From: Streptomyces echinatus
GTDB lineage: Bacteria > Actinomycetota > Actinomycetes > Streptomycetales > Streptomycetaceae
Length of the DNA stretch: 64,000 bases
Direction: 5' to 3'
Assembly (NCBI RefSeq): GCF_014203595.1
Contig: NZ_JACHJK010000002.1
Coordinates: 496,001 to 560,000, forward strand
The position numbers and the translations under genes were made by a program. The notes beneath the pieces are model-generated. The model was not told the origin of the DNA. It was given only the letters and a program-made list of their open reading frames with translations, and did not search any database. Positions 1 to 64,000 of the stretch are shown here, piece after piece. Each line of letters opens with the position of its first letter. The first letter of the stretch is position 1.

Positions 1-572
1 TCGAACCTACGGCGGGCGCACACCGCCTGCTCTTCCCGGTCGACGACCGTCTCCTCGACGAGGCGGATCCGATCGTGCTCGCCAAGATCGTCGGTGACGT
101 ACGGCCGCGCGGTCTGGGCGACGAGCCCGCCGAGCCCCTCGCCCATGCCGAGGCGCAGCTGCTGGAAGCGGGCGGCGACGGAGCCCTCCGTGACCCGCAT
201 GTAGGTGTCGCCGCGTGCCGGGTCGTTGAGGCTGAGGTAGGCGACGTCCGTGCCGAGCAGGGAGCGGGCGCGCTGCACGATGGCCCGCAGGACGGCGTCC
301 AGGTCGCGGAGTCCGGCGAGGTCGTGCGCGGTCTCGAAGAGCGCCGACAGCTCCGCCTCGCGCCGCCTGCGTCCCTCCAGTTCGGCCCGCACGCGCAGGG
401 CGAGCAGCCTGGCCTCTTCCAGCGCGGCGAGCCGGCCGGCCGGCTCGCCCTCGGCGCGGGCGAGCAGGACGGGCCGCTCATAGGCCTCCACGGAGGCGTC
501 GCGGGCCAGCAGGTCGAGGTACGGTGCCTCGGCGCTGCCGCTGGGTGCCGGCTGCAGGTGATCGCGGGACAT
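1..572 (-). CDS. GAF-domain regulator, 3' end beyond the window edge
   Basis: The reading frame opens at ATG 572 and runs off the left edge after about 190 codons. The N-terminal ~70 residues are an Arg/Ala/Leu-rich helical stretch, followed by a GAF-like segment (about residues 75-165) with ETAHDLAGL, LLGTDVAYLSLND, the MGEGLGGLVAQT loop and RPYVTDD. This architecture is typical of actinobacterial GAF plus PucR-type helix-turn-helix regulators, but the DNA-binding part would lie outside the window. The last ~25 residues are unusually charged, and the hydrophobic strand expected at that point in a GAF domain is not obvious. The gene follows the hydroxybutyrate dehydrogenase on the same strand after 76 bp, so the two may be co-transcribed. 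The regulator call is inference. Confidence 0.6.
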   Translation of the reverse strand, partial: MSRDHLQPAPSGSAEAPYLDLLARDASVEAYERPVLLARAEGEPAGRLAALEEARLLALRVRAELEGRRRREAELSALFETAHDLAGLRDLDAVLRAIVQRARSLLGTDVAYLSLNDPARGDTYMRVTEGSVAARFQQLRLGMGEGLGGLVAQTARPYVTDDLGEHDRIRLVEETVVDREEQAVCARRRF

Positions 573-648
573 GGTCACAGGATTCCGTATCGGCCGCCCG
601 GCCCGGCAGGCCTGTGGAAAACTCGCGGGGCCCGGGCCGCCGGCCCGG

Positions 649-1488
649 TCAGTGGGCCGTCCACCCGCCGTCCAGGACGAGCGAGGTGCCGGTCACGAAG
701 GACGCCTGCGGGCTGCACAGATAGGCCACGGCCTCGGCGACCTCCTCGGGTTCGATGAGCCGCCGCAGCGCGCTGTCCTTCAGCAGGATCTCGGACACCA
801 CGCGCTCCTCGGCGATGCCGTGCGCCTGTGCCTGGTCGGCGATCTGCTTCTCGACCAGGGGGGTGCGCACATAGGCCGGGTTCACACAGTTCGAGGTGAC
901 CCCGTGGGCGGCGCCTTCCAGCGCGGCCGTCTTGGACAGTCCTTCGAGGCCATGTTTGGCGGCCACATAGGCCGACTTGAAGGCCGAGGCGCGCAGACCA
1001 TGGACGGAGGACACATTCACGATCCGGCCCCAGCCCTGGGCATACATGTGCGGAAGGGCGCCGCGGATGAGACGGAAGGGTGCCTCCAGCATCACGGTCA
1101 GCACCGTGTGGAACACGTCGGGGGGAAACTCCTCGATGGGCCGCACCAGTTGCAGTCCGGCGTTGTTGACCAGCACATCGGTGCCTTCGGCGGCGCGTTC
1201 GGCGGCGTCCAGGTCGGTGAGGTCCACGACCCGCGGTACGACGGTGCCGGCGAGGTCGCCGGCCCGTTCCGCCTGCTGGGCCAGCTCGGCCAGGCCGGCC
1301 GCGTCCCGGTCGACGGCGCGCACCTCGGCCCCGGCGGCGGCCAGCCGCAGCGCGCAGGCCCGGCCGATGCCGCTGGCGGCACCGGTGACGAGCGCGGTGC
1401 GGCCGTCGAGGTCGAGGGTGAGGGGCTGGAGCCGGGGGCCGGGACCTGACAGGGGGGTGGGACCTGACAGGGGGGTGGGCGAGGTCAT
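649..1488 (-). CDS. 3-hydroxybutyrate dehydrogenase (SDR family)
   Basis: This 279-residue classical short-chain dehydrogenase has the NAD-binding TGAASGIG motif near residue 35, the NNAG motif, the catalytic Ser (VNVSSVHG) and the YVAAK Tyr/Lys pair. The LVEKQI segment after VNPAYVRTP and overall similarity fit bacterial 3-hydroxybutyrate dehydrogenases, which interconvert (R)-3-hydroxybutyrate and acetoacetate in ketone-body or polyhydroxybutyrate use. Start ATG 1488 lies six bases after TAGGGT, consistent with a leaderless transcript. The first ~20 residues precede the normal fold and contain a doubled TPLSGP hexapeptide encoded by an 18-bp tandem repeat. The NAD-binding and catalytic residues are intact. 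The exact substrate is inferred from family resemblance. Confidence 0.8.
   Translation of the reverse strand: MTSPTPLSGPTPLSGPGPRLQPLTLDLDGRTALVTGAASGIGRACALRLAAAGAEVRAVDRDAAGLAELAQQAERAGDLAGTVVPRVVDLTDLDAAERAAEGTDVLVNNAGLQLVRPIEEFPPDVFHTVLTVMLEAPFRLIRGALPHMYAQGWGRIVNVSSVHGLRASAFKSAYVAAKHGLEGLSKTAALEGAAHGVTSNCVNPAYVRTPLVEKQIADQAQAHGIAEERVVSEILLKDSALRRLIEPEEVAEAVAYLCSPQASFVTGTSLVLDGGWTAH
1443..1478. repeat. 18-bp tandem duplication inside the dehydrogenase 5' end
   Basis: Two copies of an 18-bp unit beginning gacctgac lie head to tail, and on the minus strand they encode two TPLSGP hexapeptides ahead of the SDR fold. The period is a multiple of three, so the frame is kept. It looks like a recent slippage event in a non-essential N-terminal extension. 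Confidence 0.85.
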
Positions 1489-1514
1489 GTGCCGACCCTA
1501 AGCGGAACCCCACG

Positions 1515-1532
1515 GTCACTACATGTGGTGAC
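1515..1532. promoter_or_regulatory. 18-bp near-perfect palindrome upstream of the dehydrogenase
   Basis: Arms GTCAC and GTGAC flank an ACATGT core, and only one symmetric pair of positions mismatches. The centre is about 35 bp upstream of ATG 1488, so it would cover the -35 area of a leaderless promoter whose -10 is TAGGGT at about 1495-1500. This is what a repressor or activator site looks like; the binding protein is unknown. The neighbouring GAF-domain regulator is one candidate. Confidence 0.5.
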
Positions 1533-1542
1533 AACCCATACT

Positions 1543-2022
1543 TCAGCCGACAGTCGTAGGGTCAAACCATGTGGGTGCATCGGACATGGCCTGCTTGATC
1601 CGGAAGAGGCCGAACTCGTTCAGCGCGGGCAGCGCGTCCACCGCGAACCAGCCGACCTCCAGCGACTCGTCGTCGTTGACCCGGGCCTCGCCGCCCACAG
1701 CCCGGCAGCGGACGGCGATGTCCATGTACTGGCAGGTGTCACCGTTGGGGTACGTCACCGGCGCCAGCGCCTGCACGAGGACCACCCGCTCGGCCACGCA
1801 GTGCACCGCCGTCTCCTCGAAGACCTCCCGCACCGCGCAGGCGGCGGGCTGTTCGCCCGGCTCCGGGATTCCGCCGATCACCGACCACTTGCGGGTGTCG
1901 GTCCGTCGGCCGAGCAGCACCCTGCCCTCGTCGTCGAAGACGATCGCGGTGACTCCGGGGAGCCAGAGCAGCTGCCGGCCGGCGGAAGCCCTGAGCGTGC
2001 GGATGAAATCGGGAGTAGCCAT
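1543..2022 (-). CDS. NUDIX hydrolase
   Basis: This 159-residue protein has a Nudix box, G-x5-E-x7-REVFEETAV, in which the usual Gly of the closing EExGU is Ala. Nudix enzymes hydrolyse nucleoside diphosphates linked to another moiety; the substrate here cannot be read from sequence. I chose ATG 2022 (MATPDFIRTLRA) because TAGGGT sits seven bases upstream as a leaderless -10 and the protein then begins just before the fold. An in-frame ATG at 2067 would add 15 Arg/Ala-rich residues and is less likely. The mobile region starts about 70 bp upstream, so any distal promoter elements have been displaced. Confidence 0.8.
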   Translation of the reverse strand: MATPDFIRTLRASAGRQLLWLPGVTAIVFDDEGRVLLGRRTDTRKWSVIGGIPEPGEQPAACAVREVFEETAVHCVAERVVLVQALAPVTYPNGDTCQYMDIAVRCRAVGGEARVNDDESLEVGWFAVDALPALNEFGLFRIKQAMSDAPTWFDPTTVG

Positions 2023-2090
2023 GATCCCGACCCTAACGGGCAGCCGCGCGGCGGCCGCCCGGTTCACCGGGTTCCTCCGAGGATGCCCCG

Positions 2091-2100
2091 TCCTTTAGGG
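2091..2100. repeat. Left target-site duplication of the IS4-type element
   Basis: The 10-bp tcctttaggg directly abuts the left inverted repeat and recurs identically at 3610-3619. A 10-bp duplication fits the 9-12 bp usual for IS4-family elements. Confidence 0.85.
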
Positions 2101-2120
2101 CAAGGCCGTGAAGTTAAGGG
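2101..2120. repeat. IS4-type left inverted repeat
   Basis: caaggccgtgaagttaaggg matches the reverse complement of 3590-3609 at 19 of 20 positions. The transposase stop codon (2114-2116) lies inside this repeat. Confidence 0.9.
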
Positions 2121-3445
2121 CTGATCGGTGATTGCAAGATGTCGATGCTGAGGGTGGCTCGGTAGGTGCGTCGGTCGACTTTGAGGCTTTTGTGTGCGTA
2201 GCGGGATAGTGGACGTTTCACTGCTCGGGGGCTCACGCGTAGGCGGCGGGCGGGCATGAGGTGGTCCAGTACTGCCCGGCCGATAGCTCCGGCGAGGTCG
2301 ATCGCAGTGTCCGCGACGACGCCTGCGGCCTGGATGGTCTGGTCGCGTGCGGCCTGGAGGGCGATGCTGAAGCTGGCCCGGTCCGGGTCGGTGCCCGGGA
2401 CGGTGCCGGTGGCGTCGGCGATCGCGATCCGCAGGGCTTGGTAGGCGCTCAGCAGGGCGTAGACCTCTTGAGCGATGCCGGCCCAGGTTCTGGAGCGCAG
2501 GACGCGTCGGCCCAGCATCGTTTTCTTGATCTCGAAGTAGGCCGATTCCACTTCCCACCGCTCGTGATAGAGCCTGGCCAGGTCGAATGCCGGGTAGCGG
2601 TGATGATCGAGAAGGTTGGTGGCCAGGCGGTAGAGGCCGGTATGCCGTCCGGCTGTGGTGGCGATGGTGACCTCGCACTCGATGATGCGGACCTCGACGG
2701 CGCCGAAGCGCGAGAGGAAGGAGCCGTCGTTGTACCGGGCCAGTACGGGCGGCTTGCGGATGGCGGACAAGCGGGCCAGGAAGGCTGCGTCGGTGCCAGC
2801 GACGGCGGTGAGGAAGGAATTGGTGGCAAAGCCGCGGTCCAGGAGCACGATCACACCGCTGTGCAAGGAGCGCATGAGCCGTTCGCCGTAGACCGTCTCA
2901 CCCCTGCTGCGGGGACCGAAGGCGGCGTCGATGACAGCTCGGGTGCCACAAGCCACCAGCGCGGTCAGACAGATCTGCGGATAGCCGGAGGTGGCGTACT
3001 GATTGGAGCCCTTGCCCAGGCGGGCCCGGTTCACAGGGCTGTCCGGGACGTCGAGGTAGGTGCCGTCGATCGCGACCGTGAGCAGCCCCTTCCAGCGGGC
3101 ACCACCGGTACGGACCGCCGAGACGGGGCCGCGCAACAGGTCGAACAGGGCACGCATCGGGCGGACCCCGAGCCGGGTCCGCGCGTCCCACAGGCCTGCC
3201 CCGGTGACCTTCGGGACCGGTAACGAGTCCAGTGCGGCGGTGAGTTTGCCCCAGACGGCGAGATAGCCGCACTCCTCAAATAGTGCGGCAGCCAGGAGCA
3301 GGTAGACCACGACGCGAGCAGGGAGTTTCCGCAGCCGCCGCTGTCTCGCGCCGGTCTCGGTGAGGATGGCGTCGACCATCTCGAACGGCACGATCCGGGT
3401 CAGTTCCCCCAGATGCCCAGGCGCGAACACGCCCTCGGCTACCAC
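2114..3445 (-). CDS. IS4-family DDE transposase
   Basis: This 443-residue transposase catalyses cut-and-paste movement of the surrounding element. The DDE catalytic core is visible: VAIDGTYLDVPD (first Asp, about residue 128), VLLDRGF (second Asp) and the IS4 signature YHERWEVESAYFEIK, which fits Y-(2)-R-(3)-E-(6)-K and supplies the catalytic Glu. The N-terminal GVFAPGHLGELTRIVPFEMVD block is common in actinobacterial IS4 transposases. GTG 3445 is the first usable start. Upstream codons continue in frame as VITREI, where relatives usually begin, but the first codon there is GTC. The start may therefore have been lost, or GTG 3445 is used. No frameshift is visible. Confidence 0.9.
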   Translation of the reverse strand: MVAEGVFAPGHLGELTRIVPFEMVDAILTETGARQRRLRKLPARVVVYLLLAAALFEECGYLAVWGKLTAALDSLPVPKVTGAGLWDARTRLGVRPMRALFDLLRGPVSAVRTGGARWKGLLTVAIDGTYLDVPDSPVNRARLGKGSNQYATSGYPQICLTALVACGTRAVIDAAFGPRSRGETVYGERLMRSLHSGVIVLLDRGFATNSFLTAVAGTDAAFLARLSAIRKPPVLARYNDGSFLSRFGAVEVRIIECEVTIATTAGRHTGLYRLATNLLDHHRYPAFDLARLYHERWEVESAYFEIKKTMLGRRVLRSRTWAGIAQEVYALLSAYQALRIAIADATGTVPGTDPDRASFSIALQAARDQTIQAAGVVADTAIDLAGAIGRAVLDHLMPARRLRVSPRAVKRPLSRYAHKSLKVDRRTYRATLSIDILQSPISP

Positions 3446-3589
3446 GATTTCACGGGTGATGACACACTGGCCTGACAGCGGAGCCTCCGGTGCTGTGAAC
3501 GGCTTGTCTTGGCGGACCAGTCAGTTCTACCGGGGCTCCGCTTCCTGCGTCAGGCCATCACGCAGAACCCCCTCCCAGCAGCACAAACA

Positions 3590-3609
3590 CCCTTAACTTC
3601 ATGGCCTTG
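3590..3609. repeat. IS4-type right inverted repeat
   Basis: cccttaacttcatggccttg is the inverted partner of 2101-2120. The ATG inside it creates a spurious upstream start for the tnpB frame, which cannot be the native start because it belongs to a different element. Confidence 0.9.
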
Positions 3610-3619
3610 TCCTTTAGGG
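3610..3619. repeat. Right target-site duplication of the IS4-type element
   Basis: This second copy of tcctttaggg is identical to 2091-2100. With the IS removed, the single copy forms the apical stem and loop of the hairpin ccccg-tcc-ttta-ggg-cgggg. Confidence 0.85.
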
Positions 3620-3658
3620 CGGGGAGGAATCGGACTCCTGCGGAGCAGGGCAGAGGTA

Positions 3659-3685
3659 GCCGTTTCGCCGTCAGGGCGAAACGGC
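3659..3685 (+). other. Left-side hairpin of the TnpB element
   Basis: gccgtttcgcc pairs perfectly with ggcgaaacggc across a gtcag loop. Sub-terminal hairpins are recognition features at the ends of IS200/IS605 elements. It could instead act as a transcription barrier ahead of tnpB. Confidence 0.6.
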
Positions 3686-3759
3686 GTCCACCCCAGGACG
3701 GGGTGAGGAACCCCGCGAAGATCGATTGTTCTCAACTGTCAGTTCTCCCGGATAGGTTG

Positions 3760-4986
3760 ATGTTCATGAGGGCCGATGCGAAGACGGTGGATGCCGGGTA
3801 CGCCCGGTGGACCTTCCGGCTGCGCGTGTCGTCCACCGCCCGCACCGCACTTGAGGCGGAATGGGACCGGTGCCGGTGGATCTGGAACGAGTCCGTCGCC
3901 AAGTCCAAGGCGACACACCTGCACAACAAGGCCACCGGCGAGAAGCAGACGTGCGGGCCGGCCCAGCTCGACAAGATGCTGACCGAGGCCCGCAAGCGCA
4001 CGGCGTGGCTGCGTGAGGGCTCCAGCGTTCCGCAACAGCAGGTGATACGCGACTTCGGCAAGTCCCGCGCCAAGGCGCACAAGGACATCAAAGACCGGCT
4101 GCCCATGGCACGCCGGGCGGGTATGCCGCGCTGGAAGAAGAAGCGCCAGGCGCGCCCGAGCCTCAGCTACACCCGGCGCGGGTTCCGCCTGAAGGACGGC
4201 CGTCTGCACCTGGCCGGGGGCATCGTGCTGAGCGTGGTGTGGTCGCGGGACCTTGAGGCCGACCCGTCCAGCGTCCGCGTCTACCAGGACAGCACCGGGG
4301 CGTGGTCCGCCTCCTTCGTCGTGCCCGCGACCGTCGAACCGCTTGCGGAAACCGGGCGTGTGATCGGTATCGACTGGGGCGTCAAGGAGAGTGCGACCAC
4401 CACCAGCGACGACCACGACCTTCCCCACGCCCAGCACGGCAGCACCGCCGCGCAGAAGCTGGCGAGGTATCAGCGGATGATGGCCCGGCGCAGGCCCGCC
4501 AGGGGACAGGCCGCATCGAAGGGCTACCGCGAAGCGAAGCGGCAGACCGCGAAGCTGCACCGCAAAGTGGCTGCCCAGCGGCAGGACACCGGCCGCAAGT
4601 GGGCCAAGTCCGTCGTCCGCGACCACGATGCCATCGCGGTGGAGGACTTCCGCCCGAAGTTCCTCGCCAGGACCACCATGGCGCGTAAGGCCGCTGACGC
4701 GGCGATCAGCGCGACGAAGAAGGCCCTGGTCGAGATGGGCCGCAAGCACGGGCGCGCCGTGCACCTCGTGCACCCCGCGCACACCACGATGGACTGTGCG
4801 CAGTGCGGAGCGAGAACCAAGCACGCACTACCTCTCTCAGAACGAACGTACGCCTGCACCGCGTGCGGAGCCGTCTCGCTCCGAGACAAGAACTCCGCCC
4901 GCGTGATGCTGGTCCGGGCTGGTCTCAACCCGGCTAGCGCTGATCGCAAAAGACCAGACCAGGCGCAGCCTGGCCTGGCAGCGTGA
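3760..4986 (+). CDS. tnpB: TnpB RNA-guided nuclease
   Basis: TnpB is the RNA-guided DNA nuclease of IS200/IS605 elements and an ancestor of Cas12. From ATG 3760 it is 408 residues, close to well-studied TnpB proteins. All three RuvC acidic residues are present: D205 in GIDWG, E295 in AVEDF and D376 in RDKNSAR. The four zinc-finger cysteines are C346, C349, C366 and C369. The N-terminal FRLRVSSTARTALEAEWDRCRWIWN block is the usual start of the wedge/REC region. The frame stays open to 3601, but that stretch is terminal-repeat DNA, so 3760 (or the ATG at 3766) is preferred. The nuclease looks intact. Confidence 0.85.
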   Translation: MFMRADAKTVDAGYARWTFRLRVSSTARTALEAEWDRCRWIWNESVAKSKATHLHNKATGEKQTCGPAQLDKMLTEARKRTAWLREGSSVPQQQVIRDFGKSRAKAHKDIKDRLPMARRAGMPRWKKKRQARPSLSYTRRGFRLKDGRLHLAGGIVLSVVWSRDLEADPSSVRVYQDSTGAWSASFVVPATVEPLAETGRVIGIDWGVKESATTTSDDHDLPHAQHGSTAAQKLARYQRMMARRRPARGQAASKGYREAKRQTAKLHRKVAAQRQDTGRKWAKSVVRDHDAIAVEDFRPKFLARTTMARKAADAAISATKKALVEMGRKHGRAVHLVHPAHTTMDCAQCGARTKHALPLSERTYACTACGAVSLRDKNSARVMLVRAGLNPASADRKRPDQAQPGLAA

Positions 4987-5053
4987 GCTAGAAATCCCCG
5001 ATCAGCCCCGGAGGGTGAGCAATCCCCTCCCTTCAGGGAGGGGAGGTTTCAAG
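4880..5053 (+). ncRNA. Candidate omega-RNA (reRNA) overlapping the tnpB 3' end and right end
   Basis: In TnpB systems the guide RNA scaffold spans the 3' part of tnpB and the right end, and the guide is read from the flanking DNA just beyond. Here the right end finishes with an 8-bp stem (5024-5031 with 5036-5043, ttca loop) and aggtttcaag. The guide would then start at about 5053 and read into ggacgtaccacgg. The 5' boundary given is approximate. The existence of the RNA is inferred from the family, not seen directly. Confidence 0.5.
5024..5043 (+). other. Right-end hairpin of the TnpB element
   Basis: cccctccc pairs with gggagggg across a ttca loop. It has the same architecture (8-bp stem, 4-nt loop) as the interrupted hairpin on the left side, ccccgtcc-ttta-gggcgggg. 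The remaining DNA to 5200 is rich in cgtac and gtacgg words, has no convincing gene, and leads into the lnt stop codon on the other strand. Confidence 0.75.
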
Positions 5054-5200
5054 GGACGTACCACGGACGTACCGCTCCCGTAGGACAGTCGTACGCCGGT
5101 CACATGCACGGCCGCGGCACAGCCGTACGGCGGCCGTACCGGGGCCGTGTGCGCGAGGCGGCCGTAGGGGAGGCCGTACCGCGGCGGTGGAGGCGTACGG

Positions 5201-6811
5201 TTACGCGTCGCCGGTGCGCCGGGCGCGCAGGCCGGACCCGATCGCCCAGCCGACCCCGCCCGCGGCGACCAGCACCAGGGCGATCTCCGGGAGGATGCCC
5301 AGATCGGTGGCGGGGGTCGTGGACGTGCGCAGCGGCACCTTCTGGACGAGGTAGGCCGGTACGAACATGCCGGTCTTCTGGGTGATCCGGCCGTCCGGCA
5401 TGATGACCGCGCTGACGCCGCTGGTCACCGGCACGGTCACGGTGCGGCTGTGTTCGACGGCGCGGACGCGGGACATGGCGAGCTGCTGGTAGGTCATCTC
5501 GCTGCGGTCGAAGGTGGCGTTGTTGCTCGGCACGGAGATCATCTGCGCGCCGTGCGTCACCGTGTCCCGCACGGCCCAGTCGAAGGCGGCCTCGTAGCAG
5601 GTGGCCAGGCCCACCTTGGCGCCGTCGATGTCGAACACGCCCGGCTCGGCGCCCCGGCTGAAGTCCTGCCGGGCCATCTCGGTCCAGCTCTTGTTGATCG
5701 CGCCGACGAGCGAGCGGAGCGGGAGGAACTCGCCGAAGGGCTGGATCTGCCGCTTGTCGTAGGTCTGCGTCGGGCCCTTGGCCGGATCCCACAGGATCTG
5801 CTCGTTGAACAGCTTGCCGTCCCTCTCGACCACACCGCCGACCGAGACGGGTACGCCGACGTCCTTGGCCGCCTGCTCGATGACGGCGGCGGCGTCGGCG
5901 TACGCGAAGGGATCGATGTCGGAGGAGTTCTCCGGCCACAGGACGTAGTCCGGTCTGGCGACCTTGCCCGCCCTGATGTCGGCGGCCAGCTTGTGCGTCT
6001 CACGCGCGTGGTAGTCGAGCACGGCCCGTCGCTGGGCGTTGAACTCCAGGCCGGCGCGCGGCACGTTGCCCTGGATCAGCGCCACGGTCGCGGTGCCGTC
6101 CTCCGCCTTGTCGCTCACCAGCCCGCGGGCCGCGACCGCGCCCGCCACCGGTACGGCGACGCTCAGCAGCGCGGCGGTCGCGGCGGCCCGCCGCAGGGTC
6201 CGGGTACGGCGCCGTTCGGCGACCAGCCGCCCCGCCTCGTACAGACCGAATCCGCACAGGACGACCGCGAAGCCGAGCACGGGAGTGCCGCCCAGCGCGG
6301 CGAGCGGCAGGAAGAGGCCGTCCGCCTGACCGAACGCGATCTTGCCCCAGGGGAAGCCGCTGAAGGGCACGCGCGCGCGTACCGCCTCGCCCGCCGTCCA
6401 CACGGCGGCGGCCCACACCGGCCAGGCGGGCAGCTTGGAGACCGCGGCCACACCCACGCCGACCAGCGCGACGAAGATCGCCTCGATGGCCACCAGGGCC
6501 ACCCAGGGAAGGGGCCCGACCTCCACGCTCGTCCACACCAGCAGGGGCAGCAGGAAGCCCAGCCCGAAGAGGTAGCCGAGGCCGAGGGCGGCCTTCCAGG
6601 TCCGGCCGCGCAGCACCCAGCCGAAACCGGCGAAGGCGGGCAGGGCCAGCCACCACAGGGTCCGCGGCGGGAAGCTGACGTAGAGCAGCACTCCGCAGAG
6701 CACGGAGGCGGCGGCCGGGACCAGGCGCAGCAATCGGCCACGGAGCGCGCCGGAGGCGGGGGGCGGCTGGAGCTGGTCCGGCTGGTCCACGGAAGTAGCG
6801 GTGACGGTCAC
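5201..6811 (-). CDS. lnt: Apolipoprotein N-acyltransferase
   Basis: Lnt transfers an acyl chain from phospholipid to the N-terminal Cys of diacylated lipoproteins on the outer face of the membrane. An N-terminal half with about seven membrane segments, including the FSGFPWGKIAFGQ loop, precedes a C-terminal nitrilase-like domain. The Glu-Lys-Cys triad is intact: E294 in WPENSSD, K353 in TYDKRQ and C405 in ATCYEAAF. A final membrane helix and basic tail close the protein (536 residues). I use GTG 6811, since the open frame upstream (to 7042) is Arg/Gly-rich and not family-like. GTG 6790 is an alternative. No clear ribosome-binding site helps. Confidence 0.88.
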   Translation of the reverse strand: MTVTATSVDQPDQLQPPPASGALRGRLLRLVPAAASVLCGVLLYVSFPPRTLWWLALPAFAGFGWVLRGRTWKAALGLGYLFGLGFLLPLLVWTSVEVGPLPWVALVAIEAIFVALVGVGVAAVSKLPAWPVWAAAVWTAGEAVRARVPFSGFPWGKIAFGQADGLFLPLAALGGTPVLGFAVVLCGFGLYEAGRLVAERRRTRTLRRAAATAALLSVAVPVAGAVAARGLVSDKAEDGTATVALIQGNVPRAGLEFNAQRRAVLDYHARETHKLAADIRAGKVARPDYVLWPENSSDIDPFAYADAAAVIEQAAKDVGVPVSVGGVVERDGKLFNEQILWDPAKGPTQTYDKRQIQPFGEFLPLRSLVGAINKSWTEMARQDFSRGAEPGVFDIDGAKVGLATCYEAAFDWAVRDTVTHGAQMISVPSNNATFDRSEMTYQQLAMSRVRAVEHSRTVTVPVTSGVSAVIMPDGRITQKTGMFVPAYLVQKVPLRTSTTPATDLGILPEIALVLVAAGGVGWAIGSGLRARRTGDA

Positions 6812-7139
6812 CCGGGTGAGTGTACGGCGGTTGACGCCGGCGCCGACAGCACGGTCCGGCACGGGCGCACCGTCGGTTCTCCCTGGTGGGCGCCGGTTCC
6901 CGGCGGGCGGGTGGGCGGTGCCCGGCCGCACTCCCCCGCCCCGGGACGCCGGGTCGCGGCCCCGCCGCCGCTCCGGCGGGGACGGTCGCTGTACCTGGCG
7001 GAAACGTGCCGTTCCTCCGCGTCTCGTGACCAAAGCGGTCATGAGCCGCTACGGTGTGGCCAGCCTCGGCGGCGCGGCCGATCCCGGCACGCGGCCGTGG
7101 CCTGCCACAGGTCGGGGGACCGGGTACGAGGGGCGGCGG

Positions 7140-8198
7140 GTGGGGTCGACGGGGACGGGGTCCGCGACCGGTAGATACGGTGCGGACGCCCAGAGCATAA
7201 GAAGAAACGTTTCCGACGGGACGGGCATGCTCCTGCTGGGGGCCTGCGCCGGGTGGTCACTGATCACCGCGGCGGCCCATGACGGGCGGCCCGAGGGCAT
7301 GCTGCTGGCGGTGCTCGCCGTGGCCGCGGGGTATGCCACGGGCCGGGTCTCCGGCGCGTTGCTGCCGGTGGCCGCGCCCTGCGCCGGCGCGGTGGTGGGA
7401 CTGGCGCTGGCCGCGGCGCTGCCCGGGCTCTCGCCCGGCCCCTGGTACGCCGCCCCGCCTGGGCATGCCGGTGCCACGGCCGCCCTGCTGACCTTGACCG
7501 CCGGGGCGGCGTGTTGTGCCGCCTGGGCGACGGCCGTACCGGCGCTGCGGCTCGGTCTGGGGGCGCTGGCCTGCGCCACCGTGCCGGCCGGCGTGGCGCT
7601 GGGGTCGGCGGCCGGGTGTGTGGCCGGCGCGGCCGTCCTGCTGTGCTCACTGGCGGCGGGTTCGGCGCGCGGCCGGGGCCCGTGGCTGACGGGCCCGGCC
7701 CTGGCGGCGGGCGTGGTGGCGGCGACGATCTGGGCGCTCGCCGCGGGCGCGCTGCCCGACGGTCTCGCCGGGGCGCTCGAAGGCCGGTTTCCCGCGCACC
7801 GGGTGCAGCAGTGGCGGGACGCCCTGCGGCTGGCGGGCCGGAACAGCGGCCTCGGGGTCGGCCCCGGCCGGTTCGGCGAGCTGAGCCGGATCACACCGCG
7901 GACGCCGCTGTCCGACGGCAGACCGCACTCGGCCCCCTTGCAGCAGGCGGCCGAGCAGGGCGTGATCGGTGTGTTCCTGCTGGTCGCCGTGTTCTGCTGG
8001 GTCCTGTACGCGCTGTGGCGCACCCCTCGTCCCACGCCGGTCGCCCTCACCGCGGGCGCGGCCCTGACGGCGCTGGCCGCCCTCGCCTCGGTGAGCAACG
8101 CGCTGAGTTTCACGACGGTGACGGCGGGCGCCGGGCTCCTGGCCGGCTGGGCGACGGCCCGGCCGTGGGCGGGCGACGCCCTGGCTCCCGGCCGTTGA
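7140..8198 (+). CDS. O-antigen-ligase-like polytopic membrane protein
   Basis: This ~352-residue protein has about nine hydrophobic segments rich in Ala, Gly and Leu. Near the C-terminus a soluble loop contains HRVQQWRDALRLAGRNSGLGVGPGRF and HSAPLQQAAEQGVIGVFLL. That pattern (a substrate loop, then a His-containing stretch followed by E-x-G-x-x-G before a membrane helix) resembles the O-antigen ligase/polymerase (Wzy/WaaL-like) family. In Streptomyces such proteins act on unknown surface glycans. GTG 7140 is chosen because gagggg lies just upstream. ATG 7041 and ATG 7227 are also in frame. It diverges from lnt. Confidence 0.6.
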   Translation: MGSTGTGSATGRYGADAQSIRRNVSDGTGMLLLGACAGWSLITAAAHDGRPEGMLLAVLAVAAGYATGRVSGALLPVAAPCAGAVVGLALAAALPGLSPGPWYAAPPGHAGATAALLTLTAGAACCAAWATAVPALRLGLGALACATVPAGVALGSAAGCVAGAAVLLCSLAAGSARGRGPWLTGPALAAGVVAATIWALAAGALPDGLAGALEGRFPAHRVQQWRDALRLAGRNSGLGVGPGRFGELSRITPRTPLSDGRPHSAPLQQAAEQGVIGVFLLVAVFCWVLYALWRTPRPTPVALTAGAALTALAALASVSNALSFTTVTAGAGLLAGWATARPWAGDALAPGR

Positions 8199-8370
8199 GC
8201 GTGGCGCGACGCGGCGACCGCCGAGGTGCTGCCGGAGCCGCCGTGGCCGCGAGCCCGGCAGACCGCCTCGGTCGGCCGGCCGGCTCGGCGGACCCAGCGC
8301 CCCTCGACAAGCGATCGATCCGAGCAGGCTCCCCGCGAGCGTCCCGGCACCAGCCCCGTCATAGCATCCC

Positions 8371-8400
8371 GGCACCCCGGCACCCCGGCACCCCGGCACC
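8371..8400. repeat. Octamer tandem repeat in a 280-bp intergenic gap
   Basis: The 8-bp unit ggcacccc is repeated almost four times, with a degenerate copy just before it. The surrounding gap 8199-8478 shows no other gene-like or regulatory structure and separates two convergent genes. Confidence 0.8.
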
Positions 8401-8478
8401 GCCGACCACTCCGAACGAGTCCGGCCAACCCGGCAGGGGCCTCGGCGGGCCGCCCCCGACGGGCTCCCGCGAGCGTGC

Positions 8479-9024
8479 TCAGCCCGCCGTTCCCGGCCTG
8501 ATCGTGCGGAGCCTGTCCCTGATGATCCGTACCGCCGACTCCGCGTTGTCGACGGTGACCGTGAACGTGTGGCCGTCCCACAGGCGCAGCACGATGCCCT
8601 CGCCGCGCCGTACGACCACGGCGGTGCCCTTCTCGGGGCGCCAGCGGTAGCCCCAGCCGCCCCAGTTCCGGGGGGTGACCAGGGCGGTGAAGTCGGCGCC
8701 GGCCACGTGAGAGAGCGGGATGCGGCGGCGCGGCAGACCGACGTGCCCGCAGCGCACTTCGACGCACTCCTTGTCCAGCTTGAGATCGACGTGCACGAAG
8801 GCGAGCGTGCCGAAGAGCACCAGCAGGCCGGCCGCGATGCAGCCCACGACGGACATCACCAGCGGGGCGATGCCGGAGGTCCAGGCCGAGTCGACGGCCA
8901 GCTCGATGCCGAGCGCCATGCAGGCGGCGCCGACCAGGGCGAGCAGCCACTGGACCCGGTTGGTGGCGCGTCCCGTCCAGACGTCCGGCTGGGGCCTGTC
9001 GTCGGCGTCGGGGTGGTCCCTCAT
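8479..9024 (-). CDS. Two-helix membrane protein with a PH-like cytoplasmic domain
   Basis: This 181-residue protein has a hydrophilic N-terminus, two adjacent membrane helices (about residues 28-47 and 53-78) and a soluble C-terminal domain. The segment CVEVRCGHVGLPRRRIPLSHVAGAD resembles the start of small bacterial PH-like domains found in many actinobacterial membrane proteins. A beta-rich region with RPEKGTAVVVRRGEGIVLRLWDG follows. The enzymatic role is unknown and I see no catalytic motif. ATG 9024 is preceded by aacctcataaac with only a weak ribosome-binding site. The call rests on topology and the PH-like pattern. Confidence 0.7.
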   Translation of the reverse strand: MRDHPDADDRPQPDVWTGRATNRVQWLLALVGAACMALGIELAVDSAWTSGIAPLVMSVVGCIAAGLLVLFGTLAFVHVDLKLDKECVEVRCGHVGLPRRRIPLSHVAGADFTALVTPRNWGGWGYRWRPEKGTAVVVRRGEGIVLRLWDGHTFTVTVDNAESAVRIIRDRLRTIRPGTAG

Positions 9025-9128
9025 GTTTATGAGGTTACTCAGGTTTCGCCGCGCGGGTAGGGCATGGCGCGGGTGACTGGACCGGGCGGGGCACGGCGGA
9101 CCGCGACTGCGGGTCCGTTCCGCGCAGG

Positions 9129-9914
9129 TCAGCGGACGGGGCTGACGGCCTGCAGGAAGCGGCCTTCCGCGTACGACAGGGCCGTGTCCGGGAGCGCTGC
9201 CTCACGGCCGCTCAACAGCACCGTGAGCGTGGTGTCGGCGACGGCGGCCGGGGCCGGCTCCACCCCGATCCGGCGCAGGGCCTGGGCGGACACCGCTCCG
9301 GCAGTGCCGTGCAGGACGAGGGGCGGACGGCCAGGCCGCTGGACGGCCGCCCGGATGCGCTCGGCGACCAGTTCGTAGTTGGTGCAGCCCAGGACGAGTG
9401 TGGTCACGTCGTCCGGGGTGCGCGCGGCGGCCGAGGCGATCGCGGCGTCGATCGCCGTCTCGTCCGCGTGGTGCACGGCGTCGGCGAGGCCGGGGCACGC
9501 CACCTCCGCCACGGTCACACCGTGGGCGAACTGATCGATCAGTCCGCGCTGATAGGCGCTTCCCGTGGTGGCAGGGGTGGCCCAGATCGCGACGGGGCCA
9601 CCGCCCGCGGCGGCGGGCTTGATGGCCGGAACGGTGCCGATGATCGGGAGGTCCGGCTCGAAGCGGGCCCGCATCGCCGGCAGGGAGTGCACCGAAGCGG
9701 TGTTGCACGCGACGATCAGCACATCGGGCTCGTGGGCGGCGGCGGCCTCCGCGACGGCGATGGCCCGCTCGGTGATGTCCTGCGGGGTGCGCGGACCCCA
9801 GGGCATTCCGTCCGGGTCCCACGACAGCACGAGATCGGCGTCGGGCCGCAGCCGGCGTACCGCCGCAGCAGCGGGGAGCAGGCCGATTCCGGAGTCCATG
9901 AGCGCGATCTTCAC
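9129..9914 (-). CDS. Asp/Glu racemase superfamily protein
   Basis: This 261-residue protein shows the superfamily's catalytic layout: MDSGIGLL at the N-terminus (Asp-Ser pair), ACNTAS with the first catalytic Cys, IIGTVPAIKPA, and GCTNYEL with the second Cys. Glutamate racemases make D-Glu for peptidoglycan. Here the second motif is GCTNYEL rather than the usual GCTHYPL, so the His that accompanies the second Cys is Asn and the substrate may differ. The start is GTG 9914 (VKIALMDSG). The open frame upstream to 10406 is the antisense of the glycosyltransferase. It diverges from that gene with 57 bp between the starts. Confidence 0.75.
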   Translation of the reverse strand: MKIALMDSGIGLLPAAAAVRRLRPDADLVLSWDPDGMPWGPRTPQDITERAIAVAEAAAAHEPDVLIVACNTASVHSLPAMRARFEPDLPIIGTVPAIKPAAAGGGPVAIWATPATTGSAYQRGLIDQFAHGVTVAEVACPGLADAVHHADETAIDAAIASAAARTPDDVTTLVLGCTNYELVAERIRAAVQRPGRPPLVLHGTAGAVSAQALRRIGVEPAPAAVADTTLTVLLSGREAALPDTALSYAEGRFLQAVSPVR

Positions 9915-9971
9915 CCGGCCACGATAGACGATGCGCCCCTGTGGGCCGGTCGGGTGGGGCAGACTGCCGCC

Positions 9972-11147
9972 GTGAGCGCCTTCCTGTGGATCACCGTCGT
10001 GTCGCTGGCCGCGTGGTGCTGGCTGCTGCTCGGCCAGGGCTTCTTCTGGCGCACGGACGTCCGGCTGCCGCGGCGCCGCGAACCGGACGAGTGGCCGCCG
10101 GTCTGTGTGGTCGTACCGGCCCGCGACGAGGCCGGTGTGCTTCCGGTCAGTCTGCCGTCGCTGCTGGCGCAGGACTATCCGGGGCGGGCGGAGGTCTTCC
10201 TGGTGGACGACGGGAGCACGGACGGCACCGGAGAGCTCGCCCGCGAGCTGTCCCGGCGGCACGGCGGGCTGCCGCTGACGGTGGGGTCGCCCGGTGAGCC
10301 GCCGGCGGGCTGGACGGGCAAGCTGTGGGCGGTGCGGTACGGCATCGGGCTGGCACGCGCGCGTGGCCCCGAATATCTGCTCCTCACGGACGCGGACATC
10401 GCGCACGCGCCGGACAGCCTGCGCGAGCTGGTGGCGGCGGCCCGCGCCGGGGGTTTCGACGTCGTGTCGCAGATGGCGCGGCTACGGGTGGCGAGCCCGT
10501 GGGAGCGGCTGGTGGTCCCGGCGTTCGTGTACTTCTTCGCGCAGCTGTACCCCTTCCGGTGGATCGGCCGGAAGGGAGCGCGTACGGCCGCGGCGGCGGG
10601 CGGCTGTGTCCTGCTGCGGGCGGGCATGGCGGAGAAGGCGCGTGTCCCGGAGTCCATCCGGCACGCCGTCATCGACGACGTGGCGCTCGCGCGCGCGGTG
10701 AAGGGCGCGGGCGGTCACGTCTGGCTGGGACTGGCCGACCGGGTGGACAGCGTGCGTCCCTATCCGCGGCTGGGCGATCTGTGGCGGATGGTCTCGCGCA
10801 GCGCGTACGCCCAGCTGCGGCACAACCCGCTGCTGCTCCTCGGCACGGTCGCGGGGCTCGCGCTGGTGTACCTGGTCCCGCCCGCCGCCGTGGTCGTGGG
10901 CGCGGCCGGCGGCAGCGCGGTGACCGCGCTCGCCGGGGCGGCGGCGTGGGCGGTGATGGCGGGGACGTACGGGCCGATGCTGCGGTACTACCGGCAGCCG
11001 TTGTGGCTCGCCCCGCTGCTGCCGTTCACCGCGTTCCTCTATCTGCTGATGACGGTCGACTCCGCGGTGCAGCACTACCGCGGCCGCGGGGCCGCGTGGA
11101 AGGGCCGCACCTACGCCCGTCCGGACGCCGTGCCCGACGAGGGCTAG
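9972..11147 (+). CDS. Family 2 glycosyltransferase, HpnB-like
   Basis: A single N-terminal membrane helix is followed by a GT2 domain: VVVPARDEAGVLP, VFLVDDGSTDGT, LLTDADIAHAP (DxD-like) and a second acidic region AVIDDVALAR. Three C-terminal membrane segments follow. The GWTGKLWAV block downstream of the first Asp motif is characteristic of the hopene-associated HpnB group. The protein has 391 residues from GTG 9972. No other hopanoid genes are in the window, so the acceptor is uncertain. A membrane lipid or carotenoid-like acceptor is possible. Confidence 0.75.
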   Translation: MSAFLWITVVSLAAWCWLLLGQGFFWRTDVRLPRRREPDEWPPVCVVVPARDEAGVLPVSLPSLLAQDYPGRAEVFLVDDGSTDGTGELARELSRRHGGLPLTVGSPGEPPAGWTGKLWAVRYGIGLARARGPEYLLLTDADIAHAPDSLRELVAAARAGGFDVVSQMARLRVASPWERLVVPAFVYFFAQLYPFRWIGRKGARTAAAAGGCVLLRAGMAEKARVPESIRHAVIDDVALARAVKGAGGHVWLGLADRVDSVRPYPRLGDLWRMVSRSAYAQLRHNPLLLLGTVAGLALVYLVPPAAVVVGAAGGSAVTALAGAAAWAVMAGTYGPMLRYYRQPLWLAPLLPFTAFLYLLMTVDSAVQHYRGRGAAWKGRTYARPDAVPDEG

Positions 11148-11274
11148 GGGGTTCGTCCGGATCGGGTCGGCTCGGGCCGGCGGCGTCCGGGGCGTCGGGC
11201 CGGATCAGCCGGACCCGCGAGCCGCGCCGGGGCCCGCCCCCCGCGTGCGCCGAACGGGAGGTCCTCAAGCCCGG

Positions 11275-12537
11275 TCACTTGCGGCCGGGCGTCCAGTTCA
11301 TGCCCCAGCCGTAGGCGTGGTCCACGGTGCGCTGCGGACTCGATCCGCGCTCCGGCACCAGGTACCGCACCTCGCGCTGGACGACGAGGTCGCTGCCGGT
11401 GCTGGTGATCAGGGCGAGCGCGCACACCGGGGAGGCGACGGTGCACTCGTCGAGCGAGAACTCGATGGGCGCGCCGTGCTGCGGCTGCAGGGTGACGGTG
11501 GCGTGCAGGTCGGCGAAGGAGCGGGCGCCTTCGTAGATGGTGACGAAGACGAGGATGCGCCGGAAATCGTGCTTGTGGTCGAGGTTGATGGTGAGGTTCT
11601 CGCCGGCGGCCACGGCACCGGTGCGGTCGTCGCCGTCGAGGTGGATGTACGGCGGCCGGCTGAGCGATCCGTAGGCGTTGCCGAGGGCCTGTACGACTCC
11701 CTTGCGGCCGTCGGTGAGTTCGTACAGCGCGCACAGGTCGAGGTCGAGGTCGGCACGGCCGCCCCACCGGCCGCCCCGGCTCTGCGCCTGTTTGCGCGTC
11801 TGCCAGTTGAGGTTCACCCGCATGGCACCGGAGGTGCCGCCCTGCTTGGCGAGCGAGACGGACGGGGCCGCCTTCGTGAGCGTGACCTTGGTCAGGCGGA
11901 CCGGCTGGGCGGCGGGCGACGGAGGGGCCGTGGTGGGGCGCGCCGGCGCGGTGACCGGGGGCACGGCGGGGCGTGGCGGCGTGGTGGCCGGGGCCGGCGG
12001 CGCGGCGTGCTGGGGTTCGTCCACGGTGATGCCGAAGTCCGTTGCGAGACCTTCGAGTCCGCTGCTGTAGCCCTGGCCGACGGCACGGAACTTCCAGCCT
12101 CCCTGGCGGCGGTACAGCTCGCCGAACACGAAGGCGGTCTCCACGGTCGCGCCGGGGCTGTCGAAGCGGGCGACCACCTGGCCGGAGCCGGCGTCGGTCA
12201 CCTCGATGTAGAGGTCCGGGACCTGCCCGAACGCTCCGCCGTCCGCGGAGGCGGCGAGCACGATCCGCTCGATGGCGCCCTCCACGCGCGGGAGGTCGGC
12301 CAGCAGGGTGTCGGTGACCCGGTCGCCGGTCGTCCGCTTGCCCTCGTGGCGCACCGCGCCGGAGGAGTGGGCGGGCTGGTTGTAGAAGACGAAGTCCCCG
12401 TCGGAGCGGACCTTTCCGGACACGAGCAGCAGGGCCGAGGCGTCGGCGTCCGGTACGCCGGGACCGGAACGCCATCCCAATTCGACGCGCAGCGCCGTGC
12501 TCGGCACCGGCGTGTTCGATCCTTTCGACATTGTCAT
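11275..12537 (-). CDS. TerD-TerA-type tellurium-resistance fusion protein
   Basis: Two Ter-family domains are joined by a ~45-residue Pro/Ala/Thr linker. The N-terminal TerD domain (about residues 1-180) has [24 protein letters not shown] and [16 protein letters not shown], the calcium-binding TerD core. The C-terminal domain (about residues 240-420) is TerA-like: [56 protein letters not shown] and REVRYLVPE. Ter proteins associate with stress responses, tellurite and phage resistance, and membrane-linked calcium signalling. ATG 12537 follows gggggcggac. An upstream extension to 12708 is unlike the family. It is transcribed away from the DUF6643-like gene. Confidence 0.8.
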
Positions 12538-12833
12538 GTCCGCCCCCATCGCGTGTCGGCATTCGTCTTCGCCCGGGCCGTCCCGGCCCGTGTCATCCCT
12601 ACCCGCACAACCTATTCCCGGGCACCGCGCGTGCCCACGGAACGGCGCAGCAAGATCGCCGGTCAACCGCCGGTAACCCCGGAGGAACCTCGCCTTTACA
12701 CGATCCAAACGACGACGGGCGTCCCTTTTTGCCGAGTTCGCTCATATTGGGGATCCCAGGTCACTGCCGACACGGAAAACAACCCTCTTATCGGTCTCCC
12801 CAACCAGCACATCGTGGGCTTAACTTATGTGCC

Positions 12834-13271
12834 ATGACCTCCCCCCGCTCCACTTATGGTGGCGGCTACTACTCCGCCTCCTTCCCGGACACCCCGATCT
12901 ACGACTCGCTCGTGGCCGAGCGTGGCACCCCGCAGATCGCCCCGATCCGGGTCCCCGCCGCCTACGACACGGGCAGCAGCCTGCCGGCCCTGCCGTCGGC
13001 TCTCCCCGCCCTCCCGGCGGCCCCGTCCGCGCAGGCCCCTGCCTACGGCTACCCGCAGGCGCAGCAGCCCGCACCGCTGCAGCACGCGCCCACGGCGTAC
13101 ATCCCGCAGCAGGCGAGCGCCCCGCGCGGCTACCCCGGACCGCAGGCCCCGCAGCAGCAGCGGCCGATGGCGGCGGGCAACGGGTACGAGGCCATGCGTC
13201 CGGCCGCGCCGCGGCCCGCGCCGGCTCCGTACCAGGATCCGTACAACAACCAGCAGTACCGCGGCTACTGA
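12834..13271 (+). CDS. Small Pro/Gln/Tyr-rich protein, DUF6643-like
   Basis: The N-terminal ~45 residues (MTSPRSTYGGGYYSASFPDT, then IYDSLVAERG and IAPIRVP) form a block I recognise as widely conserved in Streptomyces. The remaining ~100 residues are low complexity, rich in Pro, Ala, Gln and Tyr, and probably disordered. There is no signal peptide or membrane helix, and the function is unknown. ATG 12834 lies nine bases after TAACTT, suggesting a leaderless transcript. The 296-bp divergent gap to the Ter gene is comparatively AT-rich and must hold both promoters. Confidence 0.7.
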   Translation: MTSPRSTYGGGYYSASFPDTPIYDSLVAERGTPQIAPIRVPAAYDTGSSLPALPSALPALPAAPSAQAPAYGYPQAQQPAPLQHAPTAYIPQQASAPRGYPGPQAPQQQRPMAAGNGYEAMRPAAPRPAPAPYQDPYNNQQYRGY

Positions 13272-13316
13272 TCGGCGCGCCCCCGGCCGTCGGTGCCACC
13301 TGGCACGATGGACGGC

Positions 13317-14177
13317 ATGGGAAACGCCGAAGTGCAGTCGATCCACGTCCATCCGGTCAAGGCGTTCCGAGCCGTGTCGCTCCGGGAGGCCGTCGTGGAG
13401 CCCTGGGGCCTGGCCGGTGACCGACGCTGGACGCTGATCGACGACGGGGGAAAGGTCGTCACACAGCGCGAGCAGCCGCGCCTCGCGCTGGCCGCCGCCG
13501 AGCCTCTGGCCGGCGGCGGCGTCCGTCTGTCCGCGCCCGGCCGGGCGCCGCTGACGGTCGAGGTGCCGGATCCGGCGGAGACCCTGCCGATGACCGTGTT
13601 CGGCACGAAGGTGGAGGCGGTTCTGGCGGCCCCGGCCGCACACGCGTGGTGCAGCGCCTACCTGGGGGCCGAGGTCCGCCTGGTGCACATGGACGATCCG
13701 GCCGTCCGCCGCCCGATCGACCCCGAGCACGCCCTGCCCGGCGAGACGGTGAGCTTCGCCGACGGCTATCCCCTGCTGGCCACCACGGTGGCCTCGCTGG
13801 ACGCGCTGAACTCCCTGATCGCCGGGGGGCGCAACGCCCACGAGGGCCCCCTTCCCATGAACCGGTTCCGGCCCAACCTCGTCATCGCCGGCACGGAGCC
13901 CTGGGCCGAGGACCACTGGACGCGGATCGCCGTCGGCGAGGTGGTCTTCCGGGTCCCCAAGCCGTGCGGCCGGTGTGTCGTGACCACCACCGACCAGGAG
14001 ACCGCGGCACGCGGCCGGGAGCCGTTGCAGACCCTGGCACGCCACCGCAGGATCGACGGGAAGCTGCTGTTCGGGCAGAACCTGGTGCCCCTCTCCCCCG
14101 GCACGATCAGAGTCGGCGACCCGGTCCGGGTGCTGGACCGGCCCGCCGGCAGCACGCCGGCGGCGGACCGGCACTGA
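13317..14177 (+). CDS. MOSC-domain molybdenum cofactor sulfurase-like protein
   Basis: This 286-residue protein has the two-part MOSC layout: an N-terminal MOSC_N beta-barrel (SIHVHPVKAFR, GLAGDRRWTLID, QREQPRLAL) and a C-terminal MOSC domain (NRFRPNLVI, VGEVVFRVPKPCGRCVVTTTDQET). The Cys in KPCGRC corresponds to the cysteine that contacts the molybdenum cofactor in YcbX/mARC-type proteins. Such proteins reduce N-hydroxylated compounds or handle cofactor sulfur. I use ATG 13317, with gatggac just upstream; ATG 13308 is also possible. It stands alone on its strand. Confidence 0.85.
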   Translation: MGNAEVQSIHVHPVKAFRAVSLREAVVEPWGLAGDRRWTLIDDGGKVVTQREQPRLALAAAEPLAGGGVRLSAPGRAPLTVEVPDPAETLPMTVFGTKVEAVLAAPAAHAWCSAYLGAEVRLVHMDDPAVRRPIDPEHALPGETVSFADGYPLLATTVASLDALNSLIAGGRNAHEGPLPMNRFRPNLVIAGTEPWAEDHWTRIAVGEVVFRVPKPCGRCVVTTTDQETAARGREPLQTLARHRRIDGKLLFGQNLVPLSPGTIRVGDPVRVLDRPAGSTPAADRH

Positions 14178-14345
14178 TCCGCCGGACCGGGAACCGGTGG
14201 CCGTGGCCCGCTCGTTGAGGAAGCGTGTGGAATCCGTGACAGGCCGCGTACGCCGGACACCGCGGCGCGGGTGAGCCGCCTTCCCCGGGCCGGGCGGGCG
14301 AGAGCCGGTGCCGGGGTGGGTGACGGGCCGTGAGGGGGTGGGGGC

Positions 14346-14951
14346 GTGCGGGCACTGGGTGGGCTCTGGCGCTGGCGGCACAATCCGCTGCGCCGCACGA
14401 CCGATCTGGCCGAGGCCTGGGTGGCTCTCGTCGCACTGCTCCTGATCACCGTGGCCGCACCGGTGACGGGCTGTCTGGTCGGCGCTTCCGCCCAGGACTC
14501 GCTCCAGCGGTCCGCACGGCAGCAGCGGCACACGCGCCATGCCGTCACGGCCACCGTCGTGAGGAAGCTGGGCGGCGCCCTGCCGGAGGCCGACCCCGTG
14601 ACGACCTCCGGGCGCGAGGCCCACAGCCGTGTCCTCGCCCGCTGGACCGCACCGGACGGCACCCGGCGGCACGGGCCGGTCCTGGCGGACCTCCGGTCCC
14701 CGCACCGCGGGGACCGTTTCGAGCTCTGGACCGACCGGCACGGCCGAATAACGACCCGCCCGCTGGACTCCGCCACGGCGACGACGAACGCCGTGCTCGC
14801 CGGGATCGGCGCGGCCCTGCTGACCGCGGCCCTGGTCGAGACCGCCCGGCGCCTGACCGTCTGGCGCCTGGTCCGCCGGCGGTACGCGCGCTGGGACCAG
14901 GCGTGGGACCGGGCCGGCCCGGACTGGGGCAAGGCGGGCACCGGCAGCTGA
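14346..14951 (+). CDS. Two-helix membrane protein, Rv1733c-like
   Basis: This 201-residue protein begins with WRWRHNPLRRTTDLAEAW, then a membrane helix (about residues 27-49) and an extracytoplasmic domain (about 50-145) with ARWTAPDGTRRHGPV. A second helix (about 147-168) and a basic Trp/Arg tail follow. This topology and the opening motif match an actinobacterial membrane-protein group that includes mycobacterial Rv1733c. The function is unknown. The start is GTG 14346 after a G-rich stretch that can serve as a ribosome-binding site. Confidence 0.75.
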   Translation: MRALGGLWRWRHNPLRRTTDLAEAWVALVALLLITVAAPVTGCLVGASAQDSLQRSARQQRHTRHAVTATVVRKLGGALPEADPVTTSGREAHSRVLARWTAPDGTRRHGPVLADLRSPHRGDRFELWTDRHGRITTRPLDSATATTNAVLAGIGAALLTAALVETARRLTVWRLVRRRYARWDQAWDRAGPDWGKAGTGS

Positions 14952-15180
14952 CGGCCTTCCGGCTCTGGTCAACCGAGCGTCCTGGCACGCGCTACGGTGG
15001 ACCGGCCGAAGCGCTGCCGGCGACGACCCGCGGGTTCCTCTCTCCGGGAGCGAGCGTATTTTCCGGGAGCGCGGACGCGCTCACGCCCGGAGACCGAGCA
15101 CGGTCGCGGTCCGGGCGCCGGCGGCAGCGCCCGACGGGCGGCGCGCCATCAGTACGACGAGGTGGGGGCACAGCAACGCC

Positions 15181-17616
15181 ATGGCACAGGGCACGGTCCA
15201 GGTGACCCACACCGGTACCTCGCGGTGGCGGCGCCGCACGGGTGAGTACGCTTCGCTCGCCGCCGCCCTGGAGGCCGCCGCCGAAGGCGACGTCCTCACC
15301 ATCGCCCCGGGCACGTACCGGGAGAACCTCGTCCTCCAGCGGGCGGTGACACTCCGTGGGCCCGAGGGCTCGCCCGGCTCGGTGCGGATCGCGCCCGTGG
15401 ACGGGGTGCCGCTCGTCGTGCGGGCCTCGGCCGTGGTGCAGGACCTGCACGTGGAGGGCCAGGACGCGGCGGCGCCCGCACTGCTGGTCGAGGAGGGCAC
15501 GCCCGAGCTGCTGGACCTGCGGATCGTCACCCGGTCCGCCGTCGGCATCGAGGTGCGCGGCGGCGCGCGTCCCACCGTGCGCCGGTGCACCGTCGACAAC
15601 CCGGCCGGCATCGGCATCGCCGTACTCGACGGCGGCGGCGGGGTGTTCGAGGAGTGCGAGGTCGTCGCGGCCGGACAGGCGGGCGTGGCGGTCCGTGGCG
15701 GGGGCCGTCCGCGCCTGGAGCGCTGCCGGGTGCACCACGCCTCGGGCACCGGGCTCACCGCGACCGGAGAGAACTCCGCGCTGGAGGCCGTGGGGTGCGA
15801 GATCTACGAGGTGCGCGGCTCCGGGGTGCAGATCACTCAGCGCGCCACCGCGCACCTGACCGACTGCGATGTGCACCGCACCACCGCCGACGGCATCACC
15901 CTGGACACCGACGCGGTGCTCACGCTCGCCGACTGCCGCATCCACGACATCCCGGAGAACGCGGTCGACCTGCGTTCACGCTCGGTGCTCACGCTGACCC
16001 GGACGACGGTCCGTCAGTTCGGGCGCAACGGCCTGTCGGTGTGGGACCCGGGGACCCGGGTGGACGCCAACCAGTGCGAGATCTTCGACAGCACCGGCGA
16101 CTACCCGGCGGTGTGGGTGAGCGACGGGGCCACCGCCGTCCTCGACTCCTGCCGGGTGCACGACGTGCCGGACGCGCTGTTCGTGCTGGACCGTGGTTCC
16201 CGCGTGGACGTCGTCGACAGCGACCTGTCGCAGGTGCGCAACACGGCGGTGTCGGTCAGCGACGGGGCGACGGCTCAGCTCGACGACTGCCGGATCAGGG
16301 AGGCCGCCACCGGTGCCTGGTTCCGCGACCACGGCAGCGGCGGCGCACTCGACAACTGCACTCTGGACGGCACCCAGACCGGAGTGATCGTCACCAAGGG
16401 CGCCGACCCGACCATCGAGCGCTGCACGGTCGACTCCCCCTCCGAGGCCGGTTTCTACGTCTCGGCGGGCGGCCGGGGCAGCTTCCTCGGCTGCCGGGTC
16501 ACCGGTAGCGGTGGTTACGGCTTCCATGTGATCGACGGCTGCCGTACGACGCTGCGCAGGTGCCGTACGGAACGGTGCGCGCGCGGGGGGTACGAGTTCG
16601 CCGACGGCGGCCCCGACGCCGGTTCCGGGACGGGACCGGTCGTGGAGGACTGCACCAGCGACGAGAGCGGCGGCCCCCGGACGCCCGCGGCCCGGGAGGC
16701 GGCCGTGCAGACGGTGACGCAGTCCGCCGGCCTGCTGGGCGCGTTCCCCGGGCAGCGGGCGGCTGAGCAGGAGCCGCCCGTCGCCGTCGCGGAACCGGCG
16801 CCGCAGCGGACGTCGAAGGTCGTGCTCGGAGAACTCGACGCGCTGGTGGGCCTGGAGAGCGTCAAGCGCGAGGTGCGGGCGCTGACCGACATGATCGAGG
16901 TGGGCCGGCGCCGGCAGCGGGCGGGGCTGAAGGCGGCCTCCGTCAAGCGGCATCTGGTCTTCACCGGCTCCCCCGGTACGGGCAAGACGACGGTCGCCCG
17001 GCTCTACGGCGAGATCCTCGCCTCGCTGGCCGTGCTGGAGAAGGGCCACCTGGTGGAGGTGTCCCGGGTGGACCTGGTCGGCGAGCACATCGGTTCCACC
17101 GCGATCCGCACCCAGGAGGCCTTCGAGCGGGCGCGCGGCGGTGTGCTGTTCATCGACGAGGCGTACGCGCTGTCCCCGGAGGACGCCGGGCGGGACTTCG
17201 GCAAGGAGGCCATCGACACGCTGGTGAAGCTGATGGAGGACCACCGGGACGCGGTGGTGGTGATCGTCGCCGGGTACACCGCGGAGATGGAGCGCTTCCT
17301 CTCCGTCAACCCGGGCGTGGCCTCACGCTTCTCCCGCACGATCACCTTCGGCGACTACGGCCCCGAGGAGCTGCTGCGGATCGTGGAGCAGCAGGCCGAC
17401 GAGCACGAGTACCGGCTGGCACCGGGCGCGTCCGAGGCGTTGCTGAAGTACTTCACGGCGATCCCGAAGGGTCCCGCGTTCGGCAACGGCCGCACCGCCC
17501 GGCAGACGTTCGAGGCCATGGTGGAGCGTCACGCGAGCCGTGTCGCCCAGCTCCCCGACCCGACCACCGACGACCTGACCCTGCTGTACGCGGAGGATCT
17601 GCCGGAGCTGCCCTGA
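15181..17616 (+). CDS. Beta-helix repeat protein fused to a CbxX/CfqX-type AAA+ ATPase
   Basis: This is an 811-residue two-part protein. Residues ~20-500 form a right-handed parallel beta-helix of about twenty 22-24-residue rungs with recurring DC-x-(I/V)-H patterns and a starting TIAPGTYRENLVL block. A Pro/Glu/Ala linker (~500-545) leads to a AAA+ domain with GSPGTGKTT (Walker A, ~residue 595) and GVLFIDEAYAL (Walker B, ~654). Sensor/arginine region NPGVASRFSRTI and a C-terminal lid with FGNGRTARQTFE follow. The ATPase resembles CbbX and EccA-type proteins. The helix may bind a polymer or protein partner that the ATPase remodels (inference). There is no signal peptide, so it is probably cytoplasmic. 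Confidence 0.85.
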   Translation: MAQGTVQVTHTGTSRWRRRTGEYASLAAALEAAAEGDVLTIAPGTYRENLVLQRAVTLRGPEGSPGSVRIAPVDGVPLVVRASAVVQDLHVEGQDAAAPALLVEEGTPELLDLRIVTRSAVGIEVRGGARPTVRRCTVDNPAGIGIAVLDGGGGVFEECEVVAAGQAGVAVRGGGRPRLERCRVHHASGTGLTATGENSALEAVGCEIYEVRGSGVQITQRATAHLTDCDVHRTTADGITLDTDAVLTLADCRIHDIPENAVDLRSRSVLTLTRTTVRQFGRNGLSVWDPGTRVDANQCEIFDSTGDYPAVWVSDGATAVLDSCRVHDVPDALFVLDRGSRVDVVDSDLSQVRNTAVSVSDGATAQLDDCRIREAATGAWFRDHGSGGALDNCTLDGTQTGVIVTKGADPTIERCTVDSPSEAGFYVSAGGRGSFLGCRVTGSGGYGFHVIDGCRTTLRRCRTERCARGGYEFADGGPDAGSGTGPVVEDCTSDESGGPRTPAAREAAVQTVTQSAGLLGAFPGQRAAEQEPPVAVAEPAPQRTSKVVLGELDALVGLESVKREVRALTDMIEVGRRRQRAGLKAASVKRHLVFTGSPGTGKTTVARLYGEILASLAVLEKGHLVEVSRVDLVGEHIGSTAIRTQEAFERARGGVLFIDEAYALSPEDAGRDFGKEAIDTLVKLMEDHRDAVVVIVAGYTAEMERFLSVNPGVASRFSRTITFGDYGPEELLRIVEQQADEHEYRLAPGASEALLKYFTAIPKGPAFGNGRTARQTFEAMVERHASRVAQLPDPTTDDLTLLYAEDLPELP

Positions 17617-17622
17617 GCGCCC

Positions 17623-17657
17623 GGGCAGCCCGGGCTGCCCGGGCAGCCCGGGCAGCC
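17623..17657. terminator. Perfect GC-rich palindrome after the AAA+ gene
   Basis: 17623-17640 is a perfect 18-bp palindrome (gggcagccc/gggctgccc), followed by another gggcagcccgggcagcc copy. It sits seven bases after the stop codon and between convergent genes. This fits a U-tract-less Streptomyces terminator acting in both directions. Confidence 0.6.
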
Positions 17658-17705
17658 GCACCGGCTTCCCACTCCTCCGCGCCGCAGGTCCAGGGGGCCG
17701 CGGGG

Positions 17706-18134
17706 CTAGAGGTTGTCGCCCCAGCCGCCCTGGATCATCGTCTGGAACGCCCACTTACCGTCCCGCCGGAGCAGGATGTCGGCGTACCGGAGCCGCTGGG
17801 AGTGGCCGTCGACGGTCATGGTCGAGTCCGTGAAGACGACGGCCATGGCGGAGGACAGGAACACCGGTGTCCGGGTGGACTCGAACGCGATGTCCTGGCT
17901 TCCCTCGCCCATCACCTGGGTCATGGTCGCGACGAACCGCTCCCGGTCCCACTGCGCCGATCGGCCGTCGCCCGCGGAGTCGTCGCTCACGAGGTTGAGC
18001 GGGAAGACCGCCAGGTCCGCCATCCGCTCGACATCCCGCTTGCCGCTCGCCGCGTCGTACGCCGCGAACCAGGCGTCCAGGCTCGCGCGGTCCTCGTCGG
18101 TCGGGCTGTATCCGGTGTCGGGCAGGAAGGTCAT
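17706..18134 (-). CDS. SnoaL/NTF2-like fold protein
   Basis: This 142-residue protein has the cone-shaped NTF2/ketosteroid-isomerase pattern: an N-terminal helix pair (SLDAWFAAYDAASGKRDVERMADL), then beta-strands ending in LRYADILLRRDGKWAFQTMIQGGWG. Family members act as isomerases, cyclases or dehydratases, or are non-catalytic. No diagnostic active-site set is certain here. ATG 18134 has a strong gaaggag ribosome-binding site. The upstream DNA carries operator-like inverted repeats (18178-18251) but there is no adjacent regulator gene. Confidence 0.75.
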   Translation of the reverse strand: MTFLPDTGYSPTDEDRASLDAWFAAYDAASGKRDVERMADLAVFPLNLVSDDSAGDGRSAQWDRERFVATMTQVMGEGSQDIAFESTRTPVFLSSAMAVVFTDSTMTVDGHSQRLRYADILLRRDGKWAFQTMIQGGWGDNL

Positions 18135-18177
18135 ACGGGCTCCTTCGGTGGGAGGGGAAGCCGAATCGGTCGAGCCA

Positions 18178-18251
18178 ACTAGTCAAGTTTGCCTAGCGGA
18201 CTCACGTTGTGAGAGTACACCTCTTCGCCTCACTGGTAAAACTTGATTAGT
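18178..18251. promoter_or_regulatory. Spaced inverted repeats upstream of the NTF2-like gene
   Basis: actagtcaagttt (18178-18190) and aaacttgattagt (18239-18251) are inverted copies with one mismatch. Between them is ctcac-gtt-gtgag (18201-18213), a perfect inverted repeat. All lie 44-117 bp upstream of ATG 18134 in an unusually AT-rich stretch. They look like operator sites of a MarR- or HxlR-type regulator, which is an inference from shape. Confidence 0.5.
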
Positions 18252-18272
18252 GAAGCCCTCGACGTGACGGGG

Positions 18273-21005
18273 TCACGTCCCCTGCTCCGGGCGCTGGCCG
18301 GGAAGTCCGGGGCACAGACGGGCGAGGAGCAACGCTCGTTCGCGGGTGAAGGCGGGGTCCGACTGGTAGTCGGAGTGGCCGAGGATCGGCGCCGGCAGCG
18401 GGTGGTCGGCGGTACGGCCGTAGGCGCGGGGGTCGGGCAGCGGCTCGTGGTCGACTTCCGGGGTCGCGTCGCCGGGGACGCGGACCGGGCCGCCGATGGG
18501 ATCGGTACGCCGGTAGAGGTTGCGCCAGCAGGCGATGTCATGGTGCAGCGCGGCGAGCGCGGGCGGCCCGAAGTGGGCCGGGAACCAGCGGCCGTACAGG
18601 CGCTCCAGCGGGGAGCCGTAGGTGAGCAGGGCGACCCGGCCGCGTACGGACGGCGGCAGTTGCCAGGCCGCCGCGGCGGCGAGGACGCTGCCCTGGGAGT
18701 GCCCGGACAGGACCAGCCGGCCTCCGGTGCGCCGGGTCCAGGTGGCCATGCGCCAGGTCAGGTCGGGCACCGCGCGCTCGGCGTAGCAGGGCGGCGCGAA
18801 GGGGTGGGCGGCGCGCGGCCAGAAGGTGCCGACGTCCCAGAGGATGCCGATGGTCCGCCGTGCCGAGGCGTCCTTGTAGGCGCGTCTGCCCCAGGTCACG
18901 AAGAGCAGGAAGCCGAGTCCGACCAGCCAGGAGCCCAGTGCCTGGGAGGTCTCGGCCACGGCCCGGACGACATGGTGGGTGCGGTGGGCCGCGCCGTCGG
19001 GCGTCTTCCCGGTGGCCAGGGCACCGATCAGCGCACCGGTGCCCAGCAGCAGGGTGGTGACGGTGAGGACGGTGACGACGAGGGGCACCCGGTCGGTGAG
19101 GGCGGCCATGGCCCGGGCATGCGCGATGGCCCGGGTGCGGGACGGGTCCTCGGGCTCCCCGGGGTGCTCGTGGCGCACACGGTCACGTTCGGCGCGGGCC
19201 AGCCGGGCGGTGCGCAGCGCGAGCAGCACGGCCAGGACCGACAGGACCGCGAAGGTCGGCGGGATGGCGGACGCCTGCCAGGTCAGCAGCACGGGCGGCC
19301 CGGCCAGGAGGGCACGGGTTCCGTCCAGCCAGTCGGCGACGCGCTGGGCGATCCCGCCGGACATCACACCGCCCAGCGCGCAGGCGAGCAGCGTGACGGC
19401 GGGACCGCCGAGGCCCCGCATCCCGGCACGCGGGTCGGGGCGGCGCCGGTACAGGTCCCGGGCCACGGCGCCGAGGGCGACGACGAGCAGGCCCTGGACC
19501 AGCATGAGGGCACCGAAGGCCGGGTCGCCGGGCAGCCGTCCGGTGGACCGCCAGCCGGGCCGGGACCAGCCGGCGTACACCACGCTGAGCAGCAGCAGGA
19601 CGAGCGCGACGAGCGGCAACGAGCGGACGAGGCGCCGGTCGAGCCGCCGGTCGAGCCGGTTCTCGCTGCGGCCCCGGCGGCAGACGACTCCCACCACCGC
19701 GACCGCCCAGACGAACAGGGCCGCGACCAGCGGTCGGCCGAGGGCCTCCAGGGCCGCGGGGCCGCCGGGCCGGTGGTCGAACCGGGCCGCCGGGGTGGCG
19801 ACGGCGGCGGCCACCGTGAGCAGGCCTGCCGCGGTGTGCGCCGCACGGAGCCGGGCGACCAGACGGCGCCCGTACCAGAACCCGGGCCGGATCAGCGCAC
19901 TGCCGTGCGCGCCCGACTCTGCCTCGTCACCGCCCGGTACAGGGTGGCGAGGACCCGCGCCGGGACCACCGGCACCCGCCCCACAACGGTGGGAACCCGG
20001 TCCGGCTCCGCCGCCGCCCGCTCCGGGGGCATCGCCGCCCGGCCCGGGCCCACGGGCGCACGACTCGGGATCGCAGGCAGGGGATCCGGGACCGCGCGCA
20101 CCCGCGCCCGGGTCGTCGTTGTCCGGCTGAGGTCCTTCGGCGCCCGCCACCGCCCCGGGGTCCTCGGTGTCCGTTCCCGTGGCGGCGGACAGTGGCCGTT
20201 GGGACTCGTACGCGTTCCAGGTGCGGTGCGAGAGGTACCAGAGCAGACCGGTCAGCGCGGCCGGCAGCACCGCGGCGAGGGCCAGCCGGCGGCCGGGCGC
20301 GCTCCACCAGCCCCCGGACCCGGCGGGCGCTCCGGGGGCCGCGGGCGACAGGAAGCCGAGCCAGGAGTGGCGGCGGACGCAGGCCCGGCTCCCCGCGCAC
20401 TGCCAGGCCACCAGGTCGAGGGCCACCTCGCAGGCGGCGGCCGCCAGCAGCACGGTCAGGGTGAGGGCCAAGAGCCGGACGAGGAGGCCGTAGAGCCGGA
20501 CGGTTCGCGGGCGGCCGGGTCCGGCGGGGCGCATCCAGTGGGCGAGGTTGACGACCATGAACGGCAGTAACAACAGCCACAGGGCGCGGCTGCCGTCACC
20601 GGAGGTGAGGTTGCACCAGACGTACGCCTCCCGGACCGGCCCGCGCCCGCGCTCCTTCCCGAGGTCCGCCACAGGCGGCCGCCCAAGGTCTCCCCCGGGC
20701 TCCTCCCCACGGTCTCTCCCCGGCTCCGTCCTCCCCGGGTCGCTCCCGGGATCGCGCGCTGAACCGCTCTCGGCGCCGGCGTCCGGGGCGGGCCCGGCGT
20801 CCTCGGCGCGCCGGAAGACGGCGGCCGTGTCGTCGCCGGTGACCCGGACCGTGCGCGGGTCACCGAGCATCTTCTCGGGCGTGGTCCCGCCGACTCCGTG
20901 CACCAGCAGTTCCAGGTCGGCCCCCGGCTCCGTCGGCCGCCCCGTGACCCGCTCCTCATACCGCCCCGCGCGGCGGAGCCGTGCACGTTCCACTGGTTCT
21001 CGCAC
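18273..21005 (-). CDS. Large multi-spanning membrane protein with split alpha/beta-hydrolase signature
   Basis: This ~910-residue protein begins with LELLVHGVGGTTPEKMLGDP (about residues 30-50), a strand plus HGVGG oxyanion-type loop. Long Gly/Pro-rich disordered stretches and roughly ten membrane segments follow (~130-680). A soluble part then contains RLVLSGHSQGSVLAA, a lipase-type nucleophile elbow with the putative Ser at ~770. The hydrolase fold would thus be interrupted by a membrane domain. The start is uncertain. GTG 21005 (acggggg upstream) is chosen, but GTG 20993 and an ATG at 21209 are in frame. The substrate is unknown; a lipid or ester role is inference. Confidence 0.65.
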   Translation of the reverse strand: MREPVERARLRRAGRYEERVTGRPTEPGADLELLVHGVGGTTPEKMLGDPRTVRVTGDDTAAVFRRAEDAGPAPDAGAESGSARDPGSDPGRTEPGRDRGEEPGGDLGRPPVADLGKERGRGPVREAYVWCNLTSGDGSRALWLLLLPFMVVNLAHWMRPAGPGRPRTVRLYGLLVRLLALTLTVLLAAAACEVALDLVAWQCAGSRACVRRHSWLGFLSPAAPGAPAGSGGWWSAPGRRLALAAVLPAALTGLLWYLSHRTWNAYESQRPLSAATGTDTEDPGAVAGAEGPQPDNDDPGAGARGPGSPACDPESCARGPGPGGDAPGAGGGGAGPGSHRCGAGAGGPGAGPRHPVPGGDEAESGAHGSALIRPGFWYGRRLVARLRAAHTAAGLLTVAAAVATPAARFDHRPGGPAALEALGRPLVAALFVWAVAVVGVVCRRGRSENRLDRRLDRRLVRSLPLVALVLLLLSVVYAGWSRPGWRSTGRLPGDPAFGALMLVQGLLVVALGAVARDLYRRRPDPRAGMRGLGGPAVTLLACALGGVMSGGIAQRVADWLDGTRALLAGPPVLLTWQASAIPPTFAVLSVLAVLLALRTARLARAERDRVRHEHPGEPEDPSRTRAIAHARAMAALTDRVPLVVTVLTVTTLLLGTGALIGALATGKTPDGAAHRTHHVVRAVAETSQALGSWLVGLGFLLFVTWGRRAYKDASARRTIGILWDVGTFWPRAAHPFAPPCYAERAVPDLTWRMATWTRRTGGRLVLSGHSQGSVLAAAAAWQLPPSVRGRVALLTYGSPLERLYGRWFPAHFGPPALAALHHDIACWRNLYRRTDPIGGPVRVPGDATPEVDHEPLPDPRAYGRTADHPLPAPILGHSDYQSDPAFTRERALLLARLCPGLPGQRPEQGT

Positions 21006-21080
21006 TTCCCCCGTGACGCCCTGACGTCTGTGTGCCGTGCGGGCTCCAGGATCTCCGGTCCGGCGGCCGTGTACACCTCT

Positions 21081-21110
21081 CGTCACGGAATCTCCCCGAT
21101 CCGTGTGACG
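21081..21110. promoter_or_regulatory. Inverted repeat in the divergent promoter region
   Basis: cgtcac and gtgacg arms, with nested acgga/tccgt, lie in the 286-bp gap between the large membrane protein (minus) and the DeoR regulator (plus). It may be an operator for the DeoR protein or a transcription-barrier hairpin. The evidence is symmetry only. Confidence 0.35.
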
Positions 21111-21291
21111 GCGGACGGGTCGGCCGACGGCCCGAGCCGGTGGTGTCCCGGGCCGGCAGGTGGTGGCGCAACCGGCACCGACCCGTGAAAGGATGGGACG
21201 CCCGCGCACTGCAGGACGGACGGAATTTCCTGGTCGGAGCCGGTGCGCCGGACGTGTCGGACGGTTGGGCGGCGAAAGGACCGGAGCGTAC

Positions 21292-22122
21292 GTGAGTGAG
21301 AATCAGAACCTCCTCGCGGAGCAGCGCCGCGCCCTGATCCTGGACGAGGTCCGGCGCCGGGGCGGGGTGCGGGTCAACGAACTGACCCGCAAGCTCGGCG
21401 TCTCGGACATGACCGTGCGCCGCGATCTGGACGCGCTGGCCCGCCAGGGCGTGCTGGAGAAGGTGCACGGCGGTGCGGTGCCGGTGGTCGAGGCGAGCAC
21501 CCACGAGCCGGGATTCGAGGCGAAGTCGGGGCTGGAGCTGACCGCCAAGGAGGACATCGCCCGCGCCGCGGCCCGCCTGGTCGTTCCGGGGGCGGCGATC
21601 GCCCTGTCCGGCGGTACCACGACGTACGCGCTCGCCCAGCAGTTGCTGGAGGTGCCGGACCTGACCGTGGTGACGAACTCGGTGCGGGTCGCGGACGTCT
21701 TCCACGCCGCGCAGCGCACGTCGGGGCAGCGCCAGGGCTCGGCCACGGTGGTGCTGACCGGCGGGGTCCGCACCCCGTCGGACTCGCTGGTCGGACCGGT
21801 GGCCGACCAGGCGATCGCCTCGCTCCACTTCGATCTGCTCTTCCTCGGCGTGCACGGCATATCGGTGGAGGCCGGTCTGTCCACGCCGAACCTCGCGGAG
21901 GCCGAGACCAACCGGCGGCTGGTGCACTCCGCGCGCCGGGTCGTGGTGGTCGCCGACCACACCAAGTGGGGCACGGTGGGCCTGAGTTCCTTCGCCGCGC
22001 TGGATCAGGTGGACACGCTGGTGACCGACGCGGGCCTGCCCGCCGAGGCGCGCGCGGAGATCTCCGAGCATCTGCGGGTGGTCGTGGCGGGAGAGCCCGG
22101 GGAAGACGCCGCAGACATCTGA
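21292..22122 (+). CDS. DeoR/GlpR-family transcriptional regulator
   Basis: This 276-residue regulator has an N-terminal helix-turn-helix: QRRALILDEVRRRGGVRVNELTRKLGVSDMTVRRDLDAL, then the hinge LEKVHGGA that is diagnostic of DeoR proteins. The C-terminal DeoRC sensor has ALSGGTTTYALA, VVTNSVRVADVF, VLTGGVR, FLGVHGIS, and VVADHTKWG. It would bind a phosphorylated sugar and repress a carbohydrate or nucleoside gene set. No sugar gene is adjacent, so the target is unclear. GTG 21292 has aaagga upstream, and longer in-frame extensions lack family similarity. Confidence 0.88.
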   Translation: MSENQNLLAEQRRALILDEVRRRGGVRVNELTRKLGVSDMTVRRDLDALARQGVLEKVHGGAVPVVEASTHEPGFEAKSGLELTAKEDIARAAARLVVPGAAIALSGGTTTYALAQQLLEVPDLTVVTNSVRVADVFHAAQRTSGQRQGSATVVLTGGVRTPSDSLVGPVADQAIASLHFDLLFLGVHGISVEAGLSTPNLAEAETNRRLVHSARRVVVVADHTKWGTVGLSSFAALDQVDTLVTDAGLPAEARAEISEHLRVVVAGEPGEDAADI

Positions 22123-22189
22123 GGCACCCTCAGCTATGGTGGCCGCCCGGTCGACCGCGCCACGGGAGTGGCACAAGGGGGTTACGTCC

Positions 22190-22663
22190 ATGGCTCGTCG
22201 TCTGCGCCCGGTGGATCTCGGCTTCGTCGCGACCGCGCCGGTGCGGCTGGTCTTCGCGCGGGAGATCTCCGCGTCCCCCGAGCGGGTCTTCCACGCGCTC
22301 GCCGACGACGTGCCCGGCTGGCCGCAGTGGTTCTCTGCCGTGAAGCTCGCCCGGGTCACCGACGGCGGCGCCGGGCGGGAGATACGGCTCAGGGGCGGGA
22401 CGCGCTTCGAGGAGACGGTGCTCGTGGCGAAGGAGCCCGAGGTGTACGCCTACCGTGTCGACACCACCAACGCGCCGGGCGCCCGCGCCCTGGTCGAGGA
22501 GTGGCGCCTCGCTCCCCGGGGCACCGGCACCCGGGTGCAGTGGACCTTCGCCGCCGACGGCACGGCACCGTTCCGGGCCGTCCTCGGCCTGGCCCGCCCG
22601 GGCCTGGGCCGCGCCTTCCGGGACGCGGTGACGTCCCTGGACCGGCGCGTGGGGGCGCTCTGA
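22190..22663 (+). CDS. SRPBCC (START-like) fold protein
   Basis: This 157-residue protein has the polyketide-cyclase/SRPBCC pattern: EISASPERVFHALADDVPGWPQWF, VTDGGAGREIRLRGGTRFEETVL, VEEWRLAPRGTGTRVQWTF and a C-terminal helix. The fold makes a hydrophobic cavity for lipids or aromatic compounds, and the ligand is unknown. It lies 67 bp after the DeoR gene on the same strand, so co-transcription is possible. Its TGA stop directly abuts the stop codon of the convergent crotonase (tgatca), leaving no gap. Confidence 0.8.
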   Translation: MARRLRPVDLGFVATAPVRLVFAREISASPERVFHALADDVPGWPQWFSAVKLARVTDGGAGREIRLRGGTRFEETVLVAKEPEVYAYRVDTTNAPGARALVEEWRLAPRGTGTRVQWTFAADGTAPFRAVLGLARPGLGRAFRDAVTSLDRRVGAL

Positions 22664-23455
22664 TCAGCCGGTGCCGCGGGCCTGGTGCGACTCGGCCACG
22701 ACAGCGGCCATGAGTTCCGCGTCCAGCACGGAGACGTCGGCCAGGCGGGAGGCGGCGGACAGCGAGTTGAGCAGCGTCTTGGTGACGCGCAGTGCGGCCG
22801 GGGGGCGGCGGACGATGGGCCGGGCCCAGTCGGCGACGGCCGCGTCGAGCTCATGAGCGGGGACGACCCGCTGCAGGATGGACAGGTACTGGGCCTCCGT
22901 CGCGGTGAAGGCGCGGCCGGTGAGGACGAGTTCGCGGACTCGTGCGGCACCGGCCTCGTTGATGAGGCGAGGCAGGAGGCCGCCCCAGGCGGTGGGCAGT
23001 CCGAGGGCGAGTTCGGGCAGCCGGAAGGTCGCGTCCTCGGATCCGACCCGCAGATCACAGGCGAGCGCCAGGGCCATGCCGGCGCCGATCACCTTGCCGT
23101 GGACACGGGCGATGGTGACGGCCGGGTTCGCGGTCAGGGCGTCGCAGACGCGCTGCGCCTTGATTCCCGACATGCGGATGCCGCTGCCCGTGGGATCGTG
23201 GGCGAGATGCCGGGTGAACTCGCCGCGGTCCCCGCCGAGGCAGAAGTCGTCGCCGCTCCCGGTGAGCACGACCACCCGGACCGCCGGGTCCTGGTCCTGC
23301 AGCACCGCCAGCAGGTCGTCCAGCATGGTGTCGGTGACCGCGTTGCCCTGCTCGGGGGTGTTCAGCTCGATGGTGAGAACGGGGCCCTCCCGGAAGGTCC
23401 GCAGGGTCTGCCGTACGGCACCGGCCGGGAGGGCTCCGAAGGAGAGGGCGGTCAT
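22664..23455 (-). CDS. Enoyl-CoA hydratase/isomerase (crotonase) family
   Basis: This 263-residue crotonase has LTGSGDDFCLGGDRGEF for the first oxyanion/CoA site, VHGKVIGAGMALALACDLRVGSEDATF for the second, and LPELALGLPTAWGGLLPRLI holding the conserved Glu. The family acts on acyl-CoA thioesters by hydration, isomerisation or related chemistry. ATG 23455 overlaps the TGA of the P450 gene by four bases (ATGA), so the two are translationally coupled and probably act in the same pathway. That pathway is unknown. Confidence 0.85.
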   Translation of the reverse strand: MTALSFGALPAGAVRQTLRTFREGPVLTIELNTPEQGNAVTDTMLDDLLAVLQDQDPAVRVVVLTGSGDDFCLGGDRGEFTRHLAHDPTGSGIRMSGIKAQRVCDALTANPAVTIARVHGKVIGAGMALALACDLRVGSEDATFRLPELALGLPTAWGGLLPRLINEAGAARVRELVLTGRAFTATEAQYLSILQRVVPAHELDAAVADWARPIVRRPPAALRVTKTLLNSLSAASRLADVSVLDAELMAAVVAESHQARGTG

Positions 23456-24711
23456 GTCGTCACTTTCAGGGAGGTGATGCGCCGGAAGACCATCCGGTTC
23501 GCGTAGGCCGGGCACGCGGCGGGCCGCAGAGTGGGGAATCGGCGCAGCAGCTGGGTGAGCAGGAGGCGGGCCTCCATACGGGCCAGGGCCGTGCCGAGGC
23601 AGTAGTGGGCGCCACCGCCGAAGGTGAGGTGGCCGCCCTTGCGCCGGATGTCGAAGACGTGGGGCTCCGGGTTGCGGCGCGGGTCGTGGTTGGCGGCGCC
23701 GTAGAGGACGTGGACGGTGGTGTCCTTGGCGATGGGTACGCCGGCGAGGACGGTGTCGTCGGCGGCGAAGCGCGAGTTGAGGTGGATCGGCGGGTCGTAG
23801 CGCAACACCTCGTCGACCGCGTCGTCCATGTGGTCGGGGTGCCTGCGCAGCCAGTCGGCCCGGGCGGGATCCCGGGTCAGGAACCACACCGCGTTGGCCA
23901 GCATGGTCGCGGTGGTCTCCAGGGAGGCGATGGTGATGAACATCGTCAGGTCGTACAGCATCTGGTCCGCCGCCGCGCGGTCGTCGGGGTACTGGACGTC
24001 CCAGTAGCGGATCCATCCGCTGAGGACGTCGTCGCCCGGGTGGGCGCGCCGGTCTGCGACGAGGCCGGTGAAGAAGGCCCTCATCTCCAGCGTGGCCTCG
24101 GCCGAGATCGCCAGTTCGCTCTTGGTGGGGAGCAGTTCCTGGGCGTGGACCTGCCGGTGGGTGAAGTCCAGGATGTGCGGGAAGTGCTCGGCCGGGATGC
24201 CGAGCCAGTGCCCCACGGTCTGGATCGGCAGCTGGTCGCCGACCGTGGTGGCGAAGTCGGCCTCGCCGCGGAGGCGCAGCTGGAGATCGAGGTCGTCCAG
24301 GAGCCGGGTGACATGGGCGTCGACCTGCGGCCGCATGACCTCCAGGGTGTGGCGGTCGAAGAGATTGCCCAGGGCGCGGCGCTGGAAGGTGTGGACGGGC
24401 GGGTTGAGGCGGGAGAGCGTCCGCGTCATCTCCCGCGTCGCCGGATCCTGCCAGCGAGCCGCGTCGGGCCGGCGCTCCTGCCAGGCGAAGTCCGGCACGA
24501 GCCAGTCCCGGCCGCGGAGGATCTGACTGCAGGCCTCGAATCCCGTCACGAAGTACCCACCCCACGGAGCGGGGACCACTTCGCCGAGCGCGCGCAGATC
24601 GTCCCAGACGGGAAGAGGGTTGGCCTGTCCCTCCTGGGAACGGAGCCGGCGGAGGAGGGGGACGACCGCCCGGCGGTCGGTGGTACCGCGTATGACGCCG
24701 GCGGCGGTCAC
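23452..24711 (-). CDS. Cytochrome P450 (second P450 of the conservon block)
   Basis: This 419-residue P450 has the heme-binding loop FGGGAHYCLG with Cys ~371, a normal ExxR motif (DEVLR) and an I-helix ITIASLETTATML in which the acid-Thr pair (ET) is kept while the usual AGHETT reads ASLETT. It should bind heme and activate oxygen with ferredoxin partners. It begins with GTG 24711, 104 bp after the CYP157-like gene, and overlaps the crotonase, so the three may be one transcript. The family number cannot be assigned by eye, and the substrate is unknown. Confidence 0.85.
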   Translation of the reverse strand: MTAAGVIRGTTDRRAVVPLLRRLRSQEGQANPLPVWDDLRALGEVVPAPWGGYFVTGFEACSQILRGRDWLVPDFAWQERRPDAARWQDPATREMTRTLSRLNPPVHTFQRRALGNLFDRHTLEVMRPQVDAHVTRLLDDLDLQLRLRGEADFATTVGDQLPIQTVGHWLGIPAEHFPHILDFTHRQVHAQELLPTKSELAISAEATLEMRAFFTGLVADRRAHPGDDVLSGWIRYWDVQYPDDRAAADQMLYDLTMFITIASLETTATMLANAVWFLTRDPARADWLRRHPDHMDDAVDEVLRYDPPIHLNSRFAADDTVLAGVPIAKDTTVHVLYGAANHDPRRNPEPHVFDIRRKGGHLTFGGGAHYCLGTALARMEARLLLTQLLRRFPTLRPAACPAYANRMVFRRITSLKVTT

Positions 24712-24815
24712 GCGAGGCTCCTTTGTGGATGGGTACTGCCGTTACCGCCGGAACCTACCCCTCCCCTCCCCTTGGTCATGCGCCTGACAGTGTTGCTCCC
24801 GTCACACACGGCACA

Positions 24816-26165
24816 TCAGACCCGGAAGATGTCCAAAAACGTACTCCAGAAGCCCTTCTTCCTGGCCGGTTCCTGACGTGTCGCGGCGGCCGGAGACATG
24901 GGCAACGGCTGCTCCGGCGCCGCGGGGACGGTCCGGCCCTGCAGCGCGGCGGCCATGCGGGTCGCCGGTGTCGGGCTGAAGGCCACGGGCAGCGTGCCCA
25001 GCGCGCGGTGGAACGGTCCCGGCCGCCATTCCAGCTCCTTCTCATGGACGGCCAGCGTCAGGTCGGGCAGGGCGTTGAGGAGCTTCTCGATCGCGGTGAC
25101 GGCGATGACCTGCGCCGGGTCCTTGGCCGGGCACGCGTGCGGGCCCGCTCCCCAGGCCAGGTGGGCGCCCTTGCTGTGCGTCCGGCGGGCCTCGGCCAGC
25201 GCGGGATCGCTGTTGGCCGCGGCGAAGCTGATGACGACCGGGGTGTTGGCCTCGGCCACCACCCCGCCGAGGTCCACGTCCTGCACCGGGTAGTGGGTGG
25301 CGTAGTTGGCGATCGGCGTCTGGTTCCACAGCACGTGATCGATCGCCTCCTCGATCAGCAGCCCTGAGTCGCGTCCGCTGGAGCCGGGTGACAGCAGCAG
25401 AAGCAGCGCGTTGCCGATCAGGTTGCGCTCCGGCTCCACGCCGGCGCCCATCAGCATGACCAACTGGTCCTTGAGTTCCTCGTCGGTCAGCCCCGCCGGG
25501 TGCTGGATCAGCCAGGAAGTGACGTCGTCACCGGGCCGGCGCCGCTTCAGGGCGATCAGTTCCATGAGGCAGCCGGTGAGCTCCTCGTTGGCGCGCAGGG
25601 CGTCCTTGCCGTCGAAGATCGCCGACATGGAGCTGGTGAGGGTGTCACCGATGTCCGCCGGGCAGCCGAAGAGCTTGTTGAACAACAGCAGCGGCAGCAG
25701 CTTGGCGTAGTCGTTGAGGAGGTCCGCCCGGCCGCGCTCGCTGAACTGGTCGATGAGGTAGTCGGCGATGGGCTCGACGTCCCGGCGGATGCGCGTGATG
25801 TTGAGCCGGGCGAGGCTGTCCGTGACGGCCTTGCGCAGCCGCAGGTGCACGGCGCCGTCGGTGAACAGGCAGTTGGGCCGGTACATCATCATCGGCAGCA
25901 CCGGGTGGTCCAGCGCGACCCGTCCTTCGTTCAGCGCCTTCCAGCGGCGGGCGTCCCGGGCGAAGAGCGTGGAATTCTGCAGCACGCGCAGCGCCGTCTC
26001 GTGGCCGACGACCAGGGTGGCGTCTATGCCGGGCGCGAGTTCGACCGGCCCTGCCGGACCGTGGGCGCGCAACCGGTCGTACACCTGGTGGGGGTCGGCG
26101 GCGAACGAGGCGTCGTGCATGGGGCATCTGGCCCCGGCGGGGGTGGGGGCTGACTGGCGGTCCAT
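24816..26165 (-). CDS. cvnE: CvnE: CYP157-like cytochrome P450 with degenerate motifs
   Basis: This 449-residue P450 is the fifth conservon gene. Two hallmark motifs are altered. The ExxR site reads HVLW (residues 277-280, in AIDHVLWNQTP), so both Glu and Arg are replaced, as in the CYP157 group where EQSLW is described. The heme loop reads WGAGPHACPAK, with the axial Cys at ~345 but Trp for Phe and Ala for the final Gly. The C-terminal ~60 residues are a Pro/Ala linker ending GFWSTFLDIFRV, an amphipathic or membrane-contact tail. It probably partners the membrane-associated conservon complex. ATG 26165 follows the GTPase by 49 bp. Confidence 0.88.
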   Translation of the reverse strand: MDRQSAPTPAGARCPMHDASFAADPHQVYDRLRAHGPAGPVELAPGIDATLVVGHETALRVLQNSTLFARDARRWKALNEGRVALDHPVLPMMMYRPNCLFTDGAVHLRLRKAVTDSLARLNITRIRRDVEPIADYLIDQFSERGRADLLNDYAKLLPLLLFNKLFGCPADIGDTLTSSMSAIFDGKDALRANEELTGCLMELIALKRRRPGDDVTSWLIQHPAGLTDEELKDQLVMLMGAGVEPERNLIGNALLLLLSPGSSGRDSGLLIEEAIDHVLWNQTPIANYATHYPVQDVDLGGVVAEANTPVVISFAAANSDPALAEARRTHSKGAHLAWGAGPHACPAKDPAQVIAVTAIEKLLNALPDLTLAVHEKELEWRPGPFHRALGTLPVAFSPTPATRMAAALQGRTVPAAPEQPLPMSPAAATRQEPARKKGFWSTFLDIFRV

Positions 26166-26214
26166 GAGGTTCCTTCTGCTGGCACCGGGCCGGAGGTCCG
26201 GGCGGATGGGGGTG

Positions 26215-26817
26215 TCAGGCGGCTCGGGTGAGCAGGTGACGCACGAGCGCGATCAGCGCGTGGGCGGAGGACTGCCGGTCGCGGGCGTCGCAGTAGACGA
26301 CGGGGGTGTCGGGGAGCAGGTCGAGCGCCTCGCGCACCTCCGCCTCCTCGTACACCGTGCTCGACTGGAAGCTGTTGACCGCGATGGCGTACTCCAGGCC
26401 GTACCGCTCGACGAGATCGATGACGGGGAAGGTCTCCTCCAGCCGTGCGGGGTCGACCAGCAGCAGCGCCCCCAGTGCGCCGCGGGCCATGTCCTCCCAC
26501 AGCTGCATGAAGCGCTGCTGTCCGGGGGTGCCGAACAGGTACAGCACGAGGTCGTCGCTGAGCGTCAGGCGGCCGAAGTCCAGCGCGACGGTGGTCGTGC
26601 GCTTGTCCGTCACGCCTCTGAGGTCGTCCACATGGAGGGACGCCTGCGTCATCTTCTCCTCGGTGCGCAGCGGGGCGATCTCCGACAGCGAACCGATGAG
26701 CGTCGTCTTGCCCACGGCGAAGTGCCCGACGACCAGGATCTTGGCAGCGTTGGTCACCGCGCTGGAGACGTAGATGGATCCAGGGGGCGTCTCAGCCGAT
26801 GAGGGATTGGAGTCCAT
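26215..26817 (-). CDS. cvnD: CvnD: conservon Ras-like GTPase
   Basis: This 200-residue small GTPase has G1 GHFAVGKTT, G3 GTPGQQRF and a G4 site reading AVNSF in place of NKxD, which is usual for this conservon group. The complex CvnA-D is proposed to work like a membrane heterotrimeric G-protein system in Streptomyces development and metabolism. Its start overlaps the end of cvnC by 26 bp. The N-terminal ~20 residues are Ser/Pro-rich and precede the fold. Confidence 0.9.
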   Translation of the reverse strand: MDSNPSSAETPPGSIYVSSAVTNAAKILVVGHFAVGKTTLIGSLSEIAPLRTEEKMTQASLHVDDLRGVTDKRTTTVALDFGRLTLSDDLVLYLFGTPGQQRFMQLWEDMARGALGALLLVDPARLEETFPVIDLVERYGLEYAIAVNSFQSSTVYEEAEVREALDLLPDTPVVYCDARDRQSSAHALIALVRHLLTRAA

Positions 26818-27163
26818 TCAGAACCTTCTCCAGGGTCGCTCTGTCTACGTTCTGAGCCCGGGGCGGCTCGGCGCGGCGCAGGAGGTGTCCCTGCTCGGAT
26901 AAGTCGGTCAGCAGCAGCCGTGCCACCCCCACCGGCAGTCCCACGTGTCCGGCCACCTCGGCGACCGACAGGTAGCCGCCCGCGCACAGGTTCCAGATGG
27001 ACATCACCTCGGGACCGGCTCCCAGCGGAGGGGTCCGCTCGGGAGCCAGGGTGACCAGGGTGTGCAGCGCCAGGTCGTCCGCGTCCGGCAGGGTCCGGCC
27101 GCCGGTGATGACGTAGGAGCGGACGAAGTCGCTGGTGACGGAGGCTTCCTCGCCGGGCGTCAT
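26792..27163 (-). CDS. cvnC: CvnC: DUF742 protein
   Basis: This 123-residue protein contains FVRSYVITGGRT, WNLCAGGYLSVAEVAGHVGLPVGVARLLLTDLSEQGHLLRR and a C-terminal LEKVLNGLQSLIG, all diagnostic of DUF742 with its winged-helix-like core. In conservons it bridges the roadblock protein and the GTPase. ATG 27163 overlaps the cvnB stop (ATGA). The arrangement indicates coupled translation. Confidence 0.9.
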   Translation of the reverse strand: MTPGEEASVTSDFVRSYVITGGRTLPDADDLALHTLVTLAPERTPPLGAGPEVMSIWNLCAGGYLSVAEVAGHVGLPVGVARLLLTDLSEQGHLLRRAEPPRAQNVDRATLEKVLNGLQSLIG

Positions 27164-27561
27164 GCGTGGGCACCGTTGTCCGTGCGCGGTGCCACACTCA
27201 TCGCCTTGCTCAGGGAGACCACCGTCTTCTGCATGCGGAAGGACATGGCCTCCATGTCGACGTCCAGGGCGGCCGAGACGGCGAGGTACGCGCCCTGGCC
27301 CGCGGCGATCAGGAAGATCCAGCCGCCGTCGTACTCCAGCAGCGTCTGCTTCCAGATACCGTGCCCCGCTCCCACGAACCCCGCGACGGCCCGGCTCAGC
27401 GACTGCATCGAGCTCATCGCGGCGGCGTTCGTCTCGGCGTCGTCCCGCCCGATGTCGTCCGAGCGCTGCAGCAGCAGGCCGTCGCCCGAGACGAGGATCG
27501 CGTGCCGGGCTCCGCGCACCTCGAGCACGTCGTTCAGCACCCAGGACAGGTCGGTCTTCAC
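27160..27561 (-). CDS. cvnB: CvnB: roadblock/LC7-domain protein
   Basis: This 133-residue roadblock/LC7 protein has the N-terminal DLSWVLNDVLEVRGARHAILVSGDGLLL typical of GTPase-regulating roadblock proteins and a C-terminal helix. Roadblock dimers act as GTPase-activating or scaffolding partners for Ras-like GTPases, here CvnD. It starts with GTG 27561 in a GTGA overlap with the cvnA stop. Confidence 0.9.
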   Translation of the reverse strand: MKTDLSWVLNDVLEVRGARHAILVSGDGLLLQRSDDIGRDDAETNAAAMSSMQSLSRAVAGFVGAGHGIWKQTLLEYDGGWIFLIAAGQGAYLAVSAALDVDMEAMSFRMQKTVVSLSKAMSVAPRTDNGAHA

Positions 27562-28760
27562 TGGTCGTCAGATCCTTCCATGGTGTTCGTGGTGCGCCCG
27601 AGCTGGGTCCCGCGGGCGAACGCCCCGAGCCGTGACGCCGTCACCTCGCTGGCCGGCTGAGAGGTCCCCTCCTGATCACCGGCGTCGAGCGCCGGGACCA
27701 CCGTGACGGGGCCGTTGCGGCGCCGGCGCTTGGGCAGACCTCCCGTGGTCGTTCCCACCACGTGCGAGGGGCCCACGACCGGGACCGGCGCGAGGCGCTG
27801 GGGCGCGCTCTCCGGGGCCACGGTGCCCTGGGCGTCGGCCGCGGGGGAAGGAGCGTCGGCCGCGAGGAGACTTTCGGGCACACGAATCACTGCACGCACT
27901 CCGCCATAGGGGGATACGGAGCCGACGGAGACGGCGAAGCCGTAGCGGGCGGCGAGCATGCCGCACACGGCGAAGCCGAACCGCGGCGGATCGCCGAGCC
28001 CGGTGATGTCGACGGGACCGTCGACGGACAGCAGGGACGCCGCCCGGTCCTTGGTCTCCTGGTCCATGCCGAGGCCGGCGTCGTCCACGATGAAGCACAC
28101 ACCGGTCGGTACGGTCTGGATGTTGACCTCGACCGGCGTTCCGGGCGCGCTGTAGTTCGTGGCGTTGTCCAGCAGTTCGGCCAGTACGACGGCCACCGGC
28201 TCGACCGCCTTGCCCACGAGCGAGACGTTGACCTGCGAGTGGACGCCGACCCGGTCGAAGTCCCTGATCCTGCCCTGGGCGCTGCGGGCGACGTCGTAGA
28301 CGGTGGCGGCACCGTCACGCCTGCCCAGCCAGCCGCCGCACAGCACGGAGATGCCCTTGGCGCGGCGGCCGAACTGGCTGCCGGTGTGGTCGACCGCCAT
28401 CAGGTCGCCCAGGACGTCCGTGGTGTCGCCGTACTTCTTCAACAGGTCGTCGAGGAGTACCTGCTGCTCCTCGGCGAGTGACTGGAGCGTTCCCATGGCG
28501 GACTTCAGCACCGCCTTGGTCGCCGCCTCCGCGTCCGCCCGTACGTCGGCGAGGTCGCGCTGGTGCTGCGCGGTCAGCCCGGCGATGTGCCCGTGGAGCT
28601 GGCTCACGTCGCCGCGGGCCTCTCCCAGTCCTGTCTCCAGGTCCTTCCTCGTTCTTCGGAGAGCCATGTTGGTTCTCCTGGCCCTCATCACCGCGACGAC
28701 CGCAACGATGAGCACCACCAGCAAGATCCACAGCAGTGGATCCGTGGTCAATGACGTCAT
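27558..28760 (-). CDS. cvnA: CvnA: conservon sensor histidine-kinase-like protein
   Basis: This ~400-residue protein has one N-terminal membrane helix (LLWILLVVLIVAVVAVMRA), a long coiled-coil region and a GHKL ATPase domain with LAELLDNATNYSAPG (N box), VDDAGLGMD (G1), and GLGDPPRFGFAVCGMLAARYG (G2). There is no obvious phospho-accepting His box, as expected for CvnA/nitrate-sensor-like proteins. A disordered Pro/Arg C-terminus includes KRRRRNGP. ATG 28760 is preceded by gaagagag; longer in-frame starts at 28781 and 28838 are less supported. The 228 bp upstream carry a TAAGAT -10 candidate and serve the whole operon. Confidence 0.9.
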   Translation of the reverse strand: MTSLTTDPLLWILLVVLIVAVVAVMRARRTNMALRRTRKDLETGLGEARGDVSQLHGHIAGLTAQHQRDLADVRADAEAATKAVLKSAMGTLQSLAEEQQVLLDDLLKKYGDTTDVLGDLMAVDHTGSQFGRRAKGISVLCGGWLGRRDGAATVYDVARSAQGRIRDFDRVGVHSQVNVSLVGKAVEPVAVVLAELLDNATNYSAPGTPVEVNIQTVPTGVCFIVDDAGLGMDQETKDRAASLLSVDGPVDITGLGDPPRFGFAVCGMLAARYGFAVSVGSVSPYGGVRAVIRVPESLLAADAPSPAADAQGTVAPESAPQRLAPVPVVGPSHVVGTTTGGLPKRRRRNGPVTVVPALDAGDQEGTSQPASEVTASRLGAFARGTQLGRTTNTMEGSDDQ

Positions 28761-28988
28761 GAGACTCTCTTCAAGTCGCATCGCGCCAGGAGCGTGCGAG
28801 CGCGATGGTGCCTTTGACTGCCCCCCAGACGCGTTCATGACACGCCGTCAGCCCACTGAAAGGTGGGATGATCTTATCAGTCACACAGACACAACCAGCT
28901 TGCCCCAAGGCCTACTTGAGACGTCACGAAACCCACACACCGTTGTCACGTGCCCGTCGGACGACGGCTGCCGGAGGGTCGGGTGGGC

Positions 28989-30113
28989 TCAGCCCGGCCA
29001 CACCCCTGTCACCAGGAACGAGTCGATCGTCGCCGCGTACGGCGCGATGTCCAGGCCCTGCCCGCCGAGCCAGGCGTCCGAGTAGTACTTGTCCAGGTAC
29101 CGGTCCCCCGGGTCGCACAGCAGGGTGACGACACTGCCCGTACGGCCCTCGGCCACCATCTCGGCGACGATCTTCAGCGCGCTCCACAGACCGGTGCCCG
29201 TGGAGCCGCCCGCCTTGCGGCCGATGGCCCCCTCCAGCGCCCGCACCGCGGCGACGCTGGCCGCGTCCGGGACCTTCATCATCCGGTCGATCGCGCCGGG
29301 CACGAAGCTCGGCTCCATGCGCGGCCGGCCGATGCCCTCGATCCGGGAGCCGCAGTCACAGGAGACCTCCGGGTCGCCGGTGGTCCAGCCCTCGAAGAAA
29401 CAGGAGTTGTCCGGATCGGCCACACAGATCCGGGTGTCGTACTGCATGTAGTGGACGTAGCGGGCGAGGGTCGCCGAGGTGCCGCCGGTGCCGGCCGTGG
29501 CCACGATCCAGGCCGGCTCCGGGAACCGCTCCAACTGCAGCTGGCGGAAGATGGACTCGGCGATGTTGTTGTTGCCGCGCCAGTCCGTGGCCCGCTCGGC
29601 GTAGGTGAACTGGTCCATGTAGTGGCCGCCGGTCTCCACCGCGAGGCGGGCGGACTCCTCGTACATCTTCCGGGAGTCGTCCACGAAGTGGCACCGGCCG
29701 CCGTGGAACTCGATCAGGCGGATCTTCTCGGCGCTGGTCGTGCGCGGCATGACCGCGATGAAGGGCACGCCGATCAGCTTCGCGAAGTAGGCCTCGGAGA
29801 CCGCCGTCGAGCCGCTGGACGCCTCGATGACCGGCCGGTCCGGTCGGATCCAGCCATTGCACAGGCCGTAGAGGAACAGGGAACGGGCGAGCCGGTGCTT
29901 GAGGCTGCCGGTCGGGTGGGTGGACTCGTCCTTCAGATAGAGGTCGATACCCCACCGCTCGGGCAACGGGAAGCGCAGCAAGTGCGTGTCCGCCGATCTG
30001 TTGGCGTCGGCCTGAACCTTGCGAACGGCTTCTTTCAGCCAGCCACGGTAGGCGGGGTCGCTGCGGTCGACGTCGAGGGTGGCGCCGGTCGTGGTCTGGG
30101 GGGTGGTGCTCAC
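28989..30113 (-). CDS. PLP-dependent cysteine synthase/desulfhydrase family enzyme
   Basis: This 374-residue fold-type II PLP enzyme has [20 protein letters not shown] with the Schiff-base Lys in SLKHR, the phosphate-binding EASSGSTA loop and [14 protein letters not shown]. The long insert with [13 protein letters not shown] and a Cys-rich [12 protein letters not shown] segment resembles actinobacterial Cds1-type L-cysteine desulfhydrases rather than CysK/CysM. Either sulfide release from cysteine or a cysteine-synthase activity is possible. GTG 30113 has a strong aaggag site. The 306-bp divergent gap contains a TATGCT -10 candidate. Confidence 0.82.
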
Positions 30114-30419
30114 GGAGGGGCTCCTTACGCTCGTCGCCGACGGCGCCTCACGCGGGCCGGCACATCGAGCATAGGCACTCTTCACACGCCTTCCCACCTG
30201 CATAAACGCATCTTTGAGCCACCCAAAGACCCGCTGGGGCACGCACGTGCGAGCCGACCGGGGGCGCATGGACGCAAGTGCTCCGGGCGGAAGCCGCGGG
30301 CGCCCCGCGCACACTGGTGCTCCACGCCGCGCCGGGGCAGACTGCACGCGACGGGACGACCCGTCCCGAACGGGGGCGCACACGCAACCACGGGAACACC
30401 CGCAAGGGGGCGGCGAGAC

Positions 30420-30743
30420 ATGGCGGAGCCGGAGTTCACGGCCACGGGCGTGCGAATCGGCAAACGCCTGCGTTCGCTCACCCGGGCCGGACAGGTCCGG
30501 ATCAGCGAGGGCAGGCTGCAGTTGCTCAACAGCTACGGCAGCGAGATCGACAGCGCGCCGGTGCAGGCGGTACGCGCCTCCACGCCCTGGTTCGTGCCGG
30601 ACGACCGGGCATTGGCCGACGTGAACGGTACGCGGTATCTGCTGACGCTGGGCGAGCGGGATCCCGCCCCCGGCCGGCCGGGGCCGCCCGCGGCACGTCG
30701 GTTCGTCGAGGCGGTCCGCCGGGCGGCGGGCGACGGCGGCTGA
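30420..30743 (+). CDS. Small conserved hypothetical protein
   Basis: This 107-residue soluble protein contains [23 protein letters not shown], a beta-rich middle [21 protein letters not shown], and [25 protein letters not shown]. The middle resembles the PH-like or SH3-like sheet of small actinobacterial proteins, but I do not recognise a named family. ATG 30420 has ggcggcgaga upstream. A nearby upstream gap (30114-30419) holds the divergent promoter. Function unknown. Confidence 0.65.
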
Positions 30744-30949
30744 GCGACGCACCGCCGTGGCGAGTTGCGGGAGCGCATCCACTGCGCCACGCTGGTCTCA
30801 CGTCACTCTGGGTTTACCGGCGATAACGCTGCGAACCAGCCCGCCGGCCACGACAGCAGGCGGACGTTTGGACGCAAGCACCCTGCTGGATCCGTTGTTC
30901 TCCGTGTTTACTCCGGTTCCTCCGGACCTCACATCGGGGAGTCGCAGCC

Positions 30950-31861
30950 GTGATCAGTCACCCAAGCAGGCAATGCACGGTGGAGCTCCAAGCCCTGCCG
31001 TCGCGGATCGGCCAGGTCCGCAGAATCGTATCTGCGCAGTTGCGCTACTGGCATATGGACCCGTTGATAGACCGGGCCGCGCTCGGTGTGACGGAGCTGT
31101 TGAGCAACGTCCACCGGCACGCCAGGCCCGACAAGTCGTGCACCGTGGAACTGGAGCTGCTGCCGGACCGGCTCACGGTCTCGGTACGCGACCACGATCC
31201 CCGTCTTCCGGTGCCGGCCGACGCCGCGGCCGCGCCGGACTCCACGCCGCTCGCCACGTGCGGGCGGGGCCTGGCGATGGTGGCCGCGGTGAGCGAGAGC
31301 TGGGGAGCGCGGCCGGACGGCGAGAACGGCAAGGTCGTCTGGTTCACGCTGCCGGCGGCGGCGCCCGGCCGTCCGGCGCGGCCGCCGCAAACCGTACGCA
31401 CGGCCACGCCCGCGCCTGTCGCGGCGGCGGCCGCGGTGCCGGCGGGCGTTCCGGCTGAGGCGGTGCCCGCCGGGGCCGTTGCCGTCGGCGCGGTTCCGCC
31501 GGGGGCCCCCGTGCCCGCAATGGCTCCCGTGCCCGCAGCGGCTCCCGTTCCGGCCGCGGCCGTGGCGCATGCGGCCTCCGAGCGGGGTTCGGCGCACTCG
31601 GGAGTTACGGCCACTGCCGGCGACTCGGTCGCGGTCGGAAACCAGACGCCCGCCGGACACCCGACGGCGGCCGGTGCCGCGACGCCGGCCGCAAGCACGC
31701 CGGCCGGAAGCACGTCGCCCGTCGCGACCGCGGTTCCCGCGGCCGTCGTGGCTCCCGCGGCCGTCGTGGCTCCCGCGCCCGCCGCCGCCGGACCCGCCGT
31801 GGGGCCCGCCTCCCCCGCGGCCGGGACGCCGGCTCCCGCCCGGTCCGCCGTCTCCGGCTGA
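30950..31861 (+). CDS. Anti-sigma-type ATP-binding protein with long Ala/Pro tail
   Basis: Residues ~1-135 are a GHKL ATPase-like domain: RRIVSAQLRYW, ALGVTELLSNVHRHA (N box), VRDHDPRLP and CGRGLAMVAAVSESWG. This is the RsbW-like layout of the many Streptomyces serine-kinase/anti-sigma proteins. The last ~165 residues are almost entirely Ala, Pro, Val, Gly and Thr, with 6-residue near-repeats (PVPAAA, AVVAPA). The tail is probably disordered. GTG 30950 starts the domain. Similar repeat-like coding continues after the stop in another frame (see 31979-32133). Confidence 0.8.
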   Translation: MISHPSRQCTVELQALPSRIGQVRRIVSAQLRYWHMDPLIDRAALGVTELLSNVHRHARPDKSCTVELELLPDRLTVSVRDHDPRLPVPADAAAAPDSTPLATCGRGLAMVAAVSESWGARPDGENGKVVWFTLPAAAPGRPARPPQTVRTATPAPVAAAAAVPAGVPAEAVPAGAVAVGAVPPGAPVPAMAPVPAAAPVPAAAVAHAASERGSAHSGVTATAGDSVAVGNQTPAGHPTAAGAATPAASTPAGSTSPVATAVPAAVVAPAAVVAPAPAAAGPAVGPASPAAGTPAPARSAVSG

Positions 31862-31978
31862 CCGGGCGGGGACCGGCCCCGTACCGCCCGGCCCGGTTTC
31901 CCCGGGTACCGCGGCGCAGGACGGCCCGCGCGGCGCTGCGCGGGCCGTCACCAGCGAACCGGCGGTCTCCCCGGCACG

Positions 31979-32133
31979 GGCCGGCGCTCCGGACTCCCCG
32001 GCGCAGGTCGACGCTCCGGACTCCCCGACCCCCAGCCGACGCTCCGAACCTTGACACCGGCCGACGCTCCGAACTCCCCGGCACAGGCCGGAGCGCCGGG
32101 CTCCCCGGCAGGGGTCCGGAGCGCCGGTCACTC
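31979..32133. repeat. 27-bp tandem repeat between convergent genes
   Basis: About 5.5 imperfect units of ~27 bp start at 31979, 32006, 32033, 32059, 32086 and 32113, each resembling ggccgacgctccgaactccc. In one plus frame they encode AGAPDSPAQ-like nonapeptides. The repeats start 118 bp after the ATPase stop and run into the 3' end of the permease gene. Confidence 0.8.
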
Positions 32134-34689
32134 CGTCGCGATGGCCCGCAGGATGTCCTGCCGGGCCGCTCGGCGGGCCGGGCGGAGGCCCGCGAGGGCG
32201 CCGGCCGTGACGCCGACCAGGGCCACGACCGCGAGGCGGGTGAGCGGAAGGGCGAAGGCGAAGGCCGTGTCGCTTCCGCCGTCGGACGCCCTCACCAGCA
32301 CCCACCCGAGGAAGGCACCGAGGCCGAGGCCGCCCACCGTGCCGAAGGCGGCCACCAGGACCGACTCCCATCGGACCATGGCCCTCAGCTGGCCCCGGGT
32401 CTGGCCGACGGCCCGGAGCAGACCGAGCTCCCGGGTGCGTTCGTGCACGGCCAGCGTCAGGGTGTTCGCGATGCCGACCAGCGCGATGACGACGGCCAGG
32501 GCGAGCAGCGCGTAGACGAGGGTCAGCATCATGTCGATGCCACCCGCCGAGGAGCGCGCGTACTCGTCACGGGTCTGCACCTCGGGGTTGCCGTACCGCG
32601 CGGCCACCTGCCGGACCGCCGCCCTGCCCGCGTCGGTGGCCACGCCCCGCCGGAGGGTGACGGCGACGAGGGTGTCGGAGTCCTGGGTGCGGTGCGGGGC
32701 CCAGGCGGACCGGGTGATGACGTAGTCCCCGGCGAGTTCGGAGCGGTCGTAGACCGCGCGGACGGTGAAGGTGTCCGTCCGCCCGTCGGCGAAGGCCAGC
32801 CGCGCCCGGTCGCCGGGACGCAGATGCTGCCGGGCGGCCTCCGAACGGGTGAGCGCGATGCCGTCGTCTCCGAGGCCGCGCAGCGATCCGGTGACGGTGC
32901 CGAGGTCGAAGGCGCGGGCCAGCGCGACCGGATCGGTGACCGTCAACGCCCTTCCCCTGCCGTTGACTTCGGCCACCCCGCGGCCTAGCCCCACGGCCGT
33001 GTCCACCTCGGGCAGCCGCCGCAGGGCCGGGGCGAGCCGGGGGCTGAGCCCGCTGCCGCCGGCGCCGTAGGACGGGGTGCTGACCGCGATGTCGCCCGCG
33101 AAGGACCGGGACACGGTCTGGTCCATCGTGGCCTTCAGGGAGGCGCCGAACACGGTGAAGAGCGACACCACGGCCACGCCGATCATCAGTGCGCTCGCGG
33201 TGGCGGCCGTCCGCCCGGGGCTGCGCAGGGCGTTGCGCCGGGCGAGTGCGCCGGTGACGCCGCGCAGCCGGTCCAGGGGGCCGCCGAGCAGTCGTACGGC
33301 CGTGGTGGCGGCGACCGGACCGAGGGCCACGAAGGCGGCCAGGGCGAGCAGCGCGCCGGCTCCGGCCGGCCAGACCGACGGGGAGACGAGTACGCCGGTG
33401 AGGGTCGCGGCGAGGGCCGCCAGGCCGAGGGCGGTTCCGGTGAGCGCGCGGACACGGGAGGCTCCCGAGGCGTCGATCGCCGGCTCGCGCAGGGCGGCCA
33501 GCGGCGCGGTGCGTCCGGCGCGCCGGGCCGGCAGGAGCGCGGAGCCCAGGCAGACCAGCACGCCCACCGCGAGTGGCAGGACCATCGACAGCGTCTTGAC
33601 CACCAGCCGCCCGTCGGGGAAGGGGAACCCGACCGCCGGGAACAGCGCCTGCAGTCCGGCGGCGACGCCGATGCCGCCCGCGAGTCCGGTGAGGGAGGCG
33701 GCGATCGCCACCACCCCCGCCTCGGCGAGCGCGGCGGCGGTGACCTGGCCCCGGGCGGCTCCGAGGGCGCGCAACAAAGCGTTCTCGCGGGTGCGCTGGG
33801 CGACCACGATGGCGAAGGTGTTGTGGATCGAGAAGGTGGCGACGAGCAGGGCGACGCCTGAGAAGACGAGCAGAAAGGTCGTGAAGACGGTCAGGAACTG
33901 GCTGGAGATCATGTCGGTGTTCTCCCGCGCCGACTGCTGGCCGGTGATGGCCTCGACGCCGTCGGGGAGCACGGGAGCCAGTCGCCGGACCAGTTCCCGC
34001 TGGCTGACTCCGGGGCCCGCCCGCACCTGGATGCTCGCCGCCTGTCCTGGCCGCGCGGTGAGGTACCTCTCGGCGTCGGCCCGGGTCATGCCGGTGAAGG
34101 TCACCTGTGCCATGCCGTCCTGGCCCCCGAAGGTGGCGAGGCCCACGACGGTCACCTCGACGGGGTCCGGGGTGCGCAGGGTGGTGGTGTCCCCGATCCT
34201 CAGTTTCCCTTTCTTCGCGGCACCCCGGTTCACCACGACCTCGCCCGGCCGGGCCGGGGCCCGGCCCTCGGCGATCCGGTACGGGTTGAGCCCGGGGTCG
34301 GTGATCCAGTTGCCGGCGAGGGTGGGCGGTCCGTGTCCGCCGACGGGTTCGCCGTCGGCGCCGACGAGCTGGCCGGCTCCCTGGATGACCGGCGCCGCCG
34401 CGGCCACCCCGGGGACCCCCTCGACGGTCCGCACCAGCGAGGTGTCCACCGGCCGTCGTACGCCCTGGGCCTCGCCGGGTGCGGTGATGGTGTCGGCGCC
34501 GCGGACGACCGCGCCGGTGCCGCCGGTGGCCTCGCCGAACATGCTGCCGAAGCTCGCGCGGAGCGTGTCGCCCATGACGAGGGTGCCGGCCAGGAAGGCG
34601 ACGCCGAGGAACACCGCGAGGAAGGTGCCGGCGAAACGGCGCGGGTGCGTGCGCAGCGAGGTGAGGCCGATCCGGAGCGGCGCGTTCAT
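32128..34689 (-). CDS. FtsX-family ABC transporter permease (two FtsX domains)
   Basis: This ~853-residue permease has an N-terminal helix (RFAGTFLAVFLGVAFLAGTLVMG), a large extracytoplasmic domain, then three membrane helices (~260-400) with the FtsX signature ATFSIHNTFAIVVAQRTRENALLRALGAARGQV. A second half repeats this plan, ending ALVGIANTLTLAVHERTRELGLLRAVGQTRGQL. This MacB/LolCDE-like type III arrangement moves lipoproteins, peptides or antibiotics, or signals mechanically. ATG 34689 overlaps the ATPase stop (ATGA). The operon is SHOCT-ATPase-permease. Confidence 0.9.
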   Translation of the reverse strand: MNAPLRIGLTSLRTHPRRFAGTFLAVFLGVAFLAGTLVMGDTLRASFGSMFGEATGGTGAVVRGADTITAPGEAQGVRRPVDTSLVRTVEGVPGVAAAAPVIQGAGQLVGADGEPVGGHGPPTLAGNWITDPGLNPYRIAEGRAPARPGEVVVNRGAAKKGKLRIGDTTTLRTPDPVEVTVVGLATFGGQDGMAQVTFTGMTRADAERYLTARPGQAASIQVRAGPGVSQRELVRRLAPVLPDGVEAITGQQSARENTDMISSQFLTVFTTFLLVFSGVALLVATFSIHNTFAIVVAQRTRENALLRALGAARGQVTAAALAEAGVVAIAASLTGLAGGIGVAAGLQALFPAVGFPFPDGRLVVKTLSMVLPLAVGVLVCLGSALLPARRAGRTAPLAALREPAIDASGASRVRALTGTALGLAALAATLTGVLVSPSVWPAGAGALLALAAFVALGPVAATTAVRLLGGPLDRLRGVTGALARRNALRSPGRTAATASALMIGVAVVSLFTVFGASLKATMDQTVSRSFAGDIAVSTPSYGAGGSGLSPRLAPALRRLPEVDTAVGLGRGVAEVNGRGRALTVTDPVALARAFDLGTVTGSLRGLGDDGIALTRSEAARQHLRPGDRARLAFADGRTDTFTVRAVYDRSELAGDYVITRSAWAPHRTQDSDTLVAVTLRRGVATDAGRAAVRQVAARYGNPEVQTRDEYARSSAGGIDMMLTLVYALLALAVVIALVGIANTLTLAVHERTRELGLLRAVGQTRGQLRAMVRWESVLVAAFGTVGGLGLGAFLGWVLVRASDGGSDTAFAFALPLTRLAVVALVGVTAGALAGLRPARRAARQDILRAIATE

Positions 34690-35435
34690 GACCGCGCCTC
34701 GAAGGCCTTCATGCGGTCCAGGACCTTGTCGGCGGTCGGCGCCTCCATGCGGTCGACCAGCCGTCCGTCGGCGAGGAAGAGCACCTCGTCGGCGTGGGCG
34801 GCGGCCACCGGGTCGTGGGTGACCATGACGACCGTGCGGTCCGTCTCCCGTACGGCCCGGGCGAGCAGGCCGAGGACCTCGGCGCCGGAGCGGGAGTCGA
34901 GATTGCCGGTGGGCTCGTCGGCGAAGACGACGTCCGGGCGCCCGGCGAACGCCCGGGCGACGGCGACGCGTTGCTGCTGGCCGCCGGAGAGCTCCGAGGG
35001 GCGGTGGTGCAGCCGGTCGCGCAGTCCGACGATGTCCACGAGGGCCTCGGTCCACTCCTGGTCGGCGCGCCGGCCGGCCAGGTCCAGGGGCAGGGTGATG
35101 TTCTCCGCGACGGTCAGCGTGGGCACCAGGTTGAACGCCTGGAAGACGAAGCCGGCCCGGTCGCGGCGCAGCAGGGTCAGGCGGCGGTCGTCCAGCGCGC
35201 CCAGTTCGGTGTCGCCGATGTAGGCGGCGCCGGAGGTGAGCGTGTCGAGGCCGGCCGCGCAGTGCATGAGGGTGGACTTGCCGGAGCCCGAGGGGCCCAT
35301 GATCGCCGTGAAGCGTCCGGCGGGGAAGGTGACGTCGACACCGTCCAGGGCGCGTACGGCGGTGTCGCCGCCGCCGTAGACCTTCACGGCGTCCACCACG
35401 CGGGCCGCGGCCCGCACCTCGGTCGTGGCGGTCAT
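34686..35435 (-). CDS. MacB/LolD-type ABC transporter ATPase
   Basis: This 249-residue ATPase has Walker A GPSGSGKST, the Q loop FQAFNL, signature LSGGQQQR, Walker B VVFADEPTGNLD and the switch His in MVTHDP. The EPTGNLDS form is diagnostic of the MacB/LolD group that pairs with FtsX permeases. ATG 35435 overlaps the upstream SHOCT gene stop by four bases, so all three genes are translationally coupled. Confidence 0.95.
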   Translation of the reverse strand: MTATTEVRAAARVVDAVKVYGGGDTAVRALDGVDVTFPAGRFTAIMGPSGSGKSTLMHCAAGLDTLTSGAAYIGDTELGALDDRRLTLLRRDRAGFVFQAFNLVPTLTVAENITLPLDLAGRRADQEWTEALVDIVGLRDRLHHRPSELSGGQQQRVAVARAFAGRPDVVFADEPTGNLDSRSGAEVLGLLARAVRETDRTVVMVTHDPVAAAHADEVLFLADGRLVDRMEAPTADKVLDRMKAFEARS

Positions 35436-35722
35436 GCCGCACCGCCCTTGCCGAGGCGGCCGAACTGCTCCTCCAGGACGGACAGTCGGCGCCAGTACTC
35501 GTCCTCGTCGATCTCTCCGGAGGCGAAGCGGCGGCCGAGGACCGCGAGCGGCGAGTCGCCCGCCGGGCGTCCCGCGACCACCGGCCGCCAGGGGCCGCCG
35601 CGCCCGCGCCAGGCGGTGCGGCGCAGGAGCGTGACGGCGCCGATCACGACGACCGCCCAGATCAGCGGGAAGAACAGGATCCACGGGCCGGGCCCCCCGT
35701 CCCAGTTCGCCAGGGTCTGCAT
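35432..35722 (-). CDS. Small membrane protein with SHOCT domain
   Basis: This 96-residue protein has one N-terminal membrane helix (WILFFPLIWAVVVIGAVTLL) and a C-terminal SHOCT motif, PLAVLGRRFASGEIDEDEYWRRLSVLE. SHOCT is a short oligomerisation motif often next to membrane proteins. As first gene of the ABC operon it may assemble or regulate the transporter. ATG 35722 has aagggagat upstream. A palindrome at 35820-35841 lies about 100 bp upstream. Confidence 0.85.
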   Translation of the reverse strand: MQTLANWDGGPGPWILFFPLIWAVVVIGAVTLLRRTAWRGRGGPWRPVVAGRPAGDSPLAVLGRRFASGEIDEDEYWRRLSVLEEQFGRLGKGGAA

Positions 35723-35819
35723 CTCGGGCTCATCTCCCTTGTGGGTTCGGGTCTTCGGGTGATGTCCCGAGGTTCCCTCCGGCAGGGGGTGCGGGTCGTC
35801 GTGCGGCCGGCGGCACCAC

Positions 35820-35841
35820 GCGTACCTCCCGGGGAGTACGG
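35820..35841. promoter_or_regulatory. 22-bp palindrome upstream of the ABC/SHOCT operon
   Basis: The site has gcgtac and gtacgg arms around a ctcccggggа-like core and matches the site at 58588-58609 at 18 of 22 positions. It lies 98 bp upstream of ATG 35722. The shared pattern gTACtCCC..GGGaGTAC suggests recognition by one regulator, probably the LuxR-type response regulator encoded at 56648-57313. Confidence 0.6.
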
Positions 35842-35911
35842 CGCCGCCGCGCGGCTGCTCCCGCGGACTCGCCGGCCGGCCGGCGGACTGGCAGGCTGAC
35901 GGACTGGCGGA

Positions 35912-35933
35912 CTGTAACTACTAGTATGTACAG
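35912..35933. promoter_or_regulatory. 22-bp operator-like palindrome at the TetR gene start
   Basis: Arms CTGTA/TACAG and core TACTAGTA are symmetric at 18 of 22 positions. It ends seven bases before ATG 35941, so a bound TetR dimer would block transcription or translation of its own gene. It is AT-rich against a GC-rich background. Confidence 0.7.
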
Positions 35934-35940
35934 TAGGCTC

Positions 35941-36513
35941 ATGAGCACCTCGGAACGACTGATCGAGTCCACCCGCGAGCTGCTGTGGGAGCGCGGGTAC
36001 GTGGGCACCAGCCCCAAGGCGATCCTGGAGCGCGCGGGGGCCGGCCAGGGCAGCATGTACCACCACTTCAAGGGCAAGCCCGACCTCGCCCTGGCCGCGA
36101 TCCGGCGCACCGCCGGGGAACTGCGGGCCACCGCCGAGGCCCTTCTCGGCGGCCCTGGCACGCCGTACGAGCGCATCGAGGCGTACCTGCTGCGCGAGCG
36201 TGACGTACTGCGCGGCTGCCCGGTCGGCCGGCTCACCATGGACCCGGACGTGATCGCGAGCGAGGAGCTGCGCGCACCGGTCGACGAGACCATCGCCGCC
36301 ATCCGCGAGCGGATCGCCGGGATCGTCGAAGAGGGCAAGCGTCAGGGGCAGTTCGCGCCGGGGCTGGACGGCGAGGAGATCGCCGCGGCCGTCCTCGCGA
36401 CCGTGCAGGGCGGCTACGTCCTCGCCCGCGCCTGCGGATCCCCCGCCGCCTTCGACGCCGGTGTGCGGGGCCTGCTCTCGCTGCTCGCACCACCGGCTGC
36501 CGGACGGACGTGA
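35941..36513 (+). CDS. TetR-family transcriptional regulator
   Basis: This 190-residue protein has an N-terminal TetR helix-turn-helix: STSERLIESTRELLWERGYVGTSPKAILERAGAGQGSMYHHFKGK. A C-terminal helical domain with ERIEAYLLRERDVLRGCPVGRLTMDPDV follows; the Cys-Pro-x-Gly motif is seen in the group that senses electrophiles or small ligands. It likely represses itself and the downstream cupin, DUF4865 and phosphotriesterase genes. ATG 35941 is preferred over ATG 35926, which lies inside the palindrome. Confidence 0.9.
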   Translation: MSTSERLIESTRELLWERGYVGTSPKAILERAGAGQGSMYHHFKGKPDLALAAIRRTAGELRATAEALLGGPGTPYERIEAYLLRERDVLRGCPVGRLTMDPDVIASEELRAPVDETIAAIRERIAGIVEEGKRQGQFAPGLDGEEIAAAVLATVQGGYVLARACGSPAAFDAGVRGLLSLLAPPAAGRT

Positions 36514-36520
36514 GTCACCG

Positions 36521-36588
36521 CACCGCAACACCGGACAGGAGAACCGAGCCAGTGCACCGCAACACCGGACAGGAGAACTGAGTCAGTG
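36521..36588. repeat. 34-bp tandem duplication carrying a ribosome-binding site
   Basis: Two head-to-tail 34-bp copies (36521-36554 and 36555-36588), differing at two positions, each contain ggacaggag and a GTG. The second GTG (36586) starts the cupin gene. The first ribosome-binding site and GTG form a decoy start that is out of frame or very short. Confidence 0.85.
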
Positions 36589-36981
36589 CACATCACCAGA
36601 CGGCGACCCGACACCTGGCAGGGCCCGGCGGAGAACTTCACCGGCACGGTCTGGCTGGACGAGATAGCCGCCCCCGCCGCCCCCTCCCGGCTGCGCATGT
36701 TCAACGTCCACTTCGCGCCGGGCGCGCACACGGCCTGGCACCGGCACCCGCACGGGCAGGTGCTGCACGTCCTGGAGGGCGAGGGACTGGTGCGGCGCCG
36801 GGGCGGTGAGGTCGAGGAGATCCGGGCGGGCGACACGGTGTGGATCGAGCCGGACGAATGGCACTGGCACGGCGCCGGGCCCCGCACCTTCATGACCCAC
36901 CTGGCGGTCGTGGAGGCCGCCGCGGACGGCACCACCACGGAGTGGGACTGCCATGTGTCCGCTGCCGAGTACCCCGCCTGA
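36586..36981 (+). CDS. Cupin-domain protein
   Basis: This 131-residue single-cupin protein contains the first cupin motif FAPGAHTAWHRHPHGQVLHVLEGEG, with three metal-binding His residues and a Glu in VLHVLEGEG, and the second motif TVWIEPDEWHWHGAGP. Cupins of this size are often dioxygenases, isomerases or tautomerase-like enzymes. The start is GTG 36586 with a ggacaggag site. It is the second gene of the TetR operon, whose substrates are unknown. Confidence 0.85.
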   Translation: MHITRRRPDTWQGPAENFTGTVWLDEIAAPAAPSRLRMFNVHFAPGAHTAWHRHPHGQVLHVLEGEGLVRRRGGEVEEIRAGDTVWIEPDEWHWHGAGPRTFMTHLAVVEAAADGTTTEWDCHVSAAEYPA

Positions 36982-37012
36982 GCACACCCCGTCGCCACGG
37001 AAGGAACGCCCG

Positions 37013-37591
37013 ATGCACGCCATGCAGTACGAGATGACCCTCCCCGCCGACTACGACATGGGCGTCATCCGCGCCCGGGTCGCCCGCGTCAGTCCTCTGC
37101 TGGAGGACTGGGAGGGGCTCGGCCTCAAGACGTACCTGGTGCGTGAACGGGGGGTGCACGGCTCGCCGGTGAACCAGTACGCGCCGTTCTACCTGTGGAA
37201 CACGGTCGAGGGTATGAACCGCTTCCTGTGGGGCGGCGCCTTCCAGGGGCTCGTCGACGACTTCGGCCGGCCGGCCGTACGGCAGTGGACCGGCCTCGCC
37301 CACGCCGAAGGCACCGGCACGCGCCCCGCGTTCGCGGTGCGGCGGCGCCTGCCCGTCCCCGCGGGAGCCGAGTTGACGGCGCTGATGGAGGACGCGGTGG
37401 CCGAGACCGAGCGGCTGGCCGCGCGGGACGGTGCCGTCCTCGCGGCCGCGGCCGTGGACGCGCACCGCTGGGAACTGGTGCACTTCTCCCTCTGGGAGCA
37501 GGAGACCCCCGAGGCCGACGGGGATGTCTACGAGGTGCTGCACCTGTCCGCACCCGGCCTGGACCGACTCCCCCGCGGGCGGCAGTGGTGA
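37013..37591 (+). CDS. DUF4865-family protein
   Basis: This 192-residue protein shows MQYEMTLPADYDMGVIRARVARVSPLLEDWEGL, LKTYLVRERGVHGSPVNQYAPFYLWNTVEGMNRFLW and FSLWEQETP, recognisable as DUF4865. Its predicted beta-alpha ferredoxin-like folds suggest a heme- or small-molecule-binding monooxygenase-like unit, but no function is known. ATG 37013 has ggaagga upstream; ATG 37022 is another option. The stop overlaps the next gene's GTG start (GTGA). Confidence 0.82.
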   Translation: MHAMQYEMTLPADYDMGVIRARVARVSPLLEDWEGLGLKTYLVRERGVHGSPVNQYAPFYLWNTVEGMNRFLWGGAFQGLVDDFGRPAVRQWTGLAHAEGTGTRPAFAVRRRLPVPAGAELTALMEDAVAETERLAARDGAVLAAAAVDAHRWELVHFSLWEQETPEADGDVYEVLHLSAPGLDRLPRGRQW

Positions 37592-38499
37592 CACACGTCC
37601 GTACGGTGCTCGGCGACGTCCGGTCCGGCGACCTGGGCGTCTGCGACGCGCACGACCATCTCTTCCTGCGCAGCCCGCGGTTGCCGGGACAGGAACTGGA
37701 CGACGTCTGCGCCGCACGGGCCGAACTGGAGGCGTTCCGCGCGGCGGGCGGGGCGGCCGTCGTGCAGTGGACGCCGCACGGCATGGGACGGCGGGCGGCG
37801 GACCTGCCCGCGCTGTCCCGGGCCACCGGGGTGCGGATCGTGTGCGCCACCGGACTGCACCAGGCGGCCCACTACGACCCGGAGTCGCTCGGCCGGCTGC
37901 GCGGCGGACGGCTGGCCGGGCTGTTCGTCTCCGAGCTCACCGAGGGCATCGGTACGACCGGGGTCCGGGCCGGCCTGATCAAGGTGGCGGGCGGCTTCCA
38001 CGGGCTCGACGCGCACGCCCGCTGGACCATGACGGCGGCGGCCGAGGCCCACCACGCCACCGGCGCGCCCATCGCGGTCCACCTGGAGCTGGGCACCGGC
38101 GCACTGGACGTACTGGACCTGCTGTGCGGCGAGTTGGGCGTACCCGGCGAGCGGGTGATCCTCGGGCATCTGAACCGCTCCCCCGACCCGGTGGTGCACC
38201 GGCAGGCCGCCGCGTCGGGCTGCTGGCTGGCCTTCGACGGGCCGTCCCGCGCCCACCACGCCACCGACTGGCGGATGCCGGAGGCCGTACGGGCCCTGGC
38301 GGAGGCGGGGTTCGGGGACCGGCTGCTGCTCGGCGGGGACACGGTGGTCGCCGGGGCCCGCTCGGTCGACGGCGGGCCCGGGCTGCCGTACCTGCTGCGC
38401 CGGGTGCGGCAGCGGCTGACCGAGGCGGTGGGCCCGGAGCTGGTGGATCTCATGCTCGGGGAGCATCCGGGGCGGGCGTTCGGGGTCGCCTGGGCATGA
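37588..38499 (+). CDS. Phosphotriesterase-family metal-dependent hydrolase
   Basis: This 303-residue amidohydrolase-fold enzyme has the first metal site CDAHDHLF (HxH), a possible carbamylated Lys in LIKVAGG, His in AVHLELG and ILGHLNR, and Asp in LLGGDT. This set fits phosphotriesterase/lactonase-like proteins, which hydrolyse esters, lactones or organophosphates. GTG 37588 overlaps the DUF4865 stop, so they are coupled. With the TetR and cupin genes it may act in breakdown of an aromatic or lactone compound (inference). Confidence 0.85.
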   Translation: MTHVRTVLGDVRSGDLGVCDAHDHLFLRSPRLPGQELDDVCAARAELEAFRAAGGAAVVQWTPHGMGRRAADLPALSRATGVRIVCATGLHQAAHYDPESLGRLRGGRLAGLFVSELTEGIGTTGVRAGLIKVAGGFHGLDAHARWTMTAAAEAHHATGAPIAVHLELGTGALDVLDLLCGELGVPGERVILGHLNRSPDPVVHRQAAASGCWLAFDGPSRAHHATDWRMPEAVRALAEAGFGDRLLLGGDTVVAGARSVDGGPGLPYLLRRVRQRLTEAVGPELVDLMLGEHPGRAFGVAWA

Positions 38500-38610
38500 G
38501 CGGGCCGTTGGCCCGATCGTGCGGATCCTCGTCCCGCCGGAGGGTTACGGCGTCGCGCTCGACCGGGAGGATGGGAGGACCGCCAACCGCTCCCCGGAAG
38601 GACGAGGACC

Positions 38611-38790
38611 ATGGCCCTGGAGATGCGCACCCGTTGTGAACGCTGCGAGAGCGCCCCGCTGCCGCCGGACGGCCCGGCCCGCATCTGCTCGTACGAGTGC
38701 ACGTTCTGCGAGGCGTGCGGAACGGCCATGGGCCAGGTCTGTCCCAACTGCGGGGGCGAACTGGTGGCGAGGCCCCGGCGGGCGGGGTAA
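38611..38790 (+). CDS. Small DUF1272-type Cys-rich protein
   Basis: This 59-residue protein has eight Cys: RCERC, then CSYECTFCEACG and VCPNCGG, giving two or more zinc-knuckle-like CxxC pairs. The pattern MRTRCERCESAPLPPDGPARICSYECTFC is characteristic of DUF1272. It probably binds zinc and is cytoplasmic; the function is unknown. ATG 38611 has ggaaggacgagg upstream. It is too short for typical gene-length cut-offs. Confidence 0.82.
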   Translation: MALEMRTRCERCESAPLPPDGPARICSYECTFCEACGTAMGQVCPNCGGELVARPRRAG

Positions 38791-38988
38791 GGCGTGGCGT
38801 GCGGGGTGAGGCGGCCGCATGCCGAGGGGGAGGCCGCGGTCCCGGCCGAAACGAAGGTGACGACGGGCCGGCCGCGCGCCTGGCCTGACCGGCTGACCTC
38901 GCCCGCCTGTCCCCCCTAAGCCGGTGCCTGGCGACCGGAGAGCGATCCTCTCGCCCGCGTCCGGACTGCCGGGACTCCTCCCCCGCCC

Positions 38989-39057
38989 CCCGAGTTGGGA
39001 CTCAAGCGCCTGCGAGAGGACTTCGGCCTCCGACCTGTGGAGTACCCCACGACGCCG
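38989..39057 (+). pseudogene. Possible remnant of an LD-carboxypeptidase (S66/MccF-like) gene
   Basis: About 20 codons read ELGLKRLREDFGLRPVEYPTT, a block resembling the N-terminal part of S66 LD-carboxypeptidase or MccF-like proteins. The frame is surrounded by stop-rich DNA and no full domain is present. The rest of the 382-bp gap (38791-39172) shows nothing else gene-like. This rests on pattern recognition of one short block. Confidence 0.35.
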
Positions 39058-39172
39058 AACGGCCGGCGATGCCCTGATAATGGCGTGATCCAAGATCGAG
39101 AACGGCCCCGGAAGCGCTGTCCCGCCCGCCGTGCGTGAGGGGCAGCGCCATCCGACGTGGTGGGAGCAGTCG

Positions 39173-39664
39173 TCAGTAGTCGATCTGGCCTGCCGCGCGG
39201 GCAGTTCCGCTGAACTGCAGGAAGAACTTGGTGCCGTCCAGCACGTCCTCGGCGGCCAGGCCCCAGCGGCCGGCGCTCAGACTCCGCCAGCCGTTGCAGT
39301 TCCAGCCGGACCCCGACTTGAAGCACGTCCGCACCGAGCGCGTCGCGTCCAGCTTCAGGTTGATGTCGTTGCATCGAGTGGTGGTGGTGGCGTAGGTACC
39401 CCGGGCGGGCCAGTACGCGGGGTCGTTGGGACCGGTCCCCGCGTAGCTGGTGAAGCGCGGTGCGTCGACCGTGCAGGCCCGCGCAGGGGCGTTGCCCGAT
39501 GCCGAGGCCGGTCCTGCTGTCGCGGGCGTCCCGTGCTGTCCGACAGCCGAGGTGGTGGCCTCGGCGGTGCCGGCGGCCGAGGCCATGGCGAGCAAGGCGG
39601 CCGCCACAAGGGCGGTGCGACGGATCTGGGGACGGCTCGTGGTGAGCCTGGCTGTGTGCCTCAT
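39173..39664 (-). CDS. Secreted small protein
   Basis: This 163-residue protein has a Sec signal peptide: RRTALVAAALLAMASAAGTAEA, with cleavage probably near residues 33-37. A Ser/Thr/Ala linker follows, then a compact domain with paired Cys (ACTVDAPRF, TRCNDINLKL, RTCFKSGSGWNCNGW) suggesting two disulfides. No known enzyme motif is seen. ATG 39664 follows ggaaggcagag. An AraC gene lies immediately upstream on the same strand, with a candidate operator between them. Confidence 0.75.
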   Translation of the reverse strand: MRHTARLTTSRPQIRRTALVAAALLAMASAAGTAEATTSAVGQHGTPATAGPASASGNAPARACTVDAPRFTSYAGTGPNDPAYWPARGTYATTTTRCNDINLKLDATRSVRTCFKSGSGWNCNGWRSLSAGRWGLAAEDVLDGTKFFLQFSGTARAAGQIDY

Positions 39665-39749
39665 CGCTCTCTCTGCCTTCCAGAGGTTCTACGGTGCGCT
39701 TCTGACGTGGCACCGACCCGTCCAGTCTCGGAACACGCACCATGCTTCG

Positions 39750-39787
39750 CGTTAGCGAGGGGCGCCATGCCGTTAGCACGGAGCGCC
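39750..39787. promoter_or_regulatory. Direct-repeat AraC-type operator upstream of the secreted-protein gene
   Basis: Two 17-bp copies (cgttagcgaggggcgcc and cgttagcacggagcgcc) match at 14 of 17 positions with a 21-bp period, each preceded by atgc. Direct repeats two helical turns apart are the standard binding layout of AraC proteins. The site is 86-123 bp upstream of ATG 39664. Confidence 0.55.
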
Positions 39788-39832
39788 AGAGACGAGGGAG
39801 CGTTCACAGCAGGCTGAGACACCGGGGAGGGA

Positions 39833-40813
39833 TCAGTCGTGCGAGGTCTTTCCGGCACTCGGGCATTGCAGTGCCTGGTGTCGATAGTCGACTGGCGCAA
39901 CACCGTAGGCAGCACGGAAGGCACGAGTGAAATCAGCGGGGCGGGGATAGCCCCAGCGCGCGGCGATGGCCCTGATGGGAACGTGGCGTTGCGCCGGATC
40001 GCTGAGATCGCGGCGGCAGCGTTCCAGGCGCTGCTCGCGTATCGAAGCGCGGACGCTCGCGCCGTGGGCTTGGAAGAGTCGGTGCAGTGAGCGGACGGAG
40101 ATGTGGTGGGCCGCCGCCACGCCGTCGACGGTGCACATGGGGTCGCCCAGGTGGTTTTCGATGAACGACGTGACACGGGCGTACAGCGCGCGTTGCCGAC
40201 TGTCGGCGGGGACCTCGTCCTCACGCTCCAGATGATGGGCGAGAACGGCAGCGGCAAGGTCGAGGCCGATCGTTCCCAGCCGGGCCATGTCCGCGGGCGT
40301 GTAATGCATGTAGTTGTCCGTCACGCGGGCCAAGTAGTCGACCAAGAACTGCCCCATCTCTTTGTCGCCGGGCAACCGACAGGCGACCAGCTGGTCAACA
40401 TGTCGAGCACCCGCCGGCAACAGGGCGATCGGGAACTGCATGAGCGTCGCTTCGCCTATGGCGTACGACTGGAACGGCCGCGAACTGCTCAACAGCACCA
40501 TTTCCCCGGGCTCGACGGAAGTGCTGCGTCCGTTTTGCTCGATGACATGCGGGCCGGAGCGGGGCATGACGATCTGCAGGATCTCGGGGTCGGACACGCG
40601 GATCGATTTGGGCGTCCGGGATGTGACTATCGACGAGTAAGCCACCGAGGAAACCTGCACCGGCCCCAGAGCCATCTCATCGAACCAACCGCGAAACACG
40701 TCGCTGTCAACGGCGCGGAATGTCTTCGGCATGATTTCCCGGTGAGCCATCTCCGTCCAGGCGTCCAGAGCCTCTCGTCCCGTGAAGTTCCCGCTGTCGA
40801 AAACCCGTTCCAT
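39833..40813 (-). CDS. AraC-family transcriptional regulator
   Basis: This 326-residue protein has an N-terminal AraC-binding-like domain (about residues 40-190, EILQIVMPRSG, RPFQSYAIGEATLMQFP) and a C-terminal pair of helix-turn-helices: DGVAAAHHISVRSLHRLFQAHGASVRASIREQRLERC and IRAIAARWGYPRPADFTRAFRAAYG. It resembles NphR/AraC activators of catabolic or secreted functions. ATG 40813 has gggaggatt upstream. It likely controls the secreted-protein gene (39173-39664). Confidence 0.88.
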   Translation of the reverse strand: MERVFDSGNFTGREALDAWTEMAHREIMPKTFRAVDSDVFRGWFDEMALGPVQVSSVAYSSIVTSRTPKSIRVSDPEILQIVMPRSGPHVIEQNGRSTSVEPGEMVLLSSSRPFQSYAIGEATLMQFPIALLPAGARHVDQLVACRLPGDKEMGQFLVDYLARVTDNYMHYTPADMARLGTIGLDLAAAVLAHHLEREDEVPADSRQRALYARVTSFIENHLGDPMCTVDGVAAAHHISVRSLHRLFQAHGASVRASIREQRLERCRRDLSDPAQRHVPIRAIAARWGYPRPADFTRAFRAAYGVAPVDYRHQALQCPSAGKTSHD

Positions 40814-41694
40814 AATCCTCCCTCCGGGCTGACCGACAACGCACACAGGCTTACCGGTCGGTGCCCCTTGCCGACAGGGTCGAATCAGGCAACGTCACGG
40901 GTGGGCGCTACTTCTGGCCACCAGCGGCACGCACGATCCCAGCGGCCGAAACTGTTCCGCGCGCTCGCCGTGCCCCCCACTGACCACCCCGCACTCTCAG
41001 GCTCTCCAACCTCTGCTGATCCCTGTGAGGCAGAACCCTCGGCACAGCGCGGGAATCATGTAGAGCGAACGCACGAAAGGCAGAATCCACGTCAGAGAAG
41101 ACGTGTAATCCTTCCAAGTCGAGAAGCGTTCCGAGAGCGGCACGACGTTCTTTCACTCGCCGAATTTCGGCCGCTTCCACGGCAGAGGGCATCGAGTCGT
41201 CGCGGCGCCTGGGTCGGCATCGCTGGGTGGTCGAGTGCACGGTGTCGTGACCGGCCGGGTGCCGTCGCCTGCACCGGCGCCACAAACGCAAGGCCGAGCA
41301 GCGGTGGACGGCTTGACGGTGCGGTGTCAGGGCCGCACTGGTTGGCGCTAATGAGGCTCCTGTCGCGCTCGCTGCACCGGATCGCGGGCGACCACGAGAC
41401 ACCGCACGGGATCAACGAGCGCATCTCCACCACCTGGTTCGACGCGGCCAACTCCGCGGCCCTGACCAGGGCACTCGACGCACTCCTCGCCGACCTCGGC
41501 CAGAGGGTCGTTCCGAGCCGGCCGTTGAGGGTCTGGTCGGTCGGCTCGATGGTCCGCACCGGCGGCTTGTCCAGGTGCGCTGGTCTGCCGCAGCGGCTTG
41601 AACAGGTGCGCTCCGGTCCGCGCGGGCTCGCGGGCCATTCCTTCAACTCGCGCATCTCAGGGTGTAGATCGACACAGCAACGGATGGGGGAACG
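40814..41694. other. 880-bp gap with weak coding remnants
   Basis: No complete gene is convincing. A minus-strand frame (40908-41192, starting MPSAVEAAEIRRVKERRAAL) is comparatively AT-rich and could be a small hypothetical gene. A plus-strand segment at about 41362-41520 reads IAGDHETPHGINERISTTWF and AALTRALDALLADLG with strong third-position G/C, which looks like a fragment of a lost gene. I cannot name either. The region may be a decay scar. Confidence 0.4.
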
Positions 41695-42531
41695 GTGCAT
41701 TCACCGGACAGCGCGCTCGCGCTCGGCCCGGGCGGGCCGGTCGGTACCGCTTGGATGGCCGGACTCGTCCACGGCCTGCGGCGCCTGGGCGTCGACCTGG
41801 GCACGGCGGATCTGGTCGTCGGCACTTCGGCGGGCGCGATCGTGGGCGCCGCGCTGGCCACCGGCCAGGATCTCGCGCACTTCGCCGATCCCGCCGGCAG
41901 CCGCGGCGACGGTCCCCGGCCGCCGCAGGCCGATCCGCAGCGCATGGGTGAGGTCTTCGAGGTCCTCGGTGCCGGCCTGCCACCGGAAGAGGCTCGCCGG
42001 CGGGTCGGGCGGATCGCCCTCGGCGCGGCAGATCCGGAGGCCGAGCGGGCCTTGGTCGCGGTGCGACGCCGGCTCGTCGGCACGGACACCTGGCCGGCCG
42101 AGTGCCGCCTGCTCATCCCTGCCGTGCAGGCGGGCAGCGGCGAGCCGGTGGTCTGGGATCGCGACAGCGACGTCCCGCTGGCGGCTGCCGTCGCGGCCTC
42201 GAGCGCGTTCCCGGGCGCGGCGCCTCCCGTATCGGTCGGCGGGCGCCACTACATCGACGGTGCGCTGCGGGCGGGCACCAACGTGGACCTCGCGGCCGGT
42301 GCGCGTACGTTGGTCGTCGTGGAGTCGATGGCGCGTCAGGCTCCCGGGGAGGAAGCGTCGGCCGCGCTGGGCGCGGAGACGGTGGTGTCGCTGTTCCCGG
42401 ACGCGGCGTCGGCGGCGGCGCTCGGCACGGACCCGTCGGACCCGTCGGCGTGGGTGCCTGCGTTCCGAGCGGGGGAGCGGCAAGCCGTCGCCGCGCGGGA
42501 GCAGCTGGCCGGAGCCTGGACCGTCGGCTGA
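41695..42531 (+). CDS. Patatin-like phospholipase
   Basis: This 278-residue protein has a GPGGPVGTAWMAGL oxyanion loop, nucleophile elbow GTSAG and the catalytic Asp in DGALRAG. These are the patatin/PNPLA Ser-Asp dyad elements, so acyl-ester hydrolysis of lipids is expected. It has no signal peptide. GTG 41695 follows ggatggggga. Its upstream region contains the decayed fragments noted above. Confidence 0.85.
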   Translation: MHSPDSALALGPGGPVGTAWMAGLVHGLRRLGVDLGTADLVVGTSAGAIVGAALATGQDLAHFADPAGSRGDGPRPPQADPQRMGEVFEVLGAGLPPEEARRRVGRIALGAADPEAERALVAVRRRLVGTDTWPAECRLLIPAVQAGSGEPVVWDRDSDVPLAAAVAASSAFPGAAPPVSVGGRHYIDGALRAGTNVDLAAGARTLVVVESMARQAPGEEASAALGAETVVSLFPDAASAAALGTDPSDPSAWVPAFRAGERQAVAAREQLAGAWTVG

Positions 42532-42855
42532 ATGAGTCGAACGGATTGCCTGCGGGCACGGCGCGAGGGCGTCCGTGATCGTTTTGTGCGGAACGACCTG
42601 AACACACGCGCGGTGGCTTCCCGTACCTGCCTCGGCAGTCCGGTGACGACAAGCGTCCGCGCGCCGCGTCCGGCCTGATCACGGCAGCCGTGATCCGGAT
42701 GCCGGCCGTGGACGCCTCGCTGTGGAGCGACGTTGTGTGGTGGTCGACTCCATCCCGATCGGCTGCGGCTGCTCCCGGGAGGCCGCCTGCGGCTGCACCT
42801 GGTGCGCACCCTCGGCGGCCTGCCGGTGCCGTGCGGCGGGTCAGCGCGTCGCCGG
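42532..42855. other. 324-bp gap between convergent genes
   Basis: Nothing gene-like is convincing. A 15-bp duplication (gtcagcgcgtcg) overlaps the ROK stop codon near 42840-42870, and an AT-richer stretch lies near 42575-42600. No strong terminator hairpin was found by eye. Confidence 0.5.
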
Positions 42856-44112
42856 TCAGCGCGTCGGGCTTGGCTCGGTCAGGGCGCCCAGTGGATCGTC
42901 CAGTACCGGCTGCCAGGCCAGTTCCGCCGCGCCGACCAGGCTGTTGTGGTCCAGGGTGCACGGCAGGATCGGCACGCCGCCGCTCTGCCCCCACAGGCTG
43001 CGGTCCGCGACCACCGCGCGCAGCCGGCCGGGGTCCGCGTTCAGCAGCGTGCGGTGCAGGCCGCCGAGGATGATGCGGTCCGGGTTCAGGATGTTGACCA
43101 GGCCGGCCAGGCCGAGGCCGAGGCGGTCGATGAGGGCTTCGGCGGCCGTGCGCACGGCCGGGTCGTCGTACTGGGTGCGCAGCAGATCGCCGGCCTGCTG
43201 GAGCAGCGACACCTCGGGACCGGGCTCTCGGCCGGCTTCCACGAGCAGCGCCAGCGGGTCCGCCTCCACGTCCAGGCAGCCTCGGCTGCCGCAGTGACAG
43301 GGGCGGCCCTCCGGGTTGACCGTGAGGTGGCCGACCTCCAGCGCGAGGCCCGAACTGCCGGTGTGCAGACGGCCGTCCAGGACGAGCGCACCGCCGACAC
43401 CCCGGTGGCCGGTGGCCACGCACAGCAGGTCGCGCGCGCCCCGGCCGGCGCCGTGCCGGTGCTCGGCGAGCGCGGCGAGATTGACGTCGTTGCCCGTGAA
43501 CGCGGGCCCGCCGATGCCGGCGGCGCGCACGCACTCGGCGAAGATCCGCCGGACGGGGGCGCCGACGGGCCAGGCCAGGTGCAGCGGGTTGAGGGCGAGA
43601 CCGTCGGGTTCGGCGACGGCGGACGGCACGGCCAGCCCGGCCCCGACACAGCGTCGTCCGGTGTCGCGCAGCAGTTCCGCGCCCGCCTCGACCACGGAGC
43701 CGAGCACCTTCGCCGGGTCGGCGTCGACGGTCTCGCAGCCGGGCGCGGTCGCCACGATCCGCCCGCCGAGGCCGACCAGCGCGGCCCGGAAGCCGTCGGC
43801 GTGGACCTGTGCCGCGAGCGCCACCGGGCCGTCCTCGGCCACCTCCAGCCGGTGCGAGGGGCGCCCCTGGGAGCCGGCCGCGGAGCCGGGACGGGCGTCC
43901 ACCCGGATCAGGCCCAGCGCCTCCAGCTCGGCGGCCACCGCGCCGGCCGTCGCCCGGGTGACACCGAGTTCGGCGGTGAGCACGGCCCGGGTCGGCGCAC
44001 GTCCGGTGTGCACCAGCTCCAGCGCGGGCCCGAGTGCCCCGCGCCCCCGGTCCAGCCGTGCCCTCGAGGTGGTCCTCTCCCCCGCTGTCCGGGGTTCCGC
44101 CTTGCCGCTCAT
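42856..44112 (-). CDS. ROK-family transcriptional regulator
   Basis: This ~418-residue protein has an N-terminal winged helix (ALELVHTGRAPTRAVLTAELGVTRATAGAVAAELEALGL) and a ROK sugar-kinase-like domain with GNDVNLAAL, GHRGVGGALVLDG and the zinc signature GHLTVNPEGRPCHCGSRGCLDVEAD. ROK regulators repress sugar-use genes and release on sugar or sugar phosphate. ATG 44112 has gggaga upstream. The upstream in-frame ATG at 44157 is less likely. Confidence 0.88.
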   Translation of the reverse strand: MSGKAEPRTAGERTTSRARLDRGRGALGPALELVHTGRAPTRAVLTAELGVTRATAGAVAAELEALGLIRVDARPGSAAGSQGRPSHRLEVAEDGPVALAAQVHADGFRAALVGLGGRIVATAPGCETVDADPAKVLGSVVEAGAELLRDTGRRCVGAGLAVPSAVAEPDGLALNPLHLAWPVGAPVRRIFAECVRAAGIGGPAFTGNDVNLAALAEHRHGAGRGARDLLCVATGHRGVGGALVLDGRLHTGSSGLALEVGHLTVNPEGRPCHCGSRGCLDVEADPLALLVEAGREPGPEVSLLQQAGDLLRTQYDDPAVRTAAEALIDRLGLGLAGLVNILNPDRIILGGLHRTLLNADPGRLRAVVADRSLWGQSGGVPILPCTLDHNSLVGAAELAWQPVLDDPLGALTEPSPTR

Positions 44113-44160
44113 GAGAGCGAGTCTCCCATGATCCGCACCTGGGGTGGCCCGTGCCACCGC

Positions 44161-44811
44161 CTAGAGGCCACTGACCCGCAAGGTGACGTTCAGCCGCCCG
44201 GCGAGGCCCAGCCGGGCCGGCGCCGTACCCGGACGCACACGCGGCACACCGTGGTAGGCGAGGCGGGACGGGCCGCCGAAGACGAACAGGTCGCCGCTGC
44301 GCAGCTCCACGTCGGTGTACGGCTTCGCGCGCGTGCCGGTGTTCCCGAAGCGGAACACGCAGGTGTCGCCGAGGCTCAGCGAGACCACCGGGGCGTCCGC
44401 CTGTTCGTCGCCGTCGCGGTGCATGCCCATGCGGGCGTCGCCGTCGTAGAAGTTGATCAGCGCGATGTCGTACGGCGCGGCCGGCACGGCGGACGGGCCC
44501 AGCGCCTCGGTCACCGCGCGCCGGCCCAGCTCGCCGAGCCAGTCGGGGAAGGGCTTCACGGGGCTGCCGTCGCCGTCGACGACGGTGCGGGCGTAGGCGT
44601 ACGGGTACCAGTGCCAGCCCAGGCAGACCTGGCGGGCGGTCATGGTGCCGCCGCCCGGGGTGCGGACGGTGCGCAGTCCGGCGGGGGGCCGCGCCCACTC
44701 CCGGCAGGCGTCGAGCAGGGCGCGCTGCCGCTCGGGGTCCAGCCAGTCCGGGACGTGCACGGCGCCCGGCGCGACCTCCGTGCGCTCCCGGGGGAACAGC
44801 TCGTCCTCCAT
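44161..44811 (-). CDS. AlkB-like Fe(II)/2-oxoglutarate dioxygenase
   Basis: This 216-residue enzyme has the facial triad HRDGD (His and Asp) and a distal His in RLAYHGVPR, plus the 2-oxoglutarate-binding Arg in GRLNVTLR. ALINFYDGDARMGMHRD and GDTCVFRFGN also match AlkB proteins, which demethylate DNA or RNA bases. ATG 44811 is preferred (caggat -10 nearby, leaderless style); ATG 44829 is also in frame. It diverges from rlmG. Confidence 0.88.
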   Translation of the reverse strand: MEDELFPRERTEVAPGAVHVPDWLDPERQRALLDACREWARPPAGLRTVRTPGGGTMTARQVCLGWHWYPYAYARTVVDGDGSPVKPFPDWLGELGRRAVTEALGPSAVPAAPYDIALINFYDGDARMGMHRDGDEQADAPVVSLSLGDTCVFRFGNTGTRAKPYTDVELRSGDLFVFGGPSRLAYHGVPRVRPGTAPARLGLAGRLNVTLRVSGL

Positions 44812-44866
44812 GCCCCCATCCTGCCCCACGGCCTCTGATCTGCGGCTCCGCTAGCCTGGACGCACG
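44812..44866. promoter_or_regulatory. 55-bp divergent promoter for alkB-like and rlmG
   Basis: The gap contains CAGGAT six bases before the alkB-like ATG and TAGCCT nine bases before the rlmG ATG. Both fit leaderless Streptomyces promoters with transcription starting at or next to the start codon. -35 boxes would have to overlap each other's core region. Confidence 0.5.
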
Positions 44867-46012
44867 ATGAGCGACCGTATGACGACACCGTGGGGCGAGG
44901 TCGAGCTGACCCGCTTCCCCGAGGATCCCCGCGACCGGCTGCGTGCCTGGGACGCCTCCGACGCGTACCTGCTGCGCCACCTCGCCGCGGAGAAGGTGCC
45001 GCTCACCGGCACGGTCGTGGTGGTCGGGGACCGCTGGGGGGCGCTGGTCACCGCGCTGGCGGAGCACCGGCCGGCGCAGATCACGGACTCCTTCCTCGGC
45101 CAGGAGGCGACCCGGGCGAACCTGGCGCGGGCCGGCGTGGAGCCGGGTGCGGTACGGCTCCTCACCACGCAGGACCCGCCGCCCGAGCGGGTGGACGTGC
45201 TGCTGGTGCGGGTGCCGAAGAGCCTGGCGCTGCTGGAGGACCAGCTGTCGCGGCTGGCGCCTTCCGTGCACCCGGACACGGTCGTGGTCGGTACCGGGAT
45301 GGTGAAGGAGATCCACACCTCGACGCTCCGGCTGTTCGAGCGGATCCTCGGGCCGACCCGGACCTCGCCGGCCCAGCAGAAGGCCCGGCTGATCTTCTGC
45401 ACCCCGGACCCGGCGCTGGAGCGGCCCGCGAACCCGTGGCCGTACAGCTACGCCCTTCCGGAGGGTGTCGGCGCCGTGTCGGGGCACCCGGTGGTCAATC
45501 ACGCGGGCGTCTTCTGCGCCGAGCGACTGGACATCGGCACCCGCTTCCTCCTCCGGCACCTGCCCGGCCCGGGCGCCGGGCGGGTGGTGGACCTCGGCTG
45601 CGGCAACGGTGTGGTCGGTACGGCGGTCGCGCTGGCCGATCCGACGGCGGAGGTCCTCTTCGTGGACGAGTCGTTCCAGGCGGTGGCCTCGGCGGAGGCG
45701 ACGTACAAGGCGAACGGGGTGCCGGGGCACGCCGAGTTCCGGGTCGGGGACGGGCTGGCCGGGGTCGCGCCCGGCAGTGTGGACCTGGTCCTGAACAACC
45801 CGCCGTTCCACTCCCACCAGGCGACCACGGACGCGACGGCGTGGCGGATGTTCACCGGGGCGAAGCGCGCGCTGCGGCCGGGCGGCGAACTGTGGGTCAT
45901 CGGCAACCGGCACCTCGGCTATCACGTGAAGCTGAAGCGGTTGTTCGGGAACAGCCGACTCGTGGCGAGCGACCCGAAGTTCGTCGTGCTGAAAGCCGTC
46001 AAGAGGGGTTGA
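44867..46012 (+). CDS. rlmG: RlmG-like 23S rRNA guanine N2-methyltransferase
   Basis: This 381-residue protein has an N-terminal pseudo-methyltransferase half and a catalytic half with VVDLGCGNGVVGTAVA (SAM motif I), VDESFQAVASAEATY, and the NPPFHSH motif typical of m2G methyltransferases RsmC/RlmG. RlmG modifies 23S rRNA G1835 (E. coli numbering). ATG 44867 appears leaderless. The protein ends with FGNSRLVASDPKFVVLKAVKR, as RlmG proteins do. Confidence 0.88.
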   Translation: MSDRMTTPWGEVELTRFPEDPRDRLRAWDASDAYLLRHLAAEKVPLTGTVVVVGDRWGALVTALAEHRPAQITDSFLGQEATRANLARAGVEPGAVRLLTTQDPPPERVDVLLVRVPKSLALLEDQLSRLAPSVHPDTVVVGTGMVKEIHTSTLRLFERILGPTRTSPAQQKARLIFCTPDPALERPANPWPYSYALPEGVGAVSGHPVVNHAGVFCAERLDIGTRFLLRHLPGPGAGRVVDLGCGNGVVGTAVALADPTAEVLFVDESFQAVASAEATYKANGVPGHAEFRVGDGLAGVAPGSVDLVLNNPPFHSHQATTDATAWRMFTGAKRALRPGGELWVIGNRHLGYHVKLKRLFGNSRLVASDPKFVVLKAVKRG

Positions 46013-46391
46013 CGCGAAGACCGGCGGCTCGCGGGCGGTGGGGCGAAGCGCAGACCGCCGGCCGTCGGGCCCAGGCCGAGGGAACAGCACGAAAATGGTC
46101 GGCTGCCGGGCCCGGCCGAGGAGTCAGCAGCGAGACTGCCGGCTGCTCGGCACGGGCCACGGGCTTCGGCGGCGGACGCGCCAGGCGGGTGCGGTGCCGG
46201 GCGCGGGCCGGGGTGTCCGACCACAGTCCGGCCCGGCCCGCGCGGCCGCCCGGTCCGCTCTGCCACCCGGTCCGTCCCGCCGCCCGGTCCGCTCTGCCCG
46301 GCCCGACGGCGGCGCCCGGTGGGCGGTGCCGGGCGGTCAGGCACTACGGCGCTGGTCAGGTCGGGGGCGGGAGCGGACGCAACGGCGCTGA
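46013..46391. other. 379-bp convergent gap with short repeats
   Basis: A 19-bp repeat (ccgcccggtccgctctgcc) occurs at 46246-46264 and 46280-46298, and related ccggtccg and ccggccg words fill the stretch. It separates rlmG from the aldolase gene. I see no gene and no simple terminator. Confidence 0.6.
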
Positions 46392-47252
46392 TCAGGCCGG
46401 GGGGCGGGAGAGGACGCCGATGATCCGGGTCACCTCGCGTGCCATCGCCTCCCGGCCGACGCTGAGGTACTTCCGTGAGTCGACGGCCTCCGGATGGGCG
46501 GCGAGGAACGTACGGATCGCCATCGTCATGGCGATGTTGAGGGCGGTGCCGACGTTGACCTTCGCGATACCGCCGCCGACCGCCGCGACCAGTCCGTCGT
46601 CCGGCACACCCGAGGAACCGTGCAGCACGAGCGGCACGGTCAGCGCGGCGGACAGCCGCCCGAGCAGCCCGTGGTCGAGCGCGGCGGTGCGGGTGGTCAT
46701 GGCGTGCACGCTGCCGATGGCGACGGCCAGGCCGTCCACGCCGGTACCGGCGACGAAGTCCCGCGCCCGGCCCGGGTCGGTACGGGCGCCGGGCGCGTGC
46801 GCGTCGAGCGGAGGGCGGCCGTCCTTCCCTCCGATCTGCCCCAACTCCGCCTCGATCCAGAGCCCTTGGGCATGCGCCCAGTCGGCGGCGGCTCGGGTGG
46901 CGGCGAGGTTGGCGGCGTAGGACAGCCGCGCCGCGTCATACATGACCGAGCTGAACCCGGCGTCGGACGCCTGGCGCAGCAGCTCGTCACTCTGCACGTG
47001 GTCCAGGTGCAACGCGACCGGCACGGCGGCGCGTTCGGCGGCGGCGACGGCGGCACGCGCCAGGGGAAGAAGCCGTCCGTATCGGTACTTGACGGCGTTC
47101 TCGCTGACTTGGAGGACCACGGGGGCGCCGGCCGATTCGGCGCCGGCGACGACGGCCTCGATGTGTTCCAGGGTGATGACGTTGAACGCGGCGACGGCGG
47201 AGCGGGCGGCGGCGGCCCGGGTGACCAGCTCGCCGGTGGGTGCGAGAGGCAC
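46392..47252 (-). CDS. Class II (zinc) ketose-bisphosphate aldolase, GatY/KbaY-like
   Basis: This 286-residue aldolase has HLDHVQSDELL with the catalytic Asp and zinc His, SVMYDAARL, IEAELGQIGG (Glu), IGSVHA (zinc His) and LHGSSGVPDD (zinc His, phosphate loop). This set fits class II aldolases for tagatose- or fructose-1,6-bisphosphate. With the sugar isomerase gene 33 bp upstream it probably splits a sugar bisphosphate made from amino-sugar catabolism. The start is GTG 47252 with ggaagg upstream. Confidence 0.87.
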   Translation of the reverse strand: MPLAPTGELVTRAAAARSAVAAFNVITLEHIEAVVAGAESAGAPVVLQVSENAVKYRYGRLLPLARAAVAAAERAAVPVALHLDHVQSDELLRQASDAGFSSVMYDAARLSYAANLAATRAAADWAHAQGLWIEAELGQIGGKDGRPPLDAHAPGARTDPGRARDFVAGTGVDGLAVAIGSVHAMTTRTAALDHGLLGRLSAALTVPLVLHGSSGVPDDGLVAAVGGGIAKVNVGTALNIAMTMAIRTFLAAHPEAVDSRKYLSVGREAMAREVTRIIGVLSRPPA

Positions 47253-47285
47253 GTGCGGTGTCCTTCCTGGACGGGACCGGCGGGC

Positions 47286-48167
47286 TCAGGGGGCGAGGAT
47301 GACCGAGCGGGTGAGGTGCCGGGGCCGGTCGGGGTCCAGCCCCCGGGCGGCGGCGACGGCGACCGCGAGCCGCTGCGCCCGCACGAGTTCGGCGAGCGGG
47401 TCCAGCTCCCCCTCGATCCACAGCCCGCCGGTGGCGCGGACCTGTTCGGCGAGCCCGTCGGGCGCCGCGCCGAGCATCCAGGTGGCCGTGCCCTCGGTGG
47501 TGACGCTGATCGGGCCGTGCCGGTACTCCATCGCCGGGTAGGCCTCGGTCCAGGAGAGGGACGCCTCGCGCATCTTCAGCCCGGCTTCGTTGGCGAGTCC
47601 GACGGTCCAGCCGCGCCCGAGGAAGGTGAACTGCGAGCAGTCCACGAGCCCTTCGGGCAGCGGAGCGGTGAGGGCGGTGCGTGCGTCGGCGACGACGGCG
47701 TCGGTGTGCAGGCCGAGGTGGGTGCGCAGGAGGGTGAGCGCGGTGGTCGCGAACCGGGTCTGCACGACGGAGTGTTCGTCGGCGAAGTCCAGGACGACGA
47801 GGTCGTCGGCGGCCGCCATGACCGGGGTGCCGGGGTCCGCGGTGACGGCGGTGGTGCGGGTCCGACCGGCCGACTTGCGCAGCAGTTCCAGCACTTCGGT
47901 GGTGGTGCCGGACCGGGTGAGGGCGACGACCCGGTCGTACGACCGGCCGTCGGGGAACTCGGAGGCGGCGAACGCGTCGGTCTCGCCCTGCCCTGCGCCC
48001 TCACGCAGGGCGGCGACCGCCTGGGCCATGAAGTACGAGGTCCCGCACCCGACGACGGCGACTCGTTCCCCCGGCTCCGGCAGTGCGCCCCGGTGCCGCT
48101 CCGCCTCCTCGGCCGCCCGTATCCAGCACTCCGGCTGGCTGTTCAGCTCGTTCTCGACATGGGTCAT
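47286..48167 (-). CDS. agaS: SIS-domain sugar isomerase, AgaS-like
   Basis: This 293-residue protein has two SIS domains: GCGTSYFMAQ and SGTTTEVLELL in the first, GRGWTVGLANEAGLKMREAS and EAYPAMEYRHGPIS in the second. The E-A-Y...E-x-R-HGP motif is typical of amino-sugar isomerase/deaminases such as AgaS. It should convert an aminosugar 6-phosphate and feed the aldolase downstream. ATG 48167 has gggagg upstream. Two candidate regulatory repeats lie within 80 bp upstream. Confidence 0.87.
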   Translation of the reverse strand: MTHVENELNSQPECWIRAAEEAERHRGALPEPGERVAVVGCGTSYFMAQAVAALREGAGQGETDAFAASEFPDGRSYDRVVALTRSGTTTEVLELLRKSAGRTRTTAVTADPGTPVMAAADDLVVLDFADEHSVVQTRFATTALTLLRTHLGLHTDAVVADARTALTAPLPEGLVDCSQFTFLGRGWTVGLANEAGLKMREASLSWTEAYPAMEYRHGPISVTTEGTATWMLGAAPDGLAEQVRATGGLWIEGELDPLAELVRAQRLAVAVAAARGLDPDRPRHLTRSVILAP

Positions 48168-48209
48168 GCCCACACCCTCCCCTGCTGATTGTTCCTGCAA
48201 GATATAGCG

Positions 48210-48242
48210 AGCTTTCGAACACAATCAAGCATTCGGGCGCAA
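48210..48242. promoter_or_regulatory. Direct-repeat operator candidate between agaS and deoR
   Basis: Copies agctttcgaacacaa (48210-48224) and agcattcgggcgcaa (48228-48242) share 11 of 15 positions with an 18-bp period. They lie 43-75 bp upstream of agaS in an AT-rich window. DeoR-family proteins often bind direct repeats of this kind, so the divergent DeoR (48457) is the likely binder. Confidence 0.5.
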
Positions 48243-48456
48243 GGCCGGGTGCGCTAGGGTCGCCGGGAGGCCGGAGGCGGCCGAAAAGCGAGGAAGAGCG
48301 ACGAAGAACGACCGGAAGCCGACGCCCGAAAGCGGGCCTGTGGCCGGCCGGAAGGCCCTCCGGGGAACGACCGAAGGGCCGGCCGAGAGGCCGGCCGCGG
48401 AACGATCGCGGCCTCGTCCGGCTGATCGTCCGGAAGAAGGGAACGGAGGGCCGCGG

Positions 48457-49236
48457 ATGTCCCGGGACGCCCGTTGGAAGGCACTGCTGGAACTGCTCGT
48501 CGAGCGCGGCAGGCTGGAGGTCGAGGAGGCGGCGACCGAGCTCGCGGTGTCGGCGGCGACGATCCGCCGGGACTTCGACCAGCTCGCCGAACAACAGATG
48601 CTGGTCCGCACCCGCGGCGGTGCGGTGGTGCACGGGGTGTCGTACGAACTCCCGCTGCGCTACAAGACGGCCCGGCGCGCCTCGGAGAAGCAGCGCATCG
48701 CCAAGGCGGTGGCCGAACTCGTCGCCCCGGGCGAGGCGGTGGGGCTGACCGGCGGTACGACCACGACGGAGGTGGCCCGCGCGCTGGCCGTGCGCGGTGA
48801 CCTCGCCACCGGGTCCCCGGCGCTGACCGTCGTCACCAACGCGCTCAACATCGCCAACGAGCTCGCGGTACGCCCACAGTTCAAGATCGTGGTGACGGGT
48901 GGGGTGGCGCGTGCGCAGTCGTACGAACTCATCGGCCCGCTGGCGGACGGGGTATTGAGCCAGATCACGCTCGACGTGGCGGTGCTCGGCGTCGTCGGCT
49001 TCGACGCCGAGCACGGGGCGGCGGCGCACGACGAGGCTGAGGCCGCCATCAACCGCCTGCTGTGCGAGCGCGCCGAGCGGGTGGTGGTCGCCGCCGACTC
49101 CAGCAAGCTGGGACGCCGGGCGTTCGCCCGGATCTGCGGGGCGGAGCTGGTGGACACCCTGGTGACGGACGCCGCGGTCAGCCAGGAGACGGTACGGCGG
49201 TTCGAGGAGGCGGGCGTGCGGGTGCTGGCGGTCTGA
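48457..49236 (+). CDS. DeoR/AgaR-type transcriptional regulator
   Basis: This 259-residue regulator has RWKALLELLVERGRLEVEEAATELAVSAATIRRDFDQLAEQQMLVRTRGGA as the helix-turn-helix and hinge. The DeoRC domain has GLTGGTTTTEVARAL, VVTNALNIANEL, VTGGVARAQSYELIGPLA and VVAADSSKLGRRAF. It probably represses agaS and the aldolase until an amino-sugar phosphate appears. ATG 48457 has ggaacggaggg upstream. The 5' flank 48270-48440 is purine-rich and repetitive but not coding. Confidence 0.9.
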   Translation: MSRDARWKALLELLVERGRLEVEEAATELAVSAATIRRDFDQLAEQQMLVRTRGGAVVHGVSYELPLRYKTARRASEKQRIAKAVAELVAPGEAVGLTGGTTTTEVARALAVRGDLATGSPALTVVTNALNIANELAVRPQFKIVVTGGVARAQSYELIGPLADGVLSQITLDVAVLGVVGFDAEHGAAAHDEAEAAINRLLCERAERVVVAADSSKLGRRAFARICGAELVDTLVTDAAVSQETVRRFEEAGVRVLAV

Positions 49237-49387
49237 CGCAGGCCAACTGGCCCAGGGCGCACGACTGCCACGGCTCGGCCGCAGTGGCCGACACGGTTCC
49301 CACGAAGGCGGGAACGCCCACGACAACCGTGTCCGAGACCGTGGTGTGAGGCTGCCGAGACGGTCGGCCGGACGAAGCCGGCCGGCC

Positions 49388-49783
49388 TCAGAAAGCGCCG
49401 AGGTCCGCCTTCACGAAACCGGCACCCCGCTGGTCGTTGCAGCCCGCCACCGGCCGGTCGGCCGGGTCGGGCCACATCTGCGGGGCCTGGAGCGCCACGC
49501 TGACCAGCGTCAGCAGCAGGTCGACGTCGCTCGCGGCGTCCAGGCGCAGGGTCACCCACTGCGAGCCGGGCACGATCCTGATCGCACCCGAGTTTCCGAA
49601 GTCCTTGGCGAACCGCCGGACGGCCCGGTCGGTGAGCCGCAGATCCACATCCCGCTCGGAGTGGAAGTGGACGATCTCACCCTGGGTCGAGCTCAGTGCC
49701 TGACCCAGACCGCAGCTGGGGGCGGCCTGTCTCAGATCCGGCCAGGTCGCCAGTTGCGCGAGCGCGCGCGAGGCCAACGTCAT
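49388..49783 (-). CDS. DUF5519/luciferase-domain-like small protein
   Basis: This 131-residue protein shows EIVHFHSERDVDLRLTDRAVRRF, IRIVPGSQWVTLRLDAASDVDLLLTLVSVALQ, the DUF5519-type core. No catalytic residues are known for this family. The ATG at 49783 has no strong ribosome-binding site. The 49784-50141 DNA upstream is C-rich with no gene seen. Confidence 0.75.
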   Translation of the reverse strand: MTLASRALAQLATWPDLRQAAPSCGLGQALSSTQGEIVHFHSERDVDLRLTDRAVRRFAKDFGNSGAIRIVPGSQWVTLRLDAASDVDLLLTLVSVALQAPQMWPDPADRPVAGCNDQRGAGFVKADLGAF

Positions 49784-50141
49784 GGGCCCATCATGGCGCG
49801 CTCACCCGCTCGCAACCAGCTCGTGAGCAAGCATTAACCGTCCCGTATCCGCCACACGCCGCGGACTCCGTACACACATCCCCTCTTCGAACAGGCCCAC
49901 CCCTGACCCCGATTGCCTCACCACACCATCCCCGGCCGACGGAAACCGCAATTGAGCAGGCACGTTCAGGCCGCCGCGCCGGTCACCCCGTCACCCCTCA
50001 CCCGCACCACCCGCGCAGCTGTTCCACTCGTCACCGGCACGCACGTCCGATACACCACGTTTGCCGCCGTTTCCCACACCCCCTCACCTCAACCGCCGCA
50101 CATGACGGCGGTACGAAGCGGCTTGCGGCGTCCCGACCCGG

Positions 50142-50327
50142 ATGCAGCAGGGCCGGTTGGGAGTTCCGCCGGTCACCGCCGACGGTCCACCTGTGTGGGT
50201 CGGCGGCCACAGCGACGCCACCCTGCGCCGTGCGCTGCCGTGCGGCAACGGCCGGCACGGCACCGGCGCGAACGCCGCGGAGATCACCACCGTCCGGCGC
50301 CGTCGCCGTGACCCGAGCGGCTCCGAG
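50142..50327 (+). pseudogene. Possible remnant of an LLM/F420-dependent oxidoreductase gene
   Basis: The frame reads GRLGVPPVTADGPPVWVGGHSDATLRRALPCGNGRHGTGANAAEI. The PPVWVGGHSD..LRR...GNG block is the typical C-terminal part of luciferase-like (F420/FMN) monooxygenases. No N-terminal half is present upstream and the frame degrades into Arg-rich sequence, so this is a truncated relic. The flanking 49784-50141 shows nothing further. Confidence 0.45.
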
Positions 50328-50498
50328 CAAGCCGACCGTCCGACCACGTCGGGGACGCCATGGAGTGGTTCGCGACCGAGGCGGCACCGCAACTCACATG
50401 ATGGCGCCTGCCTCCCGGCCGCCCGTCGTCCCGGTGCCGGGCCGTCCCGTCTCTTGCCCCTGTGCCGTCCCGAGCTTACGCTGCATTTTGTGCCGACA

Positions 50499-51698
50499 AT
50501 GAACAAAACCCGAGCGCACAGCGTCGTGCCAGGTCAGAGGCTTACGGCACTGCGCGTTGCGATCACTGCCTTCTTCGCCCTGGACGGATTCGTCTTCGCC
50601 GGATGGGTCGTCCGCATCCCCGACATCAAGGAGCAGACGCACGCCTCCACCGGCGCCCTCGGGCTCGCCCTGCTCGGGGTCTCCGCGGGGGCCGTGCTGA
50701 CCATGACACTGACCGGGCGGCTGTGCCGTCGCTACGGCAGTCATCCGGTGACCGTGGTCTGCATGGTCATGCTCACGCTCAGCGTCGCACTGCCCCCGCT
50801 CACCCGCTCGGCGCCGCAACTGGGGGCCGTTCTGCTGCTGTTCGGCGCGGCCTACGGCGGTGTCAACGTGGCCTTCAACAGCGCGGCCGTCGACCTGGTC
50901 GCCGCGCTGCGCAAGCCGGTCATGCCCAGTTTCCACGCCGCGTTCAGCCTGGGCGGCATGGTCGGCGCGGGCCTCGGCGGGCTGGTCGCCGGCGCCCTCT
51001 CCCCCACCCGGCATCTCCTCGCCCTCACCGTGACCGGACTGCTCGTCACGGCCGTCGCCGGGCGCACCCTGCTGCGGTACGAGTCGCCCGCTCCGCCGGA
51101 GTCCACACCGTCGCCGGCGTCGAGGACGGGCGGGGGTGCCGCGGGCGGGCAGGCGAAGCGCGGACTCGTCGTCGTCTTCGGGCTCGTCGCCCTGTGCACG
51201 GCCTACGGCGAGGGGGCGATGGCCGACTGGGGCGCGCTCCATCTGCAGCAGGACCTCGCCGCCTCCGCCGGTACCGCGGCCGCCGGGTACGCGTGCTTCG
51301 CGCTCGCCATGACCGTCGGCCGGCTGACGGGCTCGACGCTGCTGGCCCGGCTCGGCAGGGCCCGGACCGTGATCGCGGGCGGCACCGTGGCCACGGCCGG
51401 CATGCTGCTCGGTTCGCTCGCGCCCTCGGTGTGGGCGGCGCTGACCGGCTTCGCGGTCACCGGGCTCGGACTCGCCAACCTGTTCCCGGTCGCCGTGGAG
51501 CGGGCGGGTGCGCTGGCCGGCCCGTCCGGCGTCGCCGTCGCCTCCACACTGGGCTACGGCGGCATGCTCCTCGGGCCGCCCGCGATCGGGTTCATGGCCG
51601 GCTGGTTCTCCCTGCCCACCGCGCTCACCAGCGTGGCCGCGCTGGCCGCCGTGGCCGCCGTCATCGGAGCGGCGACGCGGCGGGTGCTGGGGCACTGA
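50499..51698 (+). CDS. Major facilitator superfamily transporter
   Basis: This 399-residue protein has about 12 membrane helices. Segments include FFALDGFVFAGWVVRIPDIK, VVCMVMLTLSVALPPL and MPSFHAAFSLGGMVGAGLGGLVAG. The ESPAPPESTPSPASRTGG loop divides N- and C-terminal halves. It resembles the YbjJ/fucose-permease-like branch, with the substrate unknown. ATG 50499 follows a relatively AT-rich leader. It stands alone, away from any regulator gene. Confidence 0.87.
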   Translation: MNKTRAHSVVPGQRLTALRVAITAFFALDGFVFAGWVVRIPDIKEQTHASTGALGLALLGVSAGAVLTMTLTGRLCRRYGSHPVTVVCMVMLTLSVALPPLTRSAPQLGAVLLLFGAAYGGVNVAFNSAAVDLVAALRKPVMPSFHAAFSLGGMVGAGLGGLVAGALSPTRHLLALTVTGLLVTAVAGRTLLRYESPAPPESTPSPASRTGGGAAGGQAKRGLVVVFGLVALCTAYGEGAMADWGALHLQQDLAASAGTAAAGYACFALAMTVGRLTGSTLLARLGRARTVIAGGTVATAGMLLGSLAPSVWAALTGFAVTGLGLANLFPVAVERAGALAGPSGVAVASTLGYGGMLLGPPAIGFMAGWFSLPTALTSVAALAAVAAVIGAATRRVLGH

Positions 51699-51941
51699 CG
51701 TTGCGTCGGTTCCGGACCCCGGCCGCGTCGTCACGCGGGTACGGGGTGGTTCCGGGCAGGCACCTCACAGGTGTCACAGATGTTGCTTGGCCGAGCCGAC
51801 GAGTCGGCTGATGCCGTCACGGGTCCGCCCCCGGGCAATCACGGCGCCGTGACCGGTGGCCCGGCCCGCACCGGGCCACCGCGGCACCCCGAAACCGCCC
51901 AGCCACCGCCCGCACCGCCCGCACCGGGCTACCGTGGCCCC

Positions 51942-52478
51942 GTGACCGGCTTGTCGGAGCGCTCCCGCCCGCTCCTCTTCCTGGACATCGACGGACCCCT
52001 CATCCCGTTCGGACCGTCGGCCGGCCGCCGTCACGGGGGTCCTCCCGCCGCCCCTCCGCAGCCGCCCGGCCGGGGAAACCCTCTGCTGGGCCGGCTCGAC
52101 CCCACGGTCGGAGCGCGTCTGACGGCTCTGCGGTGCGAGCTCGTGTGGGCCTCGACATGGCTGGACGCCGCGAACGAGACCGTCGCCCCACGGATCGGGC
52201 TGCCGAGTCTGCCCGTGGTGAGGTGGGCGGACCCACGCGCCGACGAGGGGCCGCGCGGTCTGCACTGGAAGACCCCGCACCTCGTGCAATGGGCCGGGCA
52301 CCGCCCGTTCATCTGGGTCGACGACGAGATCGGCGCCATGGACCGGCTCTGGGTTGCCGCACAGCATCACGAGCCGTTCCTGCTCCACCGCGTGGACCCG
52401 GCGGAAGGGCTCACCGACGACGACTTCGCCGTGCTCGCCGACTGGCTCCGCGCCGCCGTGCCGCACCACCTCGCGTGA
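51942..52478 (+). CDS. HAD-like domain protein
   Basis: This ~178-residue protein begins RPLLFLDIDGPLIPFG, the HAD motif I DxD, and later has FIWVDDEIGAMDR as motif IV with two Asp residues. The VWASTWLDAANE segment resembles motif II. The Lys of motif III is likely K in HWKTPHL. The group, common in Streptomyces, has no assigned substrate. GTG 51942 is used; longer upstream frame is Pro-rich and unlike the family. It appears monocistronic. Confidence 0.8.
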   Translation: MTGLSERSRPLLFLDIDGPLIPFGPSAGRRHGGPPAAPPQPPGRGNPLLGRLDPTVGARLTALRCELVWASTWLDAANETVAPRIGLPSLPVVRWADPRADEGPRGLHWKTPHLVQWAGHRPFIWVDDEIGAMDRLWVAAQHHEPFLLHRVDPAEGLTDDDFAVLADWLRAAVPHHLA

Positions 52479-52522
52479 CCACGCGGGCCCGGATGTCAGT
52501 GGCGTGATGTTCACTGAGACCC

Positions 52523-53392
52523 ATGAACGATCGGGCAGTGGTGGCGGCCGCCTGGCAGCTCATCGACTCGGCCGGGGTCCACGGATCACCGGTGATTCTC
52601 GAGGCGCCGGAGGACACAGGGCTGAGAGAGCTGATCGCCGAGGTGGGGCGGCGGGCAGGCAGACCCCGCAACCTTGCCATGGGCGGCTTCACCGACCCGT
52701 CGCTCACCGAGCACACCGGACTGCCGCTCGTCGAGCCGTTCAGCGACGGACTGTCGGAGATGCGCGGCTGGGCCCACGGAGCGCACTGGATCGGTTGCGG
52801 CCGCGTGGCCGGCGCCGGCCGGGAGCGCACGGTCGTGGTCATAGCCCGGCGCGAGGACCCCGCGGTCGGCGGATTCCCCGACGGCGTCTCCTGGGCGGAG
52901 AAGCTGCGCATACTGACCGGCTGGGTGCCGGCGCCGCAGCCGGCTGTCGACTGGCCCGCCGTCGAGGCCGGCCTGGGCACCTCACTGCCCGGCGACTACA
53001 AGGAGATCGTCGACCTCTTCGGTGGAGGCGGCTTCGACGAGTACGTCGACCTGCTCGTCCCGGGCGCCCCGGGTATGGATCTGGTGGACTGGGCCAAGAG
53101 CGACGGCGATGTCACCGTGCTGTGGAAGCCCTATGCGGGCTACCCGGCGCCGGGCGGGCTCCTGCGGTGGGGATCGTCGGAGCAGGAGCTGGACTTCGTC
53201 TGGCGGACGGGCCCCGGGGATCCGGACCACTGGCCGGTCATGGTGGGCGAGTTCGGCGACTGGCAGCGATTCGACTGCGGTCTGGGCGAGTTCCTCGTCC
53301 GCATGCTCACGGACGTGCAGTTCGGGTTCCCCACGAGCAGACTGCGCGTGCACAGCTTTCGCGCGTACGACCTCGGGTCCGTCGGGGGGTGA
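52523..53392 (+). CDS. SMI1/KNR4-family protein with N-terminal extension
   Basis: Residues ~150-285 form an SMI1/KNR4 domain: DWPAVEAGLGTSLPGDYKEIVDLFGGGGFDEYVDLLVPG, with the typical WR-like aromatic contacts and LPxDY motif. The first ~140 residues are a separate uncharacterised unit with RPRNLAMGGFTDPSLTEHTGLPLVEPF. SMI1/KNR4 proteins are often immunity proteins for polymorphic toxins, but no toxin gene is next to it. ATG 52523 has only a weak ribosome-binding site. Confidence 0.78.
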   Translation: MNDRAVVAAAWQLIDSAGVHGSPVILEAPEDTGLRELIAEVGRRAGRPRNLAMGGFTDPSLTEHTGLPLVEPFSDGLSEMRGWAHGAHWIGCGRVAGAGRERTVVVIARREDPAVGGFPDGVSWAEKLRILTGWVPAPQPAVDWPAVEAGLGTSLPGDYKEIVDLFGGGGFDEYVDLLVPGAPGMDLVDWAKSDGDVTVLWKPYAGYPAPGGLLRWGSSEQELDFVWRTGPGDPDHWPVMVGEFGDWQRFDCGLGEFLVRMLTDVQFGFPTSRLRVHSFRAYDLGSVGG

Positions 53393-53540
53393 ACCGGTCG
53401 TCGTGCCGCGTTCGAGTGCCGTCCCGCGCACTCCGGCCGCGCGCATCCGGCGTGATCACCGTCGTGCCGTGACGAGGCGGACGGTGCCGCTCCGGGGGTC
53501 CGGGTCCATCGAGGCCCGCCCGTCCGGCACACTCAGCGCC

Positions 53541-54293
53541 ATGGAAACCGCCGATTTTCTCGAGACCCTGGACCGCGAGGGCAAGTTGCTGGCGGCGGCC
53601 GCCGAGGCCGCGGGAACCGACGCCGATGTGCCGACGTGCCCCGAGTGGCAGGTACGTGACCTGTTGTGGCACACCGGCACGGTGCACCGCTGGGCCGCGG
53701 GCTTCGTCGCCGACGGGCACACCGCGCCCCGGCCCCTCGGCGACCCGCCGGAGCTGGACGGCGCCGAGCTGGTGGCCTGGTACCGGGACAGCCACCGCCT
53801 GCTGGTGGACACCCTGGCCGCCGCCCCCCACGATCTGGACTGCTGGACCTTCCATCCCGCGCCCTGCCCGTCACCCCTGACGTTCTGGACCCGGCGCCAG
53901 GCGCACGAGACGACCGTGCACCGCTACGACGCCGAGGCGGCCCGCGGTGGTACGCCCTCCCCGGTCGCACCCGGCTTCGCGATGGACGGCATCGACGAAC
54001 TGCTGCGTGGCTTCCACGCCCGCTCGCGGAGCCGGCTGCGCAGCGAGGAGCCGCGGGTGCTGCGGGTGCGTGCCGTGGCCACGGGGCCGGAGGCAGCGGC
54101 GGACGCCGTGTGGACCGTACGGCTCACGGCCGGACCGCCGGTGACCGTGCGCACGGCGGACGGCGTGGCCGAGGCCGAACTGTCGGGCCCGGCCGATCAG
54201 TTGTACCTGGCACTGTGGAACCGGACAGCCATGCCGACGGCGACCGGCGACCCCGCGCTGGCGACCCTGTGGCGGGAGCGTTCCGGGATCTGA
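53541..54293 (+). CDS. Mycothiol-dependent maleylpyruvate isomerase-family protein
   Basis: This 250-residue protein has the DinB-like N-terminal helical bundle of the mycothiol-dependent MDMPI family: CPEWQVRDLLWHTGTVHRWA and RRQAHETTVHRYDAE provide the metal-binding His residues, followed by a C-terminal MDMPI_C sheet (ADAVWTVRLTAGPPVTV). It likely uses mycothiol to isomerise or conjugate an unsaturated acid. ATG 53541 starts the family match. It lies seven bases from the convergent MarR stop. Confidence 0.85.
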   Translation: METADFLETLDREGKLLAAAAEAAGTDADVPTCPEWQVRDLLWHTGTVHRWAAGFVADGHTAPRPLGDPPELDGAELVAWYRDSHRLLVDTLAAAPHDLDCWTFHPAPCPSPLTFWTRRQAHETTVHRYDAEAARGGTPSPVAPGFAMDGIDELLRGFHARSRSRLRSEEPRVLRVRAVATGPEAAADAVWTVRLTAGPPVTVRTADGVAEAELSGPADQLYLALWNRTAMPTATGDPALATLWRERSGI

Positions 54294-54300
54294 GGCCCGG

Positions 54301-54699
54301 TCAGCGGACGTCGGCCAGCATCCGGGCCAGCACCGCGCGCTGCACCGGCCGTACCTCGCCGTGCAGCGCGCGCCCCTTCGTGGTGAGCGCCACCCGCACC
54401 CCGCGCCGGTCCTCCGGACACATCGCCCGGTCGACGAGGCCGTCCTTCTCCAGGCGGCCGATGAGCCGGGACAGGGCGCTCTGACTGAGATGGACCCGGT
54501 CGGAGATCTCCTGCACCCGGTAGCCGCAGCCGTCGTCCGCGGCGGTGCTCTCGGACAGCAGGTCGAGAACCTCGAAGTCGCTCGCGCACAGGCCGTGCCC
54601 GTGCAGCGCCCGGTCCAGTTCGCACTGGGTGCGGGCATGCAGGGCGAGGATCCCCCGCCACTGCTCCACGAGCCCCTGCTCGGCCTTCGTCGCCGCCAT
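54301..54699 (-). CDS. MarR-family transcriptional regulator
   Basis: This 132-residue winged-helix protein has ASDFEVLDLLSE, VQEISDRVHLSQSALSRLIGRLEKDGLVDR (recognition helix) and CPEDRRGVRVALTTKG (wing). MarR proteins repress drug pumps and release on phenolic ligands. It diverges from the MFS pump gene across an 85-bp operator-rich gap. ATG 54699 is chosen; further upstream in-frame codons lie in the operator. Confidence 0.92.
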   Translation of the reverse strand: MAATKAEQGLVEQWRGILALHARTQCELDRALHGHGLCASDFEVLDLLSESTAADDGCGYRVQEISDRVHLSQSALSRLIGRLEKDGLVDRAMCPEDRRGVRVALTTKGRALHGEVRPVQRAVLARMLADVR

Positions 54700-54729
54700 G
54701 GGCGCACCGTAGCAGAGACAGGGGTTCAT

Positions 54730-54770
54730 TGCATCGTAATTAAATGCGCTTGCATCGAATGCATATGCAT
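54730..54770. promoter_or_regulatory. MarR operator cluster between marR and the MFS pump
   Basis: The inverted repeat tgcat-cga-atgca (54751-54763) and the perfect palindrome atgcatatgcat (54759-54770) overlap. tgcatcg recurs at 54730-54736, 21 bp earlier. The run is AT-rich and lies within 15-55 bp of both start codons, so one regulator can switch both genes. Confidence 0.75.
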
Positions 54771-54784
54771 GTAGTCTCACCGGC

Positions 54785-56275
54785 ATGACCTCTCCGCTCA
54801 CCACCTCCGCGATCCCGTCCTCGGGGGTTCGCTGGACACCCCGGCTGTGGGGCACCCTGCTGGTGCTGTGCGCCGCGATGTTCCTGGACGCGCTGGACGT
54901 TTCGATGGTCGGCGTCGCGCTGCCGTCCATCGGCTCCGACCTCCACCTGTCCACGTCGGCCCTGCAATGGGTCGTCAGCGGCTACATCCTGGGCTACGGC
55001 GGCCTGCTCCTCCTCGGCGGCCGGACCGCCGACCTGCTCGGCCGGCGCCAGGTGTTCCTGGTGGCACTGGGCGTCTTCGCGCTGGCCTCGCTGCTCGGCG
55101 CACTCGTGGACTCGGGCCCGCTGCTGATCGCCAGCCGCTTCGTCAAGGGCCTCAGCGCGGCCTTCACGGCACCGGCGGGCCTGTCGATCATCACCACGAC
55201 GTTCCCGGAGGGCCCGCTGCGCAACCGGGCCCTGTCGATCTACACCACCTGCGGCGCCACCGGCTACTCCATGGGCCTCGTCTTCTCCGGCCTGCTCACC
55301 GAGGCCAGCTGGCGCCTCACGATGCTGCTGCCGGCGCCGGTCGCGCTGATCGCCCTGTTCGCGGGAATGAAGCTGCTGCAGCGCAGTGAACGCGAACGCG
55401 GCCAGGGCGGCTACGACATACCGGGCGCCGTCCTCGGCACCGCCTCGATGCTGCTGCTGGTCTTCACCGTCGTCCAGGCACCCGAGGCGGGCTGGGCCTC
55501 GGCCCGTACGGTTCTGTCCTTCGTCGCCGCCGCCGTCATGCTGACCGTCTTCGTGGCCGTCGAGCGGCGCAGCCCGAGCCCGCTGATCCGGCTCGGGGTG
55601 CTGCGCTCCGGCTCCCAGGTCCGGGCCCAGCTGGGCGCGTTGACCTTCGTGGGCAGCTACATGGGCTTCCAGTTCCTGGTCACGCTCTACATGCAGCAGG
55701 TGCTGGGCTGGTCGGCCCTGCACACGGCGCTGGCCTTCCTGCCGGCCGGTGCGCTGGTGGCGCTCTCCGCGACCAAGGTCGGGACCGTCATCGACCGGTT
55801 CGGCACGGCACGGCTGATCGTGGTCGGCTTTGTCCTGATGGCCGCCGGATACGCCCTGTTCCTGCGCATCGACCTCGACCCGGTCTACGCCTCCGTGATC
55901 CTGCCGACCATGCTGCTGGTCGGGTCGGGCTTCGCGCTGACCTTCCCGTCCCTCAACGTCCAGGCCACCAATGGCGTGGACGAGCACGAGCAGGGCATGG
56001 TCTCGGGGCTGCTCAACACCTCGGTGCAGGTGGGCGGCGCGATCTTCCTGGCCGTCGTGACAGCGGTGGTGACCGCGCACGCCCCCGAGAAGGCCACCCC
56101 GCAGGCCGTCCTGGACAGCTACCGGCCCGGCCTGGTGGTGGTCACGCTGATCGCCGTCGTGGGCCTGCTGCTGTCGCTCTCCGGGCTGCGCCGGCCCCGC
56201 CCGGGACGGACCGTCCTGGTCGCAAGGTCCACCGTGAAGGAGGCGGACACGGAACGCGTGCCGGTCCGTGACTAG
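54785..56275 (+). CDS. DHA2/EmrB-QacA-type MFS drug exporter
   Basis: This 496-residue pump has 14 predicted helices. Motif LDALDVSMVGVALPSI is DHA2-type motif D1, followed by WVVSGYILGYGGLLLLGGRTADLLGRRQVF (motif A). A later motif C-like stretch is TTCGATGYSMGLVFSG. It likely exports a toxic hydrophobic compound in exchange for protons and is controlled by the adjacent MarR. ATG 54785 starts right after the operator DNA. Confidence 0.92.
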   Translation: MTSPLTTSAIPSSGVRWTPRLWGTLLVLCAAMFLDALDVSMVGVALPSIGSDLHLSTSALQWVVSGYILGYGGLLLLGGRTADLLGRRQVFLVALGVFALASLLGALVDSGPLLIASRFVKGLSAAFTAPAGLSIITTTFPEGPLRNRALSIYTTCGATGYSMGLVFSGLLTEASWRLTMLLPAPVALIALFAGMKLLQRSERERGQGGYDIPGAVLGTASMLLLVFTVVQAPEAGWASARTVLSFVAAAVMLTVFVAVERRSPSPLIRLGVLRSGSQVRAQLGALTFVGSYMGFQFLVTLYMQQVLGWSALHTALAFLPAGALVALSATKVGTVIDRFGTARLIVVGFVLMAAGYALFLRIDLDPVYASVILPTMLLVGSGFALTFPSLNVQATNGVDEHEQGMVSGLLNTSVQVGGAIFLAVVTAVVTAHAPEKATPQAVLDSYRPGLVVVTLIAVVGLLLSLSGLRRPRPGRTVLVARSTVKEADTERVPVRD

Positions 56276-56341
56276 GGTCTTTCGGCTGGATCAGGCCGAG
56301 CCCGGTGTGATCCGAGCGAGAGGCCCTGAGGGGGACGCCTC

Positions 56342-56389
56342 CAGACGTGCGCCCGGCGGGAATTCATTGCCCCGCCGGGCGCACGTCTG
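56342..56389. terminator. Strong 19-bp perfect-stem hairpin
   Basis: Both arms (56342-56360 and 56371-56389) are perfectly complementary with a 10-nt loop, aattcattgc. It lies 66 bp after the MFS stop and 14 bp before the next start, and has no U-tract. It probably terminates MFS transcription, yet also sits in the leader of the small ORF, where it could act as an attenuator. Confidence 0.8.
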
Positions 56390-56402
56390 TGAAACTGACG
56401 GA

Positions 56403-56687
56403 ATGTATACGTACGGGGGCCGCCGCAGCAGGGCGGAGCGGGACGCCGCGACGATCGAGACCGGCTACGCGCTGGTCAGTGCCGCGTTCGCGGCGGCGGT
56501 GCTGTTCGGGGCCGTCGCCGGACCGGCGCTCCTGTTCGACCTGCCCGGCCTCCTGTCCACGGTCCTGCTGCGGCTCGGCACGGTGGTCGCGCCGGTCGTG
56601 TTCACCGCCCGGGTGGTCAGCGTGCTGGTGCGCTTCAGGAACTCGGCTCAGCCCAGCCAGCCGGGCCGCACCAGCCCCGACTCATAG
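56403..56687 (+). CDS. Small two-helix membrane protein, DUF6332-like
   Basis: This 94-residue protein begins RRSRAERDAATIETGYALVSAAFAAAVLF and has two membrane helices. This pattern occurs in small Streptomyces proteins I associate with DUF6332. The 3' end overlaps the convergent response-regulator gene by 40 bp (56648-56687). ATG 56403 is 14 bases after the hairpin. Confidence 0.65.
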   Translation: MYTYGGRRSRAERDAATIETGYALVSAAFAAAVLFGAVAGPALLFDLPGLLSTVLLRLGTVVAPVVFTARVVSVLVRFRNSAQPSQPGRTSPDS

Positions 56688-57313
56688 GCCAGCACGACCA
56701 GTTGGGCGCGGTCCCGGGCGCCCAGCTTCACCATCGTCCGGCTCACGTGCGTCTTGGCCGTGAGCGGGCTGACCACCAGCCGCCGGGCGATCTCCTCGTT
56801 GGACAGGCCGATGCCCACCAGCGCCATCACCTCCCGCTCCCGCTCGGTGAGCCGGACGAGGGCCCCGGCCGCCGCGGGCTCCTTGGACCGAGCGGCGAAC
56901 TCGGCGATCAGCCGGCGGGTCACGCCCGGCGACAGCAGCGCGTCCCCCTCGACCACCGCCCGTACCGCGCGCAGGAGTTCCTCGGGCTCGGTGTCCTTCA
57001 CCAGGAAGCCGGAGGCGCCCGCGCGGATCGCCTCGAAGACGTACTCGTCCAGCTCGAAGGTGGTCAGCATGACGACCTTCACGTCCGCCAGGCCCGTGTC
57101 GGAGGTGATGCGCCTGGTCGCGGCCAGGCCGTCCAGCAGCGGCATGCGGATGTCCATGAGGACGACGTCCGGCCGCAGTTCGCGCACCCGGCGCAGCGCC
57201 TCCTCGCCGTCGGCCGCCTCACCGGCCACCCCGATGTCCGGCTGCGCGTCGAGCAGCGCCCTGAAACCGGCCCGTACCAACGACTGGTCGTCGGCGAGCA
57301 GTACCCGGATCAC
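56648..57313 (-). CDS. LuxR-type (NarL/FixJ) response regulator
   Basis: This 221-residue regulator has a receiver with LLADDQSLVRAGF (acidic pair), phospho-acceptor Asp in DVVLMDIRMPLLDG, Thr in LTTFE and Lys in FLVKD. The C-terminal LuxR helix-turn-helix is LTEREREVMALVGIGLSNEEIARRLVVSPLTAKTHVSRTMVKLGARDRAQLV. GTG 57313 overlaps the kinase stop (GTGA), so kinase and regulator are co-translated. It likely recognises the palindromes at 58587 and 35820. Confidence 0.93.
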   Translation of the reverse strand: MIRVLLADDQSLVRAGFRALLDAQPDIGVAGEAADGEEALRRVRELRPDVVLMDIRMPLLDGLAATRRITSDTGLADVKVVMLTTFELDEYVFEAIRAGASGFLVKDTEPEELLRAVRAVVEGDALLSPGVTRRLIAEFAARSKEPAAAGALVRLTEREREVMALVGIGLSNEEIARRLVVSPLTAKTHVSRTMVKLGARDRAQLVVLAYESGLVRPGWLG

Positions 57314-58530
57314 TGGTCCTCCCTGAGGTCCGACGGCAGGACGGCGAGCACCCGGAAGCCGCCGTCCGGGCGCCGGCCCGCCTCGATGGTGCCACCCAGC
57401 GCGGCCGCCCGCTCCCGCATCCCGGCCAGTCCGTTGCCGCTGCCGCCGGCGTCCGCGCCGGTCGCCGGCCCGTCGTCGTCGATCCGCAGCCGCAGTACGC
57501 CGTCGCCGTAACCGAAGCGCACGCGCGCGTGCCGCGAACCGGAGTGCCGTACGACGTTGGTGAGGGCCTCCTGCAGGATGCGGAAGGCCGCGAGGTCGGC
57601 GCCGGGGGGCAGCCGTGGCGGTTCGCCCTCGGTCTCGACGGTCAGACCGGCCGCCGCGGCCTGTTCCACCAGTTCCGGCAGCCGGTCCAGGCCGGGCGCG
57701 GGGGCGCGCGGCGCGGCGCCCGGTGCGCGCAGGGTGCCGAGGACCTGGCGTACCTCGCCGAGCGCCTCCTTGCTGGCGGACTTGATGGTGGTGAGCGCGG
57801 CCCGCGCCTGCTCCGGATCGCTGTCGAGCAGCGCGAGTCCCATGCTCGCCTGCACGTTGATGACGGAGATGCTGTGCGCGAGGACGTCGTGCAGTTCGCG
57901 GGCGATGCGCAGCCGCTCCTCGTCCGCGCGCCGTCGTGCCGCCTCGGCCCGGTCCGCGCGCTCCCGCACCCACTGCTCGTGCCGCACCCGGGCCAGCTCG
58001 GCGAGGGCGACGACGGCCAGCACCCAGGTGGCGATGACGATCTCCTGGCCCAGGCCCGCGCCGCGGTCCCCGGCGGGCGGGAGCCGGCGGAAGAGCCAGA
58101 GCGCGACCAGGAGGTGTCCGGCCCACAGCAGGCCGACGGCCGCCCATGCGGCCCGCCGGTGCCCGGCGACGACCGCGCTGAAGCAGCCGACCGCGACGGT
58201 CAGGAAGACGGGGCCGTAGGGGAAGCCCAGGGCCAGGTAGACCAGGGCCGCCGCCGCGGTACCGAACGCGACGGGTACGGGGTGGCGGTTGCGCCACAGC
58301 AGGAGGAGGGAGGCGGCGAGCAGCAGCACGCGGCCGGAGCCGTCGAGCGGCACGCGGTCCTGCTGGCCGTGCGCGGCGAAGGTGCTGCCGATCAGCACGA
58401 CCGCGGTGATCAGCACCGTGGAGCGCCAAGGCAGGCGGGCGCGGTGGGCCTCGGGATCGTCCGGGCGGTTCCACCACGGGGGCCCGTACCGCCACCAGTG
58501 CGAGGGGCCGCCTGGGTACTGCTCTTCCAT
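57310..58530 (-). CDS. DesK-type sensor histidine kinase
   Basis: This 406-residue kinase has a Trp-rich N-terminus, about six membrane helices (~60-190), a HisKA_3 box RIARELHDVLAHSISVINVQA with the phospho-His, and an HATPase with LQEALTNVVRHSG and GNGLAGMRERAAALGG. It reports membrane state to the response regulator. ATG 58530 has TAGCGT seven bases upstream, a leaderless -10, and is preferred to the in-frame ATG 58587. Confidence 0.92.
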   Translation of the reverse strand: MEEQYPGGPSHWWRYGPPWWNRPDDPEAHRARLPWRSTVLITAVVLIGSTFAAHGQQDRVPLDGSGRVLLLAASLLLLWRNRHPVPVAFGTAAAALVYLALGFPYGPVFLTVAVGCFSAVVAGHRRAAWAAVGLLWAGHLLVALWLFRRLPPAGDRGAGLGQEIVIATWVLAVVALAELARVRHEQWVRERADRAEAARRRADEERLRIARELHDVLAHSISVINVQASMGLALLDSDPEQARAALTTIKSASKEALGEVRQVLGTLRAPGAAPRAPAPGLDRLPELVEQAAAAGLTVETEGEPPRLPPGADLAAFRILQEALTNVVRHSGSRHARVRFGYGDGVLRLRIDDDGPATGADAGGSGNGLAGMRERAAALGGTIEAGRRPDGGFRVLAVLPSDLREDQ

Positions 58531-58586
58531 GCGGGCCACGCTAGACGCCGCCGGGTCCCGACGGCGTCGGCCGGGCGAGGTGATCA

Positions 58587-58610
58587 CGCGTACTCCCCCG
58601 GGAGTACGCG
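58587..58610. promoter_or_regulatory. 24-bp perfect palindrome upstream of the two-component system
   Basis: Arms cgcgtactccc and gggagtacgcg are exactly complementary around a cc centre. It lies 57 bp upstream of ATG 58530, upstream of the TAGCGT -10. Its match to the ABC/SHOCT-operon site makes it a probable response-regulator box and suggests autoregulation. Confidence 0.7.
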
Positions 58611-58678
58611 CCTCGGGACTTGCCCGGTCCCCCCGGAAAGCGGGCGGCTCGGGAAGCGCCCCCCGTGAGGCACACGCC

Positions 58679-59371
58679 TCAGGCCGCGGTCAGGCCCACT
58701 CCCTCGGCGAGCCGGCCGGCCGCGTGCCGGAAGAACGCCTCGCGGTCCTCCACCACCCGGTTGAACTGACCGAAGATCTCGAATCCGACCAGTCCGAACA
58801 GCTGGGCCCAGGCCGCCACCAGCGCCACCGCGGCCTCGGGGGGCAGGTCGGGGGCGAGGTCGGCGGCCATCCGCTCGGCCTCGGGGCGCAGGCCGGCGGG
58901 CACGGACAGCCCGGCCAGGCCCGGGCCCAGGTGGGCGTCCCGGACGATGCCGATGAGGACCAGGCCGACCCGGGCCGCGGCCCGGACGGTGGTGTCGGGG
59001 GCGGAGTAACCGGGCACGGGCGAGCCGTAGATCAGCGCGTACTCGTGCGGATGGGCGAGCGCCCAGCCGCGCACGGTCTCGCACACGGCGATCCAGCGGG
59101 CCGGCGGCGGGACGTCGCAGGCGGCGTCCCGGGCCCGCTCGGAGGCCGCGCCGAGGGAGTCGTAGGCGTCGATGATCAGGGCGGTGAGCAGGTCGTCCCG
59201 GCTGGGGAAGTAGCGGTACAGGGCCGACGAGACCATGCCCAGTTCACGGGCGACCGCCCGCAGGGAGAGTTTCGCCGCGCCCTCCTCCGCCAGCTGTCTG
59301 CGCGCCGCCTCCTTGATGGCCGCGGTGACTTCCTGCCTGGCCCGTGCGCGGGCGCCCTGGGGGGTGCTCAT
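58679..59371 (-). CDS. TetR-family regulator with C-terminal WHG-type domain
   Basis: This 230-residue protein has the TetR helix-turn-helix EVTAAIKEAARRQLAEEGAAKLSLRAVARELGMVSSALYRYFPSRDDLL, then a C-terminal ligand domain with WALAHPHEYALIYGSPVPGY, characteristic of the TetR_C_33/WHG group. It likely represses itself and the divergent nitroreductase gene. ATG 59371 is the family-like start; the longer in-frame ATG 59524 lies across the operators. Confidence 0.9.
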   Translation of the reverse strand: MSTPQGARARARQEVTAAIKEAARRQLAEEGAAKLSLRAVARELGMVSSALYRYFPSRDDLLTALIIDAYDSLGAASERARDAACDVPPPARWIAVCETVRGWALAHPHEYALIYGSPVPGYSAPDTTVRAAARVGLVLIGIVRDAHLGPGLAGLSVPAGLRPEAERMAADLAPDLPPEAAVALVAAWAQLFGLVGFEIFGQFNRVVEDREAFFRHAAGRLAEGVGLTAA

Positions 59372-59430
59372 ACGAGCAAGTGTGCCACGAGCGAGAGCGC
59401 TGCACACAACAGAGAGCGGCGAACCAAAAA

Positions 59431-59445
59431 GAGAGCACCGCTCTT
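59431..59445. promoter_or_regulatory. TetR operator copy 1
   Basis: gagagc-acc-gctctt: 5 of 6 arm bases paired around a 3-nt centre. It is 60 bp upstream of the TetR start and 78 bp upstream of the nitroreductase start. Half-sites gagagc also appear near 59393 and 59412. Confidence 0.65.
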
Positions 59446-59483
59446 GCACGGGAGTGCCCGTCTGCCCCACACTGGAGTCGAGC

Positions 59484-59498
59484 GAGAGCACCGCTCTC
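59484..59498. promoter_or_regulatory. TetR operator copy 2
   Basis: gagagc-acc-gctctc is a perfect inverted repeat with the same 3-nt centre as copy 1, 53 bp away (about five helical turns). It is 25 bp upstream of the nitroreductase ATG 59523. Confidence 0.7.
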
Positions 59499-59522
59499 CC
59501 AAACTCTTCCGTGGGGGTCACC

Positions 59523-59978
59523 ATGTCGTCGTCTGCGCCGTACTACCTCAAGGGCAGCCCGCTCAACGTGCGCCTGAACGGCGTGATCGGCTGGCTGGCC
59601 CGGCACGGGCTCAGCCTCGCGGGCACCGCCGAGATGTCCGTGCCCGGCCGCAAGAGCGGGCGGATGCAGCGCATCCCGGTCAACCCGCACACCTGCGACG
59701 GCGTGCAGTACCTGGTCTCCGCGCGGGGACACTCGCAGTGGGTGCGGAACATGCGCGCGGCCGGCGGCGGCGAACTGCGCGTGGGGCGCAAGGTGCGGAC
59801 CTTCACCGCGGTGGAGCTTCCCGACGCCGAGAAGCTCCCTGTCCTGCGGACCTACCTGGAGAAGTGGGGCTGGGAGGTCAACCAGTACTTCGACGGCGTG
59901 ACCGCCAAGTCCTCCGACGAGGAGATCACCGCCTGCGCCCCCGACCACCCGGTCTTCCGCATCACCGTCACCGGCTGA
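59523..59978 (+). CDS. Deazaflavin-dependent nitroreductase (DDN) family protein
   Basis: This 151-residue protein shows NGVIGWLARHGLSLAGTAEMSVPGRKSGRMQRIPVNPHTCDGVQYLVSARGHSQWVRNMRAAGGG, the split-barrel fold of F420-dependent DDN nitroreductases. Such proteins reduce quinones and nitro compounds with F420H2. ATG 59523 is after the second operator copy. The divergent TetR indicates inducible expression by a ligand. Confidence 0.88.
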   Translation: MSSSAPYYLKGSPLNVRLNGVIGWLARHGLSLAGTAEMSVPGRKSGRMQRIPVNPHTCDGVQYLVSARGHSQWVRNMRAAGGGELRVGRKVRTFTAVELPDAEKLPVLRTYLEKWGWEVNQYFDGVTAKSSDEEITACAPDHPVFRITVTG

Positions 59979-60129
59979 CGCCCCGGAGCCGACCGGGTCC
60001 TCACGGACCGGCCGGCCCGTCGGCCCGCGGGCACGTCCCGAACCAGCGGGATCCTCTCGGACCGTCGAGTTCCGCCCGAACCAGCGGTTTGTCACGGGCC
60101 GGCGGGTTCCCTCCGGACCGCCGGGCCCC

Positions 60130-61380
60130 TCACGAGTCGGCGGGCTCCTCCGTCGGTACGACGGGCGTCGCCGGAGTTCGGTCCAGCGCGGTCAGTCCAC
60201 GCTGTGCCAGCGGGTGGGAGCGGACGATCTCGCCCAGCGACGTCGAACCCCGGGTGATGTCCTTGAACGCCCGCCACGCCGGACGGAACCCGGTGAGCGC
60301 CGCGTGGAAAAGGCCCGGGCGCCTCTCGAACACGGCCAGCAGCCGCTTCCCGACGCTCATCTCGACGCCGAGCCCCGCCTTGACCGCGAACGCGTAGTTC
60401 AGGGCCTGGCGCCGGGTGTCCACGGCGTCGTGCGCCTCGGCGATGCGGACCGCCCACTCCCCGGCCAGCCGGCCCGAGCGCAGCGCGAAGGAGATGCCCT
60501 CACGGGTCCACGGCTCCAGCAGTCCGGCCGCGTCCCCGCACACCAGCACCCGGCCGCGGGACAGCGGTGAGTCGTCGGCACGGCAGCGGGTCAGATGCCC
60601 CGAGGAGATCGCCGGCTCGAAGCCGGCGAGGCCCAGCCGGGCGATGAAGTCCTCCAAGTAGCGCTTGGTGGCGGCGCCTTCGCCGCGCGCGGAGATCACG
60701 CCGACCGTCAGGGTGTCACCCTTGGGGAACACCCAGCCGTAACTGCCCGGCATCGGGCCCCAGTCGATGAGGACGCGTCCCTTCCAGTCCTCGGCGACCG
60801 TCTCCGGCACCGGGATCTCCGCCTCCAGGCCGAGGTCCACCTGGTCGAGCTTCACGCCGACGTGGGCTCCTATCCGGCTGGCGCTGCCGTCGGCGCCGAC
60901 CACGGCGCGGGCCAGCACCGTCTCCCCGCCCTGCAGGACCACGGCGACCGTGCGCCGGTCCGGCACCGCCGAGCCGTGCTGCTCGACGCGCTGCACCGTG
61001 ACGCCCGTGCGCAGCTCGGCGCCCGCCTTCTGGGCGTGCTCGACCAGCTGCTGGTCGAACTCGGCTCGGTTGATCAGCGCGAACAGCATCTGCTTCGAGC
61101 GGCGGGTGCGGGTGAAGCGCCCGTTGCTGGAGAAGGTGATCGCGTGCACCCGGTCCCGGAAGGGCAGCTCGAAGCCGGGTGGCAGCGCGTCGCGCGAGGG
61201 GCCGATGATGCCGCCGCCGCACGTCTTGTAGCGGGGCAATTCGGCTTTCTCCAGCAACAGCACGCGCCGTCCCGCGACCGCCGCCGCATAGGCGGCCGAG
61301 GCGCCCGCGGGGCCCGCGCCCACCACGACGACGTCCCACACCCGCTGCACGTCGTCCGCCGAAGAGTTCTCGCCGCTCAC
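60130..61380 (-). CDS. Geranylgeranyl reductase-family flavoprotein
   Basis: This 416-residue FAD protein has the N-terminal dinucleotide fold WDVVVVGAGPAGASAAYAA, then LLLEKAELPRYKTCGGGI, an interior VVGADGSASRIGAHVG motif (GD-type), and RVLVCGDAAGLLEPWTREGI (second FAD contact). This is the geranylgeranyl-reductase-like group that reduces isoprenoid chains of menaquinone or lipids. GTG 61380 begins the match. It is divergent from the M20 peptidase. Confidence 0.87.
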   Translation of the reverse strand: MSGENSSADDVQRVWDVVVVGAGPAGASAAYAAAVAGRRVLLLEKAELPRYKTCGGGIIGPSRDALPPGFELPFRDRVHAITFSSNGRFTRTRRSKQMLFALINRAEFDQQLVEHAQKAGAELRTGVTVQRVEQHGSAVPDRRTVAVVLQGGETVLARAVVGADGSASRIGAHVGVKLDQVDLGLEAEIPVPETVAEDWKGRVLIDWGPMPGSYGWVFPKGDTLTVGVISARGEGAATKRYLEDFIARLGLAGFEPAISSGHLTRCRADDSPLSRGRVLVCGDAAGLLEPWTREGISFALRSGRLAGEWAVRIAEAHDAVDTRRQALNYAFAVKAGLGVEMSVGKRLLAVFERRPGLFHAALTGFRPAWRAFKDITRGSTSLGEIVRSHPLAQRGLTALDRTPATPVVPTEEPADS

Positions 61381-61511
61381 GATGGTCTACCGCTCCGATC
61401 AAGCCGCTGCCAAGTGTCCTGTCGCATCCTACGGCGGCCGTCCGCGTGGGCCGCTGTGGGAGGATCGGTGTACTCACCCCGTACAACGTCGCACCCACGA
61501 GGAGCGTGCCC

Positions 61512-62867
61512 ATGTCGTCGAATCCGGTCGCCGAGACCGTAGCCTCGCTGCTGCCCCGGGCCCAGGCGGAGCTGGCCGAACTGGTCGCCTTCAAGTCGGT
61601 GGCGGACTTCACGCAGTTCCCGAGGAGCGAGAGCGAGGCCGCCGCGAACTGGATCGCCGACGCGCTGCGCGTCGAGGGCTTCACCGACGTCGCCCTGCTC
61701 GACACGCCCGACGGCACGCAGTCGGTGTACGGCTACCTGCCGGGCCCGGAGGGTGCCAAAACGGTTCTCCTCTACGCGCACTACGACGTGCAGCCCCCGC
61801 TCGACGAGGCCGGCTGGACCACCCCGCCGTTCGAGCTGACCGAGCGCGACGGCCGCTGGTACGGCCGCGGGGCCGCCGACTGCAAGGGCGGCGTCATCAT
61901 GCACCTGCTCGCGCTGCGCGCCCTGAAGGCGAACGGCGGGGTGCCGGTGAACATCAAGGTGATCTGCGAGGGCTCGGAGGAGCAGGGCACGGGCGGCCTG
62001 GAGCGGTACGCCGAGGAGCACCCCGAGCTGCTGGAGGCGGACACCATCGTGATCGGCGACGCGGGCAACTTCCGCGTCGGCCTGCCGACGGTCACCACCA
62101 CGCTGCGCGGTATGACCCTGGTCCGGGTCCGCATCGACACCCTCGCGGGGAACCTGCACTCCGGCTCGTTCGGCGGTGCCGCCCCGGACGCGCTCGCCGC
62201 GCTGATCCGCGTGCTGGACTCGCTGCGGACCGAGGACGGCTCGACGACGGTCGACGGGCTGGACGCCACCGGGAAGTGGGACGGCCTGGAGTACGCCGAG
62301 GAGCAGTTCCGTGCGGACGCCAAGGTGCTCGACGGGGTCGGGCTGATCGGCAACGGCTCGGTCGCCGACCGTGTCTGGGCCCGCCCGGCCGTCACCGTGC
62401 TCGGCATCGACTGCCCGCCGGTGGTGGGAGCCACCCCGTCCGTGCACGCGAACGCCCGCGCGCTGATCAGCCTGCGGGTGCCGCCGGGCGTGGACGCCGC
62501 GGAGGCGACCAAGCTGCTCCAGGCGCACCTCGAGGCGCACACCCCCTGGGGCGCCCGGGTCAGCACCGAGCAGATCGGCCAGGGCCAGCCCTTCCGCGCC
62601 GACGCGACCAGCCCCGCCTACCAGGCGATGGCCGACGCGATGGCGGTCGCCTACCCGGGCGAGACGATGCAGTACGCCGGTGAGGGCGGCTCCATCCCGC
62701 TGTGCAACACCCTCGCGGCCCTGTACCCGCAGGCGGAGATCCTGCTCATCGGCCTGAGCGAGCCGGAGGCGCAGATCCACGCCCTCAACGAGAGCGTGTC
62801 CCCCCGGGAGCTGGAGCAGCTGTCGGTCGCCGAGGCGCTGTTCCTGCGCAACTACGCGGCGAGCTGA
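61512..62867 (+). CDS. M20-family metallopeptidase (dipeptidase)
   Basis: This 451-residue enzyme has zinc-binding YAHYDVQP, the RGAADCKGG Asp, catalytic Glu/metal Glu pair EGSEEQGTGG, and GDAGN (Asp), plus a later H in AQIHALNESV. This layout fits M20 dipeptidases such as carnosinase-like enzymes. ATG 61512 has aggagcg upstream. It probably recycles dipeptides in the cytoplasm. Confidence 0.9.
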   Translation: MSSNPVAETVASLLPRAQAELAELVAFKSVADFTQFPRSESEAAANWIADALRVEGFTDVALLDTPDGTQSVYGYLPGPEGAKTVLLYAHYDVQPPLDEAGWTTPPFELTERDGRWYGRGAADCKGGVIMHLLALRALKANGGVPVNIKVICEGSEEQGTGGLERYAEEHPELLEADTIVIGDAGNFRVGLPTVTTTLRGMTLVRVRIDTLAGNLHSGSFGGAAPDALAALIRVLDSLRTEDGSTTVDGLDATGKWDGLEYAEEQFRADAKVLDGVGLIGNGSVADRVWARPAVTVLGIDCPPVVGATPSVHANARALISLRVPPGVDAAEATKLLQAHLEAHTPWGARVSTEQIGQGQPFRADATSPAYQAMADAMAVAYPGETMQYAGEGGSIPLCNTLAALYPQAEILLIGLSEPEAQIHALNESVSPRELEQLSVAEALFLRNYAAS

Positions 62868-62929
62868 ACCGTTCTGCCCGGGGCAGAGGGCCCTCGCCCC
62901 CGGGCGGGGGCCCTGTCTAGCGTCGGCGC

Positions 62930-63667
62930 ATGGACGTCATCGAACTGCTGCCCCGTCTGCACCTGCTGCGCTTCCCCGTCGGCCAGGCCTATCTCTGGCA
63001 CGACGGGGAAGAGTCGACCCTGATCGACGCGGGCGTGATCGGCTCCGGCCGGACCATCGCCGAGGCGCTCCCCGCGCTGGGGCGGGCGCCACGGGACGTA
63101 CGGCGCATCGTGCTGACCCACTTCCACGAGGACCACGCGGGCGGGGCGGGCGAGTTCGCCGCGCTGAGCGGGGCCGAGGTGCTGGCGCACCATCTGGACG
63201 CCCCGTTCATACGGGGTGAACGGCCCGGTCCGCCGCCGCGGTTCGAGGATTGGGAGCGGCCGGTCCACGCCGAGGCGGTCCGGCACCTGCCCGAGGGCAC
63301 CCCGGTGCCGCCGCCCGCGGTGACCGGCCTGGCGGACGGGGACGTACTCGGCTTCGGCGGCGGTGCGCAGGTGATCCACGTCCCCGGGCACACCGACGGC
63401 AGCATCGCGCTGTTCCTGCCCGCGGAGGGCGTGCTGTTCACCGGGGACACGGTGGCGGCCGCACCGGCCGACGGGACGCCGATGCCGGGGGTGTTCAACC
63501 TGGACCGGCCGCAACTTCTGGCCTCGATAAGCCGGTTGGCCGAGCTCGGAGCCGAGGTGGCCTGTTTTGGACACGGCGCCCCGGTGATGACGGGCGCCTC
63601 CGCCGTGCTCCGCTCCCTCGGCCAGGGGCTGCCGTCCGGATCAGGCCCGCTCCCCGGTCCGGCCTGA
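62930..63667 (+). CDS. Metallo-beta-lactamase-fold hydrolase
   Basis: This 245-residue hydrolase has LTHFHEDHAGG (HxHxDH), VIHVPGHTDGSIALFL (His) and LFTGDTVAA (Asp), the standard dinuclear metal set of glyoxalase-II-like hydrolases. FGHGAPV provides the last His. ATG 62930 has TAGCGT six bases upstream, a leaderless -10. The substrate is unknown. Confidence 0.9.
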   Translation: MDVIELLPRLHLLRFPVGQAYLWHDGEESTLIDAGVIGSGRTIAEALPALGRAPRDVRRIVLTHFHEDHAGGAGEFAALSGAEVLAHHLDAPFIRGERPGPPPRFEDWERPVHAEAVRHLPEGTPVPPPAVTGLADGDVLGFGGGAQVIHVPGHTDGSIALFLPAEGVLFTGDTVAAAPADGTPMPGVFNLDRPQLLASISRLAELGAEVACFGHGAPVMTGASAVLRSLGQGLPSGSGPLPGPA

Positions 63668-63749
63668 TCCGGACGAGAGGCGCTGGATCCTTCCGGTCCG
63701 CACCCGCTCCGGACGACCGCGCCCCCGTCCGGCCCCGGCGCGACGGAAT

Positions 63750-63843
63750 GGGCCGGACCGGGTGCGATGCGGTACACCGGCCCCGGCACGAGGGGTGGGC
63801 CGGACCGGGTGCGATGCGGTACACCGGCCGCGGCACGAGGGGT
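63750..63843. repeat. 47-bp tandem repeat
   Basis: Two nearly identical units (63750-63796, 63797-63843) start gggccggaccgggtgcg and contain ggtacaccgg; a partial third copy starts at 63884. The 236-bp gap 63668-63903 has no gene. It separates two convergent genes. Confidence 0.85.
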
Positions 63844-63903
63844 GCCCCGGCTCCGGGACGACGGATGCCCCGGGACGAGGGGTGGGCCGGACCGGGTGGC
63901 CGG

Positions 63904-64000
63904 TCAGCCGACCGGTACGCCGGCCTCCAGGTAGAGCGCCCTGCCCCGCTCGCGCGCTCGCAGCGCCCAGCGCAGCCGCTCGTAACGGACCGGGGGCAGC
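63904..64000 (-). CDS. Partial CDS, 5' end beyond the window edge
   Basis: Only the last ~31 codons are visible on the minus strand. They read VRYERLRWALRARERGRALY and LEAGVPVG and end at TGA 63904. It is Arg/Leu-rich and helical, with no recognisable family from this fragment. The true start and function lie outside the window. Confidence 0.5.
   Translation of the reverse strand, partial: LPPVRYERLRWALRARERGRALYLEAGVPVG

Follow-up and report, generated by a model that had tools for sequence, protein, structure and literature searches.

The altered P450 motifs of a conservon-linked CYP157-type protein from Streptomyces echinatus are family traits

In Streptomyces coelicolor, conservons 9–12 carry P450s, and CvnA7–13 have two membrane segments with fewer than 20 residues between them and no extracellular sensor, according to the accessible part of the report (PMC8510531). 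The accessible text of a second paper states that the accessory proteins CvnE and CvnF overwhelmingly accompany CvnA proteins that lack an extracytoplasmic sensor domain, that CvnF8 stimulates CvnA8 and that there had been no earlier biochemical assessment of either accessory type, CvnE or CvnF (PMC13343842). It also gives the authors' AlphaFold2 model, in which CvnE11 sits on the ATPase domains of CvnA11, and it indicates the histidine-kinase-like CvnA as the partner of CvnE (PMC13343842). P450 motifs and a C-terminal tail are not discussed in the accessible text of either paper.

The CYP157 family, as set out in the available part of PMC3599690, combines an upstream conservon with a Trp-ending motif in place of ExxR and a retained Cys. 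Its recorded motifs include EVLW, EQILW and, for CYP157C1, EQSLW, and a protein takes the name when its identity to a named CYP157 exceeds 40% (PMC3599690). P450 surveys, as far as their available text goes, look for both ExxR and CxG and exclude proteins that have just one of them (PMC6408508, PMC7369989). One such survey still counts 525 CYP157s in 203 species (PMC7369989), and the other gives Glu at ExxR in its 1625 Streptomyces P450s, except in 34 that it calls fragments or pseudo-P450s (PMC6408508). Absence of ExxR is likewise reported, in the accessible part of PMC4694641, for trematode P450s, with CYP157 cited as precedent; these differ from the protein described here in being animal proteins that are also said to lack J helices.

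Here we describe a CYP157-like P450 gene in a window (the whole stretch of DNA that was analysed, 64,000 nucleotides of S. echinatus), where it is the fifth in a row of genes that runs in the order cvnA, cvnB, cvnC, cvnD, CYP157-like P450, second P450 and enoyl-CoA hydratase-like gene:

27558 to 28838, minus strand: cvnA, histidine-kinase-like, with PF02518 as its sole Pfam match
27160 to 27561, minus strand: cvnB, roadblock/LC7 (PF03259)
26792 to 27163, minus strand: cvnC, DUF742 (PF05331)
26215 to 26817, minus strand: cvnD, small GTPase (PF03029 and PF00009 above cut-off), overlapping cvnC
26165 to 24816, minus strand: CYP157-like (CvnE-type) P450 of 449 residues, from the open reading frame and its translation, ATG start
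23452 to 24711, minus strand: second P450, canonical (PF00067), with EVLR, the loop Cys and the acid–Thr pair in its translation
22664 to 23455, minus strand: enoyl-CoA hydratase-like gene, its family named by eye from the translation, overlapping the end of the second P450

Conservon linkage is present, with cvnA–D directly upstream and 49 bases between cvnD and the CYP157-like gene; AGAAGGAA lies upstream of the ATG start of the gene (26165–24816), and a 104-nt gap separates it from the second P450. The locus resembles those of CvnE proteins, as far as these are described in the accessible text, in that the P450 gene directly follows cvnD and the CvnA of the same operon has no extracytoplasmic sensor domain (PMC13343842, PMC8510531). 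In the window CvnA, Pfam finds HATPase_c (PF02518) and no sensor domain. Crude hydropathy gives this protein one clear N-terminal membrane segment (residues 35–53), against two in CvnA7–13 in the available part of PMC8510531; a second hydrophobic stretch (205–223) coincides in part with the beginning of the ATPase match. Hydropathy counts for CvnA were inconsistent at other loci, probably through uncertain starts and hydrophobic ATPase stretches, and the window CvnA alone was used. Nine DUF742 genes in the genome exceed the Pfam cut-off, two of which adjoin a CYP157-type P450, namely the window gene and a paralogue, L163. A promoter scan of the locus found none, and the one terminator-like match (24865–24846; 1.0 expected by chance) falls within the gene, at its 3′ end. 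Upstream of the conservon, at 28989–30782, is a pyridoxal-phosphate enzyme that scores 599.6 bits against the 600-bit NCBIfam cut-off for L-cysteine desulfhydrase Cds1; because the match begins only at residue 248, the true start probably lies downstream of the listed one.

The following segments of the CYP157-like protein carry the P450 motifs and the C-terminal tail:

25833 to 25847, minus strand: C-helix HLRLR, residues 107–111
25422 to 25445, minus strand: I-helix AGVEPERN, residues 241–248, with the acid kept and Pro245 at the place of the oxygen-activation Thr
25326 to 25337, minus strand: K-helix HVLW, residues 277–280, at the place of ExxR
25164 to 25211, minus strand: shortened meander, residues 319–334, without the Arg-bearing PDPDRFD-type motif
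25122 to 25154, minus strand: heme loop WGAGPHACPAK, residues 338–348, containing Cys345
24819 to 24857, minus strand: W-rich amphipathic C-terminal tail, residues 437–449, after a variable linker

HVLW at 277–280 and WGAGPHACPAK at 338–348 read as they did in a preliminary description of this DNA, which had also called the protein CYP157-like and conservon-linked; cvnA–D directly upstream and the loci of relatives bear that out. The K-helix Glu–Arg pair and the I-helix Thr of a conventional monooxygenase are absent (H277, W280 and P245). ExxR, the meander motif and the I-helix Thr are usual in P450s such as CYP154C2, and all are missing here. In other P450s the meander carries the third Arg of the triad. 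Two CYP157 features are present, W280 in place of the ExxR Arg and a heme-thiolate Cys345, and the His/Arg pair of the C-helix (HLRLR, 107–111) is presumably placed at the heme propionates. HVLW is more than alignment noise, because Glu and Arg occupy the aligned K-helix positions in each of the 23 further P450s from this genome with which it was compared. These 23 distinct proteins come from 31 P450-like places, from which we excluded the window gene itself and L002/L163, its paralogue, as well as the adjoining second P450, in which EVLR is visible by eye, and any place giving no protein or that of a neighbour. The ExxR Glu stated for Streptomyces P450s in the available part of PMC6408508 is missing from the window protein.

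The Pfam P450 model PF00067 has no match in the window protein at an E value of 0.001 or 0.01, and NCBIfam P450 models match it with scores below their cut-offs. Across an ortholog alignment of 51 members that includes the window protein, PF00067 matches 28 at E 0.01, missing the window protein and 22 of the 50 orthologs. P450s are nevertheless among the matches listed in a PDB sequence search, and the AlphaFold2 model has a P450 fold (pLDDT 74.5, pTM 0.74), in which the heme loop (339–343), residues 94–102 and the tail are of low confidence. VIA on the model gives Z 37.6 and rmsd 3.4 over 377 residues to CYP154C2 (9u53); CYP154C2, PikC and CYP154C1 hold the top ranks with others tied in Z, and Foldseek places DmlH first among the matches listed. 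The modelled protein would share its overall fold with CYP154C2, PikC and CYP154C1 (PDB 9u53, 2bvj and 1gwi) over residues about 10–401.

We compared the protein with CYP157-like relatives collected by their similarity to it, which gave at least 170 distinct proteins (window included) of 94% to 34% identity; because they were drawn from the matches listed, the counts describe this neighbourhood rather than all CYP157s. The K-helix Arg is missing in 166 of the 170 (Trp in 150, Leu in 6, Phe in 5, Tyr in 3 and His in 2, with Arg in the remaining 4). The residues at the Glu place are His 62, Asp 46, Glu 33, Gln 19, Arg 6, Thr 2, Ala 1 and Leu 1. Around the heme, Cys345, His343 and His107 are kept in 170/170 and Arg111 in 165, and in the I-helix Pro245 and an acid at 244 in the form of Glu are each found in 159/170. 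Two residues after the Cys, position 347 carries Ala (141), Gly (11), Ser (10) or Val (8). The meander is shortened in most relatives, and its motif is detected by pattern in 1/170 (L163, a chance match) versus 20/23 of the other P450s of the genome, although the pattern misses 3/23 in which close variants are visible by eye.

The states at 277 and 347 lie within this spread, indicating that H277 and Ala347 are states of the family and not peculiar to the window protein. The preliminary description had treated the protein as altered relative to other CYP157s, a view that does not survive the comparison, since H277, W280 and Ala347 all fall inside the range of the 170 relatives. Nor is the change of the last heme-loop Gly unusual, Ala being the common state (141/170). 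HVLW differs from the EVLW, EQSLW and EQILW of the available part of PMC3599690, and this difference too is within the spread of the relatives. Loss of both ExxR residues had been singled out as special; EQSLW, however, aligns with Gln at the Glu place and Trp at the Arg place, so that the known CYP157C1 also lacks both, as does L163 of the same genome, which reads EQSLW. The window protein is 34% identical to L163 (CYP157C-type by its motifs), and graded relatives from 94% identity downwards connect the two. A CYP157A example, Svu023 (GHQPT, EVLW and HRCPFPA in the available part of PMC3599690), resembles the distant relative L219 more than it does the window protein.

Position 277 changes often. 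In the near group (at least 66% identity, 93 counted), the residue is encoded by CAC or CAT in 58 members and by GAC in 30; a single base separates CAC from GAC. Mapped on a tree, there are at least 25 changes at 277 and 24 at its neighbour 276, compared with 6 at W280, 7 at 347 and none at H343. The tree, with 125 members and the K-helix masked, was a quick one without bootstraps; 36 of its 127 inner branches are weak, and long ones were flagged. L121, whose contig ends within the gene, is left out of the tree and tail counts. For the gene as a whole, dN/dS is 0.11–0.26 (median 0.17) in 12 pairs of window gene and relative, and the gene is under purifying selection.

Two smaller groups of relatives depart from Trp280. 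Arg stands at 280 in L195, L199, L203 and L210, which on the quick tree branch within groups whose residue at 280 is different and in most cases Trp. One of them, L210, has the complete ExxR as EVLR, and these four represent an apparent return of ExxR inside a family that lacks it. VLL replaces VLW in a small clade (L035, L104, L106, L107, L121, L134 and L139). A link of W280L to loss of the second P450 was considered, as all 5 near W280L loci with enough flank lack that gene versus 8 of the 73 others, but it was rejected because W280L is a single clade and the association counts as one event.

The P450 domain and linker are followed in the window protein by the tail KKGFWSTFLDIFRV. The linker ranges from 36 to 65 residues in the near group and its residues are highly variable, whereas G438, W440, F447 and R448 of the tail are invariant there. 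By a loose rule (an extension of at least 25 residues with at least two Phe or Trp and one Lys or Arg within the last 18), the tail is present in 93/93 near (at least 66% identity), 35/37 middle (48–66%) and 17/39 far members, failing in 22/39 of the last; no tail of this type occurs in the 23 other P450s of the genome by the same rule. A strict rule missed some W-rich tails seen by eye (for example L148, L159 and L212), and the counts therefore use the looser one. AlphaFold2 predicts a helix at 439–448 with low confidence. The hydrophobic moment of the last 11 residues exceeds that of most self-shuffles in the window protein (p 0.027), while other members varied, some being low. Coupling between tail and W280 was tried as a further candidate: by the strict rule W280 is missing in 14/26 tail-less versus 3/99 tailed members, but only 6 independent tree pairs were available, with the two traits together in 0.8 on average, and the coupling is unsupported.

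In 14 loci (L171, L177, L185, L192, L195, L196, L198, L199, L200, L202, L203, L204, L205 and L222), coding for the downstream canonical P450 begins, by profile match, 52–151 nt before the CYP157 stop and in another frame; start codons were inspected in five of them. The same DNA in L171 reads SLVAWWRGQ followed by the stop as the CYP157 tail and LPGGVVAWAVT as the next P450. Dual coding in the overlap loci and an origin of the W-rich tail by overprinting are possible.

Conservon linkage holds across close relatives, with cvnA, cvnB and cvnC upstream in 80/80 and cvnD in 79/80. Among 60 more distant loci, picked by hand from the match lists, conservon genes were detected in 44 and, within about 6–7 kb, in none of the other 16; the search profiles derive from the very loci to which they were applied, and conservon genes that are divergent or lie farther away may escape them. 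The Arg is missing from 16/16 relatives at loci without a detected conservon (13 Trp, 3 Phe), so the sequence oddities alone do not point to signalling. A partnership with the conservon GTPase, put forward in the preliminary description, is not specifically supported by anything other than the common operon: the same 16 relatives lack the Arg, the loci L131 and L180 keep cvnABC and the P450 without cvnD, and the accessible literature favours CvnA (PMC13343842). L131 (Streptomyces bungoensis) and the more distant L180, in which cvnD is missing in cis from between cvnC and the P450, are natural test cases for dependence on a cis GTPase.

The window gene is almost certainly a typical CvnE-type CYP157 P450 of a Streptomyces conservon. 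As an explanation of the whole, we give roughly an even chance to such a typical CYP157 serving as a heme-binding accessory subunit that modulates CvnA. The specific proposal made in print for CvnE, under which an accessory heme-thiolate subunit modulates the kinase-like CvnA, we hold only tentatively, at somewhat below even; it is favoured by the CvnE/CvnF literature together with a window CvnA that has no sensor domain, and it ranks ahead of a non-classical catalyst and then of a helper for the second P450. The protein probably still folds as a P450 and binds heme through Cys345, with Trp280 sitting where the triad Arg normally does and residue 277 free to drift. With less certainty, it would not be a usual O2-activating monooxygenase; instead, it may sense a ligand, a gas or a redox state at the heme, and the sensed state may modulate CvnA, in which Pfam found no sensor domain. 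The C-terminal tail would perhaps serve as the docking element.

The preliminary description had offered a heme sensor or a non-classical catalyst, a general guess that is partly in print and seems reasonable, given that the Cys, the loop His and the C-helix His are kept while the I-helix Thr has become Pro and the triad is gone. A heme-thiolate enzyme that dispenses with the usual acid–alcohol O2 activation, for example one that uses peroxide or catalyses a rearrangement, could make or destroy a small conservon signal. Retention of the heme ligands and of the acid at 244 beside Pro at the Thr place (each in 159/170) is in keeping with this, and peroxide-using P450s with Pro at the same I-helix place exist (CYP152). 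The motif alone, however, says nothing about chemistry, and in the window the second P450 and the enoyl-CoA hydratase-like gene are all that directly follows by way of metabolic genes. Such a catalyst seems rather unlikely.

A canonical P450 lies directly downstream in 65/78 near, 25/43 wide conservon-linked and 7/16 wide unlinked loci with enough flank, and all 97 of these proteins have the Glu, the Arg, the Cys and the acid–Thr pair. They fall into clearly distinct groups, being 61–88% identical to that of the window in near loci where found, 49 and 52% identical in two middle loci and 25–32% identical in the 18 such loci listed. Because it stands beside near and unlinked loci alike, a P450–P450 partnership fits as well, in which the CYP157-like protein would stabilize or regulate its neighbour in the manner of P450-derived glycosyltransferase activators. 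We judge this role a little less probable than the catalyst. The CYP157-like gene is kept where the second P450 is absent (13/78 near and 18/43 distant linked loci). The activator model TIGR04515 is among the weak NCBIfam matches of the window protein (71.6 bits against a cut-off of 343) but scores the canonical neighbour higher (138.2 bits), so this match says little. To our knowledge, P450-derived glycosyltransferase activators lack the heme Cys, which is invariant in the CYP157-like relatives. Decay of a P450 whose motif was lost through absent selection would fit the drift of residue 277 and the failure of PF00067 to match the window protein or more than 28 of 51 orthologs at E 0.01; conservation of the Cys and the loop His in 170/170, with His107, and the low dN/dS argue otherwise, as does a match at E 1e-60 or better in 199/200 family genomes, though this may be to another CYP157 type. 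We regard decay as highly improbable.

This analysis brought out the tail, the lack of an Arg-bearing meander and the drift at 277; the literature searched, in the parts accessible and with the 2006 CYP157 paper outside the search, makes no mention of them. Mutation tests have simple targets in the conserved tail and in position 277, which drifts. The odd residues of the window protein are common to its family, making it by sequence an ordinary member of a known group of Streptomyces P450s. With Pfam missing many of its members and surveys filtering on ExxR and CxG, this common Streptomyces family may be undercounted. More speculatively, and in our estimate improbable as a complete account, CYP157/CvnE proteins may be P450-fold heme-thiolate receptors rather than enzymes, which would have shed the triad and the oxygen-activation Thr, would detect a ligand or gas with their heme and relay this to the ATPase domain of CvnA, and would be held by a dedicated amphipathic tail on a flexible linker. 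If that is true, a P450 would be employed for signalling in a G-protein-like system.
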